This document shows positions 1-64,000 of a stretch of DNA of 64,000 nt, piece after piece. The stretch is taken from NCBI GenBank assembly GCA_032139905.1, contig JAQJDB010000007.1, forward strand, positions 372,001 to 436,000, given 5' to 3'. This stretch comes from Nitrospira sp. MA-1 (GTDB lineage: Bacteria; Nitrospirota; Nitrospiria; Nitrospirales; UBA8639). Position 1 is the first letter of the stretch. Each line of letters starts with the position of its first letter. The notes under the pieces are model-generated. The model was not told where the DNA came from and ran no database searches. It worked only from the letters and a program-made list of their open reading frames with translations. Both the position numbers and the translations under genes were made by a program.

Positions 1-2
1 TG

Positions 3-329
3 AATTTCATCCCTTATGTTGGAAGCATTATTGGTTTAGGAGCGGTGACGTTGGCAGCGATCCTCACATTTGAACATATGAATGTCGTGGCTGTGGTGTC
101 CGGGACCTATTTATTTCTGACGGCTATTGAAGGAAGTGTTATCACACCCCATTTATTAGGACGAAAACTGACATTAAATCCTGTGATAATTTTGGTCAGT
201 GTCTTGTTCTGGGGCTGGTTATGGGGAGTCGTCGGGGCGCTGCTTGCGGTACCATTTGTCGCATCCCTTAAAATTATTTGCGATCAAATTGAGCCGCTTC
301 ATTCCATCGGAGAATTTTTAAGTCGTTAA
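3..329 (+). CDS. AI-2E family transporter, C-terminal fragment
   Basis: The frame is open from the left edge of the window to a TAA at 327-329, so only the last 108 residues of a longer gene are present. The peptide is hydrophobic, with the NFIPYVGSIIG segment, a TPHLLGRKLTLNP-like loop and a closing GALLAVPFVASLKI helix. These are characteristic of the C-terminal core of the AI-2E/PerM permease family (about 350-400 residues when complete). A second, complete family member lies at 56655-57833 and shares the same end (GLILAIPFAACLKI). The substrate cannot be deduced; many members are not autoinducer transporters. Confidence 0.85.
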   Translation, partial: NFIPYVGSIIGLGAVTLAAILTFEHMNVVAVVSGTYLFLTAIEGSVITPHLLGRKLTLNPVIILVSVLFWGWLWGVVGALLAVPFVASLKIICDQIEPLHSIGEFLSR

Positions 330-416
330 GTTTACAATAGTTAGAGCAAACTGCTGCCTACTCGAATTATGGCGGGATGATGAATTTCATTGATCTCGCG
401 ACAGGGTAAGGAACTC

Positions 417-1793
417 ATGCCGGCTTGGGTATTAAATTGGTTGAATAAACTCCGTTCGAGTCTCTGGCTCATACCCACTTGTATGACCCTTGCCGCTATT
501 CTCCTCTCGTTGGTCGTACCGTATTTTGACAAATATTTTTCTCCCGGGAATATTGATTTTCTCCAATGGCTAAGCAACATGGGTCCTGAAGGAGCGATGA
601 CTCTCCTTTCGACCATTGCCGGGTCCATGATCACTATAGCGGGCGTCGTGTTTTCCATTACGATTGTGGCCCTCACCCTGGCTTCGGGGCAATTCGGCCC
701 ACGTCTGTTAGGAAATTTTTTGCGGGATCGAGGGAATCAAGTAGTTCTGGGAACGTTTGTGGCGACTTTCCTGTATTGTCTGCTCGTCTTGCGAACCATC
801 CATGTGGATCCTGATGGCTCTACGCCATATTGGGGAACGTTGGCGGGCCTTATTTTGGCTGTGTGCAGCCTAGGGGTATTGATTTATTTCATGCATCATA
901 TTGCTGTTTCCATACAAGCCCCCAATTTGATCGCTGCGGTATATGGGGAATTGGAAGAAGACCTGGCCAGGCTTTTTCCAGAGCGTTTGGGACTGGCCGA
1001 TGAGAATGAGGCGAACAAAACCCGTATTCCTTCTATCCTGTCCAGGATAGAAAAAGAGGGAATGGAAATTAAGGCCGACATTGGGGGTTACCTTCAGGCA
1101 ATTGAAAATGATGCCCTTATGGAAATCGCTCGTGAACAGAATTTAGTGATATTTCTTCATTATCGGCCGGGGCACTTTATCACCAAGGGAGCATCATTAG
1201 CCAAAGTACTGGCCCTTGGGCCGATGGCAGATGTCGTAACCCCACAGATTAACAAGCAAATGATCTGTGGATCCAACCGAACCCAGGAACAGGATATTGA
1301 GTTTTCCGTACTTCAACTTGTTGAAGTGGCCGTGCGGGCACTTTCACCTGGAATAAACGACCCGTTCACTTGCGTCCATTGTATTGATCATCTTAGCGCG
1401 ATTTTATGCCAGCTTGGGCAAAGAAAGTTTCCATCTCCTTTCCGGTACGACTCTGAGGGAGTTCTTCGTGTGATTGCTCCGTCTGTCACCTTTGAAGGCG
1501 TCATGAATGCGGCTTTTAATCAAATCCGACAAAACGGAAAAGGCAATGTGGCGGTGACCATCTGCTTGTTGGACGGTTTGGGACGAATAGGTGAAACCGC
1601 GGAACGAAATGAGGATCGTGTGGCAATCCTTCGTCATGTCGAAATGGTCCAAAGAGGGAGCCGGGAATCCATCCAGGAAAAAAATGACTTAGAGGCTGTG
1701 GAGGATCGGTGCCGCCAGGTCATGGCTTCTTTAAGTATGGGAGAAAGCCGGAGTTCTTTTTTGATGGACAAATTGTTGCATATCCTTCCCTAA
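417..1793 (+). CDS. DUF2254 domain-containing membrane protein
   Basis: Encodes about 458 residues with N-terminal transmembrane helices, a central hydrophobic region (VVLGTFVATFLYCLLVLRTI, then a further helix near LAVCSLGVLIYFMHH) and a long soluble C-terminal part. Length and motifs such as ASGQFGPRLLGNFLRD and ALSPGINDPFTC fit DUF2254 proteins, predicted inner-membrane proteins of unknown function. An in-frame TTG at 390 would add nine residues. The ATG at 417 is preferred because a GGTAAGGA stretch sits just before it. It follows the permease fragment by 87 bp on the same strand and may be cotranscribed with it. Confidence 0.88.
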   Translation: MPAWVLNWLNKLRSSLWLIPTCMTLAAILLSLVVPYFDKYFSPGNIDFLQWLSNMGPEGAMTLLSTIAGSMITIAGVVFSITIVALTLASGQFGPRLLGNFLRDRGNQVVLGTFVATFLYCLLVLRTIHVDPDGSTPYWGTLAGLILAVCSLGVLIYFMHHIAVSIQAPNLIAAVYGELEEDLARLFPERLGLADENEANKTRIPSILSRIEKEGMEIKADIGGYLQAIENDALMEIAREQNLVIFLHYRPGHFITKGASLAKVLALGPMADVVTPQINKQMICGSNRTQEQDIEFSVLQLVEVAVRALSPGINDPFTCVHCIDHLSAILCQLGQRKFPSPFRYDSEGVLRVIAPSVTFEGVMNAAFNQIRQNGKGNVAVTICLLDGLGRIGETAERNEDRVAILRHVEMVQRGSRESIQEKNDLEAVEDRCRQVMASLSMGESRSSFLMDKLLHILP

Positions 1794-2140
1794 CTGTGTC
1801 TTTCACTCCTGCTCCTGGGACCATTGATTTGGCCCATGTTAGCCCTCCGGTTCATAATTCGTCGCTTAAGACTTTCGGATTTCTACGCATGGTTTCCCTG
1901 TAAAGCTTGAATGATTGACCGGGAACTTCCCCGCCTTTACCCCACAGACCTTTATTTTACTGTTCATGCCCGTTCCGAGGCAGTTTTTTGACTTTTCAAG
2001 GTTGGCAATAAAAATTTTGTACATTGTCCTGGAAACTTCAGAAAGTGGTTAATGAATGATACAGGCCCCTCCACTTAATCTTTATCGAACTCAGGGGACT
2101 AGATCCATTTTTTGGTAAACATGAACGTAAAAGGAAGACT
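1794..2140. other. Intergenic stretch with possible promoter
   Basis: There is no convincing gene here. A TTGACT at about 1987 precedes an AT-rich stretch and could be part of a sigma-70 promoter for the PRC-barrel gene. The surrounding AGTTTTTTGAC weakly resembles the shared AGGGTT element described elsewhere but was not scored as a match. Confidence 0.3.
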
Positions 2141-2914
2141 ATGTTGAAAACGTTGTTGGAAATGCGAGGCTATCAATTGCGAGCCATTGATAAAGACCTT
2201 GGGAGCGTGGACGATTTTTATTTTGATGACCGGTTGTGGAGAACCCGTTATCTCGTGGCAGATACAGGAAACTGGCTTCCCGGAAGAAAGGTACTTATCG
2301 GACGGGAAGCCCTTGAACGGTCAGAATGGGAAGAAAAGGTCATTCCCGTGACCCTGACTTCCATAGAAATCGAAGATAGCCCGGGGATTGAAACCGATCT
2401 GCCTTTTTCGCTTCAAAAAGAAAAGGAGTTACGTCTGTTTTTTAAATGGAGAGAATATTGGGACGAGGATGGTTTCATCCAGCCTGCCGGATTCACCCCC
2501 ATGAGTGTCCCAGGAGGGGAAGCTATGGAACAGTCGCTCACTGATGGAATGAGGGCGCCCGGAAAATTGGATGGAAATCCCCATTTGCGGTCCGCAAATG
2601 AGGTGCAGGGATATTACATCGGTGCCCAGGATGGAGAGATCGGTCATGTGGACGATTTTATTGTCGAGGATACCTCGTGGGAAATCCGATATTTAGTGAT
2701 TGATACTCAAAATTGGTTGCCTGGGAAAAAGGTTCTCATATCTCCAAAATGGGTTAATTCTATCGACTGGAATAAACAAACCGTTCAGGTAGGCATGAAC
2801 CGGGACCTGATTGAACAAAGTCCTGAATATGACCCAAGCAAACCCATAAATAGAGAATATGAAGTCCGTATGTATGACTTTTATGGTAAACCCCACGATT
2901 GGGTTGAAAAATAG
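2141..2914 (+). CDS. Two-domain PRC-barrel protein
   Basis: 257 residues without a signal peptide. It contains two PRC-barrel units: residues about 1-90 (GYQLRAIDKDLGSVDDFYFDD, then WRTRYLVADTGNWLPGRKVLI) and about 160-245 (GEIGHVDDFIVED, then WEIRYLVIDTQNWLPGKKVLI). The D-x-x-x-W-x-x-R-Y-L-V-x-D-T-x-x-W-L-P-G-[RK]-K-V-L-I signature is repeated. A GGAAG ribosome-binding site precedes ATG 2141. The protein at 52855-53535 has the same layout and the same ending (IEQSPEYDP, YGKPH), so the two are paralogues. PRC barrels act as protein-protein adaptors or RNA-associated folds; the role of these soluble double-barrel proteins is unknown. Confidence 0.9.
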   Translation: MLKTLLEMRGYQLRAIDKDLGSVDDFYFDDRLWRTRYLVADTGNWLPGRKVLIGREALERSEWEEKVIPVTLTSIEIEDSPGIETDLPFSLQKEKELRLFFKWREYWDEDGFIQPAGFTPMSVPGGEAMEQSLTDGMRAPGKLDGNPHLRSANEVQGYYIGAQDGEIGHVDDFIVEDTSWEIRYLVIDTQNWLPGKKVLISPKWVNSIDWNKQTVQVGMNRDLIEQSPEYDPSKPINREYEVRMYDFYGKPHDWVEK

Positions 2915-3097
2915 TCGACAATTAAAAAATCTGTTTTAAAGGCGCCATGGTCCGGTCATCTACCATCATCGCCTTACAATTTATTGAATGCCTTTTGACA
3001 ACAAATTATTCCGATAGAGGAACGACTGACGTTCTATTGTGAGGGAACCTTTTCTATCATTAATCGGGTTTTGAGCACTTACTAAAGGAGGGAGTCA

Positions 3098-3709
3098 ATG
3101 TTGAATACATTAACAAATAATCCTGTGCCCACCGTACTTATCGGATTGGGATTGTTCTGGTTGTTCAAAGATGGGGCTGTACCCTCGCACGAAACAAAAA
3201 GACGCCATCGGAGTGACAACAATCCTTGGCGGAACGGCGAAAAAGAACTCCAACTCTCAATGGAGGAACAGGTGACGGAAAAATTCCGAACAGCAAAGGA
3301 TGCCGTTCGAGGTCAAGTGTCGGAGTGGAAGGATGAGGCGAGTCACCAGGCTCATGAATTGAAAGAACAAGCCAGTCAACAGGCTAAGGAATGGAAAGAG
3401 GGGGCCGGGCAAAAAATGGAAGAGGTGAAGGGATATTTGCAAGAGAAAAAGGCTGTGGTAGGAGGAGAATTCAATCACCTCTTGGACAGTAATCCGCTGG
3501 CAGTGGGAGCAGTGATGGTGGCACTAGGCACGGCCGTGGCAGCCGCCATACCGGCGAGTCGGAAAGAAGTCCAATGGATGGGAGATTCGCGAGACAGGGT
3601 GATGAAGGCGGTTAAATCCAGCGTGGAATCGACGGTGGAGGATGTGAAGCAGAAGACCGGTCAAGTTGCGGAAAAGGTTTTATCGGAAGATACGCAGAAT
3701 TCTCTCTGA
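3098..3709 (+). CDS. Membrane-anchored amphipathic-helix protein
   Basis: 203 residues. A short N-terminal hydrophobic helix (PVPTVLIGLGLFWLF) is followed by a charged helical region with repeated KE/QA heptads (residues about 60-130). A second hydrophobic helix (NPLAVGAVMVALGTAVAAAIP) and a charged tail end the protein. It closely parallels the C-terminal two thirds of the DUF3618 protein at 11608-12489 (NNPLPAALIGVGLLW; SPLTIGAVTLAMGTAIG; SEKEDQWMGETRDR versus SRKEVQWMGDSRDR) but lacks the DUF3618 head. A strong AAAGGAGGGAG ribosome site precedes the ATG. It probably organises the envelope; no enzymatic motif is seen. Confidence 0.85.
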   Translation: MLNTLTNNPVPTVLIGLGLFWLFKDGAVPSHETKRRHRSDNNPWRNGEKELQLSMEEQVTEKFRTAKDAVRGQVSEWKDEASHQAHELKEQASQQAKEWKEGAGQKMEEVKGYLQEKKAVVGGEFNHLLDSNPLAVGAVMVALGTAVAAAIPASRKEVQWMGDSRDRVMKAVKSSVESTVEDVKQKTGQVAEKVLSEDTQNSL

Positions 3710-3742
3710 AAAAATGCTATGCAATAGGACGAAAGGAAACTT

Positions 3743-3925
3743 ATGACTTCTTATGCAAAAAGAATTTTATTGGTTCTGTGCTTTTCTGGATCACTATTCG
3801 GTGCCCTGGGGTGTGAACAAGAAGGTCCTGCGGAACGAGCAGGGGAACGAGTAGATGAATCAATGGAGCAAGCCGGAGAAAAGATGGAACAGGCCGGAGA
3901 AGATATACAGGATTCGGCCAATTAG
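3743..3925 (+). CDS. Small lipoprotein
   Basis: 60 residues with a Lys/Arg-containing N-terminus, a hydrophobic stretch (ILLVLCFSGSLFGA) and a lipobox LGALGC. The mature peptide is only about 36 residues and very acidic, with a repeated EQAGE(K/R)ME pattern likely to form one amphipathic helix. The layout resembles entericidin-like or Lpp-like stress lipoproteins, although it is not one of those families by obvious identity. A GAAAGGAAAC ribosome site precedes the ATG, and it lies 33 bp after the preceding gene, probably in the same transcript. Confidence 0.78.
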   Translation: MTSYAKRILLVLCFSGSLFGALGCEQEGPAERAGERVDESMEQAGEKMEQAGEDIQDSAN

Positions 3926-4114
3926 AAATCTCCTTCGAACAGACGGGGAACTATTGTCTCCATTTTTTCTCATTTGAGTGAAGTTTTGTCCATTGTCCGA
4001 AACGTCTTGAAATTGCCACACTGAATTATGAAATCGGTCATTGTCCCCGGTAGAGACAGATATAAACGAAATTCAGGTTCTTTTTTTCTATTACCCTGAC
4101 GGAAAGGAGAAAAG

Positions 4115-4270
4115 ATGACCACTGCCAATGCAAAAAAATGTGCTCACCCTTCCTGTTCATGCGAGGCCCCTCCAGGGAAGGAGTTTTGTTCCGAAAATTG
4201 CTCCTCTTCTCAACCTTCCAAAGGCGGAAAATGTCAGTGCGGACATTCCGGGTGTGGGCACGGAGGATAA
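4115..4270 (+). CDS. Bacterial metallothionein
   Basis: 51 residues with eight cysteines at positions 9, 14, 16, 25, 29, 40, 42 and 47, plus histidines at 11, 44 and 49. Order and spacing (CAHPSCSC, then FCSENC, then CQCGHSGCGH) match SmtA/BmtA-type bacterial metallothioneins. Those proteins bind Zn, Cd or Cu through a Cys/His cluster, often within a zinc-finger-like fold. ATG 4115 follows a GGAAAGGAGAAA ribosome site by about 6 bases. The gene is short and overlapped by longer spurious frames, so it is easily missed. No SmtB-type repressor gene lies nearby. It probably buffers metal in the cytoplasm. Confidence 0.93.
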   Translation: MTTANAKKCAHPSCSCEAPPGKEFCSENCSSSQPSKGGKCQCGHSGCGHGG

Positions 4271-4347
4271 CGGCACGAATGCTCAAAGAACGAGCGTTAG
4301 TCGTTGTTTTTTGGATACAGCGGAAATCTACAATGAAGGAGGCGATC

Positions 4348-4740
4348 ATGTTTACTCCCAACCACAAGACGCAGTGGTTTCTGGATGTAAAAATGAGCAT
4401 GGCATTTGCTGTCCTAATGGGGGTTCCGGGTTTCGCTGTTGGTAGCGATCTCACAGGTCATGCTCCTGACCATAATCGCTCCACGACAACTCAAATACAG
4501 GAAGACCGTCAATTAGATGAAGGACATCGAATTATTCAAGGAGTGGTGGAGGAAGTGAACGAAAATACGGTACGGGTTGATGCGGGTGAGGCTGGTGAGA
4601 TGTCCCCTCGGTATCTGAATTTAAATAATTCCGAGGGGAAAGAAAATTTTGAAGTTGGAGACAGGGTTAAGATTGAAGTCAATGCTCAAAATAAAGTCGT
4701 AAAATTTCATCCACTCAACAGGACCGAAGGAAAGCAGTAG
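4348..4740 (+). CDS. Secreted OB-like protein
   Basis: 130 residues. The ATG at 4348 follows AAGGAGG by five bases; the frame is open further upstream, but that part overlaps the metallothionein gene in another frame. A signal-like segment (MSMAFAVLMGVPGFAVG) precedes a polar linker and then a small beta domain: IIQGVVEEVNENTVRVDAG, SPRYLNL, FEVGDRVKIEVNAQNKVVKFH. The same domain occurs in the 292-aa protein at 20394-21272 (MITGVVEGVAADQAKVNSG, SPRYLSL, LKQGDKVNIVVNARNHVVDYH). No catalytic motif is present; a periplasmic binding role is a guess. Confidence 0.82.
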   Translation: MFTPNHKTQWFLDVKMSMAFAVLMGVPGFAVGSDLTGHAPDHNRSTTTQIQEDRQLDEGHRIIQGVVEEVNENTVRVDAGEAGEMSPRYLNLNNSEGKENFEVGDRVKIEVNAQNKVVKFHPLNRTEGKQ

Positions 4741-4831
4741 TTATCACCAGTCTACGAGGAGCACATCAATGTTTCCTTAGTGGCGGATAATTTATTCTAT
4801 CCCTTCGGAAAAGGAATAAAGGAGAAATCAT

Positions 4832-4996
4832 ATGTTAAGTTGGGCCATTACATTTTTGATCATTGCTCTTATTGCAGGAGTGGTCGGGTTAACGGGTGTT
4901 GCGGGTACGGCGACCAATATTGCCTGGGTATTGTTTGTTGTGTTCTTAATTATTTTTGCTTTAAGTTTTATTACGGGCAAAAGACCACCGGCATAG
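4832..4996 (+). CDS. DUF1328 (YtjA-like) membrane peptide
   Basis: 54 residues: [19 protein letters not shown], then a Gly/Ala turn (TGVAGTAT) and a second helix [18 protein letters not shown] with a short basic tail. This two-helix hairpin with an LIAGVxGxxGVAG motif is the DUF1328/YtjA family of small inner-membrane proteins. They are often stress-induced and commonly lie near PRC-barrel and BON genes. AAAGGAGAAATC gives a good ribosome site before ATG 4832. A second family member lies at 58675-58854. Confidence 0.9.
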
Positions 4997-5144
4997 CACC
5001 GTATTTTGTACGGGAAGGAAACCCCCAGTTGCTCAACGGCGGAGGGTGAACCATGGTTGGGCTTTACGAGACTGTGGTTATTGAATAAAAAATTCCCGCA
5101 ATGGAATTTCAATAAAGACCCTGAAGAGGGACGAGGGATGTATC

Positions 5145-5660
5145 ATGATTATGATCATCACCCCTGACGAGACATTTCGAAAGGCAATGGTTCTCCATTT
5201 CCAAGAAAAGGAATATGAGCTTTCGATACCCGAGCGTAGACAGGATGTCCCTTCGTTGGTGGAAAAACATGCCCCGGACGTCATTGTCCTGGATATGTCT
5301 ATCGCCGATCCCAATGGGCCAACGGTCCTAAAAGATCTGCGTGGCACCGGTTATACCGGGAAAATTGTCGTGATCAGTGGACCCTCCAATCGGCCCCTCA
5401 CGGTGGATATCCATCAACAGAAGGTTGATCAGGTCATGAGGAAATCTCCAACGGATCCTATTCCTTCCTTGATGGATCAACTGGAAAGTATTATCCGGGT
5501 CATGTTCCGTGAGGAAATTTCCAAAAAAGCCTATGACCATTACAATAAGCGATTAGGTCAACATGGAAAAGACTGGGAGGACTGGTTTAAGGCAAAGAAG
5601 GAAATATTGAAAAATCCAACAGACGGGAGAGCACCATCGAATGGTCCCCAACAACCATAA
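5145..5660 (+). CDS. Receiver domain fused to DUF2934-like helix
   Basis: 171 residues. Residues about 1-115 form a response-regulator receiver-like fold: acidic pocket near ITPDE, phospho-acceptor Asp in VIVLDMS, KIVVISG as beta-4 and VMRKSP carrying the conserved Lys. Residues about 125-155 (ISKKAYDHYNKRL, then GKDWEDWFKAKKEIL) match the pattern of DUF2934 (AYxxYxxxGxxxGxDxxDWxxAExE), a short helical motif of unknown function. There is no DNA-binding output domain, so it is more likely a protein-interaction switch than a transcription factor. It lies 85 bp upstream of ku on the same strand. Confidence 0.75.
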   Translation: MIMIITPDETFRKAMVLHFQEKEYELSIPERRQDVPSLVEKHAPDVIVLDMSIADPNGPTVLKDLRGTGYTGKIVVISGPSNRPLTVDIHQQKVDQVMRKSPTDPIPSLMDQLESIIRVMFREEISKKAYDHYNKRLGQHGKDWEDWFKAKKEILKNPTDGRAPSNGPQQP

Positions 5661-5745
5661 ACAAATAATGTTGAAGGGTAGTAGAGGGGACATCAGCGTA
5701 TTTTATTTCTGAAATGGACGACAGGGCAGGGAAAGGATTCATTAT

Positions 5746-6606
5746 ATGACCAGGCCAATTTGGAAAGGGCACATTACCTTTGGTCTTGTCACAATTCCTG
5801 TTGTCGTTCATTCAGCGGAAAAACAATTTGACTTGCATTTTCGGTTGTTGGATAGCCGGAATAACGCCAGAGTCCGGTATGAACGTGTGAACGAGGAGAC
5901 GGGTGAAGAGGTTCCATGGCAGGACATTGTGAAAGGGTTTGAATATGAAGAGGGCCGGTATGTTCTTTTAAATGATGCTGATTTTGAAAAAGTTGCCATT
6001 GAAGTAAATAAATCCGTTGAAATCGAAAGTTTTGTCAACGGAAAAGATATCGGCTACGAGTATTTTGATAAGCCCTATTATCTTGTTCCCGATAAAAAGG
6101 GTGAAAAAGTATATGTGCTGTTACGGGAAGTGCTCCGTCGGAGCGGAAAAATCGGTATTGCCAAAGTCGTTATCCGAACACGCCAGTATTTAGCCGCTCT
6201 GATTCCTCAAGGACATGTTCTGGTGCTGGAGCTTCTGCGATTTCATCAAGAAATCCGCGATGTAAAAGAATTGGATGTGCCGGAAGGGAATGTGAAATCC
6301 TACAAAATTTCAGAAAAAGAATTGACTTTGGCCCAACAGTTAGTGGAATCCATGAGCACCAAGTGGGAACCCCAGCGCTACCATGATGATTACCGTGATG
6401 CCTTGTTGAAATGGATCGAAAAGAAATCGAAAAGTTCCCGGTCACGAACATCCGTCCCCCCTGTCGCAAAAGAAGAGAAAACAGGTTCAGGAAAAGTGGT
6501 TGATATCATGTCATTATTAAAGAAAAGCGTTCAAAAGGCCCAACCCTCCGTCCGAGCCAAAAAACGCAAATCCGCCTCCCCTCGAAAATCCCGTAAGGCC
6601 AGTTAA
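5746..6606 (+). CDS. ku: Non-homologous end-joining protein Ku
   Basis: 286 residues. The N-terminus (RPIWKGHITFGLVTIPVVVH) and LLDSRNNARVRYERVNEETGEEVPW are diagnostic of bacterial Ku, followed by DKPYYLVPDKKGEKVYVLLREVL and LVLELLRF in the core ring. The last 50 residues are very Lys/Arg/Ser rich (RAKKRKSASPRKSRKAS), as in Ku proteins whose basic tails thread DNA. Ku binds double-strand-break ends as a homodimer and recruits LigD, whose gene follows 98 bp downstream. Together they make a complete two-component NHEJ system. Confidence 0.97.
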   Translation: MTRPIWKGHITFGLVTIPVVVHSAEKQFDLHFRLLDSRNNARVRYERVNEETGEEVPWQDIVKGFEYEEGRYVLLNDADFEKVAIEVNKSVEIESFVNGKDIGYEYFDKPYYLVPDKKGEKVYVLLREVLRRSGKIGIAKVVIRTRQYLAALIPQGHVLVLELLRFHQEIRDVKELDVPEGNVKSYKISEKELTLAQQLVESMSTKWEPQRYHDDYRDALLKWIEKKSKSSRSRTSVPPVAKEEKTGSGKVVDIMSLLKKSVQKAQPSVRAKKRKSASPRKSRKAS

Positions 6607-6704
6607 CATACCATCATGAATTGCCGGCCTGACTGAGTAGAAGGGTCTTTGTTTCGGTTTTTCAGAACTAAGACACTCAAGGCTGCTCACAGGAAGTCAC
6701 AAAC

Positions 6705-9329
6705 ATGGGATTAAAGGAATATCAAGGTAAACGTCACTTTGAGAAAACCCCGGAACCCCATGGGACGGCCTTCCGGAAAAAGAGCTCTTCGTTTGTTGTC
6801 CATAAACATGCGGCAAGCCGGTTGCATTACGATTTCAGGCTTGAGCTGGACGGGGTGTTAAAAAGTTGGGCCGTTCCGAAAGGTCCCAGTTTATTCCCTT
6901 CCCTCAAGCGTCTGGCCGTTCATGTTGAGGATCACCCCGTCGAATATGGATCATTCGAAGGAACCATTCCCAAAGAAGAATATGGCGGAGGGACGGTCAT
7001 GGTATGGGATCGCGGGCAATGGGTACCTCAAGGAGATCCCCAGTATTCCTACGACCGGGGACGAATGAAATTTCTGTTAAAAGGCCAAAAGCTGAAAGGG
7101 GGATGGAGCCTGGTTCGGATGGGAGGGGCAAAAGCCAAAGAAGAAAAAAACTGGTTGCTGATTAAAGAAAAGGATTCGGAAGCCCTCCGAGGGAAACATT
7201 CCGATATTATTGACATGGCCCCCGGGAGTGTTGCCACCGGACGATCATTGGAAGAGATTGCCGGGGTGAATCAAGAAAAAAGAAGGAAGAACCCGGCTTC
7301 CCAACGGGAGCCGAAAAACAACCGTTCAACCAAAAGCCGTTCCTCCCGTACTCCTTCACGAAAAAATATGATTTCCGGAACTTCCCGTGTCCCTGATCCG
7401 TCAGACCTTCCTTCCGCCGTGTCCTCTTCCCAACCCGCAACCTTTCATCCTCAGTTGGCGACTTTGTTCAAAACTTCACCTGAAGGGGAGGATTGGCTGC
7501 ACGAGATCAAGTTCGATGGGTATCGTATTGTCAGCATGGTTAAAAATGGAAGAATTCGCCTGTTGACCCGAAACGGTAAGGATTGGACAAAAAAATTTCC
7601 CGACATTGCCGGAGCGCTGAAGGCATTGCCGGTTCAACAGGGTATCCTTGACGGGGAGGTCGTCGTACTCCGATCGAACGGCACCTCCGATTTTCAGGCC
7701 TTGCAAAATGTCTTGAAGGGTGAAGCCTCCGACCCTCTGGTCTACTTTGTGTTCGATCTACCCTACTGCGAAGGGTATAACCTGTGTCGGACCCCGCTCA
7801 TCAAGCGCAAAGAACTGTTATGGGAATTCATCAAAGCTTTTCCGGAGAAAGCGGCCGCTCACGTCCGTTACAGCGATCATATTCAGGGTCAGGGAGAACG
7901 AACATTCGAACAGGCCTGTCGACGGGCCTTGGAAGGGATCATCAGCAAAAATGCCATGAGCCCCTATCGGCAAGCCCGTTCCAAGCATTGGGTTAAAGTC
8001 AAGTGTCATCACCGGCAGGAATTTGTCATCGGCGGGTATACCAACCCTTCAGGATCCAGAAAATTTTTCGGAGCACTGCTATTGGGCTATTATGATAAGG
8101 AGGGACACTTACAATATGCTGGCCGGGTGGGCACCGGTTTTACCCACCAACGCCTTTCACGTATTTATGCGCTTCTGGCCAAGCGAGCTCAGTCCCATCC
8201 TCCATTTGCCCGGCTGCCTTCGGACAGAAACATTCGGGAGGTGCATTGGGTACATCCCGAGCTTGTTGCCGAGGTAGAATTTTTTGAATGGACACGCGAC
8301 GGCATATTGCGCCATCCTTCGTTTGTCGGTCTCCGTGAAGATAAACCGGCAAAAGAAATTATTAAAGAGACTCCACACCCTGTGAACAATATTCTTTCCG
8401 AACCACTCAAACCTTCCAACCGGCGATCCAAGGCCTCGCCCGATATCTCTACGGAAAAGCCGGCGCTGGCGCTTACGCATCCTGAAAGGATCCTGTATCC
8501 TCAGCAGGGCATCACGAAACGGAATCTGGCGGAATTTTATCAACAGATCGCCAAGTGGGTGTTGCCTCATGTGGCCGGCCGGCCGCTGACCCTGGTGCGG
8601 TGTCCTGAGGGTTCTCAAAAAAAATGTTTCTATCAAAAACATGCCTCGGGATCTCTTCCGGATTCCGTGCACCGCATTCTGATCCGGGAAAAAGAAACGA
8701 AAACAAAGAACACTTATCTGGTAATTGACGATGTGAAAGGGCTAATCGCTTTGGTGCAAATGGGCGTATTGGAAATTCATCCGTGGGGATGCCGGAAGGA
8801 TCGAACGGATCGACCTGATCGCCTGGTCCTCGACCTGGACCCCGGTCCAGGGGTGAAATGGGAACAGCTGGTTGAAGGAGCCCATGTGTTAAAAAAACGG
8901 CTCTCGGGGGATGGTATAGAAAGTTTTGTGAAAACCTCGGGAGGAAAGGGATTACATGTCGTGGCCCCCTTGACGCGCCGTGCCACGTGGGACCAGTTGA
9001 AGCAGTATACTCGGAGACTGGCGATGGAAACCGCCCGGACGCATCCCTCGGGATTTGTGGCCACGATGAGCAAAGCCAAACGAAAAGGGAAAATATTTAT
9101 TGATTATCTTCGTAACAGTTTCGGGGCCACTTCTATTGCCACCTATGGCACTCGAGCTCTCCCCGGAGCGCCTGTGTCAACCCCGGTGAATTGGGATGAA
9201 CTCTTTTCTATCTCCGGATCCCAGGTCTTTACTCTCACCACTCTCCCTCAACGCCTTCAAAATCTGAGGGCCGATCCCTGGAAGGGATTTTTTGATCTTC
9301 GGCAGACACTCTCTCGATCCCTTATCTAA
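6705..9329 (+). CDS. ligD: DNA ligase D (phosphoesterase-ligase-polymerase)
   Basis: 874 residues with all three LigD modules. The 3'-phosphoesterase is at about 1-160 (His33/His35, His41, Asp43 and Arg45 in HKHAASRLHYDFRLE). A basic linker follows at 190-235. The ATP-dependent ligase is at about 245-560, with nucleophile Lys269 in EIKFDGYR and GILDGEVV. The primase-polymerase is at about 590-870 (THPERILYP; metal-binding LDLDPGPG; TSGGKGLHV). This PE-LIG-POL order is the Pseudomonas-like arrangement rather than the mycobacterial POL-PE-LIG order. It seals and fills in Ku-bound breaks. No frameshift or lost key residue was seen. Confidence 0.96.
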   Translation: MGLKEYQGKRHFEKTPEPHGTAFRKKSSSFVVHKHAASRLHYDFRLELDGVLKSWAVPKGPSLFPSLKRLAVHVEDHPVEYGSFEGTIPKEEYGGGTVMVWDRGQWVPQGDPQYSYDRGRMKFLLKGQKLKGGWSLVRMGGAKAKEEKNWLLIKEKDSEALRGKHSDIIDMAPGSVATGRSLEEIAGVNQEKRRKNPASQREPKNNRSTKSRSSRTPSRKNMISGTSRVPDPSDLPSAVSSSQPATFHPQLATLFKTSPEGEDWLHEIKFDGYRIVSMVKNGRIRLLTRNGKDWTKKFPDIAGALKALPVQQGILDGEVVVLRSNGTSDFQALQNVLKGEASDPLVYFVFDLPYCEGYNLCRTPLIKRKELLWEFIKAFPEKAAAHVRYSDHIQGQGERTFEQACRRALEGIISKNAMSPYRQARSKHWVKVKCHHRQEFVIGGYTNPSGSRKFFGALLLGYYDKEGHLQYAGRVGTGFTHQRLSRIYALLAKRAQSHPPFARLPSDRNIREVHWVHPELVAEVEFFEWTRDGILRHPSFVGLREDKPAKEIIKETPHPVNNILSEPLKPSNRRSKASPDISTEKPALALTHPERILYPQQGITKRNLAEFYQQIAKWVLPHVAGRPLTLVRCPEGSQKKCFYQKHASGSLPDSVHRILIREKETKTKNTYLVIDDVKGLIALVQMGVLEIHPWGCRKDRTDRPDRLVLDLDPGPGVKWEQLVEGAHVLKKRLSGDGIESFVKTSGGKGLHVVAPLTRRATWDQLKQYTRRLAMETARTHPSGFVATMSKAKRKGKIFIDYLRNSFGATSIATYGTRALPGAPVSTPVNWDELFSISGSQVFTLTTLPQRLQNLRADPWKGFFDLRQTLSRSLI

Positions 9330-9381
9330 TTTCCAAAAACGAATTCATGCGCTTGCGTGAAGGGGACCTCTCCGATGCCGT

Positions 9382-9675
9382 TCATTTTTTCTTTCGGGCA
9401 CGCGTCTCAGCGGCCTTCCTGGCAGAGGCGGATTTGGCGGAGGCCGATCGTGAGGCCGAGGCTTTTCCGCCTTTTTTAGCCGGAGCTGTGTTCATTCCTT
9501 TTCCCCGACCGGATCCCCCTGGTTTCTTTCCTCCACCGGTCATTTTATTCACGGTAGCCCATGCACGTCGTTCCGCTTCGTCCTCCGATACGCCTCGCTT
9601 TTCATATCCTTCTTCAATTTTTTGCGCCTGACGTTTTTGTTTTCCGGTGTATTTGGATTTGTCTCCTCGTGGCAT
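9382..9675 (-). CDS. Small basic protein beside NHEJ genes
   Basis: 97 residues, strongly basic. The N-terminal half (MPRGDKSKYTGKQKRQAQKI, then GYEKRGVSEDEAERRAWATVNK) matches a widespread small family often labelled plasmid stabilization protein on weak grounds. The C-terminal half is a low-complexity Lys/Ala/Ser/Gly tail (KKGGKASASRSASAKSASAR), resembling histone H1-like or DNA-coating tails. AAGGAGGGTCTC precedes the ATG. It is convergent with ligD, 52 bp away. Nucleic-acid binding is likely from composition; a link to end joining is only suggested by position. Confidence 0.8.
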   Translation of the reverse strand: MPRGDKSKYTGKQKRQAQKIEEGYEKRGVSEDEAERRAWATVNKMTGGGKKPGGSGRGKGMNTAPAKKGGKASASRSASAKSASARKAAETRARKKK

Positions 9676-9790
9676 GAGACCCTCCTTGTTTTTGACAGAG
9701 CCAGGGATTTCGTCAATGGTGCCACAGAAACCGAATATCCGGACGGGATCTCCTTCAGGAAATCCCCATCTGGAAGGTGCGCCGGTCAGG

Positions 9791-10399
9791 TTATTGTATG
9801 GGTTCAGCCGAGATGACGTGAAATTCTTTTTTCTGTGTCACCAACGCTTCAACTTTATCGCCCTTCTTCAATTCGCCTGATTGTTTGGCAGATTGGTCCA
9901 GCCGCAGACGGATTTCTTTGCCGGAATTATCCCGGACGTAATACACATTTCCATCAACTTCGGAAATTTCTCCTTGAATAGTTCTTGTGAATTGTTCCTG
10001 TGAGGATGATGATTGAGAAGAAGATTGCGCTTGCATGGATCCTCCGCCTTGTTGTGCGGAAGCTGCAGTGGAATCCCCATCCTTCTTGACGGAAACCACA
10101 TCATACGTTTCTTCCCCCTGGGGGATCTTGGCTTGAATTTTGTCACCTTCTTTGGGCTGTTTCCCTTGAAATGCCTTCTCACCTAGGTGAAGCCGGATTG
10201 TCTCGCCTTTATCATTTTTGATGGTAAACACGTCGCCTTCGACTTTTTCCACCGTGCCTTTCACCGTTGCCATCTGATTCTGTTGTTGACTGGTTTGGTC
10301 CGATGGTTGTTGCATCTGATCGCTGGCAGCATGAAGGGTGGCGACGAAACCCAGGGTAAGGACAAACGTCGGAGCGGCAAATTTCCATATAGGATTCAT
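9791..10399 (-). CDS. Secreted double-repeat OB-like protein
   Basis: About 202 residues from ATG 10399, preceded by AAGGGG. The signal peptide (FAAPTFVLTLGFVATLHA) is followed by a Gln/Ser linker and two copies of a small beta unit. These are VKGTVEKVEGDVFTIKNDKG with EGDKIQAKI, and IQGEISEVDGNVYYVRDNSG with KGDKVEALVTQKKEFHVISAE. The second unit is also the better preserved part of the decayed copy at 19821-20225. The shared promoter element lies upstream (10446-10488) and overlaps the stop codon of the BrkB gene. A periplasmic binding or stress role is inferred from company, not from motifs. Confidence 0.85.
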   Translation of the reverse strand: MNPIWKFAAPTFVLTLGFVATLHAASDQMQQPSDQTSQQQNQMATVKGTVEKVEGDVFTIKNDKGETIRLHLGEKAFQGKQPKEGDKIQAKIPQGEETYDVVSVKKDGDSTAASAQQGGGSMQAQSSSQSSSSQEQFTRTIQGEISEVDGNVYYVRDNSGKEIRLRLDQSAKQSGELKKGDKVEALVTQKKEFHVISAEPIQ

Positions 10400-10445
10400 A
10401 ACACGACCCCTTGTGTGTGAGAAAAATGAACTGAAGTGAACTGTC

Positions 10446-10488
10446 AAGGTAAAGCGAAAGGCAAATACGCACAACTGTCAAAAACCCT
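10446..10488 (-). promoter_or_regulatory. Shared AGGGTT-N5-CAGTT promoter, site 1
   Basis: On the minus strand AGGGTT (10488-10483) is followed five bases later by CAGTT and, 36-37 bases from the first A, by TTACCT/TACCTT as a weak -10. The predicted start of transcription lies about 38 bases before ATG 10399. TTGACA is embedded in the element. Confidence 0.6.
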
Positions 10489-11507
10489 CATTGACCCAAA
10501 CGTGCTGAGGAACGTGGCGAAGAAGGGTGGGTTTCAGCTGTCCGACCCAGAGTATCTGCCGAGTAGGCTTGGCGTTGGCCCATCGGTTCGGGTTCACCCT
10601 CCGTCGTGTCAGCCCGCGTCTGTCGTTCCATTTCCGAATTAATTTCGGCTCCGACCATGACGATGAATGCGGTCAACCAGAACCACATCAGCAGAATGAC
10701 TGCCGCGCCGAGTGACCCGTACGTCTGGTTGTAACTGCTGTAATCATTCGCATAGATAGCAAAGGCCGACGATCCCACTATCCACATCAATGTGGCGATT
10801 CCGGCTCCCCATGACACCCATTGCCATCTCGGGTAATTCCGGCAGGGCGCATACCGGTACAGGATGGCCAATCCTCCCATGACGATCATGGCCAGGAGCG
10901 GCCAACGAATGAGAGAGAGGGCCGTTTGCATTTTCTGGCCGAATCCCAGCGCGTGCAATACTGCCGGCAGCAGGGTAATGAGAAAAAGAGTCAGAATGAC
11001 GAAAATTAAACCTCCAACCGTTAATCCTAATGCCAGCGCGGTAACCTTGATGAAACTCCGTTCTTCTTCTTCATTGTAGGCAATGTTCAGGGACGTGATC
11101 ATAGCAGCCATGCCTTTGGACGCACTCCAAATCGCAAAGAACAATCCCCCGATCGCTCCAAAACTTAAAGCCGATTCCCCGCTGGTTGAAATAGTTGTCA
11201 GCTGCTCTTGGATAAGAGTTTGGGTGTCATGCGGAAGAAAGGAACTCAGAGAAGTAATCTGTTGCTGGATATCAGAGGCCTCGGTAAACAGTCCATACAG
11301 CGAGACAATGGCGGCCAGCGCCGGAAAGAGCGCGAGGACGGCATAAAACGCCACTCCTGCGGCGACAATCGAAACGTTATCCTGTGAGATCTGATCCTTC
11401 AGGCGCAGGAGGATGTCCCACCATCCCGCATTGGGGATTTGACTGGGCTGAGTAGCATTTCGGCCTCTTGTGCCGGACTTCTGTTCAGCTGTGTTGTCTC
11501 GGGACAT
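10488..11507 (-). CDS. YihY/BrkB family membrane protein
   Basis: 339 residues. The core (ALFPALAAIVSLYGLF, SLSFGAIGGLFFAIWSASKGM, then NIAYNEEEERSFIKVTALALGLTVGG) with about six transmembrane helices and the late YGSLGAAVILLMWFWL segment defines the YihY/virulence factor BrkB family. The old assignment of this family to RNase BN is wrong, and its transport function is unsettled. Both ends are polar and probably cytoplasmic. It appears to be the last gene of the minus-strand set 13423-10488, separated from the DUF3618 gene by 100 bp. Confidence 0.9.
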   Translation of the reverse strand: MSRDNTAEQKSGTRGRNATQPSQIPNAGWWDILLRLKDQISQDNVSIVAAGVAFYAVLALFPALAAIVSLYGLFTEASDIQQQITSLSSFLPHDTQTLIQEQLTTISTSGESALSFGAIGGLFFAIWSASKGMAAMITSLNIAYNEEEERSFIKVTALALGLTVGGLIFVILTLFLITLLPAVLHALGFGQKMQTALSLIRWPLLAMIVMGGLAILYRYAPCRNYPRWQWVSWGAGIATLMWIVGSSAFAIYANDYSSYNQTYGSLGAAVILLMWFWLTAFIVMVGAEINSEMERQTRADTTEGEPEPMGQRQAYSADTLGRTAETHPSSPRSSARLGQ

Positions 11508-11607
11508 AATCTAGCCTCGTGTTGTAAAAATGTGGTCCGACAGGAAAAATATTAAAACTGTCCTTTGGCGCACCGGCTTATGCAACTCTTTATGCGGTGC
11601 TCCTCCT

Positions 11608-12489
11608 TCAATTCATGCCGACCTGTTCTTTGATGGTCTCTGCCGCAACCCGCTGCGCCTCAGCAGCGGCTTCTTTGGCCTTCGGCATGATCTCCCTGGC
11701 AGTTGCTTTCGCTTCCTCCAGCAACCGGTCGCGGGTTTCCCCCATCCATTGATCTTCCTTTTCAGACCGGGGCAGGGAAAGGCCGATAGCTGTCCCCATG
11801 GCTAAAGTTACGGCTCCGATGGTCAGAGGGCTCTCCTGCATATAGCGGAACAATTCATCCTTCATACGTTCGCCACCCTCGCGTGTGCGCTCTTGGATTT
11901 CATCTGACCGGTGGGATGCCTTTTCTTTCCAATCTTCCAATGATTCTTGTGCCTGGTCTGTCCATTCTGAAATCTGTTCCCGTGCCTGTTGCCCCGAGGT
12001 CTGTGCTCTTGCCTTAATGGCGTCCAGGGGGGATCTTCCCCGCCGGGATCGTTGACGGGGAATCCGCCCGGCTTCGCTTTCGGGAGCATAATCCGGCCAC
12101 TCTTCATAGGGATCAAGGGAGTACTCATCGCCATATCGGTCCCTTCCAAATCTGCCTCTGGCTGATGAGGAAGTGCCGGCCTGCTTCATCATCCATAGGA
12201 GACCCACGCCAATAAGGGCGGCAGGTAGAGGGTTGTTCAGGACCCGTTCCACCAGGATGGATTGCCATTGGTTCACCTTCACACGGGCATTTTCTTTTAC
12301 CGTTTCGACTTTATCCATAGCTGCGGTTTTGACCTGTTCCTTGATAGTTTCCGGGGACAGACGTTCTTGAAGTGTATGAACCGTCCCATCCAATTCCGCC
12401 CTCGTTACTCGAATTTGTTCGCGAAGCCGGGCAGGATCTTCAATCTTTTTCGATTCCAGTGCATTTAATTGAGTACGTTGGTCGTCCAC
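11608..12489 (-). CDS. DUF3618 domain-containing protein
   Basis: 293 residues. The GTG start at 12489 is chosen because AAAGGAGACC sits just before it. DUF3618 occupies residues about 18-60 (RLREQIRVTRAELDGTVHTL, LSPETIKEQ). A hydrophobic helix (NPLPAALIGVGLLWMM), a long charged helical region and a second helix (LTIGAVTLAMGTAIGLSLP) follow. Its first 25 bp overlap the end of the holin-like gene, so translation is probably coupled. DUF3618 genes commonly sit beside DUF1469 genes, as here. Probably an inner-membrane scaffold; a paralogue without the head is at 3098-3709. Confidence 0.9.
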   Translation of the reverse strand: MDDQRTQLNALESKKIEDPARLREQIRVTRAELDGTVHTLQERLSPETIKEQVKTAAMDKVETVKENARVKVNQWQSILVERVLNNPLPAALIGVGLLWMMKQAGTSSSARGRFGRDRYGDEYSLDPYEEWPDYAPESEAGRIPRQRSRRGRSPLDAIKARAQTSGQQAREQISEWTDQAQESLEDWKEKASHRSDEIQERTREGGERMKDELFRYMQESPLTIGAVTLAMGTAIGLSLPRSEKEDQWMGETRDRLLEEAKATAREIMPKAKEAAAEAQRVAAETIKEQVGMN

Positions 12490-12857
12490 TGTTTGGTCTC
12501 CTTTAAACTGTCTATGGTTTTTTGCGGAGCAGGATCCATGGTTTTCAGATCGCTGATTCCTTTGTGAATCAATGCGTAGCCGATCCCCACAACGGTTAGT
12601 CCAACAATCAGCGCCGAAGCCCAGGCGGGTATGATTAATGCCAGGGCGAGAGTGGCCGCACCTAAAAGAACCAGTAATCCGGCATAGGCCAGCGCTCCAC
12701 CTACTGCAATAAATCCCACATCTTTTCCTGCCTGTTTGGCCTTTTGGGACATTTCCAGCTTCAAAAGCTGCAGTTCCTGCTGAATGAGGATTTTTGTTTC
12801 GTTCACCAGGTCACGGAAGAGATCACTAAGTGGTCGTTCTTCCTGATATAAATTCAT
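12465..12857 (-). CDS. DUF1469 / phage-holin-like family protein
   Basis: 130 residues. An N-terminal amphipathic helix (LSDLFRDLVNETKILIQQEL, LLKLEMSQKAKQAGKDVG) is followed by two tight transmembrane helices (GGALAYAGLLVLLGAATLAL; LIVGLTVVGIGYALI) and a short C-terminal tail. This is the putative actinobacterial holin-X / DUF1469 family, which despite its name is usually chromosomal and linked with DUF3618. AAGAAGGAGTATG precedes the ATG. It overlaps the next gene by 25 bp, and no lysin or phage genes are near. Confidence 0.88.
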   Translation of the reverse strand: MNLYQEERPLSDLFRDLVNETKILIQQELQLLKLEMSQKAKQAGKDVGFIAVGGALAYAGLLVLLGAATLALALIIPAWASALIVGLTVVGIGYALIHKGISDLKTMDPAPQKTIDSLKETKQWTTNVLN

Positions 12858-12907
12858 AACATACTCCTTCTTATGGTCTCATTGATGTGAAAAAGAGGAT
12901 TTCCCCT

Positions 12908-13423
12908 TTACATGGTTGGCGCGGCAGGAGTAGTTGTCGCCGAGGGTTCTTCCCTCCGGAACGATTCCTGCCGTCCATAGGATGAAGATTCGTCAATCCT
13001 TCGATCTCGGGAACTCTTTAAAAATCTTCCGGCGACAAGCCCCAACATAAAAGCCCCCCCTAAAAACGCTTCCGGATGGCGGCGGGCAAACATTTCAGTC
13101 TCGTTCAGCAATTCTCCGACATCACGGGAATCGAAATATTGCACCATGCGATCCATTTGCTCCGCCGCCCGATCCGCATATTGGGCGACGCTATCCTTAT
13201 GCTGATCCCGCAGAGTTTGACTCGTTTGACGCACGGCTTCGATCAGCCCGCTGAGTTCTCCTACTCCCTTCTGTTTCTGTGTCTCCAGCGTGCTCTTAAC
13301 TTTGCCTTGTGCCTGGCTCGCCAATTCGGAACCCTGCGCACGAACCTGCTCTCCTACCTCACTTGCTTTTTCCTGAACTTGTTTCCCGATCTCTTGCGCT
13401 TTTTCCTTCATGTCATTTGCCAT
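12908..13423 (-). CDS. Helical stress protein with one membrane anchor
   Basis: About 171 residues from ATG 13423, with GGAGACC as ribosome site. Residues 1-60 are an alanine/glutamine/lysine-rich helix of repeated EKA/QVQEKA units, similar in composition to LEA-like and CsbD-like proteins. A middle helical region (RQTSQTLRDQHKDSVAQY) leads to a hydrophobic helix (HPEAFLGGAFMLGLVAGRFL) and a polar tail. It is the first gene of an apparent four-gene minus-strand set running through DUF1469 and DUF3618 to BrkB, with a shared promoter element upstream. No enzymatic motif is present. Confidence 0.82.
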   Translation of the reverse strand: MANDMKEKAQEIGKQVQEKASEVGEQVRAQGSELASQAQGKVKSTLETQKQKGVGELSGLIEAVRQTSQTLRDQHKDSVAQYADRAAEQMDRMVQYFDSRDVGELLNETEMFARRHPEAFLGGAFMLGLVAGRFLKSSRDRRIDESSSYGRQESFRREEPSATTTPAAPTM

Positions 13424-13811
13424 TACGGTCTCCTTCCAATGAAAAGAAAATTCCCTCGAATGATAAATTCCAACTGGCATCTCCAGCCGTGCTGACTACT
13501 TATAAACAAAAGGGAGGATGTCGTGAACTGTCAACAACCCTTAATTTCCGCGAAATATCGAGGGCACCCATGCCAGGGTATTTCGGCTGGATCGGGGTAC
13601 GCCTCCAGCACCCCCGGCGGAGGATTGGGAAGACTCCTGCGGACTCTGCGGGAATACGGCCACAGGGGCAAAGATCCAGGTTGATCTTGTGATAGGTATT
13701 TCAGAAAGCAGACTGAACGGCTAATTCAAAACCCCACCGGTTTTTCTTTTATTTGGTGCCCGCCAGAACCTAGAGGTGTCCCCTCAACAAATTGACCATG
13801 AAACGGCGGAA
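13424..13811. other. Intergenic stretch before the envelope operon
   Basis: The part near 13499-13541 holds the operon promoter. The rest (13542-13811) shows no gene. A weak AAAACC/GGTTTT hairpin followed by T-rich sequence lies near 13727-13750, with no gene entering it on the plus strand. Confidence 0.4.
13499..13541 (-). promoter_or_regulatory. Shared AGGGTT-N5-CAGTT promoter, site 2
   Basis: On the minus strand AGGGTT at 13541-13536, CAGTT five bases later, and TATAAG at 13504-13499, exactly 37 bases from the first A. It lies about 95 bp before ATG 13423 and probably drives the envelope operon. Confidence 0.68.
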
Positions 13812-14959
13812 TTAATAAAGAAAAATGGCTGCCAAGGACGTACGGCCTGGCATCTTTTCCTGAGGGAGGGCATAAACCATGCCTTTTTTAATTAACGTTT
13901 GCACCACCGCAAAGTCCAGGATTTCCAGTGATTCGGCGGACTTTGTCGGGTCCGTTTCCACAAGGTTATGCATAAGGTCGATGCGCCCCCATTGTTGGAT
14001 GTTCCGGGCGACGAATAATGTTTGGACTTTTCCCTCGTGGGCTGCTAAAACCACGGTTTTGAGATCATGGGAAGCTTTGGTCGTACCCAAAAACTCTTCA
14101 CACTTGATCTTGGCCTCTTCTATGCCGTGATCGGCATCCGCTTTCACGACCGGCCAAATCTGCCGGTGCAATTCATGAAGGTTTTTTCATCAGCATTACC
14201 CGTGACCCCATCTTCTTTAATATGAGGGTAAGTATTGACGTCTTTGTAAATCGGAATCAAATATTCCACGCCCGTAAGATATAACGGGGCCTGCCCATCG
14301 TGAATGAATTCGTGTAGACCCTTTGCCACCTGTTGGAAAAATTGGGATATGCGGGATTTTGCTTCGTCATCCCCACCGCCCTGTCCATGAAACATGGCGG
14401 CCCGCTGGTCGCCGGCAATGGGAGCTTTGGTATGCCATTGCAAGGATTGCTCGCCGGCTGCCGTTTGATTGGCTTCCTCCATACTGAGGGGAATGTTTGG
14501 TATGAACAATTCCTGCAATCCATCCTGTGAGCCCTGGAAGAACCGGATATGGTTCTGACTAAGCGCGAGAAGATAAAACGTTCCTCCATACATGAACACG
14601 GGCAGGATGGGCTTCAGATAAAACCGGGATTCCACCATCGTGAGTTCAGGGAGACTGAGAGGCAGACGAAAAACCCGGTGAAAATCCTTCGCCACGTACA
14701 TGGCCAGTCCCTCATCCTGATGTCTCCAGAATTGCTCATCCTCCAGGAGTTTCAAGAGTGGTTCCAACCAGGTTCGAGCGTCTGCGCTCCTTATGCCCTG
14801 TTCCCTCAATTGCTGTTCCGTCTCTTTGAGAAGGTTTTTCAGGCGTATCGGGTCCTGTCGTGTTTCCGGTCCGGCGGGATGGGTCGGCATGAACAAGGAC
14901 ACGCATGGACTTTCCTTCTGTTCAAGAAGATCCCGTAGATCGTGAGTCGTGTTTGACAT
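13812..14959 (-). pseudogene. baeRF-like gene split by a one-base frameshift
   Basis: Two adjacent frames together encode about 383 residues resembling bacterial relatives of the archaeo-eukaryotic release factor (baeRF families). The N-part reads NTTHDLRDLLEQKESPCVSLFMPTH and ends with YLTGVEYLIPIYKDVNTYPH. The C-part reads HRQIWPVVKADADHG, then VVLAAHEGKVQTLFVARNIQQWG. The break is at a run of six A (14182-14187, minus strand). One extra A would give DEKNLHELHRQIWP and join both frames smoothly. This could be a sequencing error, a phase-variable tract, programmed slippage or a real recent mutation. ATG 14959 is preferred over GTG 14965. Function of the family is poorly known. Confidence 0.72.
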
Positions 14960-15134
14960 GGTCACCCTTTCGATGGTCCAAGAGGTGGGGGCTGCACGGT
15001 TGTCGTTTCAACGTAACACGTAAAATTTGAGCAGAAACCTGTTAATTTCCCTGAAGTCCTTTCTCTTCCCTACCTGACACGGAAGTATCACTCTTTACCG
15101 GCAGGTTTTGCAGGTGGTGAATACCACGGAAAAA

Positions 15135-18100
15135 TCAGTTGTTCTCTGCCAGTTGCTCCTTTCTGGCGTTCCTAAGCGCGTCAACCATGCCCGTACAGCG
15201 GGCGCTATCGTCAGCCATTCCCAACTCAGGAGAGGGAAAAGAAGGTTCGACTGAAAATTCCGGCTTTGAAAATGTGCCCATGACGTGCAAGGGGCCGCGT
15301 GAACTCAGGATGGTGAAATCCTGGGGATAGGGCTCTATGGTCAGATTCATCTTTTCCTGACGAAGATCGATCGATCCGTGACCTTTGAATTTGGTGTCTT
15401 TGGTATCCAGTAAGAATGGGTGGATGGTCACAATACCACTGCGGGCCTGCATGTCGGTGTAGGCGCATTCTATCTTGACACGCGTATCCGTGCTCAGGAA
15501 TACCGCCGCTGATTCGGTGAAGTCTAATCCGGCCAATTCCACCAACAAAGCATCGATTTTCCCTCCGGTCATCGTTAGGTAAAGACCCCCGTCGGCCGAG
15601 GCGAACCAATTCGCCAGGGATTCTCCTTGCATCCAAAGTGTGGCACGTCCTCCGATATCGCCAAAAGAATCATTCGCCACCTCGAAGCGGGCAAGCAATT
15701 GACTTAAATTGATGTGATCGAAATGACTATGAAGCTTGCCTTGTGCTGGTGATTCATGGGCATTGACCTCAAGTTGCATGGCCACTGTCCCCGTGGCCAC
15801 GCCAAAATCCAGCCGATCCATCTGCATGTGTCCGTCCTGAATAACCACATTCAGTGAAAAATCATTCAGGGGGAGATCGGGTGCCTTGACTCCTTTGGCG
15901 CGATATTCTACATCCGCGTCTAATTTACGGAGTTGAGTGAAGTCGATAGGTTTGTTCGGCAAGAGGGTCTTACGCTTTTCGGCTGCCTCAGCTTGAGCTT
16001 CCTGTTCCGGTGAAGCTGACTCGTCCGGATCCCGAGATGCGCCGATGAGGCCGGCCAGGTCATCCAGGTCGAGTGTACGTGTCTCCAATCGCGCAAATAT
16101 CATCGGATGCTCCCCGCCGGTCGTCACACGTAATGTTCCTGCAACGTCACTGTCGCCGATGGTGCCGTCTAGGTCACTCAAGTTAAAACTCTGTTGGCTC
16201 TCAGCCTCTTGCTCGCGATGAACTCGTGCGCTTAATCGGTAGGGTGGAAGGTGCGGAAGAGGAATGCCGATAGCTTCGCCCAGACGAGCGGGATCAGGAC
16301 CTTTCATCCCGACTGTCCCCTTAAATTTCGCTACCGGAAACAACTCACCAACATTGCCTTCAAGCCTAAGGGTGGTTTCTTGTGTTGTAAAAGTCGCGTC
16401 CACCGGCATTGCGCCATAGTCTTGCAAGGCCTGGCGTATGGAACCCGTTGTGATGGACACCTCTACAGGGTTTTCTCGATATTCAACCGTGCCCGTGACT
16501 TGAATTCCGGATGCGACACTATCTGCCATGAGGCGCAAATCCGTCTTTGCCTGTAACGCTGGATCGTCGTAACGCAGATGCATTTCATCGATGCGCAATC
16601 GATCGAGTAAGGCGTCGGTATTGAGAGGATGTTTCGCGGTCTGACGGGCCGCGGGAAGACTCAGAGCGAGACGGCCGTTGACCTGACCCAATTCTCCGGA
16701 CTCGCGGCCCAGGGTCTGCATAGCCTTGTTGAGATTAACTTCCCGGATGTCGGTCTGAAGATGACCTGACCATGATGGGTTGCCGAGGTCCAGTTGTGCT
16801 GTTGTTTTGATGACGCCACCGCCAAGGTGAATGTTCATGGGCGAAATGCGAAGGAGTCCATTGTCGAGAGTTGTTCGAACCGTCACATCCTTGAGTGTCG
16901 CGCCGGGCAATACCAGGTGTTCGACCTGTAGGCCGAGTACGCCCTGGAGTTTGTTCAGCCAGGGTGGGAGAAGCCTCTCCGGCGAATGGCGTTGGAAAGT
17001 ATCCTGCTCCGAAGATTCAGGAACTGATGTTATGGCTTGTGCCGTCGGGGTGTCCTTCCCGTTTTCCGGCATCAGCGATGCAACATTCAGGGTATTCGAC
17101 TGCAGTTCCCCCTTGAAGTTCAATTCGTCAGACAAATCGATGGAGGCTTGTCCGGAGATGTCGCTCTCACCGATGATGGCGGAAAATTTTTGGAGATTCC
17201 AGAGGTGTGTCCGTCTGGAGAGTGATCCGTTGAGGGCCAATCGGTCTAAGGCAGGAAGTTCAACATCGAATATGGCGGCAAGGGTATCCGGAGACTCACT
17301 GCTCATGGAGAAGGCAATGTCTAGCCAGATGGGCGGCCACACAGGTTCGACCATGGCAGAAAGCGAAGCCGTGGTGTCTGCCAGTTTGATGTCGGCCGAC
17401 AGATGTTTCCGGGATTGACTGTCAGGAGGGAGATTAGCAAACGTTTTCATTGCAGGAGCCGTCACGGTCATGTCAATGCGTTCGTTTCGATACAGACCTT
17501 TAGCTTTGACGATCAATCTCTCCGGGCTATTTTCACCGATCTGCATCTGGACGTGCGTGTTTAAGAAGGGATCATCATACCGGATATCAACATTCTCGAT
17601 ATCGAGTGTGCTCCATTCAACGGAATGAATAGAATCTGGCCGGCCGGAGGATTCCCGTAAATCCTTCCCCTGATCCGATCCACGAATCGTGTGAATATTC
17701 ATGGCCAATTCCACTCCGACGGTTCCGGGAAATCCTTCTCTGGGATTCGTCCCGGATTCGGGGATGACTTCGTCGTCTCTTCCATCAGTCGATTTCAGGT
17801 TTTCAGCTTGCAAGGACAGGCGACTTTCCGCCGTCCTTCCTTTCACGGAAACCTGTGTCCCGATCGTGAGATGGGTCCCGGCCACGTCTCCGGATAATGA
17901 TTCGATTGTGAGCATGTCATCTTGCAGGCGCATGACGATGTTGACATGGTGAACGGGCATTTCACCGGTGGCAATCACATCGGCACGGTAGGTGAGGCCG
18001 GCCTCCCAGCCGGCATGGGCGATCACATCCAGAAGATTCCCTGCCTTGACCGCTAAGGGATCGCTATCTTGTTGTTGAGGCATAAATCCCTGCAGTTGAG

Positions 18101-19112
18101 CCACATCCAGCCGTGACGAATGGAGATCTCCTTCTATGCGAATAGGATCGGCTTCCGATATCACTCGAATCGTTCCCGCAAGATCGCTGTTTGCGACAAT
18201 CGCTTTCATGGGATCAATCGACCAGATGTCATCCGCCAGGGCAAGAGCCCCGGTCAGTTGATATCCGGGGAGGGCAGGGAGTTCAATGGCTAATAACTCA
18301 TTCCATCTTGAAAGATTTTGTCCTTCCAATTGGAAATCCAGATTTGCCGTCTCGGGTGTGAGCAACGCATCAACAGTCCCTTCAATGGCCAGATTGGTTT
18401 CGACGGTGCTAATCTTTAATCCTACCTGGATGGGATTTTCCGGTGAGGGTGGCTGCGGCGATTCCGTTCCTGCGGACAGTCCGATTGTCACTGGGTCTCC
18501 AGCGACATGTCCTCCACCTTCAGCAATAAGACGCTCTTGGTCCGTAGGTGGTTTTCCCTTGGTTCCAAAGATCGAAAGGGCAAGAAAAATATCATGCTGC
18601 GGATCCAGATAGGTGAGGCGCCCGCCGTTGACTGTCACAGATTCAATACGAGGCAGATTGAGAGCCGGGTCCGCTTCGCCCGACTCTTCAGTGGGTTGGT
18701 TACTGTTGGAGGAATTTCCTTCATCCGCTATTGACCAATTGGTTGTTCCCCGACCAGATCGTTCGAGATGGATTACTGGCGCCGTCGCCTGCACGTCAGG
18801 AATGACCAGGTCACCCTTCAAGAGCGGGAGAATGTCGATCCCCACCTCTAACCGATTAACGGATGCGAGGGAGAGATCTGATGCCCATGATGGGTTCGCG
18901 ATTGATAGATTCTCGACTCGTAATCGAGAGATTCGGCCGAAGTCCAAGGCCAATGCGCCAATCTTGACTTGGCGACCAGCAAATTCCGTTGCCTTGGATT
19001 CAGCCAAATGGAGAAACCATTGAGAGTTCAGCGCGGCAATACCCACGGCCACCAGGATGACAAGGATGAAAGCCAGTCCAACAATCGAGAGCAGAATTCT
19101 ACGAATCCACAT
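15135..19112 (-). CDS. Giant AsmA family protein
   Basis: 1325 residues with one N-terminal membrane anchor (ILLSIVGLAFILVILVAVGIAAL). A very long periplasmic beta-rich region follows with AsmA features: IGALALDFGRISRLRVENLSIANP, LPLLKGDLVIPDVQATAPVI and repeated blocks in which a short motif such as GDSDVAGTLRV recurs. Near the C-terminus, NIGG/DIGGRATLWMQGES and FKGHGSIDLRQEKMNLTIEP are typical. AsmA/TamB/YhdP-type proteins form hydrophobic grooves and are implicated in phospholipid transfer between membranes. At least six repeated blocks suggest internal duplication. It is divergent from the BON lipoprotein gene. Confidence 0.92.
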   Translation of the reverse strand: MWIRRILLSIVGLAFILVILVAVGIAALNSQWFLHLAESKATEFAGRQVKIGALALDFGRISRLRVENLSIANPSWASDLSLASVNRLEVGIDILPLLKGDLVIPDVQATAPVIHLERSGRGTTNWSIADEGNSSNSNQPTEESGEADPALNLPRIESVTVNGGRLTYLDPQHDIFLALSIFGTKGKPPTDQERLIAEGGGHVAGDPVTIGLSAGTESPQPPSPENPIQVGLKISTVETNLAIEGTVDALLTPETANLDFQLEGQNLSRWNELLAIELPALPGYQLTGALALADDIWSIDPMKAIVANSDLAGTIRVISEADPIRIEGDLHSSRLDVAQLQGFMPQQQDSDPLAVKAGNLLDVIAHAGWEAGLTYRADVIATGEMPVHHVNIVMRLQDDMLTIESLSGDVAGTHLTIGTQVSVKGRTAESRLSLQAENLKSTDGRDDEVIPESGTNPREGFPGTVGVELAMNIHTIRGSDQGKDLRESSGRPDSIHSVEWSTLDIENVDIRYDDPFLNTHVQMQIGENSPERLIVKAKGLYRNERIDMTVTAPAMKTFANLPPDSQSRKHLSADIKLADTTASLSAMVEPVWPPIWLDIAFSMSSESPDTLAAIFDVELPALDRLALNGSLSRRTHLWNLQKFSAIIGESDISGQASIDLSDELNFKGELQSNTLNVASLMPENGKDTPTAQAITSVPESSEQDTFQRHSPERLLPPWLNKLQGVLGLQVEHLVLPGATLKDVTVRTTLDNGLLRISPMNIHLGGGVIKTTAQLDLGNPSWSGHLQTDIREVNLNKAMQTLGRESGELGQVNGRLALSLPAARQTAKHPLNTDALLDRLRIDEMHLRYDDPALQAKTDLRLMADSVASGIQVTGTVEYRENPVEVSITTGSIRQALQDYGAMPVDATFTTQETTLRLEGNVGELFPVAKFKGTVGMKGPDPARLGEAIGIPLPHLPPYRLSARVHREQEAESQQSFNLSDLDGTIGDSDVAGTLRVTTGGEHPMIFARLETRTLDLDDLAGLIGASRDPDESASPEQEAQAEAAEKRKTLLPNKPIDFTQLRKLDADVEYRAKGVKAPDLPLNDFSLNVVIQDGHMQMDRLDFGVATGTVAMQLEVNAHESPAQGKLHSHFDHINLSQLLARFEVANDSFGDIGGRATLWMQGESLANWFASADGGLYLTMTGGKIDALLVELAGLDFTESAAVFLSTDTRVKIECAYTDMQARSGIVTIHPFLLDTKDTKFKGHGSIDLRQEKMNLTIEPYPQDFTILSSRGPLHVMGTFSKPEFSVEPSFPSPELGMADDSARCTGMVDALRNARKEQLAENN

Positions 19113-19129
19113 AGACTATTTTCCCGCTC

Positions 19130-19177
19130 ACTTCACAGTGATGTCACCAGTATTCCTATGGGAATAGGTTGTGAAGT
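19130..19177. promoter_or_regulatory. Nested inverted repeats between divergent genes
   Basis: ACTTCACA (19130-19137) pairs with TGTGAAGT (19170-19177). Inside them TATTCC (19151-19156) pairs with GGAATA (19161-19166). The structure lies 18 bp from the asmA start and about 80 bp before the BON gene start. An operator for the divergent pair is possible; function is unproven. Confidence 0.4.
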
Positions 19178-19254
19178 AAAGTAAGGTTCTTAAAATGCCT
19201 GATCGTGGATGGCCGGAAGGCCCGAATAACCTTATAGCCGTTAAAAGGTTCACT

Positions 19255-19620
19255 ATGATAAACCTTTCTTCCATGCGTCTACTTATGGACCGGTCACGAA
19301 AACCTTCCTGCCGAAATTTATGGTGTCCTATCACATTTGTGTGTGTGCTGTTCCTCACATTTAATGCGGCCGGATGCGGCACTCATCTCGGTGCAGACGC
19401 AGAGGTTTCCGACCGGAATGAGCAGATGGCCGCTGAGGTTAAAGTGGCGTTGGTTCAAGAAGCCGGTTTGAACGCCGCTCCTATTGATGTCAAAGTCCAA
19501 AATGGCGTAGTGACTTTGGGGGGATTCGTTGAAAAAGAGTCCCACCGGCAGGCGGCAGAGAGAGCCGCCGGTCGTGTTGGAGGGGTCCAATCGGTCATAA
19601 ATCATCTTCAAGTTAAATGA
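19255..19620 (+). CDS. BON domain lipoprotein
   Basis: About 121 residues from ATG 19255 (AAAAGG six bases upstream; longer and shorter in-frame starts exist). The signal peptide has a lipobox FNAAGC. The mature part is one BON domain: MAAEVKVALVQEAGLNAAPI, DVKVQNGVVTLGGFVEKES, AAGRVGGVQSVINHLQV. BON domains (OsmY-type) bind phospholipid surfaces and are linked to osmotic and envelope stress. An outer-membrane or periplasmic location is inferred. Confidence 0.87.
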   Translation: MINLSSMRLLMDRSRKPSCRNLWCPITFVCVLFLTFNAAGCGTHLGADAEVSDRNEQMAAEVKVALVQEAGLNAAPIDVKVQNGVVTLGGFVEKESHRQAAERAAGRVGGVQSVINHLQVK

Positions 19621-19820
19621 CATCACTTGTTGGAGAAGGTATGGAATTTTTTGTTCTAATTACCCATGTGCCCTCTTAACTTCTATGAATAAACGCCTCC
19701 TTGCCGATTTGCATTTCATCGGCCTGGGTGATTGTCTGGATCCATGATCACAGATCTCGGGACGTGGTGAACGAGAACAGACGCCATTACCAAAAAAATT
19801 CGAAGGAAAAGTGCCAACGC

Positions 19821-20225
19821 CTATTCGCTTCCGGATGCCTCGGCGGAAATGACGTGATATTCTTTTTCCGTCGTCACCAATACCTCAATGGTACCTCCCT
19901 TTAGAATATCCCCTTGGTTGTCCGTTGATCGAAGCGAAGCCGGACTTCTTTCCCTGAGGGGTCTGGGACGTAATAGACATTTCCCGCATTATTTTTTACT
20001 TCACAGCGAACTGTTTTCGTGAATGTCCCGTCCTGTTGAGAGGTTTGACCCTGTGATGTAGTAGGTTGTTCCGAATGCATTCCCCCCGATTGTGATTGAG
20101 AGTGCATGAAGATTGGCCTGCCTTTTTTGTAGAAATGAGGGTATAGGTTTCGTCCCCTTTCTTAATTTTGGCTTTGAGGTGCACCTCGAGGTTAATTTAA
20201 ATTGGTTTGAGGGCCTCACCACACC
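19821..20225 (-). pseudogene. Decayed copy of the double-repeat OB-like gene
   Basis: Pieces in three reading frames match the protein at 9791-10399 in order. These are VHLKAKIKKGDETYTLISTKK (first unit), FTKTVRCEVKNNAGNVYYV with PSGKEVRLRFDQ (second unit), then IEVLVTTEKEYHVISAEASG ending at TAG 19821-19823. At least two frameshifts separate them, and the signal peptide and beginning of the first unit are gone. No ribosome site or promoter element remains upstream. It is almost certainly non-functional; the intact sibling is about 10 kb away on the same strand. Confidence 0.82.
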
Positions 20226-20393
20226 CGTTGAAATTCAAAAATTAGTTAAAGGCTTTGAGCCTTTCCGTGCCGAACACTGACTTTCTTCACTCAAAAATGT
20301 TCCGTCGCCTTACCTCTCCAAACGCCTTAAGGAGCTATTGTGAAAAGGGACGGAAAATCGGCTTTCATTCTCTAAGCATTACCCTGCGGGTAA

Positions 20394-21272
20394 TTATTTC
20401 TCGCTTTGAGGGAGATGGGCAATATCGACGATTTTATCATCACTATCTACCAATACTGTGACCGGGGTGCCCTTGGAAATATTTGTCATATTCTCTTGTA
20501 AATAGTCCCAGACAGGTAACGTGAGAGATTCCTTGTCTTTTGTTTGAATAGTCAATGAAAGGTTCTTCGGCTCGTTCTGTACCACTCCTTGAATATGGCG
20601 GTACACATTATAGGCGGTGGAACGCGCCCAATCGTCTTCGGCAATCACGTCATTAGTCAACGTCGCACTCGCAATTTTATTTGTTTCATCGATGAGAAAA
20701 AGTCCATCTGTATCCAATGGAATAGCCGCGACCTCACTTCTGGCCAGGGGGCGTACCGGAAACGATTGTTCTTTGCTCTCTTCGGTTTTAATCACCGCAT
20801 GGTCCTGTCCGACCTTCAGCGGTTGCGCAAGTCTGCCTTTGATGACTTTGTGGTAACTCTGGCCTTTCTCTTTCGAGAGGTGATAATCGACAACGTGATT
20901 CCTGGCGTTTACCACAATGTTCACCTTATCGCCCTGCTTCAGCGTGAATCCTTTTTCTTTCGCTCGTTCAAGGGAAAGATATCTAGGACTTATTTCTCCG
21001 GAATCCCCGGAATTGACTTTAGCTTGATCCGCTGCCACTCCTTCCACAACGCCGGTAATCATACGATGGCTCGGAAGTAACGTATTCAGTTTTTCCTTGG
21101 CGCCTTCCTGGTTTTGATTGTCGTTGGACTGCTTGTTTGCCTGACTGTTATTCGTCTGAACGGGATTCTGTTCACCGGCGCAAACGGGTGCGACGCACAC
21201 AGCAAATGACAAACATGAAAACAAGAGCAGACTTGGTTTCCATCCGGAGTGGTCTTTCATGGGATGTTGCAT
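20394..21272 (-). CDS. Secreted protein with OB-like domains
   Basis: 292 residues. ATG 21272 is preceded by GAAAGGG. The signal peptide (LLLFSCLSFAVCVAPVCA) and an Asn/Gln-rich linker are followed by a beta domain (MITGVVEGVAADQAKVNSG, SPRYLSL, LKQGDKVNIVVN). That domain is shared with the 130-aa protein at 4348-4740. The remaining about 160 residues hold two further beta-like stretches (VIKGRLAQPLKVGQDHAVIK; HIQGVVQNEPKNLSLTIQT, TPVTVLVDSDDKIVDIAHL), so it may contain three related units. Envelope or periplasmic; function unknown. Confidence 0.8.
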   Translation of the reverse strand: MQHPMKDHSGWKPSLLLFSCLSFAVCVAPVCAGEQNPVQTNNSQANKQSNDNQNQEGAKEKLNTLLPSHRMITGVVEGVAADQAKVNSGDSGEISPRYLSLERAKEKGFTLKQGDKVNIVVNARNHVVDYHLSKEKGQSYHKVIKGRLAQPLKVGQDHAVIKTEESKEQSFPVRPLARSEVAAIPLDTDGLFLIDETNKIASATLTNDVIAEDDWARSTAYNVYRHIQGVVQNEPKNLSLTIQTKDKESLTLPVWDYLQENMTNISKGTPVTVLVDSDDKIVDIAHLPQSEK

Positions 21273-21286
21273 CGTTGACCCTTTCG

Positions 21287-21326
21287 ATCATTTTGCGGCC
21301 GGTTGCCGGGCCCCATGCAAAATGAT
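21287..21326 (-). promoter_or_regulatory. Hairpin in the leader of the 292-aa gene
   Basis: ATCATTTTGC (21287-21296) and GCAAAATGAT (21317-21326) are perfect 10-bp arms. A GC-rich centre holds a further GGCC/GGCC pairing. The hairpin ends only about 14 bases before the start codon, next to the GAAAGGG ribosome site, so it could affect translation. Alternatively it is a terminator remnant of the upstream gene. Confidence 0.45.
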
Positions 21327-21486
21327 TATGCAGAAGTCCGAAAACCAGCCACACAAAAAACTTTTAAGCTCAAGATCCAGGAGAATTCTATTTGGCTCAT
21401 AAATCCCCGCAACGTTCTGCAAGGTCATTTAATGAGAACTGAATGTATGGCTCCGTATAATAATCCGTCCCTGGCGGCGGAGAATT

Positions 21487-22071
21487 TTATTGTCTGGGTG
21501 TTATTGGAAGACGATCAACGGCATCGAGTGTTCGATCCACAGCATCCAGAGTACGATCAACCGCCTCGAACCCAGAACCGCCGGAGCGCATGGCCCGATC
21601 ACGCTCTTTTCGAATAGTGGCTGTCTCCTGTTGGAGGGCATCGCGCTCCTTCAGGTACTTGTCTCTCTCCTGGATAAGGCTGGCGACTTCTTGGTCGTGA
21701 CTCTGCTCACCTGTCTGAGCACTACGACTTTGTCCTTGAATAGATTTTGTGCCCGAGGGGGTATTCTGGCTCTTGCTGGCTTGGAAAGCCTGGTCGCGTG
21801 TCTCTTTGGCCGTGTCTCGATCATTTTGAGCTTGATCACGGCTCTTCTTAGCTAGATCCCGCTCAATTTTTAGCTGGTCGCTCCATTGCACGTCAGCGCC
21901 AGAACTAGGGGTTGACTGTACCTCCGGCACCGAGCCTTCTGACCCCATTGCCGAAGAAGTCGTACCCATACCTTCATCGGCCATGGCGGTTCCTGGCAGA
22001 AGCATCATGCCTGAAACCAGCAGGAGACTGGAAAATGTGTGAACCGAAAGTATTGATGCGAAATTGTTCAT
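21487..22071 (-). CDS. Secreted coiled-coil protein
   Basis: 194 residues. An N-terminal signal peptide (FSSLLLVSGMMLLPGTAMA) precedes an acidic Ser/Gly linker. A long helix of repeated RDxAxxxRDxA units follows (IERDLAKKSRDQAQNDRDTA, KETRDQA; then LIQERDKYLKERDALQQE), and the C-terminus has repeated VDRTLDAVDRTLDAVDRL. AAGGGG lies upstream of the ATG. Coiled-coil multimerisation in the periplasm is likely. No family was recognised. It precedes the 292-aa gene by about 215 bp on the same strand. Confidence 0.75.
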   Translation of the reverse strand: MNNFASILSVHTFSSLLLVSGMMLLPGTAMADEGMGTTSSAMGSEGSVPEVQSTPSSGADVQWSDQLKIERDLAKKSRDQAQNDRDTAKETRDQAFQASKSQNTPSGTKSIQGQSRSAQTGEQSHDQEVASLIQERDKYLKERDALQQETATIRKERDRAMRSGGSGFEAVDRTLDAVDRTLDAVDRLPITPRQ

Positions 22072-22289
22072 GATAGCAACCCCTTCATTAAGGTGATGAA
22101 ATTGTCTCGCCCTTTGGTTTGGGATTTTAAGGTCGAATATTGTAAAAACTCGGCATTTTGATCGATAGGGATGAAAAGAGGGAGTTTACTCATAAAAGTT
22201 CGAGTAACCTTTCATTTTTTTCTTTAATTGAAAATGGGGCGAAGCTCTGATTAAAGGTATAGCTTCGTCCCCGATTTCAAATTTTCGTT

Positions 22290-22385
22290 TCAGACTACTA
22301 AGGCGAATCGGCTTACCATGCTAATGACCTCTAACAATTGGAAGATCACCACAAATACTCCAAGCACTGTTTGTAATACTTTCAT
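22290..22385 (-). CDS. 31-residue hydrophobic peptide
   Basis: MKVLQTVLGVFVVIFQLLEV followed by ISMVSRFALVV: a single transmembrane helix with one Lys at the N-terminus. A GGGGGG stretch lies eight bases before the ATG. The main support is a well-formed copy of the shared promoter element (22456-22499, with CATAAT as -10) whose predicted transcript would start about 65 bases before this ATG. No other gene explains that promoter. No homologue is recognised, and a regulatory RNA is an alternative. Confidence 0.45.
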   Translation of the reverse strand: MKVLQTVLGVFVVIFQLLEVISMVSRFALVV

Positions 22386-22698
22386 GATTCTTGCCCCCCT
22401 GTTGAATGCGATGGCTTCACAAAAAAATATAAAAAACTTTCATGACACTAAAGGTATTATGAAGAAAATGAAGGAGACGGCTAACTAGTAAAAACCCCTG
22501 AACAGGTGATATTTACCCCTAACGTTGAAATCCCTATTCAGTCAGGGGGAAGAACTCCTTCCTGTACCGCTCAGAACATCCAGAACCACAGGCTGGCGGG
22601 AGGGTTTGTCACTATTAATGAAAATACGTGAGTGAAGAATGTGTGCGTGGTGAATGACTTCCAGCCGTGGCACATTGTGTTTTGAGGGAATTAGAAAA
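22386..22698. other. Intergenic stretch
   Basis: Apart from the promoter at 22456-22499, nothing gene-like was found between the 31-aa frame and the end of the HAD-ATPase gene. Confidence 0.4.
22456..22499 (-). promoter_or_regulatory. Shared promoter element, site 3
   Basis: Minus strand: AGGGGTTTTT from 22499, TAGTT at the CAGTT position, and CATAAT at 22461-22456, 37 bases from the aligned first position. It points toward the 31-residue open frame at 22385. Confidence 0.6.
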
Positions 22699-24441
22699 CT
22701 AAGTAGATAAGGGGGAAGGAGGAGGTGGGGAGGAAGGATGTGGAGAGAGGACATACCGGGATTCAATGGCGGATTTGATATGAGCCAGACTTTGCCCATG
22801 TTCTAGCGATTCAGTGGATTCTATTTCCCGAATCTCGGCGGCCAGCGTTTTATCTTTAATGCAATCCTGAGCCCAGGATGAATAATCATGCCGCTTCAAA
22901 TGATACATCCACGTTTCAGGATCCAGTCCTTCTGCCAGTTGAAGAAAGAGCATCAGATTTTGAGCTCGAAGGTTCAGTTTTCTTTCCGGACCTTGAAAGT
23001 AAAAGCTGCGATCAGGGCCTAATTCTCCTTCCGCGTACTTTCGACGATGGCGCCTCCGCTCGCCCCTATTGGGGTGTATCCGGAATCGAACCGGCAGAGT
23101 CCCACCGGACCGTTTCCAGAATATCGCCTCCCCCGGTTGGAGAGGATGGTCCTCGAAGGAAGGCAGGGATTCCCCCACCGAATTGGTGAAAGCCTCCAAT
23201 CGCTCGCCTGGAGATTTGCCAATCACCACGACACAATCAATAGCGGCAAGGGCGTCGGCAGCCATTTGATCGGGATGCACCGTGATCATCAGCAGGGTAT
23301 GTGGTGATGGGGTGGGGAAAGGCGTATCCCATTCTGCCGGCATCAGATGATGAGTCTCATCCAGTACAATCCAATGGGGGCGCCCGGTTCGTGCTCTGAA
23401 ATCCTGAAGATCCTTAAAGATGTTTTGAAAAAAAGAAGGACGTTCCTGTATCGGCAGACCCACCAGATTGATGACGAGGTTCGTATCCGGATTTTCCAGA
23501 ATATTGATGACTTCCTTTGTGTTGGGGATGTGATTCATGTCACCCAGGACCACAGCCTGTTCTAACGATTCATAATCGCCTTCAGGATCGATAATGCAGC
23601 ATTGATAATGCTTATCTGTGAGACGTTCAATGATGCCGGTTGAGAGCGTGGATTTTCCGCTTCCCGATGAACCGACCAGGAGGAGGTTCGGACCATACGG
23701 ACTGATCTGGACTTCCTGCTCCGTCTCTGTGGATCCCAGCACCACGTAATGTCGGTGTAGGGACGGGTCAATTGATTGTAAGTCGTCAGCCAGAAGTTGC
23801 CGGATAAACTCCACTACTCCGTCTCCGTGCTCTCCTTCAGTCACGATATCGGCGCGGTCTTTGATGGCCGGGAGGGCATTGCCGACTGCTGCGGAGCATT
23901 CCACCATTCCTAGAAAGGGCAGGTCATTCTCGGCATCGCCAATTCCGGCGACATTGTGTGGTGATAGGCCCATTTTGCGTAGCGCTTTTTCCAGGCCGGT
24001 CGCTTTACTGAATCCGGCGGGAAGCATCATGACGGCTTCTTTATTGAATATCAGTTGGATATCCAGTCCGAGATCACGGACCACTTCCAATACGACAGTT
24101 TCATGCGGCCGGACGGTGGAGACGATATTTCGTCCGACTGAAATGGGAATGCCCCGGGAACGAAGCCGCATGATGAAATCTTCAGACGGCATATCCGCCA
24201 GTGTGATCGTTTCTTTGGAAGAAGGTTTGTACAACAAAAGCCCATTCTCCGCGACAATCCAATCAAATAAATAAGGGTGAGGAAATACATTCAGTAGATC
24301 ATCCAGTTCCCGGCCTGTGACCAGAAGAAGCTTTCGATTAGTGGTTAGGAGTTTTTCAAGACTTCGAATGGTCGATTCGTGAACGCGCCCATGAAGGGCA
24401 AGAGTGCCGTCATAATCGGTAGCCAGCGCTAAATATCTCAT
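22699..24441 (-). CDS. HAD phosphatase fused to HerA-like P-loop ATPase
   Basis: 580 residues. Residues 1-220 are a type-IIB HAD hydrolase: DYDGTLA with nucleophile Asp9 and Asp11, LLVTGRE, the cap (LEVVRDLGLDIQLIFNKEAV) and GIGDAENDLPFL. Residues about 240-460 are a P-loop ATPase: Walker A GSSGSGKST, IIDPEGDYESLE as in HerA/DUF87 proteins, and Walker B WIVLDETHH. A helical segment and a Pro/Ser-rich tail end the protein. HAD-IIB members often act on sugar phosphates; HerA-type ATPases usually pump DNA or remodel membranes. A combined role is unknown. It stands alone in transcription. Confidence 0.88.
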   Translation of the reverse strand: MRYLALATDYDGTLALHGRVHESTIRSLEKLLTTNRKLLLVTGRELDDLLNVFPHPYLFDWIVAENGLLLYKPSSKETITLADMPSEDFIMRLRSRGIPISVGRNIVSTVRPHETVVLEVVRDLGLDIQLIFNKEAVMMLPAGFSKATGLEKALRKMGLSPHNVAGIGDAENDLPFLGMVECSAAVGNALPAIKDRADIVTEGEHGDGVVEFIRQLLADDLQSIDPSLHRHYVVLGSTETEQEVQISPYGPNLLLVGSSGSGKSTLSTGIIERLTDKHYQCCIIDPEGDYESLEQAVVLGDMNHIPNTKEVINILENPDTNLVINLVGLPIQERPSFFQNIFKDLQDFRARTGRPHWIVLDETHHLMPAEWDTPFPTPSPHTLLMITVHPDQMAADALAAIDCVVVIGKSPGERLEAFTNSVGESLPSFEDHPLQPGEAIFWKRSGGTLPVRFRIHPNRGERRRHRRKYAEGELGPDRSFYFQGPERKLNLRAQNLMLFLQLAEGLDPETWMYHLKRHDYSSWAQDCIKDKTLAAEIREIESTESLEHGQSLAHIKSAIESRYVLSPHPSSPPPPSPLST

Positions 24442-24802
24442 GGAATTGTCTCTGGTAAAAATGAAATAACTTTTTGGTAAACTATTCCGTGCAGTTGATT
24501 AGACAAATAAATTGTTGCACGAACCTGGTCGACATTTGTTTGGCATTGTGTCTCAATTTTCTGCAGCCAAACGGGAGTGCGCCTAAAATATTCCCCTTCA
24601 CTTCTCCGCACGATTATTTCCGATGGCGCTTATTATGAGGTCATAATCCATTCTCTTGTATCGATCCGGAGGTAGAACGACCTCTCAGCTGAATCTTCCC
24701 TTTTCCTTTAATTCATCGTGAACCGTTATTGTGGGGGAAGTGCCGAGGAACGCCTTCCCCCATAGACTCCGTTTGGATTTCATAAATCCGGGTTCTGACC
24801 TG
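24442..24802. other. Intergenic stretch with stem-loop
   Basis: No gene was found between the catalase stop and the HAD-ATPase start. A perfect stem-loop at 24732-24762 probably marks the end of the catalase transcript. Confidence 0.45.
24732..24762 (-). terminator. Stem-loop downstream of catalase gene
   Basis: TGGGGGAAG (24732-24740) pairs perfectly with CTTCCCCCA (24754-24762) around a 13-base loop, about 40 bp after the catalase stop. There is no U-tract, so termination is inferred from position and stem strength. Confidence 0.45.
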
Positions 24803-26932
24803 TTATGAAGGAACGGCGCGATCCCAGAAACGAAGCTTTCGGCACGTTTCAAGAAATTGACTTGATCCCTTCCCCTTATCAAGGGCAATGAAACCAGCGT
24901 CTTGACTCTCCTGCACTCCGGCCTTCTGAAACAGAGGAGTAACGGCTTCCACGTAACCAATAAACTTCATGTGAGCAAAGGCATCTGCCACAAAATCTCT
25001 GGCGGCAGGAACCTTGGCCAAGGCCAGCGCTCCTTCTTCGGAAGGTAAAAGTGCCACTGCGTCATACAGCACCGAGGGCCCACCATCAATTTTTTGGGCC
25101 GCTTCAATCCACGTTCCGTCGCTGGCTTCTACTCCCCCCACGCCGGGGGCCACAATCTCCATCATCGCCCCTTCCGACTTGACGGCGGCTTTGAGTGATT
25201 TAAATATTTTTATATCGACTCCGTCGGTGATGAGCACTCCAAGCTTTCGCCCTTTAAAGGTATTGGGACTATTGAGAAGAATGCTGAGCGCGGGTGATGG
25301 CTCAAGGTCCTCTCGTGTAGGTTTTGCCGCATCCGCAGGCTTAGGCATGTCCTTCAGGCGCAGACCCTTGGCCACTTGTTTAGCCAAATCCTGGTGAATA
25401 TTCAGCAGATGAGAAACCATACGAGTCCGGATTTCAGGATGTTCCACTTTGCTTAATTCAAAGACTAAGGCATTCGCGATGTGGGTTTGTTCCACTTCGG
25501 TCTGGCTAATATAAAATTGTCGGGCCTGGCTGTAATGATCGGCAAAAGTTTCTGACCGAACCCGTACTTTTGGCCCTTCCTCATCTGCAGGATATGAGGT
25601 AAATCCCTTCTCCGGGGATTCCCTGGGACCTCCCGCTTCCCCGGGCCAGGAATTTGGTTCATAGTTGGCACGGCCTTTCGGATTCTGCATGGCCATATGG
25701 CCGTCCTGTTGAAAATGACTGAACGGACATTTGGGAGCGTTGATGGGGATGTGAGTGAAATTCGGACTGCCAAGCCGTTTGAGCTGCGTGTCGAGGTAGG
25801 AAAAGTTCCGCCCTTGTAATAAGGGGTCATTTGAAAAATCGATGCCCGGCACAATGTTTTGCGTACAAAAGGCGACCTGTTCGGTCTCAGCAAAGAAATT
25901 GTCCACACAGCGATCCAGAACGAGCCGGCCCACGCGTCGAATTGGTAGGATTTCTTCCGGAATGAGTTTGGTCGCATCGAGCACATCAAAATTGAATTGT
26001 TCAGCAAAATTATCATCAAAAAGCTGAAGGCCCAGTTCCCATTCCGGATAATCACCCTGCTGAATGGCACTCCATAAATCCCGGCGATGGAAGTCCGGGT
26101 CGGCTCCATTAATTTTTACGGCTTCGTTCCACACCACCGATTGCATCCCCAATTTGGGTTTCCAGTGAAATTTCACGAACGTCGATTTTCCCTGGCCATT
26201 GATCAGCCGGAATGTATGAACGCCAAACCCTTCCATGAAACGAAAGGAGCGGGGGATAGCCCTGTCGGACATGGTCCACATGATCATATGCATACTTTCG
26301 GGAGTCAGAGAGATAAAGTCCCAAAAGTTATCATGCGCGGTTTGCGCCTGGGGAAATCCACGATCCGGTTCCGCTTTGGCTGCGTGAACGAGGTCTGGAA
26401 ATTTCATGGCGTCCTGAATAAAGAAGACGGGCATATTATTGCCGACAAGATCCCAATTTCCCTCTTTAGTATACAGCTTTACGGCAAATCCCCTGACGTC
26501 TCTTGCCAAATCGAAGGAGCCCTTATTGCCGGCTACGGTAGAAAACCGGACGAATGCCGGTGTTTTATCACGTGCTCGTTGAAAGAGGTCGGCTCTGGTG
26601 ACATCTGCCAGGGATTCGTAGTTTTCAAAATACCCATGAGCTCCGAACCCGCGGGCATGCACAACCCGTTCTGGGATCCGTTCATGGTCAAAATGAAACA
26701 TCTTCTCCCGAAAGTGAAAGTCTTCCAATGCGGTTGGACCCCGCTCTCCGATTTTCAGCGAGTTTTGGTCATCCGCGACGGGAATGCCCTGCTGAGTAGT
26801 TAATACCGGATTGGTTTTTCCGCTTGTCTGATGGACCTCCCCTCCTGTACCGATCTCGACAGTTTGGTCTGCGTATTTCGCAGTTTTACGGGTGGAAGTA
26901 GGAGAAGATTGAGTGGGTTGCTTTTTGGCCAT
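24803..26932 (-). CDS. katE: Large-subunit catalase (HPII type)
   Basis: 709 residues, the length of clade-2 catalases with a C-terminal flavodoxin/GATase-like domain. The distal histidine is His92 in [32 protein letters not shown] supplies the conserved Asn, and the heme Tyr is in [12 protein letters not shown]. The last about 150 residues ([34 protein letters not shown]) form the extra domain. It converts hydrogen peroxide to water and oxygen in the cytoplasm. The gene is divergent from a peroxiredoxin gene and has a shared promoter element upstream, so an oxidative-stress response is likely. Confidence 0.97.
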
Positions 26933-26976
26933 GCGAATCGCTCCTTTTTATTGATGATTTTGTAATGAATAGTAAA

Positions 26977-26993
26977 CATATGATCAACATATG
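26977..26993. promoter_or_regulatory. Paired CATATG palindromes in katE leader
   Basis: Two CATATG copies (26977-26982 and 26988-26993) lie 11 bp apart, one helical turn, in the predicted 5' leader of katE just after the promoter. A repressor operator or leader structure is possible; the assignment is tentative. Confidence 0.35.
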
Positions 26994-27007
26994 ACGCTAA
27001 CCTACCT

Positions 27008-27050
27008 ATCATATAGGACCAATTGAAGAGGCTATACTGTAAGAAACCCT
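27008..27050 (-). promoter_or_regulatory. Shared promoter element, site 4 (katE)
   Basis: Minus strand: AGGGTT at 27050-27045, CAGTA at the CAGTT position, and TATGAT at 27013-27008, 37 bases from the first A. The predicted leader before katE is about 70 bases. Confidence 0.66.
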
Positions 27051-27202
27051 GGTGAGAAATTTCAGAAAGTTTTTTGCATTCCGGGGATTAGATTTGTTTA
27101 AGTAACTTGAGAATTGGAGTTCAGATACCCACGCCCGAATATCTGCTCTGCAACCCTTGTGTTAAACATTTCAACCCGTTTCAATAAAGGAGGTCGAAAA
27201 GC

Positions 27203-27769
27203 ATGATGATGCAAATTGGACAGACGATCCCGGATGGCACATACCAGGCTTTCCACAAAGAGCAAATTCGTTCACTGACTCTGTCGGAATGTCAGGGAAA
27301 GTGGCTGGTGCTGGTGTTTTATCCGGGAGATTTCACGTTTATTTGTCCAACTGAATTGCAAGAACTGGCAGAGTTGTATCCGGAATTTCAAAAACTGGGG
27401 GCTGAGGTTCTTAGCGTCAGCACCGATTCGGTCTTTGTGCATAAAGCCTGGCACGATACCTCGCCTGCCATAAAAAATATTCAGTTTCCCATGGTAGCTG
27501 ATACGACGGGCCGCCTAAGCCGGGATTTCGGAACCTATTTGGAGGATGAAGGGGTATCGTTACGCGGGAGCTTTCTCATCGATCCGGACGGTGTGCTCAA
27601 AGTTGGAGAAATTCACGATAATAGCATTGGACGGAATGGTCGGGAGCTCTTACGAAAACTCCAGGCTGCCGTCCATGTTAGAGAAGGAAAAGGCGAAGTA
27701 TGTCCCGCCAGCTGGTCCCCCGGCGATAAGACCTTGAAGCCAGGGTTGGATCTGGTTGGGAAAATTTAA
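27203..27769 (+). CDS. ahpC: Typical 2-Cys peroxiredoxin (AhpC type)
   Basis: 188 residues. The peroxidatic cysteine is Cys48 in PGDFTFICPTELQEL and the resolving cysteine is Cys167 in GEVCPASW, the complete pair for AhpC-type Prx1 enzymes. SVFVHKAWHDTSPAIKN and DTTGRLSRDFGTYLEDEGVSLRG are typical family segments. It reduces hydroperoxides using a thioredoxin or AhpF/AhpD partner, none of which is encoded nearby. AAAGGAGG lies about nine bases before the first of three consecutive ATGs. It is divergent from katE. Confidence 0.95.
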   Translation: MMMQIGQTIPDGTYQAFHKEQIRSLTLSECQGKWLVLVFYPGDFTFICPTELQELAELYPEFQKLGAEVLSVSTDSVFVHKAWHDTSPAIKNIQFPMVADTTGRLSRDFGTYLEDEGVSLRGSFLIDPDGVLKVGEIHDNSIGRNGRELLRKLQAAVHVREGKGEVCPASWSPGDKTLKPGLDLVGKI

Positions 27770-27828
27770 TGTAAAGACCAAGGTCGATCAACCATTTCAT
27801 CCGGAGTAGGGATCTGCGTCATCCAGCC

Positions 27829-27865
27829 AGGTGACTCTCGCTTGTGAAAGAAGCGAGAGTCACCT
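27829..27865. terminator. Perfect 15-bp hairpin between convergent genes
   Basis: AGGTGACTCTCGCTT (27829-27843) pairs without mismatch with AAGCGAGAGTCACCT (27851-27865) around a seven-base loop. It sits 60 bp after ahpC and 34 bp after the FG-GAP gene, which converge. It lacks a U-tract on either strand but is positioned as a bidirectional terminator. Confidence 0.65.
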
Positions 27866-27898
27866 ATAGCAGGCCCTTTATTCGGCAGGTGTATCAAG

Positions 27899-29548
27899 CT
27901 AAGGTTGAATTTCCCAAGCCGTCGACGCCGTGCCGGGGAAGCCCACGGAAGTCCTGGTCACCCCGTTCATCAACCACACCGCCACCGCGCCGCTCGAGGT
28001 ATTGCGCCAGATAATATCCGCGTTGCCATCGGCATCCGTGTCGCCTACTTGTCTCAACTGCCAGACCGGGCTCACCGCACCTAAGGAGCCGGTAGAAGAG
28101 GGTGTTGCGGTCCCATTCAGCAACCAGACCGCCGCGTTGCCATTCGTGTTTCTAAAGACCAGATCGGCCTTGCCATCCCCATTCAGGTCACCGACTCCCT
28201 GGATGGTCCACGCCGTCGACGCTGTGCCGGGAAAGCCCACAGAGGTCCGGGTCAACCCATTCATCAACCACACCGCCACCGCGCCGTTCGTGGTATTGCG
28301 CCAAATGATATCCGCATTGCCGTCGGCATCGGTATCACCCACCCCTGAAATCTGATAGTCGGAGCTCACCACACCTAAGGATCCGGTAGAAGAGGGCGTT
28401 GCGGTCCCATTCAGCAACCAGACCGCCACGTTGCCATTCGTGTGTCTAAAGACCAGGTCGGCCTTGCCGTCCCCATTGAGATCCCCGACTCCCTGAATAG
28501 ACCATGCGGTCGACGCTGTGCCGGGAAAGCCCGCCGAAATCCGGGTTCCTCCGTTCATCAACCACACCGCCACCGCGCCCGTAGTGGTATTGCGCCAGAT
28601 AATGTCCGCGTTGCCATCGGCATCGGTATCGCCTACTCCCTCTACCTCCCATTCGGCACTTATCCCTCCGAGAGAGACGATGGACAGGGGCGCTGCTGCC
28701 CCATTCAACAGCCACACTGCAGCATTACCATTCGTATTCCTAAAAACAAGGTCAGCTTTGTCATCTCCATTCAAATCCTGTCCACCTGAACCTGATGACT
28801 CAATCAGCCGAACCGCGCTGCCATACTTTCCCTTATATTGCTCACCTACGCTTCCATCAAAACTGATAGTCAGCACCACCGTCCCATCGCTACCGGGATC
28901 AATGCCACTAAACTGGGCCACATAGCCATTATCGTTGTCCGCTGGCAATCTTGTAGAAGCACTTGTCGGCCCCGTAAACAGCACACCCCCAGGATACGTT
29001 CCCGCATTAGGATTATCAGTCGCAACGGAACTCGTATTCGTAAAGGCGTCCTGCCCGGAAAGAGTTACCAGGGAAGCTCGATCCCACTCGTTATTGTTTC
29101 GATGAGCATAGAAGGTCAGATTATACGTTTTGCCAGGGTTTAGCCCGCTAAATGTCAACACAAGGGAATTATTCACATCATCGATATAGGTAAGCACGCC
29201 CTTCCCGTTGACCTTCCCATCAAAGATCGCAAAGGCATCACCGGTAGTCGGGTCTGCCCCTTGCAGATCATTGGCCCCGGCAACAAATTGACCGCCGGCC
29301 ACGGTCATGGTCACGTCCGTATCCAGGCCGGTAGCAAAATCTTTCAGTAGGCCGGTGGCAGGAAGGCCAGAGCCCCCATTCGGAGAAGTGAACTTCGTGA
29401 TATTCGTTTCCAGTTGCCCAGTCCCCCAAGCCAGATCATTATAGGCGGTAAAACCAGCTGCCGGAGCCATAGAGGTCGTCCCCATGGTCAAGACCACCGC
29501 CGCTAGGCCCACTATCCACCCGCTAGTCCGAGACGTATTCATTTTCAT
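27899..29548 (-). CDS. Secreted FG-GAP/VCBS-type repeat protein
   Basis: About 549 residues from ATG 29548 (AAGGGGGATTT upstream). The signal peptide (GWIVGLAAVVLTMGTTSMAPA) is followed by a beta domain at about 30-235 (TYNLTFYAHRNNNEWDRASL). FG-GAP-like units then alternate GVGDLNGDGKADLVFRNTNG and GVGDTDADGNADIIWRNTT, each with a Ca-binding DxDxDG-type loop and an AVWLLNG or AVWLMNG strand. Such units usually build a beta-propeller. A surface or extracellular location is likely. The units are nearly identical at DNA level, indicating recent duplication. Confidence 0.87.
   Translation of the reverse strand: MKMNTSRTSGWIVGLAAVVLTMGTTSMAPAAGFTAYNDLAWGTGQLETNITKFTSPNGGSGLPATGLLKDFATGLDTDVTMTVAGGQFVAGANDLQGADPTTGDAFAIFDGKVNGKGVLTYIDDVNNSLVLTFSGLNPGKTYNLTFYAHRNNNEWDRASLVTLSGQDAFTNTSSVATDNPNAGTYPGGVLFTGPTSASTRLPADNDNGYVAQFSGIDPGSDGTVVLTISFDGSVGEQYKGKYGSAVRLIESSGSGGQDLNGDDKADLVFRNTNGNAAVWLLNGAAAPLSIVSLGGISAEWEVEGVGDTDADGNADIIWRNTTTGAVAVWLMNGGTRISAGFPGTASTAWSIQGVGDLNGDGKADLVFRHTNGNVAVWLLNGTATPSSTGSLGVVSSDYQISGVGDTDADGNADIIWRNTTNGAVAVWLMNGLTRTSVGFPGTASTAWTIQGVGDLNGDGKADLVFRNTNGNAAVWLLNGTATPSSTGSLGAVSPVWQLRQVGDTDADGNADIIWRNTSSGAVAVWLMNGVTRTSVGFPGTASTAWEIQP
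27909..28790 (-). repeat. Tandem ~297-bp coding repeats
   Basis: Near-identical blocks start with GTCGACGC at about 27919, 28215 and 28511, a spacing of about 297 bp (99 codons). Each encodes one GVGDLNGDG plus one GVGDTDADG unit. High identity suggests recent expansion or gene conversion and possible copy-number variation. Confidence 0.75.
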
Positions 29549-29869
29549 AAATCCCCCTTTCTTTTTCCGCCTTGAGTTAAACCACATTTGGGATGAGCGC
29601 TGTCCATTTCACGATACCTCCTTTAAAAGTTTACGGGGAACATGGTTGAGGGGGGATTAGCAAAGAGCGAGCCTGCAGCCTGTCTTGAGCTCATGTGGAT
29701 GCGCCACTTGCGCGACTGGCCGGTGGTCTTCCAGGAGAGAGAGAAGAAATAGGCGGGTGGAAAATTTCCTCTATCCCTCATAATCTTCTTCATCTGTTAT
29801 TGTAAGGAGACATTCAGGGTTGTAATGACCGAACCTTCGTTTAGTATTCCGATTATATTCCGGCAAGCT
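29549..29869. other. Intergenic stretch
   Basis: No gene is supported here. It separates the FG-GAP gene from the end of the alcohol dehydrogenase gene and includes only the FG-GAP ribosome site near 29552-29560. Confidence 0.4.
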
Positions 29870-31063
29870 TCAAGGGCAAAGAACAACTTTCCTGCACTCA
29901 TTTTGGTGGTACCGAAAATTTTTATACGCGTCAGGAGCTTCATCAAGATTATAGCGGTGTGAGATGATAAAAGACGGATGAATCTCTTCCTTTTCGATGC
30001 GTTCAAGCAATGGCTGCATATAATTATGCACATGAGTCTGACCGCAACGTATGGTTATGCCTTTACCGAAGATGGCGCCGATTGGAAATTTATCGGCAAA
30101 ACCGCCATACACACCGGGTATGGAGATCGTGCCGTTTTTGCGAACGGTTCGTGCCGCCTGGCGAAGGACATGAATGCGATCGGTTGCGAGGAGACTTGCC
30201 ACCTTGATCCGGTCGAAAAGGGCGTCTACCGTTGTGCCGTGAGATTCAAGTCCTACGGCGTCAATGCAGGCATCAGGGCCTCGTCCACCGGTCGCACTCA
30301 TGAGGTGGTCATAGACTTCATCCTCGTCAAAATTAATAGTTTCTATTCGATCATCCTCATGAAATTGACCGGGGTGGCCCTGGCGCGCAAGGTCCAGACG
30401 TTGGGGAAAATGATCAATGGCAAATACCCTTTCCGCTCCTAGCATCAGGGCGCTTCGGATGGCGAATTGCCCCACGGGTCCACAACCCCAGACGGCAATG
30501 GTGTCGCCTTCCCGAATCCCGCAGTTTTCCGCTGCCTGATATCCCGTGGGAAAGATATCGGAGAGGAACAACACTTCCTCATCCCTCATACCATTATGAA
30601 TTTTGAGCGGTCCCGTATCCGCAAAGGGCACACGGACATATTCGGCTTGTCCTCCTGCATACCCGCCGAGCATGTGGGAATATCCGAACAGTCCGGCAGG
30701 GGAATGTCCATAGGCCGTCTCGGCCATCCATGCGTTGGGGTTGGAGTTGTCGCAGCACGACCACATCTTGCCGGTACAAAAATAACACCTTCCACATGCG
30801 ATGTTAAATGGGACGACGACCCGATCGCCTTTTCGTAGGTTTTGTACGCCGGCTCCGATTTCGACAATTTCTCCCATAAACTCATGACCGAGAATGTCGC
30901 CGGCCTTCATGGTCGGAATGTATCCGTCATACAGGTGGAGGTCTGAGCCGCAGATAGCCGTAAGAGTGACGCGTACGATCGCATCACGGGGATTGAGAAT
31001 TTCCGGGTCGGGAACGCGTTCGATCCGGACGTCATGTGTTCCATTCCAACAGACTGCTCGCAT
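29870..31063 (-). CDS. Zinc-dependent alcohol dehydrogenase family protein
   Basis: About 397 residues from ATG 31063 (GGAAGGAA upstream). Medium-chain dehydrogenase features are present: catalytic zinc ligands in [10 protein letters not shown] and [12 protein letters not shown], structural-zinc cysteines in [15 protein letters not shown], and the Rossmann motif [16 protein letters not shown]. The long insert and C-terminus ([17 protein letters not shown]) resemble the subgroup containing glutathione-independent formaldehyde dehydrogenase and threonine dehydrogenase-like enzymes. The substrate is not defined by sequence. It is transcribed alone on the minus strand. Confidence 0.9.
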
Positions 31064-31221
31064 GTAAAGATTCCTTCCCGCCCTCAACAGGGATTGACGT
31101 ATTGTTTAGAAGAGCAAACGCCTACACAATCGACTTTTTCCGGATCCGGAATTGCCTTCTTGTTCAAAAGTGAAGTCGACAAAAAAAAGAGTTTATGCCC
31201 CCGGAGCCTCAGCATGGACAA

Positions 31222-32001
31222 CTAGAGGGGTTGCTCCGTACCCACGGACTCGACGATGCCCGGTTTGTTGCCGACTTCCCGTGCCTTCCGCGCGAGCCCG
31301 GAATGGTCAAGATCGACTGAAGCCCGCTGGTTTCGGGAAATTTCTCCGGCCTCCATTAATTGACGAAAGCGTCGAAGATCTTCACTCAACTGACGTGCAG
31401 GGTCATCGGGAAGGAGCTTTGCCATTGCTGCGCCGAATATTCCTCCCGGCGGAGTCCATCGACAATCCAGGGAGAGAATGGTTCCGCGGTTTCCGACAGC
31501 GCGTCGCAGGGACAAGACTCCCTCGTGTTCAAGGTTGGAATGTATTTCAATTGTCCGCCATTTGATGAGTTCGTTTTGACGTTCTTCAAGAATTTCGGCT
31601 TCCCAATAAAAATTTTTATTGAAGGGACCACGTGCCTGCCAACGGGAATGTCTTTCGTCGAGTTCCTGGACCGCAACGATATTTTGCATGAACCGTGGTA
31701 AATTTTTAAAATCCCGCCAAAACGAATAGAGGTCCTCCTGCGATCGATTGATCGTAATGGACCCTCGGAAATGAACGGTTCTATTCAGGGGATGCCGTAT
31801 ATGAGATCCATGCAATTCGTCAATGCCAATAGCCTCATACAGGCGGCTATGGCTTGTAAGGCCATGGATGAGTAACCCGCTCCCGAATAACAGGGGTAAA
31901 ATACCTCGCCTGGTTTTTTGCCCTAGACCATGAACAATTAAACCACTGCCGATTCCTAAGGAAAGGATTTGCTCCAGAGCTCCGATATTCGTGCTTTTCA
32001 T
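31222..32001 (-). CDS. Membrane-anchored SRPBCC family protein
   Basis: About 259 residues; ATG 32001 is preferred to an upstream TTG because GGAGATG precedes it. Two short hydrophobic segments (LEQILSLGIGSGLIVHGLG; LPLLFGSGLLIHGL) resemble DUF2892-type anchors. Residues about 85-235 form an SRPBCC/cyclase-dehydrase domain (VHFRGSITINRSQEDLYSFW, FKNLPRFMQNIVAVQELDE, RWQARGPFNKNFYWEAEIL). That fold binds hydrophobic ligands such as polyketides or lipids in a deep cavity. The ligand is unknown. Confidence 0.85.
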   Translation of the reverse strand: MKSTNIGALEQILSLGIGSGLIVHGLGQKTRRGILPLLFGSGLLIHGLTSHSRLYEAIGIDELHGSHIRHPLNRTVHFRGSITINRSQEDLYSFWRDFKNLPRFMQNIVAVQELDERHSRWQARGPFNKNFYWEAEILEERQNELIKWRTIEIHSNLEHEGVLSLRRAVGNRGTILSLDCRWTPPGGIFGAAMAKLLPDDPARQLSEDLRRFRQLMEAGEISRNQRASVDLDHSGLARKAREVGNKPGIVESVGTEQPL

Positions 32002-32159
32002 ATGACATCTCCAATACAAATTATTCCAGCCCAGAGAATCGGGTGATTGGCCCTCACGCCATCGGGATCACCATACGAACTAACTTATACCCTCTCGTGC
32101 TCCACGGTTACTGGTAATATCCCTGGAAATAAACCAGAAACAGACCAATGAAGGTTTTT

Positions 32160-32366
32160 TCAATCGCATGAGAGAATCAGCCCTTCATGTCCGCGCAGAT
32201 CGAGACGGCCGTGTATTTCTTCCCCTTCCTTGTCCAGAAACGTGGAAAGACAGACGTGGGCCTGAAACGAATGGTCCCGCTCAAGTGTTTGCGGTTCACC
32301 ACTGAAGTTGAGCACGACCAGATGATTACCGTCGTGACTCATTCGCAGCCGGATGTATGTGGACAT
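32160..32366 (-). CDS. Orphan C-terminal beta domain of a GH13-type enzyme
   Basis: 68 residues. LRMSHDGNHLVVLNFSGEPQ, then CLSTFLDKEGEEIHGRLDL and GLILSCD, resemble the C-terminal beta-sandwich of alpha-amylase family glycosidases (DUF3459-like) that closes trehalose or maltose enzymes. The catalytic barrel is absent and a TAA lies directly upstream in frame. GAGG about nine bases before the ATG could allow translation. It is best seen as a gene remnant or a stand-alone carbohydrate-binding fragment. It is divergent from the hemerythrin gene. Confidence 0.5.
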   Translation of the reverse strand: MSTYIRLRMSHDGNHLVVLNFSGEPQTLERDHSFQAHVCLSTFLDKEGEEIHGRLDLRGHEGLILSCD

Positions 32367-32483
32367 TTATGCGAGCCTCTTTACCAATTCGTCCATACCT
32401 CTCATCAACCGTCCCATGGTGTACTACGGAACATCATATTGATGTTCCGGTAGAAGAACTTAACATTCAATAGGGGGGCTTTA

Positions 32484-32918
32484 ATGGATATTTATCAGGC
32501 GCTCAAGGAAGATCATCAAGAAGCTAAGCAACTCTTCAGCCAAATCGAAGCCGCGGGGAAGAACAGTGATTCACGGGGAAAACTGTTTCTCAAACTTAAG
32601 GATGCCTTGGAGGCGCATAGCGAAGCGGAAGAGCAAGTCTTCTATACTCCCCTTCAAAAAAATGAGGAGACCAAACAAAAAATCAACCATGCCAACAAGG
32701 AGCACGAAAAAGTCACCACGTTGCTGAATGAAATCGAGGCTATGGATCCCCAGGATGAGAATTGGGGGAAGAGAGTCAGTAAACTGAAAGAAGATGTGCA
32801 ACATCATATTCAGGAGGAAGAAGGCGAAATTTTTAAGAACGCTCGGGGTATCCTGTCACAGGATCAGGCCGACCAGATGGGGGAAGAATTCAAGCAGGTC
32901 AAGGAAAAGAAGGTATAA
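32484..32918 (+). CDS. Hemerythrin domain protein
   Basis: 144 residues making one four-helix HHE bundle. Ligand-type residues are in LKEDHQEAKQLF, ALEAHSEAEEQVFY, NKEHEKVTTLL and VQHHIQEEEGEIF. The H...HxxxE...H pattern is that of non-canonical bacterial hemerythrin-like proteins, which bind a di-iron centre and are linked to oxygen, NO or peroxide handling. TAGGGGGG precedes the ATG. It fits the oxidative-stress content of the window; direct function is unproven. Confidence 0.92.
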   Translation: MDIYQALKEDHQEAKQLFSQIEAAGKNSDSRGKLFLKLKDALEAHSEAEEQVFYTPLQKNEETKQKINHANKEHEKVTTLLNEIEAMDPQDENWGKRVSKLKEDVQHHIQEEEGEIFKNARGILSQDQADQMGEEFKQVKEKKV

Positions 32919-32977
32919 GACAATGGATATGGATTTGCCTCGGAGACGAACATCTATGATCGGAATGGAGGAAGACG

Positions 32978-33199
32978 ATGGCGGATAATTGGGGATTATG
33001 TAAGAGGTGCCAATGGTGGCAAATTGAACCATCTGCAAATATCGAAGATGCGACAATGGGACTGTGTATTGATGAAAACCTACAACCCTTTCGATTGTTG
33101 GTCTCCGGCAATAGTGGATGCAATAGATTCATGAAAGGCACCCCTGCGAAAGCGGAAGGGTCCTCTTCCAGCCCTCCGACTGCCGAGCCAACCCGTTAG
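32978..33199 (+). CDS. Small four-cysteine protein
   Basis: 73 residues. Cysteines occur as GLCKRCQWW near the start, then MGLCIDE, then SGNSGCNRFM, so four cysteines could form a metal or Fe-S site. A disordered Ser/Pro/Glu tail follows. GGAGGAAG precedes the ATG closely. It lies 59 bp downstream of the hemerythrin gene on the same strand. No family name is recognised. Confidence 0.7.
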   Translation: MADNWGLCKRCQWWQIEPSANIEDATMGLCIDENLQPFRLLVSGNSGCNRFMKGTPAKAEGSSSSPPTAEPTR

Positions 33200-33449
33200 G
33201 TGAACGGGGTTTGACCTGCCAGTGAGATGGGGGAGGCTGGAGGCTGTCTCTCACCTGAGTCCGTCGGGTGGGATGCATCAAAGGGAAGAATGGCGAATCG
33301 GCTTTGTCAAGCCAGGTACTCATCAATGGGTTCAAGCCTCAGTCCATGTAAGAAATTTTTCCCGTTGACTTGTTTTTCAGGGGTTCATGGTGACCAATAT
33401 ATATTACCCATGTAATGGCTTATTCCGAACGCTCTGAGGAGGAGTTTAT

Positions 33450-34115
33450 TTGAAGCATCGAGTAGGGTACGGATTATTGGTCTGGTATTTGGGGTTTTTC
33501 GTGTTCATGGGGTTGGCTCCCATTGACCCTCAAAGTTGGGCCTTTGCGAATATCCTCCCGCTTCTCTTCGTCGGTGTGTTAACCATGACACATCGCCAAT
33601 GGCCATTTTCAAGCGCTTCATATGTCCTCCTCACGGTGTTCCTCACCTTGCATACGATTGGATCACACTACACCTATGCTCAGGTGCCGTTCGGACTTTG
33701 GCTGGAAGAGTCCTTTGAATTGCCCAGAAACCATTTCGATCGCATCGTCCATTTTTGTTTCGGCCTACTATTTGCCCTGCCTTTGCATGAACTCTTCTCC
33801 CGGATTTCCGGTATGGCTGCATGGCTCCGCTCCGGCATGGTCCTGATCACCCTGGTGGGGCTGGGCGGTATGTGGGAAATTCTCGAATCATGGGTGACCA
33901 GAATCGCCCACCCCGAATTAGGTCTGGCCTATCTGGGAGCACAGGGAGATATCTGGGATGCGCAGAAGGATATGGCCGCGACATTCTATGGAGCATTAGC
34001 CTCTCTAGTGATCATGGCTGGTGGGCAGAAACTAACGGGAACCCGTTTGACCATAACCCGGGAAAGGCCGGTGGAACTTCCGCATGCAATTGACCACTGC
34101 GACAAGCGTCAATAA
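33450..34115 (+). CDS. DUF2238 (YjdF-like) membrane protein, copy 1
   Basis: 221 residues. The start is TTG 33450, decided by GAGGAGG just upstream. About six transmembrane helices are predicted. Conserved stretches are TLHTIGSHYTYAQVPFGLWL, RNHFDRIVHFCFGLL, WEILESWVTRI and LGAQGDIWDAQKDM, diagnostic of DUF2238/YjdF proteins of unknown function. The His/Tyr and Asp-rich conserved positions could bind metal. It overlaps the next, paralogous gene by 32 bp in another frame. Confidence 0.9.
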   Translation: MKHRVGYGLLVWYLGFFVFMGLAPIDPQSWAFANILPLLFVGVLTMTHRQWPFSSASYVLLTVFLTLHTIGSHYTYAQVPFGLWLEESFELPRNHFDRIVHFCFGLLFALPLHELFSRISGMAAWLRSGMVLITLVGLGGMWEILESWVTRIAHPELGLAYLGAQGDIWDAQKDMAATFYGALASLVIMAGGQKLTGTRLTITRERPVELPHAIDHCDKRQ

Positions 34116-34746
34116 TCAGAGGCCGTTTAAGAACCGGATTCTCCTTCACGGGTTAATGGCCTGGTATGCGGTGCTTTGGATATTTCTCGCCATAGAACCG
34201 ATCGACCGCCATGATTGGTTTCTCGAAAATATATTGGCGATTGGATTGGTCATTGTGCTTGTCACGACGTATCGATGGTTTCCCTTATCGGATCTTTCCT
34301 ATATTTTTCTCACGGTGTTTATGACCCTCCATGCGATCGGAGCCCATTATACCTATTCAAAAGTTCCTCTTGGATATTGGATGCAGGAGTGGTGGGGATT
34401 AGAGCGCAATCATTTTGACCGGATCGCACATTTTTCATTTGGTCTGCTCCTCGCCTATCCTTTAAGGGAGTTATTTCTTCGCCGGGTCAATGTGCGTGGA
34501 TTCTGGGCGTATTATCTCCCCGTTAGCGGAATATTGGCCCTCAGTGGATTCTTCGAAATTATCGAATCCTGGGTTGCTCTCCTCGTTCGTCCGGAATTGG
34601 GGGAGGCCTATCTAGGTACTCAAGGAGACGAATGGGATGCACAAAAGGATATGACCGTGGCGGTCATCGGGGCCGTTTTAACAATTATGCTGACGTATGT
34701 CTTCTCCAAAGTCGTGCCACAAAAATCCCTTCCGACTGCTCCTTAG
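34084..34746 (+). CDS. DUF2238 (YjdF-like) membrane protein, copy 2
   Basis: 220 residues, paralogous to copy 1 along its length: TLHAIGAHYTYSKVPLGYWM, RNHFDRIAHFSFGLL, FEIIESWVALLVRPELGEAY, LGTQGDEWDAQKDM. It starts inside the end of copy 1 (32-bp overlap), with GGTGGAA upstream of the ATG, so the two are probably translationally coupled and may form a heteromer. Copy divergence is large, so the duplication is old. Confidence 0.9.
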   Translation: MQLTTATSVNNQRPFKNRILLHGLMAWYAVLWIFLAIEPIDRHDWFLENILAIGLVIVLVTTYRWFPLSDLSYIFLTVFMTLHAIGAHYTYSKVPLGYWMQEWWGLERNHFDRIAHFSFGLLLAYPLRELFLRRVNVRGFWAYYLPVSGILALSGFFEIIESWVALLVRPELGEAYLGTQGDEWDAQKDMTVAVIGAVLTIMLTYVFSKVVPQKSLPTAP

Positions 34747-34762
34747 AATTTCCGATTTCCCT

Positions 34763-36130
34763 ATGATTCACCTGTCCATTGCGGGCTCGATTCCGATCCA
34801 CGCTCACGGAGATGAATCCAAGGGACCACACACGCACGAACGTAGCCGCCACACCCCTATCCATAATTGGATGTTGGCCTTGTCGATATGCCTGATGGTG
34901 ATTTCCCCTCGGGTCGCTTCGGGGGAAGATCCCGACACGCCGCTTGCAGGACAACCCCATCAGACGGAAATTTTTGGACAGGAAATTCATGTCCCTCCAC
35001 GGGATCGCCGGCATGTGACGGCGATCAATATGGGGATGAATTGGATTCCGGACGGACCCAAAAGATTGGAACTTCTCCCATTTGGAGCCTTGTTTATTTG
35101 GCACAATTGGGAGGAGGAAAACCGGCGGTTTCGGGGGACAATTTCAGGCGTTTTCAATGACATTCAGTACCAGCATGGTCTGTCATCGACCAGCCCATGG
35201 TTTGCCGCCATGACCTTTGAAAATGTGATCATTCCATTCGGCCGATACGAGTATGTAGAAGGACAGGCTATCAAGGATGTGGACCTGCAATGGAATTATT
35301 TCTTCGCCGGAATGGGTTTCGGGTATCGCACGTCAGTTTCTCCGGGGTTTCAGGATAATGTGGTTGAAGTTTCTTTGACGTATGAACCAGGTTACCGGTG
35401 GTTTGACCGCAGTTCAAAAACATCCCAAAATTTCACCGTTCCTCAAAATACCTACGAAGGGCGTGTCCATGCCCGGCTCCGGGTAGATAAATTTGAACGA
35501 AATCTCATGGAGTTGCTTCATCACGGTGTTGCCTTCGGAGGTGATGCCATTTATGGACATCGCTCCCAATGGCGTCAGTGGGGAGATCCGGAATTTGAGA
35601 CCCCCGATAACCATGATGATCCCACATTTATGCTGGCCAGCTTCTATGCCGCCTTGGCGGGCAAGGTCCCGTTTGTCCCGACAGAACGGCACAGGTTGGT
35701 TGTCACGATGTATGGTGGAATCGGGAAAAACCTTGACCGATTTTCCACCTTCCGGTTGCCGGGCCGTCCTACGGGCTACGAGTGGGAGGCGCTGTCACGT
35801 CCTCTCATACCCGGAGTGGCCTTCAACGAACTGTTCCCTCGCAAGTACGCGATTGCGAACCTCACCTACCGGTATGAGGCGTTGTTTTTCTTGTATCCGT
35901 ATATACGAGGTACCTGGTCCGCGATTGAACGAGCCCGTTTCAACGGGGATGGTTCTATTCGCAACCAGGTAGATATGCTGCCCGCCGTGGGAGGGGGAAT
36001 TGTCAGTGGGGCTCCATGGGGTTCACAAATAGAGATCAATTATAGTTATAACTTTGGGATATACCGGGACCGGCACGGGCCCAAACTGGGAGGTAATAGT
36101 GTGGTGGTATTCTGGTCAAAGCTACTTTAA
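34763..36130 (+). CDS. Outer-membrane-like protein of unknown family
   Basis: About 455 residues if started at ATG 34763; ATG 34871 (MLALSICLMVISPRVASGE) gives a more typical signal peptide, so the start is unsettled. The mature part has many alternating aromatic beta strands (FGALFIWHNWEEENRRFRG, LQWNYFFAGMGFGYRTSV, NVVEVSLTYEPGYRWF), as in a beta-barrel, and ends with Leu-Leu. The His-rich segment before the signal (HAHGDESKGPHTHERSRH) is odd if translated. It follows the DUF2238 pair and its upstream part overlaps copy 2 in another frame. Confidence 0.7.
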   Translation: MIHLSIAGSIPIHAHGDESKGPHTHERSRHTPIHNWMLALSICLMVISPRVASGEDPDTPLAGQPHQTEIFGQEIHVPPRDRRHVTAINMGMNWIPDGPKRLELLPFGALFIWHNWEEENRRFRGTISGVFNDIQYQHGLSSTSPWFAAMTFENVIIPFGRYEYVEGQAIKDVDLQWNYFFAGMGFGYRTSVSPGFQDNVVEVSLTYEPGYRWFDRSSKTSQNFTVPQNTYEGRVHARLRVDKFERNLMELLHHGVAFGGDAIYGHRSQWRQWGDPEFETPDNHDDPTFMLASFYAALAGKVPFVPTERHRLVVTMYGGIGKNLDRFSTFRLPGRPTGYEWEALSRPLIPGVAFNELFPRKYAIANLTYRYEALFFLYPYIRGTWSAIERARFNGDGSIRNQVDMLPAVGGGIVSGAPWGSQIEINYSYNFGIYRDRHGPKLGGNSVVVFWSKLL

Positions 36131-36214
36131 CATGAAGCGAAAAAAATTCCCGCATCCGATTTTCTGGGGATCAGAATGAAGATCTTCGCCTTCTTCTTTC
36201 CTCTTCCGATATGG

Positions 36215-36418
36215 TTAGTTCCGTTCCTGAGTCGGGACCTGTGGATCGACATGCATTTCTGTTTGAACCACTCCATAGAAGATCGTCGCCAGGGACAGAA
36301 TCAACAAAAAATAAAAGGCCACGCGCGCCGGTCCTAAAATAGGGGTCGTAAAGACTCCAAATCCGATTAAGGCACAAAGTCCTGCGAAGATGAGTAAAAT
36401 GAAGCCGATGGTGAGCAT
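36215..36418 (-). CDS. Small two-helix membrane protein
   Basis: 67 residues: IGFILLIFAGLCALIGFGVF, a short turn (TTPILGPARVA), a second helix FYFLLILSLATIFYGVV and a short polar tail. AAAGGAGGTACC gives a near-ideal ribosome site before ATG 36418. Organisation resembles DUF1328-like stress peptides, but the sequence is distinct and no family is assigned. It is convergent with the outer-membrane-like gene. Confidence 0.75.
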   Translation of the reverse strand: MLTIGFILLIFAGLCALIGFGVFTTPILGPARVAFYFLLILSLATIFYGVVQTEMHVDPQVPTQERN

Positions 36419-36883
36419 GGGTACCTCCTTTTCTGGCAGGCAAGAGACCGACTTTAAAAAAGATTTCCGCCATGGTTTTCCTTCCCGGCCATCATTCCAT
36501 CAAACGTCGTATCCGCAATCAACCAGGTTCTGTCTTTTCCTTTCAACGTATTTGTGCGCAAGAGAAATGGCCGCCGCCATCGCCCGCCTGGAGAGAATGG
36601 TGTTGGTGTCTACAATATTCTTATTCATCCAGTTCATCTCTGCATTTTCCGAAATAGGAAACACCCAACCCCTACACTGAAATTTGAATTCTTGAATATG
36701 AAATCTTCAAAAGCTTATCAACATAGTGACAACTCCTTTACCTATCCCCCTAAACACTTCCCTCCTGTGTGTAGGAATGAATGGCGCAGAGAAGAGAGGA
36801 GAGAAACAAGATATTGGATCTCCATATTTCTGGAGCATCGCTAGCATTCCCTTCGCCAGGCTACGAATTTCTCCCTCAATCTG
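36419..36883. other. Intergenic stretch, 465 bp
   Basis: No convincing gene was found on either strand. Open frames exist but lack ribosome sites and recognisable domains. Any promoter for the 67-aa gene must lie here. Confidence 0.45.
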
Positions 36884-38635
36884 TTACACAAGTTCCCGTA
36901 CTCGATCTGACAAGGCCGTCATGGCAATTTTCAAACGATTCGGTTCGCCTCTTGCCAACGATTCGGCAAATTTCAGGGCCTGACTCGTTGTAATGTTGGC
37001 GGGCATCGGAGGCTCGAATGGGTCCACAATGGCTTGCACTAATACCGGACCAGGAGTTTGCAAGGCCTGTTCGATGATGGAGCCGCAATCCGCCGGATCA
37101 TCTATAGTCAACCCTGTGCCTCCGCACGCCTGAGCGATGAGGGCGAAATCGATCGGCTGCAGCTCGCAACCATATTCAGGATTTCCCAGGAACACCATCT
37201 GTTCCCATTTAATCTGGCCGAGGGTATTATTCTTGATGACAACCACTTTCACGGGTAATCGGTATTTGACACAGGTGGCGAACTCAGCCATGAGCATGGA
37301 GAAACCTCCATCACCCACAAACGCAATGCATTGCCGATCCGGAAAGGCGATTTGAGCGGCGATGGCATAGGGCAGCCCGCAGCCCATTGAAGCGAGTGTT
37401 CCCGAGACCGTATGTTTCTGTCCGCGTTTGGCGGGTATTTGTCTGGCCCACCAGGTCGTAATGGTTCCTGAATCACAGGAAACAATCGCGTGGTCCGACA
37501 GCCGTTTGCCCAGTTCCCAGGCGACCACTTGTGGCTTCATGGGTTTGTCCTTCCTGGTTCCTCGGGCTTCCATTAATTCCCGCCATTTTTTCATATTGGT
37601 CTGTGCGCGTTCCAAAAATTTCCGGTGTTTATTGTGGTGTAACATCGGAAGTAATTGTTGGAGTGTCTTTCGACAGTCGCCCACCAGGCCGACTTCCACA
37701 GGGTATCGCAACCCGATTCTTGCCGGGTCCAGGTCGATCTGGACCGCACGCGCCTTTCCTGGTTTTGGATAAAATTCCAAATAGGGGAAGGACGTGCCGA
37801 TGAGGAAGAGCGTATCACAATCCTCCAGGGCCTCCTGGGAGGGTGCGGTGCCCAGCAAGCCAATCCCGCCTGTCGTATAAGGACTGTCATCAGGCACCGA
37901 AGCTTTGCCTAGCAACGGTTTAATAATCGGGGCTCCAAGAATTTCCGCTAATTGTTCTAATTCATCTGTCGCTTCAAGTGCTCCCGCTCCGGCCATAATG
38001 GCAATCCGTTTTCCGACATTCAGCACTTCTGCGGCTTCATACAGGTCTGATTCATTGGGGAGGCGGGCGCTACGGGAAAATACTTCCATCGAATGATGGG
38101 GAATGTTTCGTTGGGAATAACCTTTGTCGGCTTTTGATTCCTGAAGATCCACCGGGAAATTAATATGAGCCACGCCACGATAGCCCAAGGCGGTCCGACA
38201 TGCGAGATCCACGACATTTTCAAGATGTGTCGCGCTCATCACCCGGGTGTTATAGACTGTGACATCCTCAAAGGCTCTGGTGAGATTGACATCCTGCTGG
38301 GCATGGGTATCAATCAGGTCGTGAAAGTGATGGCCGGTGATGGCAAGAACCGGTTGTTTTTCCATTTTCGCATCATACAATCCGTTCAACAGATGAAGCC
38401 CCCCCGGACCGGACGTGGCCAAGCACACACCTAGCTTTCCCGTGTATTTGGCATATCCACATGCCATCAAGGCTGCGGCTTCCTCGTGACGCACCTGGAA
38501 AAACCGGATATGGTCTTGTCGTTGGCGAAGAGCTTCCATAATTCCATTAATACCATCTCCGGGCATGCCGAAAATTATTTCGACCCCCCAATTGTGAAGC
38601 TTCTCGATCAACACATCTGCGGCGGTTTTCGTCAT
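36884..38635 (-). CDS. Thiamine-pyrophosphate enzyme (pyruvate oxidase/ALS-like)
   Basis: 583 residues with the three-domain ThDP layout. The N-terminal Pyr domain has the catalytic Glu in RHEEAAALMACGYAKYTG, then a middle domain (LFLIGTSFPYLEFYPKPGKA). The C-terminal PP domain has GDGGFSMLMAEF and VVIKNN, the Mg-ThDP motif. FGMPGDGINGIMEAL and SGPGGLHLLNGLYDAK match pyruvate oxidase/PoxB-like and uncharacterised acetolactate-synthase-like enzymes. FAD and substrate specificity are not deducible. It is last in a likely minus-strand set with the ASRT-like gene 67 bp upstream. Confidence 0.9.
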   Translation of the reverse strand: MTKTAADVLIEKLHNWGVEIIFGMPGDGINGIMEALRQRQDHIRFFQVRHEEAAALMACGYAKYTGKLGVCLATSGPGGLHLLNGLYDAKMEKQPVLAITGHHFHDLIDTHAQQDVNLTRAFEDVTVYNTRVMSATHLENVVDLACRTALGYRGVAHINFPVDLQESKADKGYSQRNIPHHSMEVFSRSARLPNESDLYEAAEVLNVGKRIAIMAGAGALEATDELEQLAEILGAPIIKPLLGKASVPDDSPYTTGGIGLLGTAPSQEALEDCDTLFLIGTSFPYLEFYPKPGKARAVQIDLDPARIGLRYPVEVGLVGDCRKTLQQLLPMLHHNKHRKFLERAQTNMKKWRELMEARGTRKDKPMKPQVVAWELGKRLSDHAIVSCDSGTITTWWARQIPAKRGQKHTVSGTLASMGCGLPYAIAAQIAFPDRQCIAFVGDGGFSMLMAEFATCVKYRLPVKVVVIKNNTLGQIKWEQMVFLGNPEYGCELQPIDFALIAQACGGTGLTIDDPADCGSIIEQALQTPGPVLVQAIVDPFEPPMPANITTSQALKFAESLARGEPNRLKIAMTALSDRVRELV

Positions 38636-38702
38636 GTTCTGAGTTCCTCTCTTGTTTGTTCAAGGTTGAACCAGACGGGATTGGGGCGGTGGTTTACAGG
38701 TC

Positions 38703-39083
38703 TTAGGAATTGTCCGTATAGGCGATGGTAGAGAGGAGTGCATTTTCGGCCTGGCGGGAGTCCAACCTGGTATGTTGCACCACAATTGGCACATCGGACT
38801 CAATCAGGCTTGCGAAATCCGTATCCCTGGGAATGGGTTCCGGTTCTTCTAAATCGTTAAACCGGACATGTCTCGTTCGTTGAGCCGGGACAGTAATGTT
38901 ATAAGGCCCTATCGGTTCCCGATCTGAATAAAAAATGGTGATTTTTACATGCGCGGGCTTGTTGGATATGTTTAGGAGACAGGCTGTTTCATGACTCGTC
39001 ATTTGAGGTTCTGGACCGGTACTGTTCGCCGGAATATACCCTTCCGGGATTGCCCATCGCGTGGCACCCATCGCTTGAGTCAT
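38703..39083 (-). CDS. Sensory rhodopsin transducer-like (ASRT) protein
   Basis: About 126 residues. WAIPEGYIPANSTGPEPQM, then TSHETACLLNISNKPAHVKI, TIFYSDREPIGPY, RTRHVRFNDLEEPEPIPR, and SDVPIVVQHTRLDSRQAENA cover the whole ASRT family. Those proteins form a tetrameric beta-sandwich known from the soluble transducer of Anabaena sensory rhodopsin. Start ATG 39083 is supported by an ATGA overlap with the small gene upstream. No microbial rhodopsin is encoded in the window. Neighbours are sugar-type oxidoreductase and ThDP enzymes, so a small-molecule or carbohydrate role is an alternative. Confidence 0.9.
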   Translation of the reverse strand: MTQAMGATRWAIPEGYIPANSTGPEPQMTSHETACLLNISNKPAHVKITIFYSDREPIGPYNITVPAQRTRHVRFNDLEEPEPIPRDTDFASLIESDVPIVVQHTRLDSRQAENALLSTIAYTDNS

Positions 39084-39259
39084 GACCCTATCTCTTTTTC
39101 TGCTGGCGTTCGCGGGGCTTTTCCGACTTGTCCTTGGCGATGGCGACGTTCCCATTCCCTATCCAATGCAGCCTCAAGAAGATAGGAAGGCAAGGATGGG
39201 TTAATATTTCCCGATAGATGTGACCCCTGGGAATCACTGATGTTCATCGGTTCATTCAT
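39080..39259 (-). CDS. 59-residue protein coupled to ASRT gene
   Basis: From ATG 39259 (GGAAAGGA upstream): MNEPMNISDSQGSHLSGNIN, then PSLPSYLLEAALDREWERRH and a polar C-terminus ending KEIGS. Its TGA overlaps the ATG of the ASRT-like gene (ATGA), a sign of translational coupling. It is soluble, with one probable amphipathic helix. No family is recognised. It lies 68 bp after the Gfo/Idh gene and is probably cotranscribed with it. Confidence 0.72.
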   Translation of the reverse strand: MNEPMNISDSQGSHLSGNINPSLPSYLLEAALDREWERRHRQGQVGKAPRTPAEKEIGS

Positions 39260-39327
39260 GAGAAAATTCCTTTCCTTGTTTACCTTTAAAAGGTGAATGA
39301 AAAGATTGCATGCCCATCAGCCGCTCA

Positions 39328-40485
39328 TTATGATCCCGACGGACTCTGAGCGTGAACGAGTTGGGGTTTTTTAACCGGCGGACGGCGGAGATTTTGCCGC
39401 ATTGTTGGACGGCGTTTCCGGTTTAATTCTTTAAGAGAGACCGGCTGGCCTTTTTGGGCTGAACGATAAAGAGCATCGATAATTCGAACATCATGAAGGC
39501 CTTCATCGCCTGCCGGTTCGGGAATCGTCCTGTTCAAAATGCAGTCCGAAAATTTGAGCAGTTGGGGAGCAAATTGATCGCGTTTGGAAAAGGTTTGCTT
39601 TTTCTCCTTCCCGTTAATGGTCAGGTAATGCGTAATGGGCTCAACATACTCGTAGGCTGATGTCATCCGTAGTTGTCCCTTTGTACCCACGATCCGAAAC
39701 TCGGAAACGTCGGCGGCTCCGAAACTACAGATGAAGGAAGCCAACCGATCTTCGGGAAACCGGAGTGTCACCGCGCACATTTCTTCAACTTCCTCGAATT
39801 TACCGTTTCCCTGTCCGGCGTTGGTGGCATACACGCTAAGAGGTTCCGCTTGAAAAAGATACCGGGCGGCATTTAAACAATAAATGCCGATATCCCAAAG
39901 CGTTCCTCCACCGGTCTCTTCCCGTAGGCGGATATTATTTTTGTCTTTGACCGGGAGACTAAATGCCGATTGAAAGTATCGGGGATTGCCGATTTTCCCG
40001 GATTGAACGATTTGGATCGCGCGTAGATTGGCCTCCTCAAAATGAAGCCGATAGGCAACCATCAATTTGATACCATGATGGTCTGCCGTGCGAATCATGG
40101 TTTCACATTCCTTGACCGAGGTGGCCATGGGTTTTTCACACAAGACATGAATCCCAGCTTTCGCAGCTCGGGTGGTATATTCGCAATGCAAATGATTGGG
40201 AAGAGCGATATACACGGCATCAATTTTTTCCCGTTCCAGGCATTCTTCATATTGGTCATAGGAATAGAGCCCGCGAATGCCATATTGTTTCCCCAATTGC
40301 TTCAATTTTTTGGGGTCATCGGAGATGAATGCCGCTAATTCCGAGTTCTTTTTCGCATGCGCGAAGGCCGGGAGCACGGCCACCTGAGCGATATATCCTA
40401 ATCCTACAACCGCGTACCGGATAGGGATTGAGGGCTTTGTTTGTGTGCGTGATCTCTTTTTTGTCGATGTTTTTTTGGGTGCCAT
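39328..40485 (-). CDS. Gfo/Idh/MocA family oxidoreductase
   Basis: 385 residues. An N-terminal Lys/Arg/Ser/Thr-rich stretch precedes the Rossmann domain (YAVVGLGYIAQVAVLPAF), the catalytic-type EKP motif in HVLCEKPMATSVKEC, and the C-terminal alpha/beta domain (GGGTLWDIGIYCLNAARYLF). Layout fits glucose-fructose-oxidoreductase-like NAD(P)-dependent sugar dehydrogenases. Substrate unknown. It is the first gene of the set 40485-36884 and carries a shared promoter element 73-90 bp upstream. Confidence 0.9.
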   Translation of the reverse strand: MAPKKTSTKKRSRTQTKPSIPIRYAVVGLGYIAQVAVLPAFAHAKKNSELAAFISDDPKKLKQLGKQYGIRGLYSYDQYEECLEREKIDAVYIALPNHLHCEYTTRAAKAGIHVLCEKPMATSVKECETMIRTADHHGIKLMVAYRLHFEEANLRAIQIVQSGKIGNPRYFQSAFSLPVKDKNNIRLREETGGGTLWDIGIYCLNAARYLFQAEPLSVYATNAGQGNGKFEEVEEMCAVTLRFPEDRLASFICSFGAADVSEFRIVGTKGQLRMTSAYEYVEPITHYLTINGKEKKQTFSKRDQFAPQLLKFSDCILNRTIPEPAGDEGLHDVRIIDALYRSAQKGQPVSLKELNRKRRPTMRQNLRRPPVKKPQLVHAQSPSGS

Positions 40486-40531
40486 GATGTGATTCCATTC
40501 TCTTAAGATCTTAAGAAAAAAATTATTGGTT

Positions 40532-40574
40532 TTTATATCAGGGTCTGCTTTTTAGCAAAACTGTGGAAAACCCT
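40532..40574 (-). promoter_or_regulatory. Shared promoter element, site 5
   Basis: Minus strand: AGGGTT at 40574-40569, ACAGTT at the second position, and TATAAA at 40537-40532, 37 bases from the first A. It drives the Gfo/Idh gene and probably its followers. Confidence 0.67.
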
Positions 40575-40677
40575 TGTCGGGAATTTTCCGGGTCGATATG
40601 ACCGGGATCCGATACCCTCAAATAAAAAAGTTGGAGTAGGGAAGGTTCTGAAAAAGGAATGAGGCGGGAGGAACTCG

Positions 40678-40711
40678 AAGCGGGAAAAAGCACGGAGGCT
40701 TTTTCCCGCTT
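40678..40711 (-). terminator. Perfect 14-bp hairpin after PRC-barrel gene
   Basis: AAGCGGGAAAAAGC (40678-40691) pairs with GCTTTTTCCCGCTT (40698-40711) around a six-base loop, 20 bp after the stop of the gene ending at 40731. There is no clear U-tract; a terminator is inferred. Confidence 0.6.
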
Positions 40712-40730
40712 ACAGACAATACGGAGATAA

Positions 40731-41537
40731 TTAGTCGTGTCCAGTTTTACTCTTCGTATGGACACTCCCATCCATATTCCATGCGGGAGAGCCGTCAATC
40801 TTCCGCACGGTCAGGACTTTTCCGTTTCTTTTCAGCACAATTTTTGATGCGACAATCACACTTTCCCCTTCTTTCATGATGCGTGAACCGGTCACTTCGA
40901 CTTTATCGCCTTCCGTAACCTCTACCCCCTGAGCTTTGAGGTAATTATCTGGTGCAACCCGCACACGCTCGGTTCCGGAGGAGGTTTTCACATCCAGCAC
41001 GATAAGACTATCGGTTGTGGCGACTCCTGATTCAAACAGGTCATTATTCACGTTTTCCACCGTTCCATCGACTGTTTCGACAGTGGCCGGGTTGAAGTCC
41101 CTGGTATGAATGCCGGCTGCTTGTTGATTGTGGACTGATGGGTGGTTTTTAGCCGGCGCCTTTTCGCCAATCGGCGCTTCGGCGACCTGAACCATCATTT
41201 TATCATCTTGTTTGGTGAGCTTGACCTCCGCCCAGGGGATGGAATAATTTTCCGACCCGATGCCCAACGTTCCCCCGAATGTGCCTCCATAGGAGAGCAC
41301 AATATAAGATATCTGGCCGGTCTTTTGGTCAATCAGTAAATCTTTGACCGTGCCAAGTTCCTTGCCCGCCTTGTCAATGACGGTGTTGCCAATAAGAGTA
41401 TTGGCGTTGAGAAGAAGTTCATTAGATGGATGAGTCGATCCTCCTGATTCACTGAGGGCTAAGGACATGCCTCCTCCGATGAGAGCAAAGGCTAATGCCA
41501 TTCCGAGCGTGCCACTGGTTCTACGTCTTGTGTTCAT
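40731..41537 (-). CDS. Secreted PRC-barrel protein
   Basis: About 268 residues from ATG 41537 (AAAGGAAA upstream). The signal peptide (TLGMALAFALIGGGMSLALS) is followed by a PRC barrel at about 45-115 (LIGNTVIDKAGKELGTVKDL, LLIDQKTGQISYIVLSYGGT, SIPWAEVKL). A C-terminal OB-like segment (VDGTVENVNNDLFESGV, VEVTEGDKVEVTGSR) resembles the beta units of the other secreted proteins here. Periplasmic; function unknown. A truncated relative with the same signal peptide lies 176 bp upstream. Confidence 0.87.
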   Translation of the reverse strand: MNTRRRTSGTLGMALAFALIGGGMSLALSESGGSTHPSNELLLNANTLIGNTVIDKAGKELGTVKDLLIDQKTGQISYIVLSYGGTFGGTLGIGSENYSIPWAEVKLTKQDDKMMVQVAEAPIGEKAPAKNHPSVHNQQAAGIHTRDFNPATVETVDGTVENVNNDLFESGVATTDSLIVLDVKTSSGTERVRVAPDNYLKAQGVEVTEGDKVEVTGSRIMKEGESVIVASKIVLKRNGKVLTVRKIDGSPAWNMDGSVHTKSKTGHD

Positions 41538-41713
41538 AATGATTAATTTCCTTTTTGTAAGAGTTTCTAAAAACTGATGGTGATTTGGTGATGTCATCTT
41601 CTTGATTTATAAGGTAATGGAATGGTCACGAGCCAAAAACCGTGCAATCTTCTTTCCTCCTCTTATTAAAAGGGCTAACCATCACGATAAAGGAAGGTAA
41701 ATCGCCTCTGCGG

Positions 41714-41977
41714 CTAGGGGTGGCTGTACCTCTCACCTGGAAAAGGAATAGATTTCCGATGCGATGCTAGTTGTTTTGGAAAGGTTTCCGTGATCGGAAA
41801 GGATATATAGGAAATTTGGCCGGGATTCTGATCCTTTAACAATTCGGTAACCGTTGCCGACTTCCCCCCCGGACCTGTCGGGACTGATTCATTAAGTACG
41901 AACATCATCCCTCCCCCTGCCAGGCCAAACGCTATGATCATTCCGAGAATTCCTTTAAAGGTCATGAGTGGGGGCAT
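41714..41977 (-). pseudogene. Truncated secreted PRC-barrel paralogue
   Basis: 87 residues from ATG 41977 (AAGGAAAAC upstream). The signal peptide (ILGMIIAFGLAGGGMMFVLN) and TELLKDQNPGQISYISFPIT plus SIPFPGERY match the intact gene at 40731-41537 (LLIDQKTGQISYIVLSY; SIPWAEV). The first strands of the barrel and everything after the PRC domain are missing and key positions have drifted. It still keeps a good ribosome site and a shared promoter element. It is probably a decayed duplicate, though expression of a short secreted peptide is possible. Confidence 0.7.
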
Positions 41978-42035
41978 GGTATGTTTTCCTTGTAAAAAAC
42001 TTTCGTGAGTATCATCTGTGTTTTCTGATTTCCTG

Positions 42036-42077
42036 ATTGTAAAGAAAATTGGAGAAAATGCGCCTGGAGAAAACCCT
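42036..42077 (-). promoter_or_regulatory. Shared promoter element, site 6
   Basis: Minus strand: AGGGTT at 42077-42072, CCAGG at the CAGTT position, and TACAAT at 42041-42036, 36 bases from the first A. It points to the truncated PRC gene at 41977. Confidence 0.6.
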
Positions 42078-42139
42078 TGCTTCCTTGTTTTTTCTCCCTG
42101 ACGCATATGGCCGAACAATATTTGGGAAATCGCGATTCA

Positions 42140-42183
42140 AGGGTTCTTGCCAGATGTTTTTGCTTCTCGTTTCAGGGGATAAT
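42140..42183 (+). promoter_or_regulatory. Shared promoter element, site 7
   Basis: AGGGTT at 42140-42145, CCAGAT at the CAGTT position, and GATAAT at 42178-42183, 38 bases from the first A. It lies 91 bp before the start of the 128-aa gene and is divergent from site 6. Confidence 0.62.
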
Positions 42184-42230
42184 TCCAAGAGAAATCCAAG
42201 ATATAAATCCCAGGAGAAAGAGGTGAGAAG

Positions 42231-42617
42231 ATGAGTCGAACAAGGATTGAGATGGGAGTCGTGATGCTGGGTTTCAGTATAACCCTCTTATTGAAAGCAC
42301 AAGGATTCCCCCAGGGTCTACCAGAATCAAGTGCCCAGCAACTTCAGATTTCGGCGGATGAAGCTCAATCACATCAACCGAACCAATTTGGAGAGAAGAA
42401 GGACCTTCAGAAGCCCCAACCTGTCATCCCACCAAACAATGATGCTGAGATGGTCATAAAGCCGGATGTTCCTACCAACCCGGAAGCAGTGGTCACTCCG
42501 CCGGTGGTGGATCCGGAGATGGCTGTGGATCCTACCACTCGTCAGCCCATGACCGACGAAAAACTGGAAGAACTGACGCCAGAGGAATTAGAGGAGAACG
42601 CCCGAGGGGAGAAATAA
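42231..42617 (+). CDS. Small secreted acidic protein
   Basis: 128 residues. An N-terminal hydrophobic stretch (MGVVMLGFSITLLLKAQG) could be a signal peptide. The mature part is disordered, Pro/Gln/Glu-rich, with a repeated pattern NNDAEMVIKPDVPTNPEAVV and PPVVDPEMAVDPTTRQPM, ending in an acidic helix (EKLEELTPEELEENA). GAGGTGAG precedes the ATG. No family is recognised. It is divergent from the truncated PRC gene and controlled by its own copy of the shared element. Confidence 0.72.
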   Translation: MSRTRIEMGVVMLGFSITLLLKAQGFPQGLPESSAQQLQISADEAQSHQPNQFGEKKDLQKPQPVIPPNNDAEMVIKPDVPTNPEAVVTPPVVDPEMAVDPTTRQPMTDEKLEELTPEELEENARGEK

Positions 42618-42825
42618 ACCGTTTTCAAAATACATGAGGTTGCTAAGGGTTTGTTATCAAAACGGCGGCGGCCTGATGCGGTAACGTCAATTTTGTGAGG
42701 CCCGCGCGAGAGTGGTGGTACGGCGGGGCACTACGACTGCTATTGCCCTTAACGGATCAGGCTTTATTTGTAAATCGTTTTCTTAATCTGGAGACCCCTT
42801 GGGCGCTGTATCTGGGTTAGGTTGC

Positions 42826-43686
42826 CTACACCCTCGTATCTCTGAACGACATTTCATCCGTTCGCTCGAAAAATTCCAACAGATGTCTTGTCACGATCTC
42901 CGGTTGGTCCAACATAACAAAGTGCCTTGCGTCCTTCACACGAATCAATCTCGAACCCTGAATATCCTTCACGAGCCTTTCTCCATAATGAATAGGTTGA
43001 AAACGATCGTTCTGACCCCATACGACCAGTGTTGGAATCCTGATTCTCGAGAGGAGATGGGTGATTTCCGTCGTGAGATTGGTATTCAATGCGGCTGCAT
43101 TCCGTATGAGTGACAGTTTCCCCGTCTCGGTGGTGTAGGGTGCCAATAATCCATCCAATACTTCCCGGTTAACGGAGGAGGCAAATCCGCCCTTTAAGGC
43201 CTGTCGAAGCAATCGAACCGCAAGCGAGGCTGATAATTTCCGGTGAGCTTCAGGATGTCCAAACTGGAGCATCAATTCAATTGGCCAGGAGTCATAACAG
43301 ACCGTGTTCATGACGATAAGCGTTTGAACCCGGTCGGGGAACAGGGTCGCCAACCTCAACGCGACACCGCCCCCGATATCATGCCCGATGATCGTGGCAC
43401 GAGGGATTCCTAATTGTGTCATCCAGGAGGCAATCATATGGGCCTGGCAGGCGATGGAGCGATCAAAGCAATCGGCTTTATCACTAAAACCGAATCCGAG
43501 TAAATCAGGGATCAGGACGCGACGGGTTCGCGCCAACTCCGAAAAGATCCCGTGCCACAAATAACCCCAGACAGGGATCCCATGGATGAGGATAACAGGG
43601 GGACCAATTCCCGCCTCCACATAACTGAGAAACCGGTCGTTAAGCCGGCTGACGAGTTGAATCCGCTGAAATTCCCGCCAGGTCAT
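42826..43686 (-). CDS. Alpha/beta hydrolase, haloalkane-dehalogenase/epoxide-hydrolase-like
   Basis: 286 residues. The oxyanion motif is in ILIHGIPVWGYLW. The nucleophile is Asp in GHDIGGGVALRLA, the form used by haloalkane dehalogenases and epoxide hydrolases rather than Ser esterases. The general base His is in KDARHFVMLDQPE, and WGQNDRFQP may supply the acid. Its start overlaps the stop of the DehI-like gene (ATGA), so the two are coupled. A haloalkane or epoxide substrate is plausible but not proven; the Trp/Asn halide-binding pair cannot be confirmed by eye. Confidence 0.87.
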   Translation of the reverse strand: MTWREFQRIQLVSRLNDRFLSYVEAGIGPPVILIHGIPVWGYLWHGIFSELARTRRVLIPDLLGFGFSDKADCFDRSIACQAHMIASWMTQLGIPRATIIGHDIGGGVALRLATLFPDRVQTLIVMNTVCYDSWPIELMLQFGHPEAHRKLSASLAVRLLRQALKGGFASSVNREVLDGLLAPYTTETGKLSLIRNAAALNTNLTTEITHLLSRIRIPTLVVWGQNDRFQPIHYGERLVKDIQGSRLIRVKDARHFVMLDQPEIVTRHLLEFFERTDEMSFRDTRV

Positions 43687-44579
43687 GTTGGTGACTTCAT
43701 TATGGGCGAGGGTACGCCAACCGGAAAGGGCGACATTTCCAAATCCTCACGAGATCGCCAATCCAGAGACATCAGCACGATATTTAAAATCAAAGGTGGC
43801 AAAAGGTGGGTAAAATCGGAGGTTGTCTCCAGGAAGCTCTGTCGTTTCCTTCCCAGAATCATCAACTGGTCCTCAGACAAGGTTAGTCGAGGAATGACCT
43901 CGCCTGCCATCTGTTGAGCCGCTTCCTGTAAGGCCACCGCGGCTTCCATGTATCGAGGTTGATGTATCACAGATTTTAGGCGATGCCAGACTGAAAGAAA
44001 ATATTCCGGCCATAATGCCAACGTCCGGTAATCGCTGTTAATCCTGGTTAAACCCAATGTTCGTTGTAAATCCCGAAATGTTTTCCGGAGAGTGGCATTG
44101 TCCGGAGTTTCCTCGATCATTTCCATGGGGTACATGTGACGGGGAATTCCTCGCGTAATCAGCTCATGATCCTGTTGGCGGGATTGGAAAGCGGTCATAG
44201 TGGGATGATGGCAAGCGTATTCCACCGCGGACGTGATGAGCAGGAGCTTGGGATTGATGTAATGGTAAAGTTCGAGAGCGGCCTGTATGTGAAAAACCTG
44301 GCTTTCACCCAACCTGACGGACGAGGCCACCTCCAACCTGGGAAGTTTCTCGGCAAGGCGGGCAGCTAACGCCCGGAGTTGATCGGATGAATCTTCGAAT
44401 ACACGGGTTTCAGCGACCGGTCGAATTGACTCCCATAAGACAGGGAAAAACGTTGGATAGGCGGCCCATGTGCGAAAGTTGAGATTGACTCCGGAAACAC
44501 GAAAGACCTGTTTAATCTCATGAAAAATGCTGTCCAGCTCTTTCTCAGCCTCTTCTTCTGGTATGGGATGGTTTTTCAT
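43683..44579 (-). CDS. DehI family (group I 2-haloacid dehalogenase-like) protein
   Basis: About 298 residues from ATG 44579. Two related halves fit the DehI pseudo-dimer: VSGVNLNFRTWAAYPTFFPV with LWESIRPV, and TRINSDYRTLALWPEYFLSV with WHRLKSV. DehI enzymes hydrolyse both D- and L-2-haloacids by direct water attack using an Asp, here possibly the Asp in NSDYR. The name halocarboxylic acid dehydrogenase DehI is often used in databases. It is coupled to a downstream Asp-type hydrolase, and a weak shared promoter element lies about 60-75 bp upstream. Confidence 0.85.
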   Translation of the reverse strand: MKNHPIPEEEAEKELDSIFHEIKQVFRVSGVNLNFRTWAAYPTFFPVLWESIRPVAETRVFEDSSDQLRALAARLAEKLPRLEVASSVRLGESQVFHIQAALELYHYINPKLLLITSAVEYACHHPTMTAFQSRQQDHELITRGIPRHMYPMEMIEETPDNATLRKTFRDLQRTLGLTRINSDYRTLALWPEYFLSVWHRLKSVIHQPRYMEAAVALQEAAQQMAGEVIPRLTLSEDQLMILGRKRQSFLETTSDFTHLLPPLILNIVLMSLDWRSREDLEMSPFPVGVPSPIMKSPT

Positions 44580-44637
44580 AACACACAAAAATGAGTGGGG
44601 TGTTTATCCAAAGTGTGGGCCACGCGGCCTGAATTGA

Positions 44638-44654
44638 CTACTAGCAGAAACCCT
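44638..44654 (-). promoter_or_regulatory. Shared promoter element, site 8 (DehI)
   Basis: Minus strand: AGGGTT at 44654-44649 and TAGT at the CAGTT position. No good -10 is seen at the usual distance (CACACT), so this is the weakest of the twelve. Confidence 0.4.
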
Positions 44655-44672
44655 GTAGTTTCAACGGATGCC

Positions 44673-44715
44673 AGGGTTTTTGTTAGTTGTTGATCCATTT
44701 GTCCTTGCTTATCTT
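44673..44715 (+). promoter_or_regulatory. Shared promoter element, site 9
   Basis: AGGGTT at 44673-44678, TAGTT at the CAGTT position, and TATCTT at 44710-44715, 37 bases from the first A. It is back-to-back with site 8, 18 bp apart, which creates an AAACCCTG/CAGGGTTT inverted repeat. It drives the gene at 44786. Confidence 0.63.
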
Positions 44716-44785
44716 CTGAACTACACAGAGCGGCGCCCCATTGCATTGGAGCGCGTCGTCCCTCAGAACAGAATGGAGGCCATGG

Positions 44786-45274
44786 ATGATGACTTCACCA
44801 ACGACCACACGAGTTGAGGAAAATACCGACGCTGACATCAATGAGGAAATCTATAACCGCACAAAAAATAATGTTCTGTTGTATGCCTCAGCCGGGCCTT
44901 CGGCCATCGATCGAAGGTTAAGGGAGCTAGAGGTGGAATGGGATATCGAAAGAATACTTGAAGCCAATGCTGCCTCATTTTCCCTTATGGGCCTGGCATT
45001 GGGAGCTTTTATTGATCGCCGATGGTTTATATTTCCTGCCACCGTAGCCGGTTTTCTTCTGCAACATGCCATACAAGGCTGGTGTCCGCCGGTTCCCCTG
45101 TTCCGGCGAATGGGAATACGGACCGCACATGAGATTCAACAGGAGCGTCATGCGTTAAAGGCATTGCGGGGAGATTATCGGGACGTGGCCGAATTAAAGG
45201 CCGAAGTCAATGGGGCGGACGCTCTGCAGGTGACTCGAGCATTTGAGGCGGCCGGAAATAACTCCTCCACCTAG
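44786..45274 (+). CDS. DUF2892-type membrane protein
   Basis: About 162 residues; ATG 44786 is chosen because GGAGG lies just upstream, rather than a TTG at 44741. After a polar N-terminus comes RILEANAASFSLMGLALGAF and RRWFIFPATVAGFLLQHAIQ, two membrane segments typical of the YgaP-like/DUF2892 fold. A Cys-Pro-Pro turn and a soluble helical tail (LKALRGDYRDVAELK) follow. It lies 41 bp before the MBL-rhodanese gene. YgaP-like anchors are often linked with rhodanese proteins, so a sulfur-handling partnership is likely. Confidence 0.82.
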   Translation: MMTSPTTTRVEENTDADINEEIYNRTKNNVLLYASAGPSAIDRRLRELEVEWDIERILEANAASFSLMGLALGAFIDRRWFIFPATVAGFLLQHAIQGWCPPVPLFRRMGIRTAHEIQQERHALKALRGDYRDVAELKAEVNGADALQVTRAFEAAGNNSST

Positions 45275-45315
45275 ATGTTTAGGAGCATATTCGGCACAAT
45301 CATCATCCACAACTC

Positions 45316-46710
45316 ATGATCATTAAACAATTTCATGTGGAAAGTTTGGGGCACGCCTCCTATCTTCTCGGTTCGGAAGAAACCGGAGAAGCCTTCGTGG
45401 TGGATATACAGCGGGACGTGGAACCCTATCTCAAAGAATCCCGCACACAGGGAATGACGATTGCGTATGCCCTTGAAACCCATCAGCACAACGATTATGT
45501 GACGGGAATTCGTGAATTGGCCGAACGCATTCCTCTCCAATGCCTAGCGGGCCAACATGCCAAGCTCGGATATGACGCGCGTCCCATGGCCGATGGAGAG
45601 CGGTTAACAATTGGAGAAATAGAACTTCAAATTTTGCATACTCCGGGACATACACCCGAACACATCAGCGTTCTGGTGACGGACCGCTCGCGGGGTAAAG
45701 AACCCGTTCTGCTCCTCTCCGGGGGAGCCTTGTTGGTTGGGGATGTGGCCAGACCCGATCTTTTGGGTGGAACGGATGAAGCGGCTCATCACGCGGAGGT
45801 CATGTGCAAAATGCTCCAGGAAAAAATTCTGCCGCTTCCGGACTATGTGGAAGTCTACCCCACGCATGTGAGAGGCTCTCTGTGTGGGGGGAATATTGGA
45901 AGCAGGTTATCCACGACGATCGGGTACGAACGCCGGATGAATCCTCTTCTGGCCGACCTGGACAACAAAGACCATTTCGTCAAACATTGCCTGGATTTAA
46001 AGCATCTTCCCGGTGTGCCGCCCTATTGGCCCAGGATGCGGAAAATGAATAGTGAAGGCCCCCCTCTGCTTGGAACCATGCCCGAACCGCCTGCACTCAC
46101 ACCGGACCAGTTTTGCCGACAACAGGAAGAAGGGTGCCTTGTCGTCGATTGCCGCCAAGCGGAAGGGTTTACCACTCACATTCCCGGTGCGCTGAACGTT
46201 GGATTGGGATCATCGTTTGCGACATGGGCGGGTACGGTCATCCCGGCGGATACCCGGGTCTTACTTGTTTTGGATCATCCGGCAGACCTTTGGGAAGTGT
46301 CCTGGCAGCTTCTTCGAATCGGATATCCTACACCGGCAGGTTGGCTGGCGGGCGGGATGTTCGCATGGCGAACGGCAGCGAAACCCCTCCATCAGTTAAC
46401 ACAGTGGTCCGTGTGGGATCTTCAGGCTCACCTAGAGAAAGATTCCGATCTGGAGGTATTGGACGTTCGCCAGCCGGGGGAGTGGGCTGCCGGTCACATC
46501 AAGAATGCCCGATTTGTGACGGGCAGCGAACTCCCGCAACGTGTTCAGGAAATCAGAAAAAATCTACAGGTTGCGGTCATCTGTGGAAGCGGATACCGCT
46601 CGTCGGTCGCGGCAAGTTACCTTCAACATCATGGCTATCCAAACATCGTCAATGTGATTGGAGGAATGAGCGCTTGGAAAAAGGCTAACCTTCCGATTAT
46701 CAAGGATTAA
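45316..46710 (+). CDS. MBL-fold / double-rhodanese protein (persulfide dioxygenase-like)
   Basis: 464 residues. Residues about 1-240 are a beta-lactamase-fold domain of the ETHE1/BlhA/CstB type (ETHQHNDYVTG, HTPGHTPEHIS, LLVGDVARPDLLG), binding iron through His and Asp. Two rhodanese domains follow, at about 255-350 and 365-460. The first lacks a Cys at its loop (LVLDHPADLW). The second has the active cysteine in VICGSGYRSSVAASYL. Such fusions oxidise glutathione or protein persulfides and pass sulfane sulfur to cyanide or sulfite. The DUF2892-type neighbour supports a sulfur role. Confidence 0.92.
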   Translation: MIIKQFHVESLGHASYLLGSEETGEAFVVDIQRDVEPYLKESRTQGMTIAYALETHQHNDYVTGIRELAERIPLQCLAGQHAKLGYDARPMADGERLTIGEIELQILHTPGHTPEHISVLVTDRSRGKEPVLLLSGGALLVGDVARPDLLGGTDEAAHHAEVMCKMLQEKILPLPDYVEVYPTHVRGSLCGGNIGSRLSTTIGYERRMNPLLADLDNKDHFVKHCLDLKHLPGVPPYWPRMRKMNSEGPPLLGTMPEPPALTPDQFCRQQEEGCLVVDCRQAEGFTTHIPGALNVGLGSSFATWAGTVIPADTRVLLVLDHPADLWEVSWQLLRIGYPTPAGWLAGGMFAWRTAAKPLHQLTQWSVWDLQAHLEKDSDLEVLDVRQPGEWAAGHIKNARFVTGSELPQRVQEIRKNLQVAVICGSGYRSSVAASYLQHHGYPNIVNVIGGMSAWKKANLPIIKD

Positions 46711-47252
46711 TGCCCCAGTCCGGCCCGCTTGAGGGCGCCACAGGATTCCGCAAGAATTGTTCTATTTCAAAAGGCTTGAGCCCCCAGATGGTTGGTGGTG
46801 AAATTGACGTGTTAAGTTGGTTTGCTTTCGCCACCGCGGATCCTCTTCGGTAATACGACTCCTTTTGAGCATTTGGCCGCTCTTGTTGTTTTCGCCTCGG
46901 AGGATTCTTCTGCCATCGTAATTTCAGACATTTATCTGGAGGATATGTCCTGGTTGCACTCTATGAATGAATGCCCGGTGATATCGTGGAAAGAAGATGA
47001 CGACATACACATCGAATGGGGTCAGGCCCATAAAGGGTTTGATGTGTAGGTTCCCAGAGGATAATAGAGATGTTCACAAGAAATGATTAAAATGTCGATG
47101 TGATTCAAACGGAGATAAAAAACTCTGTCAACAATGGGTGTCGGCCGATCGGACGATCTCCCCTTCGTCCGATCGGCTCCTACCCCTCACTAGATGGCAT
47201 TCCCTGGCCCTAGTGATGCTTGTATGTCATGAAGCTCCTCATATCAATCTCA
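46711..47252. other. Convergent intergenic gap, 542 bp
   Basis: No gene is supported. A plus-strand frame at 46822-47049 starts with TTG, has no ribosome site and matches no family. The region contains a perfect hairpin at 47144-47177. Confidence 0.45.
47144..47177. terminator. Perfect 13-bp hairpin between convergent genes
   Basis: GCCGATCGGACGA (47144-47156) pairs with TCGTCCGATCGGC (47165-47177) around an eight-base loop. No U-tract follows on either strand. Its place in a convergent gap suggests a bidirectional terminator. Confidence 0.58.
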
Positions 47253-47597
47253 TCACATACCTTGTTGACGTTTTTCCCTTTCTTCTGCCTTTTTATCTTC
47301 ACCCGTATATCCTTGTGAGGTGTCGCCTGGGGGAAAGGTGCTAGGGCTGCCAAAGGTTGAACCTTCTTCACCTACACCACCCGGGCGGGCTTCTCTTTGC
47401 TGATCCTCCGTAGGTTCAGTATTCCGGTTCGAATGACTTTTTGACTCAATCGTCCCCTGATTTTGCTCGCCCTGCATGCTTGGGGAATCTCCAGCTTGAC
47501 GCTGTTGGTCGTTCATCCCGGCCTGACCTGCAAACACGGAAACACCGGAAAACACGAGGAACGCGGACATACCCATGACGGTTAAAAGTTTTGTCAT
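47253..47597 (-). CDS. Small secreted hydrophilic protein
   Basis: 114 residues. The signal peptide (LTVMGMSAFLVFSGVSVFA) is followed by a disordered Gln/Glu/Ser/Gly-rich mature part (NDQQRQAGDSPSMQGEQNQG; EDKKAEEREKRQQ at the end). AAAGGAG lies before the ATG. No family or motif is recognised. It is downstream of the 537-aa PRC protein on the same strand (117 bp apart) and may share its transcript. Confidence 0.72.
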   Translation of the reverse strand: MTKLLTVMGMSAFLVFSGVSVFAGQAGMNDQQRQAGDSPSMQGEQNQGTIESKSHSNRNTEPTEDQQREARPGGVGEEGSTFGSPSTFPPGDTSQGYTGEDKKAEEREKRQQGM

Positions 47598-47714
47598 GTC
47601 ACTTCTCCTTTGAATGGTGGTTATTATTAATTAAACGGCTCAGACTGTAAGGGTTAAATGTTGAAGGTTTTGGCCTCTGGATCCTAGTGTGAGGCTCAGA
47701 GGTCTCTTTCCAAT

Positions 47715-49328
47715 TTATGGACGGTATCCTTCCGGGCGATCATCATATTCCTTCATATTGGATCTCCTGGATTGATACTGATCGTCGTTCTGCCGTTGGG
47801 AATCATAATCCCTCCGCGGAGCTGTCGTGTTGTACCGGTCAGACAACTGCTCCATATCTCTGTAATTTCCTTCGCGATTCTGGGAATACATGGACCTTTG
47901 CCTTTCACCTTGCAGATCATCATAGTTCGGCCTGTTTGAACGGGATTGGTTCCTGTATTCCCGATCGCCCGAATTATTGTAATTTCTTCCCTCGCTGCGA
48001 GAATATTGTTCATTTCCGCGATCCCGATAATCATTTGAATATGATCCTTGTCGATTTCGGGTAGATGAATTCTGCTGATCAGCCCCTTCATATTGAAAGG
48101 CTCGATCATGTGGCGGAAATTCGGTTGGGCTGAAGTTGTTACGTCTCGTCTGATAGTCTTCAGCATTCTGATCTTGATAGTGCCTTTGCCGATCATCTCC
48201 CGAACGGCTCATGCGAGAACGGTTCTGATCATATCGATCATACCCTTCCCGATTATTTCGGAAAGTTGGCGTGTCTTCGTAGTAGCGGTCTCGGATTTGG
48301 TCTCTCTCATCTAGTCGCTCGTTCCACTTGGCCAAATTCTGCCGTTCCTGTTCCGAAAGATCCCAATTCTTTTGCACATGGGCGCCGACATTTTCACCAT
48401 CATTCAGAATGGGAAGATTCCCTAATTGATTCTGGGTGACTTTCATTTTGAAGGATTTATTCCCTGATCCCTCCAATGCCTGCCAGGGGACCGAAATTAA
48501 CTGTCCGTCCGGTTTCCTGATAATGGCATAGGCAATGTCTCCGTTGTTATTCGTCATCACCCTGTAGACACTCCCGATTTCCTTGCCATCATTAGAATTG
48601 ACCGAGTAATGAGCATCCTTATCCGAGATATCCAACCCGCCTAATTGCCCGGCTGGAAGAACAAAGTACTCCCCTTCCACTCCGGCTGTTCCATAGTAGT
48701 CCTCACTATTCCCCATGGACCGCACAAATGTGGCTGTATTGTTTTCACCTAATTTGGCTTTGACAAACTCCCCTTTTTGGAAATTACATTCGCCAAACCT
48801 AAAGCCCTGTTGCTGGGATGGCTGTGAATCACTAGACATCCCTGGAGAGCTCTGACCGGAAGCCCGTCCACTCGGATTTTCCAAAAGATTGCTAATCGAG
48901 GTTTGAGCGGAGGTAGAGGAGTCTCCTCCGGGAGAATTTTGGGTCATTTGATTTTTCCCGGAAGTGCTTTGCGCAGAAGATTTCCCGGTGGAATTCCCTT
49001 GGTCCATTGCGGAATGTTGATTTTTTTGGGACTCACCACTCATGGAAGACGATTGTGATGTTTGAGTTCCTTGCGGACAAAGCTGATTCGTTTGATCAGT
49101 GATCCGAAAAGTGATTCGTTCTCCATCACTAGTACGCAAGGTGATTTTCTCTCCATTCTTTTTGGAAATTTCGCCCTCAATGATTTGTTCAATGGCGTTC
49201 GAATGCCCCCGGTCCTCACGATGTGACCGGTCCTCCCGAGACATGCCGGATTCTGCTAACAGCGGTAATGTCAGCAGTGGAATGCCGGCGAGAAAAATTG
49301 TTTTGACCATGTGCCTTCGCAACTTCAT
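47715..49328 (-). CDS. Large secreted PRC-barrel protein with disordered tail
   Basis: 537 residues. The signal peptide (MVKTIFLAGIPLLTLPLLA) is followed by a beta unit (IIEGEISKKNGEKITLRTSD) and a long Ser/Gln/Gly linker. A PRC-like region at about 215-300 reads GGLDISDKDAHYSVNSNDGK, EIGSVYRVMTNNNGDIAYAI. The last 200 residues are Arg/Asn/Tyr/Asp-rich and disordered (NYNNSGDREYRNQSRSNRPN). A strong AGGGAGGT site precedes the ATG. Such tails can form condensates or bind polyanions. It is divergent from the 119-aa PRC gene, with back-to-back shared promoters. Confidence 0.85.
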   Translation of the reverse strand: MKLRRHMVKTIFLAGIPLLTLPLLAESGMSREDRSHREDRGHSNAIEQIIEGEISKKNGEKITLRTSDGERITFRITDQTNQLCPQGTQTSQSSSMSGESQKNQHSAMDQGNSTGKSSAQSTSGKNQMTQNSPGGDSSTSAQTSISNLLENPSGRASGQSSPGMSSDSQPSQQQGFRFGECNFQKGEFVKAKLGENNTATFVRSMGNSEDYYGTAGVEGEYFVLPAGQLGGLDISDKDAHYSVNSNDGKEIGSVYRVMTNNNGDIAYAIIRKPDGQLISVPWQALEGSGNKSFKMKVTQNQLGNLPILNDGENVGAHVQKNWDLSEQERQNLAKWNERLDERDQIRDRYYEDTPTFRNNREGYDRYDQNRSRMSRSGDDRQRHYQDQNAEDYQTRRNNFSPTEFPPHDRAFQYEGADQQNSSTRNRQGSYSNDYRDRGNEQYSRSEGRNYNNSGDREYRNQSRSNRPNYDDLQGERQRSMYSQNREGNYRDMEQLSDRYNTTAPRRDYDSQRQNDDQYQSRRSNMKEYDDRPEGYRP

Positions 49329-49384
49329 GGTTTGTACCTCCCTAGGGGTTGGGGTTGAAAAATAAGATAATGGTCATGTTCGTC

Positions 49385-49426
49385 ACAATAAATGTTTTTG
49401 TGTTCGGAACAACTGGTGAAAACCCT
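49385..49426 (-). promoter_or_regulatory. Shared promoter element, site 10
   Basis: Minus strand: AGGGTT at 49426-49421, CCAGTT at the second position, and TATTGT at 49390-49385, 36 bases from the first A. It drives the 537-aa PRC protein gene. Confidence 0.65.
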
Positions 49427-49438
49427 AGCGGTTTCCCA

Positions 49439-49481
49439 AGGGTTTATCACAGTTCGACCCGATGGGACGCCATGCTATACC
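49439..49481 (+). promoter_or_regulatory. Shared promoter element, site 11
   Basis: AGGGTT at 49439-49444, ACAGTT at the second position, and TATACC at 49476-49481, 37 bases from the first A. It is only 12 bp from site 10, back-to-back, and drives the 119-aa PRC gene. Confidence 0.66.
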
Positions 49482-49531
49482 GAATGAAACGGTTCCATAT
49501 TATTCATTTAACGATTTGCAAGGAGGTCCGT

Positions 49532-49891
49532 ATGACTACCAAAATTCGTCAGGTGCTTTCATCCAGTTCCATCACCGGTGACACAGTGCAGAATATGGAT
49601 AGAGAAGACCTCGGAGAAATTAAAGATTTAATGATTGATCTGTCGGAAGGCCGGATTGCGTATGCCGTCCTTTCATTCGGAGGATTTTTAGGAATGGGAG
49701 ATAAACTTTTTGCGATTCCCTGGGAAGCGTTGAGTGTGGTGCAGGAAGAAAAGGTGTTTCTCTTAAATGTACCAAAAGAAAAGTTGGAACAAGCCCCTGG
49801 ATTTGACAAGGACAATTGGCCTGATATGGCTGATGTGACCTGGGGGCAGAGCATCCATGAATATTATGGGTACAATCCCTACTGGGGTTAA
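49532..49891 (+). CDS. Single-domain PRC-barrel protein
   Basis: 119 residues from ATG 49532, decided by AAGGAGG immediately upstream and by the promoter at 49439-49481; the frame is open further upstream but would lie in the promoter. The PRC barrel spans residues about 8-85 (SSITGDTVQNMDREDLGEIK, DLMIDLSEGRIAYAVLSFGG, FAIPWEALSV), then a short tail WGQSIHEYYGYNPYWG. No signal peptide, so it is cytoplasmic. A strong terminator follows. Confidence 0.9.
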   Translation: MTTKIRQVLSSSSITGDTVQNMDREDLGEIKDLMIDLSEGRIAYAVLSFGGFLGMGDKLFAIPWEALSVVQEEKVFLLNVPKEKLEQAPGFDKDNWPDMADVTWGQSIHEYYGYNPYWG

Positions 49892-49947
49892 ATACAAGGA
49901 GTGACCATTCTGAAGACAAACTTGACATTGGATGAATGCTGCTCAGA

Positions 49948-49979
49948 AAGAACCCGCCGTCCGGCGGGTTCTTTTTTTT
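49948..49979 (+). terminator. Rho-independent terminator
   Basis: GAACCCGCC (49950-49958) pairs with GGCGGGTTC (49963-49971), extendable by AA/TT, and is followed by eight consecutive T. It lies about 60 bp after the 119-aa PRC gene. It is the only classical terminator in the window. Confidence 0.93.
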
Positions 49980-50159
49980 CGAATCACACCTCCTCTTCAA
50001 TAGTTGGGGTAGCGTCAATTTCCTTCTGAATTATCAAGGATTGACCCATTCCTTCCCGAATCCACAATCTTCTTCCGTGGTTACTCTAAAACCATTCCTG
50101 CAGGATAATAATTAACCAAGATTTCGATGGGTTCCGGCATGGATCACCAGAGATCAGCC

Positions 50160-50202
50160 AGGGTTTTATAGAGTTGGTGGGATGAATTCAAGCATGTAAT
50201 CT
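50160..50202 (+). promoter_or_regulatory. Shared promoter element, site 12
   Basis: AGGGTT at 50160-50165, GAGTT at the CAGTT position, and TAATCT at 50197-50202, 37 bases from the first A. The predicted transcript starts near 50209, which decides the cupin start at ATG 50234 rather than ATG 50207. Confidence 0.62.
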
Positions 50203-50233
50203 TTTAATGAGGAAACACATCAACAGAGGAGGC

Positions 50234-50584
50234 ATGGACATCTATGGCGATACCAGTGTTAAAAAAGTACAGGCGGATCATTCTCCCAAGGGTTCCATGG
50301 GACAGAAATATTTAGCCTCAGGTGTTGGATTGGCAATGCGATTATGGGAGGAATTACCAGTCGGGTACACACACGAATCATCTACCAGGGATTATGAAAC
50401 AATCGGATATGTGATCCAGGGACGTGCTGAGCTTCAGCTTGAAGGGCAAACGCTTTTGCTGAATGCGGGAGAATGTTGGGTTGTCCCCAAGGGCGCGAGC
50501 CACAGTTATAATATTCTGGAAACCTTTACCGCCGTTGAGGCGACTCACCCTCCTGCACACATTCATGGGAGGGATGAAGTCTAG
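50234..50584 (+). CDS. Cupin domain protein
   Basis: About 116 residues forming one small beta-barrel. RDYETIGYVIQGRAELQLEG and LLLNAGECWVVPKGASHSYN correspond to the two cupin motifs. The usual first His pair is replaced (TRDYE), and the second motif His (ASHSY) is present, so the metal site may be incomplete. ATG 50234 has GAGGAGG only one base upstream, an unusually tight spacing; ATG 50207 lies before the predicted transcript start. Function unknown. Convergent with the M48 gene. Confidence 0.82.
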   Translation: MDIYGDTSVKKVQADHSPKGSMGQKYLASGVGLAMRLWEELPVGYTHESSTRDYETIGYVIQGRAELQLEGQTLLLNAGECWVVPKGASHSYNILETFTAVEATHPPAHIHGRDEV

Positions 50585-50631
50585 CTCCAGTTTGTCTTGG
50601 TTCCCCGTGGCGTTTTGGAAAACAAAGGAAT

Positions 50632-51504
50632 TCAGCCTCCGACTGGGGGAAGGGGAGTGTCTGGAGCATGCTGAACCTTTTGATAAATTTCCAACGCCTC
50701 GGGCATCGCCTCTTTAAGACGTGTAATCCTTGTCTCATGGCTGGGATGGGTGGATAAAAATTCTGAGGGTGCCCCTTGGCTACCTTCCTGCATTCGTTGC
50801 CAGACCCGAACGGCTTCTTGAGGGTCATATCCCGCCTTGGCGGCAAGGAGAATGCCAATGGTATCGGCTTCGGATTCATGGGTCCGACTGTAGGGCAGGA
50901 GAACGCCGACTTTTGCTCCCAAGCCTAAGGCGGCCATGGTGGCTTGTCCTACTACCGGTCCCGCACCACTTGCGCCCAGCCCTACCGCCGCAGCGGAGAG
51001 CCCCGCTTGAGAAAGTACTTCCTGGCTCATACGCTCCGAACCATGGCGTGCGAGGGCATGGACCACCTCGTGTCCGAGAATGGCCGCCAGTCCTGCATCG
51101 TTTTTCGCAACGGGGAAGATTCCCGTATACACAGCGATCTTCCCGCCCGGGAGGGCGAAAGCATTTTTGGTCTGGTCATCTTTGATCACCGTCACTTCCC
51201 ACTGGAATGCCTTGGCGTCTTCCGCAAACTTGGATTCTTTGGCGGCTTGAATAATCCTGTCCGCCACACGATTTACGGCTTCTTGTTCCTCAGCAGATTG
51301 AGATTGCTGGACCTTAGGATCGGAAAGAATTTGTTGAAAGGCCTGCTCTCCCATTTCTGCGGCCTGTGATTGAGGGACCACCACAAGTTGCGATCGATCG
51401 GTATACGGAACGGTTTCGCAACCCATGGCCATACCGGTCAACATACATAAAACACAGAAAAGTTTAACCTGCTGAAAACGAATTACGCTGAATGGGTTGG
51501 GCAT
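50632..51504 (-). CDS. M48 family metalloprotease lipoprotein
   Basis: About 290 residues from ATG 51504. The signal peptide ends in a lipobox AMGC (KLFCVLCMLTGMAMGC). The zinc motif is HEVVH in LGHEVVHALARHGSERM, with the third ligand Glu in RTHESEADTIG. LPGGKIAVYTG and STHPSHETRI complete the M48 (Oma1/LoiP/YcaL-like) fold. It is a periplasmic protease probably attached to the outer membrane and acting on misfolded envelope proteins. It stands alone on the minus strand. Confidence 0.92.
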   Translation of the reverse strand: MPNPFSVIRFQQVKLFCVLCMLTGMAMGCETVPYTDRSQLVVVPQSQAAEMGEQAFQQILSDPKVQQSQSAEEQEAVNRVADRIIQAAKESKFAEDAKAFQWEVTVIKDDQTKNAFALPGGKIAVYTGIFPVAKNDAGLAAILGHEVVHALARHGSERMSQEVLSQAGLSAAAVGLGASGAGPVVGQATMAALGLGAKVGVLLPYSRTHESEADTIGILLAAKAGYDPQEAVRVWQRMQEGSQGAPSEFLSTHPSHETRITRLKEAMPEALEIYQKVQHAPDTPLPPVGG

Positions 51505-51801
51505 TGGTTTTCTCACTTTATTGGCTAAGGAATTAAATTGAGAAAGATGAATTGATAGAAAATCATGAGGGAACCGGATAGTGAAAGGCAAAAGACAAGT
51601 GAATCATTGAAGGTAGACAAAATGTCTAAGCGCCAACAATCTATTCTCCTTTCTAAGATATCGGTTTCAAGAGAAAGGTTGGTTGGGGATTGAATGAGGA
51701 AAGAAGAGAGTCAATAAGAGGACGTTAAGTACTTCCATTTGCTATATGACGCCCCCTGCCACGATTAGGAATATCAACACCTTGCACAATATTAAGCTGG
51801 G

Positions 51802-52278
<477 letters not shown>

Positions 52279-52854
52279 TTTCCTCTCCGTAAGTGAAGGG
52301 TTGCTGGCAATTTCGGCCATTTTTGCCTGATCGTCATGTCTCTGCCGCTTACGAGGGGGAGTCCTCTCCTCTTTTACGATTATCACTATTTCATCAGAAG
52401 TGCCAGGGACAAATACGGCGGAAATATGGGTTCTTGTCTTTTTCGCATGGCAGGTGGGCGGAAAAGGTTCTGCCAAGCATAGGACGGTCGTTGGGCGGTT
52501 TCAGCAGTTACGCTATGACAGTTGAAAACCGCCGATGAATGAAAGCCCTCCATGTCTCCTATGCATGGTGAGGGAACTATAGACATTTGGTTTTTTGGGA
52601 TGGTCGATTTGTCCATTGGCTGAATGTCGGCCACGTGATATTTGAGAAATACATTTAGCGATTGTGAACCGCATGCTGTTGTTAATTCCTATTTGGAAAA
52701 CCCAAAGGTTCTTCAATTAATCGGCACATTCACAATTTGGAGAAGGGGGTCTGAAAAGTATTTGAACGTAAAGACGCTGCTCTCTCAAGCTGGTCGAGAA
52801 AGTCGTCAGCACGGAGATGGATGGAAATGGACCTAACCAAGAAAGGGGAAAGGT
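52279..52854. other. Divergent intergenic stretch, 576 bp
   Basis: No gene is supported. GGCGGTTT (52494-52501) and AAACCGCC (52526-52533) form an inverted repeat around AACTG-like sequence. GGAAAACCC at 52695-52703 resembles part of the shared element but lacks a -10. Confidence 0.4.
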
Positions 52855-53535
52855 ATGTTACGAGATCTCGATAAAATCAATAATTGCGTGTTACAAGGGA
52901 CGGACGGGATTATAGGCTCCGTGGCCGATGTGTATGTGAATGACCAGACGTGGAAAATTCATTATCTGGCGGCTGACACCGGGAACTGGCTTCAGGGCCG
53001 CCATGTGTTGATTTCCACCCAGAGTTTTGTGCATCCCCATGAGGACATTGGGTCATTCCGGGCTTTAGTCAGTAAGGCTCAGGTCGAGGAGGCTCCTAAG
53101 TTTGAAATAGAAAAACCTATTTCCTGGGGAAAGGAACGTGAAATCTGCAACTATTATCGATGGAGTACCTATTACCCTATTGACGAAAGGGAACTTTCGG
53201 TATTTCCCGGACTATTGACCAGCGCAAAGGGTCTCAAAGATTTTTCCCTCCAGGCGACGGATGGAGAAATCGGAAAAATTATTAACTTTCTCATCGATGA
53301 TGCCAATTGGACCGTACGGTATTTGGTCGTGGATACCTCGAAATGGTTGGCCGGCAGAAAGGTGTTAATTAGTCCAATGTGGAATAAATCCATAAATTGG
53401 GCAGAGAGAATGATGGTCGTGGACCTCAACCAGAGCCAAATTGAACAGTCTCCGGAGTATGATCCAGCTGCCCCAATCGAACGAGTCTATGAAATTAATC
53501 TGTATAAACATTACGGGAAACCACATTATTGGTAG
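52855..53535 (+). CDS. Two-domain PRC-barrel protein, paralogue
   Basis: 226 residues with two PRC barrels: about 1-85 (GIIGSVADVYVNDQTWKIHY, LAADTGNWLQGRHVLI) and about 130-215 (GEIGKIINFLIDDANWTVRY, LVVDTSKWLAGRKVLI). It matches the protein at 2141-2914 throughout, including IEQSPEYDPAAPIERVYEI and YGKPHYW at the end, but has a shorter linker. GGGGAAAGGT precedes the ATG. Cytoplasmic. The 50 kb separation and moderate identity point to an old duplication. Confidence 0.9.
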   Translation: MLRDLDKINNCVLQGTDGIIGSVADVYVNDQTWKIHYLAADTGNWLQGRHVLISTQSFVHPHEDIGSFRALVSKAQVEEAPKFEIEKPISWGKEREICNYYRWSTYYPIDERELSVFPGLLTSAKGLKDFSLQATDGEIGKIINFLIDDANWTVRYLVVDTSKWLAGRKVLISPMWNKSINWAERMMVVDLNQSQIEQSPEYDPAAPIERVYEINLYKHYGKPHYW

Positions 53536-53757
53536 AACAATTGAGAAGACATTCCAGGCCGGAATGAAGGAAGGATTCGTGAGAGGAACATCTGATTCAA
53601 AACATTCAATCAGGATAATACCCATGTGGCGATCCAGGCAGTCCCTCACGCTCCGATTCTTTTCCTGGTCACCCCACACATGTTCTTTTGCATATTGGTG
53701 GAGAGACCTGGTGCTACCCAAGGCTTACCTATTGCATTGAGGTACACAAAAGTCCTT

Positions 53758-55218
53758 ATGTATGAACATCTGATTATTTTTGGAGCCACAGGGGACGTCA
53801 CGAAGCGGTTTGTTTTTCCTGCTTTGGCTCACGTGTTCGCCAACCGGGGTCTTCCCAGGGAGCATAGAATCACGGGAGTAGGACGACGAGATTGGACGAC
53901 TCCTCATTTTCAGGAGCATGTCTCCGAATTGCTCGATAACCATGAATCTTCATCACCCCCAAGATCCCGGGAAGGATTCTTGGAATCTTTGGACTATGCA
54001 CGTGTACAGGATATTTCCGACCCTCGACAGATTCAGGCCATCTTTAGCCAGCAGGCAGGGTCAACGCTCCTCTATTTAGGGTTACCGCCACAGATGTTTC
54101 CGTCGGTGTTGGAAACATTTCGACACGTGACGTTACCGCCGGAATCCCGTGTCATCATCGAAAAACCGTTCGGGTTAAGCTATGCCCAATCAATGGAACT
54201 GAACGGACTTCTGCATCAGAAATTCCCTGAAGGCATGGTATTTCGTATTGACCATTTTTTAGGAAAGCCGGTGGTGGACACCATTCTCGGTCTCCGGTTT
54301 GCCAATCCTGTGTTCACCCCTCTCTGGAACCGTCATCACATCAAAAAGATCGAGGTGATCTGGGACGAGACGTTGGCGCTGGAAGGGCGTGCAGACTATT
54401 ATGATCACGCCGGAGCGCTGAAGGATATGATCCAAAATCATCTCCTTCAGTTGATGGCTGTCCTGGCGCTGGGACCATTGGAGTCCATGTGGTCTCCTGA
54501 ATTTCGGGATAAAAGAGTCGAATTGTTCAAGGCTATTAGAAAACCCTCAAAGCCTGAAATCCGAGCCCAGACCGTACGGGCTCGTTACGAGTCCGGGGAG
54601 ATAGGTGGTGTGCGGATTCCCGGCTATGCAGAAAACAGGGGAGTGGTTTCAGAGCGAAACACTGAAACCTTTGCTCAAGTGACCTTGTGGGTCGATAATG
54701 AACGATGGCAGGGGGTGCCTTTTGTGTTACGTTCGGGAAAAGCCCTGGGTCGGGACCGACAGGAAATTCTGGTGCATTTCAAGGGTGGACAGAGAAGTAC
54801 CGAATCCCTTCTTTCTGAAGAAGGCGGCAATATCTTGCGAATAAATCTCGGGAGCGAAAAAGTGAACCTTGGAATATTTACCATCCATGAACCCGGAGGA
54901 ATTACACCTGAACCAATGAGGGTGGACGACCCAGTGTCGCCTGAACATCTTTCCCCCTATGAACGGCTGTTTCTCGAAGCCATGTCCGACAATTTGCGAC
55001 TTTTTGTGCGAAATGACGAGGTAGAAGAGATGTGGAGCATCATGCAGCCCATTGCCGATGCGTGGGCCGAAAACCTCGTGCCCCTGCAAATTTACCGGGC
55101 TGGATCCTATGGTCCATCTATGGGAGATCAAGGCGAGGTTGCAGAGTCCAGAGAGTCCAAAAAGTCTCGAACGAAGGAGGAATCTCCTGCCCGCGACCCA
55201 TCCTCCTCATATCTCTAG
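53758..55218 (+). CDS. zwf: Glucose-6-phosphate 1-dehydrogenase
   Basis: About 486 residues from ATG 53758. The NADP-binding motif is in LIIFGATGDVTKRFVFPALA; RVIIEKPFGLSYAQS and the active-site MVFRIDHFLGKPVV follow (Phe where many members have Tyr). WNRHHIKKIEVIWDE and YDHAGALKDMIQNHLLQLM are typical substrate-domain stretches. It oxidises glucose 6-phosphate to 6-phosphogluconolactone and makes NADPH, useful to the peroxide defences in this region. The charged C-terminal tail (ESRESKKSRTKEESPARDPS) is longer than usual. No strong ribosome site is seen. Confidence 0.95.
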   Translation: MYEHLIIFGATGDVTKRFVFPALAHVFANRGLPREHRITGVGRRDWTTPHFQEHVSELLDNHESSSPPRSREGFLESLDYARVQDISDPRQIQAIFSQQAGSTLLYLGLPPQMFPSVLETFRHVTLPPESRVIIEKPFGLSYAQSMELNGLLHQKFPEGMVFRIDHFLGKPVVDTILGLRFANPVFTPLWNRHHIKKIEVIWDETLALEGRADYYDHAGALKDMIQNHLLQLMAVLALGPLESMWSPEFRDKRVELFKAIRKPSKPEIRAQTVRARYESGEIGGVRIPGYAENRGVVSERNTETFAQVTLWVDNERWQGVPFVLRSGKALGRDRQEILVHFKGGQRSTESLLSEEGGNILRINLGSEKVNLGIFTIHEPGGITPEPMRVDDPVSPEHLSPYERLFLEAMSDNLRLFVRNDEVEEMWSIMQPIADAWAENLVPLQIYRAGSYGPSMGDQGEVAESRESKKSRTKEESPARDPSSSYL

Positions 55219-55254
55219 GATCCCATCCGAACTCTGGTGATGATGGTGCGACTG

Positions 55255-55683
55255 TTACTTGTTTTTCAACAACGGCATGAACCGGAATGTTAAAAAATTC
55301 AACACGCTTAGCACCAGGGCAATTTCGTAACGGTCCCAGGCCACGGCCATACCGATGGCTCCGGTATTCCAAATGCTCGCCGCAGTGGCAGTCCCGGCCA
55401 CATTTCCTCTCTCTTTGAGGATGGCCCCTCCGCCAATAAATCCAATTCCGGTTAAGATGCCGTATATGACACGAGCTTCGGCATCGGTGGAATTCAGCAC
55501 ATTGATCCCTGTCAGCATATACGCGCAAGACCCGACTGCAACCAAAGGGAAGGTGCGGAGCCCGGCACCGCGCGATTCATGTTCCCGATCCCAACCGAGA
55601 GGAACGGCCAAAAGAAAGGCAATGAGCAGATGATACAAATGCGACCAGACCTGATGCCAGTTCAGATCGATTAATCCATCCAT
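55255..55683 (-). CDS. MgtC/SapB family protein
   Basis: About 142 residues; ATG 55683 with GAGGG upstream is preferred to TTG 55713. Four transmembrane helices. LLAVPLGWDREHESRGAGLR, TFPLVAVGSCAYML, GILTGIGFIGGGAILKERG and TAATAASIWNTGAIGMAVAW are diagnostic MgtC motifs. MgtC proteins affect F-ATPase activity and survival at low Mg. The extra C-terminal domain of pathogenic MgtC is absent. Last of a three-gene minus-strand run with MscS-like and AI-2E genes. Confidence 0.92.
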   Translation of the reverse strand: MDGLIDLNWHQVWSHLYHLLIAFLLAVPLGWDREHESRGAGLRTFPLVAVGSCAYMLTGINVLNSTDAEARVIYGILTGIGFIGGGAILKERGNVAGTATAASIWNTGAIGMAVAWDRYEIALVLSVLNFLTFRFMPLLKNK

Positions 55684-55746
55684 TGGGAATCCCTCATTTT
55701 GGAGGCCGGACAAGTTGGAGACGCTGGGACCTTCGGGATAAAAGTG

Positions 55747-56637
55747 TCACCTATCATGCGGCACGTCCTGTCCTTTCCGGTGGCGTGTGATCAAGGTCTC
55801 CAATGGTTCTTTAAATGTTAATGTGCGATAAGGGAATGGGATCTCAATCCCGGCGGAATCTAAGGACTGTTTCACCGCAGCCACAACCTTGTCCTTGGAT
55901 TTTCTGATGTCCACCGGGCGGGACCCAGTCCACCAGGTCACCTCGAAGTCAATGCTACTGGCCCCAAAACCCTGGGCAAAGACTTGTATGTCTTTCTCCT
56001 GATTGACCGTGTCCAATCCTTCTAATGCGCGCCGGATTACATCGCGTCCAGCATTGACATCCTCTCCATAGGCGATGCCGCACATGATGGTGACCCGGCG
56101 CAAATCCCGGTCTGTCCGCACGATGACCGGATTTTTAAACAGCACGCTGTTGGGAATAACTACTCGTTGGCCGTCCGTTTGACGGATATGGGTATCTCGA
56201 ATGGTGATTTCTTCTACAAACCCTTCCAGGTCCTCGCATTCAATGACATCCCCCAATTGAAACGGCTCGCGAAGGAGGATCAAGATGCCGGCCAGGAAAT
56301 TTTCAAAAATATCCTTGAAGGCAAATCCAATGGCTATGGATCCCAACCCCAATCCTGTGAGAATTTTCCCCGGCGTTAAGCTGGGAAAGATAATAATGGC
56401 CGCAATCAATATTCCGACTATCCAAATGCCGATGTACACGAGTTTCTGAAGTAATTCCAGAAGAGATTCCCGTATGCCAAACCGAGAAAGCAGTCGGGTC
56501 AATAGGGTTTCCAAAGCCTTGGTGCTTAACCAGGTCAACGCAAGGATCACGATAGCTGAAATCACATTCGGAAGGTGAGCCAATGCCTGGCTTCCCATTT
56601 CCCGAAGACTGTTCAATATAATGTTGAGGGGTTCCAT
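55747..56637 (-). CDS. MscS-type mechanosensitive channel
   Basis: 296 residues. Three N-terminal membrane helices end in the pore helix GLGLGSIAIGFAFKDIFENF, with a Gly/Ala pattern typical of MscS TM3. The beta domain (GDVIECEDLEGFVEEITIRD, IPNSVLFKNPVI) and a C-terminal alpha/beta domain complete a compact MscS protein. It releases solutes on hypo-osmotic shock. It lies 17 bp after the AI-2E family gene and 63 bp before the MgtC gene, probably one operon for envelope or ion stress. Confidence 0.94.
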   Translation of the reverse strand: MEPLNIILNSLREMGSQALAHLPNVISAIVILALTWLSTKALETLLTRLLSRFGIRESLLELLQKLVYIGIWIVGILIAAIIIFPSLTPGKILTGLGLGSIAIGFAFKDIFENFLAGILILLREPFQLGDVIECEDLEGFVEEITIRDTHIRQTDGQRVVIPNSVLFKNPVIVRTDRDLRRVTIMCGIAYGEDVNAGRDVIRRALEGLDTVNQEKDIQVFAQGFGASSIDFEVTWWTGSRPVDIRKSKDKVVAAVKQSLDSAGIEIPFPYRTLTFKEPLETLITRHRKGQDVPHDR

Positions 56638-56654
56638 GTGTTATCCGGCAACAA

Positions 56655-57833
56655 TCAGGTCAGACCTGAGGATTGAGGGGTAATAATTTTTCCATGCACT
56701 TCCGTAATATCTCCCGACTGAAGGCGGGGAATAATTAACTCCTTCGCCAGGATTTTCAAACAGGCCGCAAAGGGGATGGCCAGAATGAGGCCTAACACTC
56801 CCCCTAGAGCTCCGCCGATTAAGACGACGAGCAGAATCGTTGCGGCACTGAGGTCGGTGGACTGACTTTGAATCCAGGGCGTGAGAACCCAACCCTCAAT
56901 GAATTGAACACCCAGATAAACTGCGCTGGGCCAGACCAGGACTTGCATCCAATAATCGTCGATAGAGGAAGGCCCCATGGACATATCTAAATATTTCAAC
57001 AGGAGAGCAATAGGCCACATCAGGGTGGCGGCATAGGGAATCAGGCTCAACACGCCTGCGCAAAATCCCAGGAGAACCCAATAGGGCATTCCCACCAGGT
57101 ACCAGCCACCTCCAAACATCCCGCTCATAATCAATGCAATGAGCAATCGTCCTCTGAAAAATTCTCCTATAGCCACGTCCATTTCTGTCAGCAGCTTTTC
57201 CCAGCGGGGATCGCCTTGAGATTCGAGCAAACGCCAAAAAGTTTTCTGGATGGAGGGAAAACTCCAGGCAAAAAAGAAAAAGTAAATGACGATTAATGAA
57301 AGGGAAAATAGAAAAGAACCCAGTGTCCCGATTATGATATTTGTAAAATAAAACACCTGCCCGGTTCCTGAGAAAAATGTTTTCAGCGTAGCGAAGGGAT
57401 TACTCTTAATATTGGTGGAAACTTCATAAAGCCTGCGGGAAATGTCCTCGAGGTCCACCTCATACCGGTTGGCCAAAATGGAAAGATATGTCGGGACTTT
57501 TTCAAAGAAATGCCGTAGTTGATCGACAAGAAGTGGTCCTATCCACAGAACGAGGCCACTGAACAGCAGGCACATAATCATGGCCATGAAGGCCACGGCG
57601 ACCCACCGCGGCAACCTCCAGGCCTGTTCCACGTAATCCAGTGTGGGGTCAGCCAGATAGGCCAAACCCAGACCAATCAAAACCGGAACAAGAATGGCCT
57701 GTAATTGCAAGCATAACCAGAGGAACCACACAACCACTCCGAGTAAACACAATTCACGAATGGCCACGACTTCCCAGAGATGCAGATTTCTGGAAAGTTT
57801 TCTTCTGGTCGTGGAGGGAGTCGGCAATGGCAT
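56655..57833 (-). CDS. AI-2E family transporter
   Basis: 392 residues, about seven to eight transmembrane helices. AILVPVLIGLGLAYLADPTL, the long amphipathic segment (DQLRHFFEKVPTYLSILANR) and the conserved C-terminus (GVLSLIPYAATLMWPIALLL, LILAIPFAACLKILAKELII) identify the AI-2E/PerM family. Substrate unknown; some relatives act in Na/H exchange or autoinducer export. It leads the minus-strand run with MscS and MgtC genes. No good ribosome site is visible before ATG 57833. Confidence 0.92.
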   Translation of the reverse strand: MPLPTPSTTRRKLSRNLHLWEVVAIRELCLLGVVVWFLWLCLQLQAILVPVLIGLGLAYLADPTLDYVEQAWRLPRWVAVAFMAMIMCLLFSGLVLWIGPLLVDQLRHFFEKVPTYLSILANRYEVDLEDISRRLYEVSTNIKSNPFATLKTFFSGTGQVFYFTNIIIGTLGSFLFSLSLIVIYFFFFAWSFPSIQKTFWRLLESQGDPRWEKLLTEMDVAIGEFFRGRLLIALIMSGMFGGGWYLVGMPYWVLLGFCAGVLSLIPYAATLMWPIALLLKYLDMSMGPSSIDDYWMQVLVWPSAVYLGVQFIEGWVLTPWIQSQSTDLSAATILLVVLIGGALGGVLGLILAIPFAACLKILAKELIIPRLQSGDITEVHGKIITPQSSGLT

Positions 57834-58255
57834 ACATTATGTCCGCAATATAAATTTTCACGCCATCAGTGATCGTTGGAACACGATCTCTGAGTCAGCT
57901 AGAGGTTTTCCTGGTGTACTCAAAACTTTCTACTAAACGCTGAGACAGCTTTGCGAGTGGCCGAACCTGCACGTGCACAAGAATACACCGGGCGTGTGGG
58001 CTCCAATAAAAAGAGGCGTAGAAAGGATGAGGCTATGTTCCCTCTGGTTCTACAGACCTTGCTTTTCCTACTTTCCATCTAAATCTCTAACAAAGTTCCT
58101 GTTGATCCTATATAGATAAAACCCAACCGTCTCACTCACAGATGTCTATTTAAAAAATAATCGTCTTGAGACATGATAGGAAAGTGAACGATTCAATTCC
58201 TGAATACGATTTCATAACGGGAGGAGTAAGTCGTGTACCGGAGGGGAGAGAAAAT
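57834..58255. other. Divergent intergenic stretch, 422 bp
   Basis: No gene is convincing. A 15-codon hydrophobic frame (58035-58082) with a GAAAGGATGAGG site is the only candidate and is too short to call. TATATAG near 58112 may belong to a promoter. Confidence 0.35.
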
Positions 58256-58597
58256 ATGAGAGATTATCCAGACGCGGGGAGCCCTGATAGAGGGAGGCCG
58301 AGGGTGGAGTGGATTCGGAGAGAGACCGGGGGGTATGGGTTACACGGCTCCAAAGACCATCCGCCTGTCACACCACCTCCGGAACCTGAAAAAAAACGAC
58401 CACCCATGGGTCCTCCAAACCGGGACCCTAAGCCGGAACCGATTAAGGATCCGCTTGTTCCCCCTCCGCCGGGAAAGGACCCTTTAGAGGAGCCCAAACC
58501 CATCGGTGATCCTCCTGATGAGACGGATCCTCCAATGCGTATGGGTGTCATGACAAGAGTTTGTTCTAATCAAGAGGCAGCGGATTTTTCCCCCTAA
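58256..58597 (+). CDS. Proline-rich disordered protein
   Basis: About 113 residues from ATG 58256, with GGAGGGGAG upstream; an in-frame start at 58166 is possible but has no ribosome site. The middle is a run of DPP/PPP motifs (HPPVTPPPEPEKKRPPMGPP; LVPPPPGKDPLEEPKPIGDP). There is no signal peptide or folded domain. No family is recognised. It lies 77 bp upstream of the DUF1328 gene. Confidence 0.55.
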   Translation: MRDYPDAGSPDRGRPRVEWIRRETGGYGLHGSKDHPPVTPPPEPEKKRPPMGPPNRDPKPEPIKDPLVPPPPGKDPLEEPKPIGDPPDETDPPMRMGVMTRVCSNQEAADFSP

Positions 58598-58674
58598 AGA
58601 GACAGAGTTCCATTCAGTGCCTACCGTCATCGCAGGATCTCTCATAACCATGACTCACTAGGAAGGAGCCTTCT

Positions 58675-58854
58675 ATGACGATATTAAAATGGGCGGCAAT
58701 TTTCTTTGTCATTGCGCTCATCGCGGGTGGATTTGGGTTTTCAGGGATTGCTGAGGGAGCTGCGGGAATCGCACAGGTATTATTTTACATTTTTCTCGCA
58801 ATCTGCGTTGTCATGGTGCTGATCGGAGTATTTGTGGCCAAAAAAATTACATGA
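58675..58854 (+). CDS. DUF1328 (YtjA-like) membrane peptide
   Basis: 59 residues: ILKWAAIFFVIALIAGGFGF, SGIAEGAAGIAQVLFY, then IFLAICVVMVLIGVFVAKK. The same two-helix layout and LIAGxxGFxGIA motif as the peptide at 4832-4996, confirming DUF1328. GGAAGGAG lies about seven bases before ATG 58675. Small inner-membrane stress protein of unknown mechanism. It is followed by two more small genes on the same strand. Confidence 0.9.
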   Translation: MTILKWAAIFFVIALIAGGFGFSGIAEGAAGIAQVLFYIFLAICVVMVLIGVFVAKKIT

Positions 58855-58973
58855 ACCCGTTTGATCAACCGTGGAGACTTCAAGGAATAGGGTTCATTGG
58901 CTTTATTGACGATTCTGGCGCAAATAGGGAGGCAAGGCCATGAAGGAATCCGGGCCTAGACAAGAGGGATATT

Positions 58974-59267
58974 ATGACCAATCACGAGAAAGCAAAATTG
59001 ATTGCGCCCTGGATTAATCCTGCGGAACGGGTCACTGTCGATTTTAAAGATGAGATAGGGTTGAATGCTGAGGTCTTCGGGTGCACCGAAAACGTCGTCC
59101 ATTTATTATTTCAAGAAGCTTTCCCACATATAAAAGAACAAATCACCATTCCGTTGAGAGAGGTGGAGGTTGGAGAGGATCATGGACGCTATACACGGGA
59201 CCCCGATACACCTCTTCAATGGCGATTGCGTTTGCAGGTGAATCGAAATCGTCCTGAAGGCATGTGA
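58974..59267 (+). CDS. Hypothetical 97-residue protein
   Basis: Soluble; IAPWINPAERVTVDFKDEIG, AEVFGCTENVVHLLFQEAFP, ITIPLREVEVGEDHGRYTRD, then WRLRLQVNRNR. The strand pattern suggests a small beta barrel of Sm- or PilZ-like size, but no signature motif is present, so no family is assigned. AAGAGGG lies about six bases before the ATG. Plus strand, 119 bp after the DUF1328 gene. Confidence 0.65.
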   Translation: MTNHEKAKLIAPWINPAERVTVDFKDEIGLNAEVFGCTENVVHLLFQEAFPHIKEQITIPLREVEVGEDHGRYTRDPDTPLQWRLRLQVNRNRPEGM

Positions 59268-59612
59268 AGTCTTGCCAAATTCACCCTTTCCGAACTCAAG
59301 CATGTCATCGGGACAAGGAAAATTGGACGATGTGGAATATCCTAGCAACAACTTGTCCATACAACATTCGTCTGGTGTCCGGTTATATTTAAAAGAAGGG
59401 CTGAGAAACATTGCCGTCAATAATAATTGTAATGTTTAGCAAAGGAGGATAATGATGAATTTGGTATCAGAAGCATGAATGAGAGGCGACAACGATAATG
59501 TTGTGGGGTCTGGGAATGTCCTGAGGGGCTAAAGCAGGATTATCCTGTCTGATGAAGCGCCGGGATTCTCTGTCATAAATTATTAACTTCCTAAGAATAA
59601 AGGAGCAGGAAA
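59268..59612. other. Stretch with a strong ribosome site and tiny frame
   Basis: AAAGGAGG at 59441-59448 precedes an eight-codon frame at 59452-59478 (MMNLVSEA). This may be a leader peptide or the relic of a small gene. Nothing else was found. Confidence 0.35.
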
Positions 59613-59693
59613 ATGCCAATATTAGCGTGGCTGTTAGGCGTTCCTCTAAGTCTTGTCCTCGTATTATGGTTGTTCGGGGTCCTTACTTTTTAA
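59613..59693 (+). CDS. 26-residue membrane peptide
   Basis: MPILAWLLGVPLSLVLVLWL followed by FGVLTF: one transmembrane helix with virtually no soluble part. AAAGGAGCAGG gives a good ribosome site before ATG 59613, and a large stem-loop lies downstream (59816-59862). Single-helix peptides of this kind accompany DUF1328 genes in several bacteria. No family is assigned; it could alternatively be a type-I toxin-like peptide, but no antisense RNA was seen. Confidence 0.55.
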   Translation: MPILAWLLGVPLSLVLVLWLFGVLTF

Positions 59694-60081
59694 ATTTCCG
59701 TTTCACAGAAACGGATGTTGTGACAAGGGATTGTGCAAACCTACGTTCAACCTTGGGTTAGAGTCGATTATTCCTTATTTGTCACTTTAATCCAGTAAGC
59801 TTTTGTTGGACACTGAAACGGGCCTGGGACATTCCAGTGTGAGGAAATGTCCGGGCCCGTTTCTATTAAAAACCTCGGTGCGGGTTCGGATATATTTTCC
59901 GTTTACCCTTATACGCCCCTCATGCCACATATCCATGCGGCGCTGACAAAGGACAGGCTCCTAGAGTAATTAAAAAGAAATGTCCATTGGGTTAATGCCA
60001 AGTATCCTGTATATGAATAGGTCATTCTGATTTAAAAATGTCTGAATACCATTCATAACGAAAAGGGATTGGGAGACGCCG
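59694..60081. other. Intergenic stretch with large stem-loop
   Basis: Contains the imperfect stem-loop at 59816-59862 and otherwise no gene-like feature. Confidence 0.4.
59816..59862 (+). terminator. Large stem-loop after the 26-aa gene
   Basis: AAACGGGCCTGGGACATT (59816-59833) pairs with AATGTCCGGGCCCGTTT (59846-59862) with one unpaired base or mismatch and a 12-base loop. A short T-rich run follows. It probably ends transcription from the small-gene cluster. Confidence 0.6.
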
Positions 60082-60534
60082 ATGAAAAGGAATTTACTCC
60101 ATGACGGATATGGTCAGGGACAAAGGGATCTGATCTTTTTGCCTTTTGTACTCGGTGCGTTAGTGTCAGTGCTGCTCTTCTCTTTTCAGGTGCCGTATAT
60201 AGAAGCAACCTGTGGGACAGATCCCGCCCCAATGAACGTGCAACAGAAATGTCGGAATGAAAAGCCTCTTTTGGCCGGCTCCTCGGGGACGACGTTGATT
60301 TATTCATTTCAACCTTGGGGTGGTGTGAGGTTCGTCGATTCCGAAAGGCCTTTTATTCCTAGCCGGGATACTTATATCCTGACCCTGCTCCGGGGATCGG
60401 GGCCATATCCCTTGTCAACGGCCGAAACCATTCCTGTGGCTGCAGAATCAGAAATGCATATGACGCGGGAAGGCAGGCGTCCGACAGTGCAATTACTTCG
60501 ATCAGGAAATCCGAATTGGATGACCACATTTTGA
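60082..60534 (+). CDS. Hypothetical membrane-anchored protein
   Basis: 150 residues. One N-terminal hydrophobic helix (LIFLPFVLGALVSVLLFSFQ) is followed by a probably exported part. Two cysteines (ATCGTDPAPMNVQQKC) could form a disulfide. TTLIYSFQPWGGVRFVDSER and YILTLLRGSGPYPLS suggest a small beta domain. GGGAGACG lies before the ATG. No family is recognised and no near neighbour explains it. Confidence 0.6.
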   Translation: MKRNLLHDGYGQGQRDLIFLPFVLGALVSVLLFSFQVPYIEATCGTDPAPMNVQQKCRNEKPLLAGSSGTTLIYSFQPWGGVRFVDSERPFIPSRDTYILTLLRGSGPYPLSTAETIPVAAESEMHMTREGRRPTVQLLRSGNPNWMTTF

Positions 60535-60702
60535 GAAATAGAGAAATGCTTTAATCACTGAGGCTGATTGTGAACTGAGGTCTGAGAACGAATGGTCCAC
60601 TATTCTAAACGGTTCTGGCAGTTCCTTGCAGGGTGAATTCCGTATTTTTTAGCTGGAGCGGGTGTGCGGAAATGACTTACCTTATTAACCACACGGACTG
60701 TG

Positions 60703-61098
60703 ATGAGTAAACTACTTATTATCGACCCCGATTCGGATTCACAAAAGACATTGGAACGTCTCTGTGATGGGTATGGAGTAGAGAGTGTCATTGCGGGAAA
60801 TCTTTCAGACGGCATTTGTCTCTATACCCAAGGATCCATCGATTGTATCGTCATAGACTTATTTCTCGAACAGAAAAGCGGGTTTTCGTTTATTGCCGAA
60901 ATCACCTCCCAAGACAGTCATCCTCTGATTATTGCAACATTTTCAGCCGCTTGCGCCCCAAAGTTCAATATTAGAAGATTTGCCCATTTGCTGGGGGCGT
61001 CTTACGCCTTCGAAAAACCCCTTAACCCCAGGTTATTTCTTCAGGCCATTGGTGATCTGGTGTCATACATTCGCATTGAGCGAGACAAAGGCTATTAA
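60703..61098 (+). CDS. Stand-alone response regulator receiver
   Basis: 131 residues from ATG 60703 (a GTG lies directly before). Receiver motifs: LLIIDPDSDSQKTLERL, phospho-acceptor Asp in DCIVIDLFLEQKSGFSF, Thr in LIIATFSAAC and Lys in YAFEKPLNP. No output domain. An ACGGTT-N4-CAGTT sequence at 60609-60623 resembles the shared promoter element with one base less spacing but was not scored as a match. Partner kinase unknown; a kinase gene lies 1.4 kb away. Confidence 0.85.
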   Translation: MSKLLIIDPDSDSQKTLERLCDGYGVESVIAGNLSDGICLYTQGSIDCIVIDLFLEQKSGFSFIAEITSQDSHPLIIATFSAACAPKFNIRRFAHLLGASYAFEKPLNPRLFLQAIGDLVSYIRIERDKGY

Positions 61099-61210
61099 AA
61101 CATAAGACGGTCAGGAAAAATTCGTCTACCACAGCTCTTCACGCTCTGTTCACCATATGTAATCGTGGTCCCATTCTTCTAAATATATTCAGATACCTGT
61201 TAGAGAAACG

Positions 61211-62146
61211 TTAGGCCATCTGCAGATCCCGAGAATAACGGTGCCCCGTTTTATTCCTCGAAGAAGGTTTTGACCCATGAGCCCCATGAGCCCGCCATGA
61301 AATCTCTTCATCCTTTAACGAATGAGGAGAAACATGAAAATTTAAAGTGATAGTGGGGTCGAGGAGAAATGAGTCGCCAATCCGGGTAATGACGTTCATA
61401 CAGGAAAGGCAGAGAGGTAGATGCCACATCCGGTAATCAAATCCGTATCCCTCTCTGAGCATTTCGTGCCATTTGGAATCTTCGAGACAGGGATAGTACG
61501 GGGGGTCGCTTTTTCGATAAAAAGGCAACAATTCTTGTAAATTGTCCCGGACCTGTTGATTGAATAATTCAGGGTTGGCCCCTTGGTTTTCCACTAAAGA
61601 TTGGACGTCTTGCGTGGTTAATCCAACCTCTTCTGTCGCTTGAAACCACCCCTTTTGCCGCCATCGCGCAAAGTTTTTATAAATGCGTTGGGTCTGGCCT
61701 TCTTCCAAACCGAGAAGGAATCCGACCTCGACCGGTTTCATACCATACAGGTGGTAGAACAGACAGATCAAACCGTCCCGACTCAGTACGGCTCGATTAA
61801 GCAGGCCATCCAAGTACCGGTACAAAATCGGATTGGATGTCGATGACGCCTTGGATTCCTGGGGTCTTCCAAAATAATCGGATATGAATCCATCCAAAAG
61901 CAGGGAAGGCCGGCAGGGGAGTTGGGAAGGACAGTATTCGATAAACCGTTCAACCAGATCAAAGGAAAGACGCAACAATAATTTTTCATGTGCCGAATTG
62001 TCCGCCCATTGCCCCATATCTTGCAAAATACGCCGGATATGGTTCGAAGAACGTTCGAGAAAGTAGGAAAAGTTTGCCGGAATGAACTGGTTGAATTCTT
62101 GAGGACTATTAATCACACCATTCATTGATGGAGATAAAGTTTTCAA
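61211..62146 (-). CDS. HTH protein resembling sigma-factor region 4
   Basis: 311 residues. Start TTG 62146 is decided by AAGGAGG seven bases upstream. A helical N-terminal half (FSYFLERSSNHIRRILQDMG) leads to LICLFYHLYGMKPVEVGFLL, GLEEGQTQRIYKNFARWRQK, an HTH resembling sigma-70 region 4. A C-terminal part contains CLSCM (a CxxC) and a Ser/Arg/Lys/His-rich end. No region 2 is recognisable, so it is not a standard sigma factor. It could be a DNA-binding regulator of this region. Confidence 0.6.
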   Translation of the reverse strand: MKTLSPSMNGVINSPQEFNQFIPANFSYFLERSSNHIRRILQDMGQWADNSAHEKLLLRLSFDLVERFIEYCPSQLPCRPSLLLDGFISDYFGRPQESKASSTSNPILYRYLDGLLNRAVLSRDGLICLFYHLYGMKPVEVGFLLGLEEGQTQRIYKNFARWRQKGWFQATEEVGLTTQDVQSLVENQGANPELFNQQVRDNLQELLPFYRKSDPPYYPCLEDSKWHEMLREGYGFDYRMWHLPLCLSCMNVITRIGDSFLLDPTITLNFHVSPHSLKDEEISWRAHGAHGSKPSSRNKTGHRYSRDLQMA

Positions 62147-62507
62147 CGTCGGCCTCCTTGCTGGGGGATAAAGAATGAATGAAACATAAATATCATTTCT
62201 TCAAATCATGCCATCTGTCTTGTTGTACAAATTAACGAAATGATCCTCCATTCCGTACTGTTAATATCCCTTGATTCTCCGGATCCCGACCCTAGGGAGG
62301 ACGTCCCCTCAATCAGGTTCCATGAAAGGGAAAAACTGAGAAAATCAGAGAGGGTGTTTCCCTCAAGCGGGTGAAACACCCTGATTTGTCAACTGAAAGA
62401 ATGGGACAGATGTGATAGGGTTGAGCCTGCGAATCTGGGGCATGAATCAAAAATCTGGTTTCTCTCCGTTAACCTGAGGGGCTCATACAGGTGAAAGGTC
62501 TTTTTCC
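62147..62507. other. Divergent intergenic stretch with hairpin
   Basis: AGGGTGTTTC (62351-62360) pairs with GAAACACCCT (62373-62382), extendable by AAATC/GATTT across a four-base bulge. It lies between a minus-strand HTH gene and the plus-strand kinase gene, so it may be a regulatory leader or an operator. No gene was found. Confidence 0.45.
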
Positions 62508-64000
62508 ATGATGTCATCAAACCAGATGGCAGAACTCATCCGGAATAAGGATTGGACGGATACTCCCTTGGGAGATAGAGCCAACTGGCCCCCTCAGCTC
62601 AAAACCTCCGTCCAAATAATTCTGGATTCGAGATTTCCTATGTTTATCTGGTGGGGAGAGCATCAGATCAATATTTATAACGATGCCTATATCCCGATGT
62701 TGGGAAATCGGCATCCGGAGGCCTTGGGGGAATGTGCCTCGAAAATTTGGGCAGATATTTGGGAGGTCATTGATCCGCAAGTGCAAATGGTGTTTCAGGA
62801 AGGTCGAGCAACCTGGAATGAAGACCTTCCGCTTTTTATGAGCAGATACGGGTTTTTGGAAGAAACCTTTTTTTCTTTTTCGTACAGTCCGATCAAGAAC
62901 GATCAGGGCATGGTCGTGGGTCTCTTCTGTGCCGTGACCGAAGAAACAGGTCGAGTCTTAAAGGGGCGAAGACTCGACACCCTCCGGCAAATTTCCAAGG
63001 TCACCGAACGGTCAGAGTCGGTTGAAGAAGTCTGCCGGTTGTCGGCGGATGTTCTTGCCCGGAGTTCGCTGGATATCCCCTTCAGTTTGATATATCTATG
63101 GGACGCTGAAGAGCGTCATGTGTGTTTGAGGGCACAGTCGGGATTGGCGCCGGAATCCTCCCTTGTTCCGAATCGCCTGGAGGTGGATGGAGATAATTTT
63201 TATCCACGGCCGTGGTGGCCGGTGTCCTTTTCGCCCAGGTGGGAGGAGGCCGCGTTTTCCATTACGGTTGATTTGGGTGCTTCTGCAGGAGTCTGGCCGG
63301 AGCCCTGTCGGCAGGGCATGGTCTTACCTTTACCATCGTGGGAGCGAGAAAAAAAAGCCGGATATCTGGTTGTGGGGACCAGTCCGAGATTAGCGGTGAA
63401 TGGGAGATATTTTGAGTTTCTGAACTTGCTCGCCAACGGGATTTCCGGTTCTATCAACCGGGCGCAGGCGCTGGCCGAAGAGCGGAAACGGAATGAAGCA
63501 TTGGCGGAACTGAATCGTGCCAAAACAGAATTTTTCAGCAACGTGAGCCACGAGTTTCGAACGCCGCTGACACTGATTCTCGGTTCCTTGGATGAGGCGA
63601 TGCACCCGACCACTTTCCCCACGGCTCCGGCTGTGGCGGTGGCCCACCGGAATGCTTTGCGGATGCTAAAGTTGGTGAACACGCTATTGGACTTTTCCAG
63701 CCTGGAAGCGGGCCGGATGAAGGCACTATTTGAACCGGTGGATGTAAGCGGATTGACAAGTGACCTGGCTTCGACATTTGAATCGGCCATGAAAAAAGCC
63801 GGCCTGGAATTTATTGTGTCCTGTTCCACGCTGTCTCAACCGGTCTATGTTGATCGAAGTTCCTGGGAAAAAATCATTCTGAACCTGCTTTCTAATGCTC
63901 TGAAATTCACGCTGCAAGGACGGGTTTACGTGGAAGTCATTCCTCATGCGGAAGGCGTGGATGTTCGGGTTGGGGATTCCGGGGTCGGTATGAATCGGGA
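62508..64000 (+). CDS. PAS-GAF sensor histidine kinase (runs off the window)
   Basis: The frame is open from ATG 62508 (or 62511) to the right edge, about 497 residues, without a stop. Order: a PAS-like domain at about 35-150 (FPMFIWWGEHQINIYNDAYI, then FFSFSYSPIKNDQGMVVGLF), then a GAF-like domain at about 160-310. The dimerisation domain follows with phospho-acceptor His in FFSNVSHEFRTPLTLILGSL, and the ATPase begins with N-box SWEKIILNLLSNALKFT and a G-box start GDSGVGMN. No transmembrane segment is seen, so it is cytoplasmic. The C-terminal end, perhaps with receiver domains, lies outside. Confidence 0.92.
   Translation, partial: MMSSNQMAELIRNKDWTDTPLGDRANWPPQLKTSVQIILDSRFPMFIWWGEHQINIYNDAYIPMLGNRHPEALGECASKIWADIWEVIDPQVQMVFQEGRATWNEDLPLFMSRYGFLEETFFSFSYSPIKNDQGMVVGLFCAVTEETGRVLKGRRLDTLRQISKVTERSESVEEVCRLSADVLARSSLDIPFSLIYLWDAEERHVCLRAQSGLAPESSLVPNRLEVDGDNFYPRPWWPVSFSPRWEEAAFSITVDLGASAGVWPEPCRQGMVLPLPSWEREKKAGYLVVGTSPRLAVNGRYFEFLNLLANGISGSINRAQALAEERKRNEALAELNRAKTEFFSNVSHEFRTPLTLILGSLDEAMHPTTFPTAPAVAVAHRNALRMLKLVNTLLDFSSLEAGRMKALFEPVDVSGLTSDLASTFESAMKKAGLEFIVSCSTLSQPVYVDRSSWEKIILNLLSNALKFTLQGRVYVEVIPHAEGVDVRVGDSGVGMNR

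Follow-up and report, generated by a model that had tools for sequence, protein, structure and literature searches.

A stand-alone ASRT-family gene in Nitrospira sp. MA-1, its link to a pyruvate oxidase-type enzyme and its conserved 59-codon neighbour

The ASRT-family protein encoded by Nitrospira sp. MA-1 has no rhodopsin encoded beside it, and it is proposed here, with a probability of roughly 0.5, to serve as a rhodopsin-independent, metabolite-sensing accessory of a ThDP/sugar-oxidation module, tuning the enzymes encoded next to it. The gene lies in a 64,000-nucleotide stretch of DNA (hereafter the window), where it forms a cluster with genes for a Gfo/Idh oxidoreductase, a 59-residue protein (P59) and a ThDP-dependent enzyme (Table 1). 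Nearly all work on ASRT has treated it as a light-signal transducer. The central claim of a metabolic, rhodopsin-free ASRT is already published, since a metabolic, ligand-binding role was proposed in 2009 with "pyruvate decarboxylase/oxidase" among the named neighbours (De Souza, Iyer and Aravind, 2009; PMC2739507). What is added here is a controlled absence of rhodopsin, a measured link to the ThDP gene, a deletion within the module, rhodopsin debris beside intact ASRT genes and the small gene family of P59. The source organism belongs to family UBA8639, described in the accessible part of a recent source as lineage IV of the Nitrospirales, comprising marine or saline nitrite oxidisers (PMC12342949).

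Table 1. Features of the ASRT cluster, with positions in the window
Feature	Position	Strand	Evidence
Gfo/Idh/MocA oxidoreductase, 385 aa	39328..40485	-	Pfam PF01408, PF22725, PF02894; PDB 5a02 E 7.5e-69, 1ofg E 2.8e-60
P59, 59-aa small protein	39080..39259	-	kept in 7/7 same-genus ASRT loci; dN/dS
ASRT-family protein, 126 aa	38703..39083	-	PF07100 E 1.2e-56; PDB 2ii7 E 2.5e-58
ThDP-dependent enzyme, 583 aa, pyruvate oxidase/PoxB type	36884..38635	-	TPP_enzyme N, M and C domains; PDB 3ey9 E 2.8e-101
Deletion junction, MR_MLE dehydratase and FAD/FeS oxidase missing relative to sister locus L013	36490..36510	.	blastn against L013

The genome of origin (G000; G-numbers denote genomes and L-numbers loci) comprises 4.76 Mb in 7 contigs. 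The cluster is read in the order Gfo/Idh, P59, ASRT and ThDP enzyme, with 68 bp between the first two genes, a 4-base ATGA overlap between P59 and ASRT, and 67 bp before the ThDP gene. All members of this set had been named in a first-pass annotation and all are present, the ASRT gene being full-length as had been stated (PF07100, 190.2 bits, the cut-off being 25; match spanning positions 1-118 of a 119-position profile). The nearest solved relatives of the Gfo/Idh protein are an aldose-aldose oxidoreductase (AAOR, 5A02) and a glucose-fructose oxidoreductase (GFOR, 1OFG), the enzymes of Caulobacter and Zymomonas, respectively. Its best NCBIfam model was XylDh_Gfo6, with a score under the cut-off of that model, and the NCBIfam search of the cluster proteins returned no curated equivalog at cut-off. 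The ThDP enzyme is closest among solved structures to E. coli pyruvate dehydrogenase [cytochrome] (PoxB, 3EY9), and its RHEE and GDG...NN motifs are intact. To our knowledge, neither E. coli PoxB nor the Zymomonas and Caulobacter oxidoreductases are encoded together with an ASRT. A promoter scan gave 5 sites with 5.8 expected, and a terminator scan gave 11 with 6.6 expected, none of the terminators being convincingly placed.

Several further genes were recorded around the cluster. On the minus strand upstream of Gfo/Idh lie genes for a PRC-barrel protein and for a short paralogue that looks truncated (40731-41597 and 41714-42118), and at 42826-44588 an alpha/beta hydrolase gene is overlapped by that of a DehI-like protein in which two stretches are matched; the best NCBIfam model for the hydrolase is haloalkane dehalogenase, under its cut-off, and the two may form a dehalogenation pair. 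The plus strand carries two related membrane proteins in tandem (33450-34746, with a DUF2238 match in the first) and a 477-codon frame (34697-36130) which has no Pfam or NCBIfam match and is kept beside the cluster in sister genomes.

The start of the ASRT protein was placed at 39083 from its relatives and the ATGA overlap. A 150-residue version in the open reading frame listing (39155-38703) was rejected, given that its residue 25 is where homologues start and that the ATG further upstream arises necessarily from the E-W codons in P59. The resulting protein resembles Anabaena ASRT (PDB 2II7) closely from end to end and is more distantly related to Thermotoga TM1070 (PDB 1NC7; E 1.9e-16), another rhodopsin-free member of the family. 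TM1070 has been described as a homotetramer with a ligand cleft, 1,2-ethanediol having been observed in its pocket, and its gene neighbours, unlike those in the window, are an isomerase, an aldolase and a kinase (PMC2739507). A pocket signature, SHExxCxxN, is present in 83 of the 84 homologues compared and reads SHETACLLN in the window. In a tree built on 125 columns, in which 43 of 81 inner branches are open, conclusions are limited to two supported groups, namely the window clade (8 rows, SH-aLRT 97) and a cyanobacterial rhodopsin-bearing group (14 rows, SH-aLRT 93).

A second conserved stretch bears on a different possibility, that ASRT is a DNA-binding regulator, looping or wrapping DNA and controlling the cluster's transcription, with any metabolite binding setting its affinity for DNA. 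As reported in the accessible part of PMC8660804, Anabaena ASRT binds DNA at micromolar affinity and loops it, with contacts at R109, Q110 and N113, and 81/84 homologues, the window's among them, retain the corresponding RQ..N stretch, the correspondence carrying a one-residue numbering offset inferred from the alignment. This affinity is weak, however, and in the same part of that source random sequence was looped better than the pec promoter. The RQ..N residues are moreover near-invariant in all contexts and may be structural, and TM1070 lacks the motif in the alignment, so that a regulatory role of this kind is considered rather unlikely. As both SHExxCxxN and RQ..N are nearly universal, these marks do not separate rhodopsin-linked from rhodopsin-free ASRTs, and judged from sequence conservation they would set aside neither ligand binding nor DNA binding.

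The absence of a rhodopsin extends well beyond the cluster. The genes upstream of the window ASRT are P59 and Gfo/Idh, and the first-pass observation that no rhodopsin is near, which came with the suggestion of a genome-wide search, holds for the type-1 family (PF01036) across the whole genome, with 0 matches. None was detected in any of 13 Nitrospirota genomes either, a set including the genome of origin and two same-genus genomes assembled in one contig each, and both cyanobacterial controls (G235, G236) were matched by the same search. It could be argued that a rhodopsin partner of ASRT escaped detection, being divergent, a heliorhodopsin or encoded in an unassembled part of the genome, considering that the search for heliorhodopsin (PF18761) matched neither these genomes nor the controls. 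The result for PF01036 in 13 genomes with matching controls, together with the 99.98% completeness of the genome of origin, nearly refutes this explanation.

The ASRT genes of other organisms were surveyed at 84 loci, consisting of the best 80 of 368 relatives found in genome contigs, the window and loci from three further genomes, and the counts accordingly describe close relatives of the window ASRT. In this set rhodopsin is the exception, a rhodopsin gene being located directly upstream of ASRT in 6 loci, all of them cyanobacterial, where five of the genes are long and one (L029) is cut at its start. In four of the six, the rhodopsin gene overlaps ASRT by ATGA, as P59 does in the window. 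The arrangement in the window is thus similar to the Anabaena sensory rhodopsin-ASRT operon in the ASRT itself and in the type of overlap found in its cyanobacterial counterparts, and differs in having P59 rather than a rhodopsin as the upstream gene. In 2011 the ASR-ASRT pair was held to be special to Anabaena PCC 7120, according to the accessible part of PMC3198991; these cyanobacterial loci indicate that the pair extends beyond that strain.

In at least three cyanobacteria, the rhodopsin adjacent to ASRT is reduced to debris at the ASRT locus, with the ASRT gene intact. At L020 an in-frame fusion links the first 23 rhodopsin residues to the last 53, leaving an open frame of 74 codons from which the membrane core is gone; L027 holds a similar remnant with a broken frame, and L025 a remnant of the rhodopsin tail. 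Weak matches to rhodopsin tails were also detected at L038 and L076. All these remnants lie upstream of their ASRT at a distance of no more than about 220 bases, and the ASRTs concerned retain the full signature, on branches comparable to those of rhodopsin-bearing loci (that of L038 is somewhat longer). The finding looks new, no report of it having been found in the literature covered, from which most subscription journals were absent. Given that rhodopsin is rare among the close relatives and has been lost beside a retained ASRT in some cyanobacteria, a metabolic function appears to be the general one to seek.

The same survey, which had been suggested as a way of examining the first-pass reading, revealed a recurrent association with ThDP enzymes. 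A ThDP gene occurs somewhere in the fetched flanks of 26/84 loci, and in 17 it lies on the same strand within 150 bp of ASRT, in each case no more than 120 bp away, with none located at 150-2000 bp (all counts again referring to the best 80 of 368 relatives and four added loci). An eighteenth ThDP-ASRT locus (L080) has an overlapping reading frame with an ambiguous start on a short contig and was counted apart. Eight of the 18 belong to the window's own family and ten come from outside it, in Nitrospirota, Actinomycetota, Chloroflexota, Pseudomonadota and Acidobacteriota. Other genes in the flanks, named from a single representative per cluster, include SDR (23 loci), MR_MLE dehydratase (18), FAD-linked oxidase (16), TreS-like amylase (12) and GH15 (12), the sugar-handling neighbours comprising the TreS-like amylase, GH15 trehalase-like and glycogen-debranching-like proteins, the FAD-linked oxidase, a sugar-lactone oxidase and an MR_MLE sugar-acid dehydratase. 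Gfo/Idh adjoins ASRT in the window's family only, a relative being found kilobases away in three more loci.

Not all of the neighbourhood is concerned with sugars. No ThDP gene adjoins ASRT in 66/84 loci, and the recurrent AI-2E transporter, histidine kinase and PRC-barrel neighbours point to stress islands, which argues against a role confined to a single pathway. The cluster might accordingly be a general stress or starvation island, in which ASRT, the ThDP enzyme, the PRC-barrel protein and P59 are co-regulated without direct functional contact. PRC-barrel proteins and AI-2E-type transporters do recur nearby, and in G031 and G234 a PRC-barrel-like gene takes the place of ASRT before the ThDP gene (PF05239 was confirmed in G031 only; in G234 the likeness was judged by eye). 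Against this, the ThDP link is one of strict, same-strand adjacency in five phyla and not of mere proximity, and the island explanation is regarded as improbable, though worth bearing in mind.

The history of the module was traced by comparison with related loci. At L013 and L014, genes for an MR_MLE dehydratase and a FAD oxidase come after the ThDP gene. At L090 and L091 these two genes are reduced to adjoining fragments, which encode the N-terminal 46-49 residues of the dehydratase and approximately 50 C-terminal residues of the oxidase. Both genes have been deleted from the window, where the junction is flanked by homologous DNA: when window positions 35001-37000 were aligned to L013 by blastn, 36044-36490 corresponded to sequence on the far side of the FAD oxidase, and 36510-36611 to sequence between the ThDP gene and the dehydratase. 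ASRT, the ThDP gene, P59 and Gfo/Idh were kept together through this deletion. Coupling between ASRT and the ThDP enzyme is nonetheless not strict, considering that G031 carries the ThDP orthologue without an ASRT and that G233 and G234 carry both genes apart (G003, with its ThDP gene cut by a contig end, was left out of this comparison). The cluster recalls the solo ASRT/ASRAH sugar-metabolism operons described in 2009 (PMC2739507), with which it shares a stand-alone ASRT, a pyruvate oxidase-type ThDP gene and the SHExxCxxN signature, the listed dehydratase and FAD oxidase being carried by the sister genomes as well. It differs from them in being headed by Gfo/Idh and P59 and in the deletion of the last two genes, and the Nitrospirales are absent from the taxa listed in that paper.

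A metabolic ASRT is thus suggested by the adjacent, same-strand ThDP gene across five phyla and the sugar-handling neighbours, by the persistence of ASRT and the ThDP enzyme together after the deletion, and by the near-universal pocket signature, the absence of PF01036, the 2009 proposal and the 1,2-ethanediol in the TM1070 pocket (PMC2739507). The first-pass suggestion of a metabolic role for the ASRT fold, for instance in binding a sugar or keto-acid, is supported in part, the part that gains being the metabolic role, through the cross-phylum neighbourhoods, the absence of rhodopsin and the cyanobacterial debris. According to this proposal, ASRT would act as a small soluble tetramer, and its pocket at the SHExxCxxN strand may bind a metabolite resembling a sugar, a sugar acid or a keto acid. 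It would then tune the neighbouring enzymes by direct contact, above all the PoxB-like ThDP enzyme. The cluster itself would be the trimmed remnant of a module of Gfo/Idh, P59, ASRT, ThDP enzyme, dehydratase and FAD oxidase for the oxidation of free sugars or sugar acids. P59, whose stop codon overlaps the ASRT start, would be made together with ASRT and is probably a lineage-specific helical partner. The PoxB-like enzyme and P59 are in this way two concrete candidates for partners of ASRT.

P59 itself had been put forward in the first-pass annotation as a new gene, and it is a genuine gene rather than a chance frame, evolving under purifying selection. All 7 same-genus ASRT copies are preceded by a P59 of precisely 59 codons with the same ATGA overlap, in which 18 residues are invariant and the core reads YLxEAxLDREWERRHR. 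Pairwise dN/dS is 0.16-0.63 in its own frame (20 of 21 pairs with computable dS) and 0.05-0.27 in the core (19 of 21 with usable dS); in neither of the alternative frames does it drop below 0.80. Searches of Pfam and NCBIfam gave no match at E 0.1. AlphaFold predicts a single helix at residues 25-45 with the rest disordered, in a model that is weak overall (mean pLDDT 61.8) and scores about 82-84 over residues 21-40.

Within the family, the distribution of P59 closely follows that of ASRT. A profile built from the same-genus proteins detected it in 7/7 ASRT-bearing and 0/13 ASRT-free genomes of the genus, while a wider profile (A2), to which more distant members were added, found P59-like genes at E < 1e-7 in 10 genomes of the family, the same 10 that carry ASRT. 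Both genes were looked for in 38 genomes of the family, of which 10 carry the pair and 28 lack it entirely, leaving aside a weak P59 hit in G014, a co-occurrence that mostly reflects physical linkage among genomes that are not independent, with 10 further family genomes outside the ASRT test. In G233 and G234 both genes are present and lie apart.

Additional P59-like copies precede a fructose-1,6-bisphosphatase gene by 149-232 bp (G010, G016, G017), overlap by TAATG the gene of an NMT1-like binding protein (G027) and precede a DJ-1/PfpI gene by 494-810 bp (G233, G234). It is conceivable, at long odds, that P59 founds a family of short helical adaptors (core SYxxEAxLDxEWE) dedicated to ASRT, one of them translationally coupled to ASRT itself and others beside these different metabolic or stress genes; were this so, a single metabolite-sensing ASRT tetramer could plug into several enzymes. 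The similar ATGA mini-frame of L020 raised the question of whether P59 is a remnant of a rhodopsin tail, an idea that was rejected because no likeness to rhodopsin tails was seen by eye and because P59 relatives occur away from ASRT. Hits outside the family in G062, G119, G167 and G200 (E 9e-5 to 0.004) look like chance, one of them falling inside a 471-codon frame judged by eye to be reverse transcriptase-like. They were dropped, and so were the hits in G014 and G017 (contig C258), at E 0.004 and 0.05 in frames of more than 400 codons. The P59-like genes beside NMT1-like, fructose-1,6-bisphosphatase and DJ-1/PfpI genes are located at L100 (1411-1620), L108 (1489-1689), L107, L153, L101 (1372-1662) and L105.
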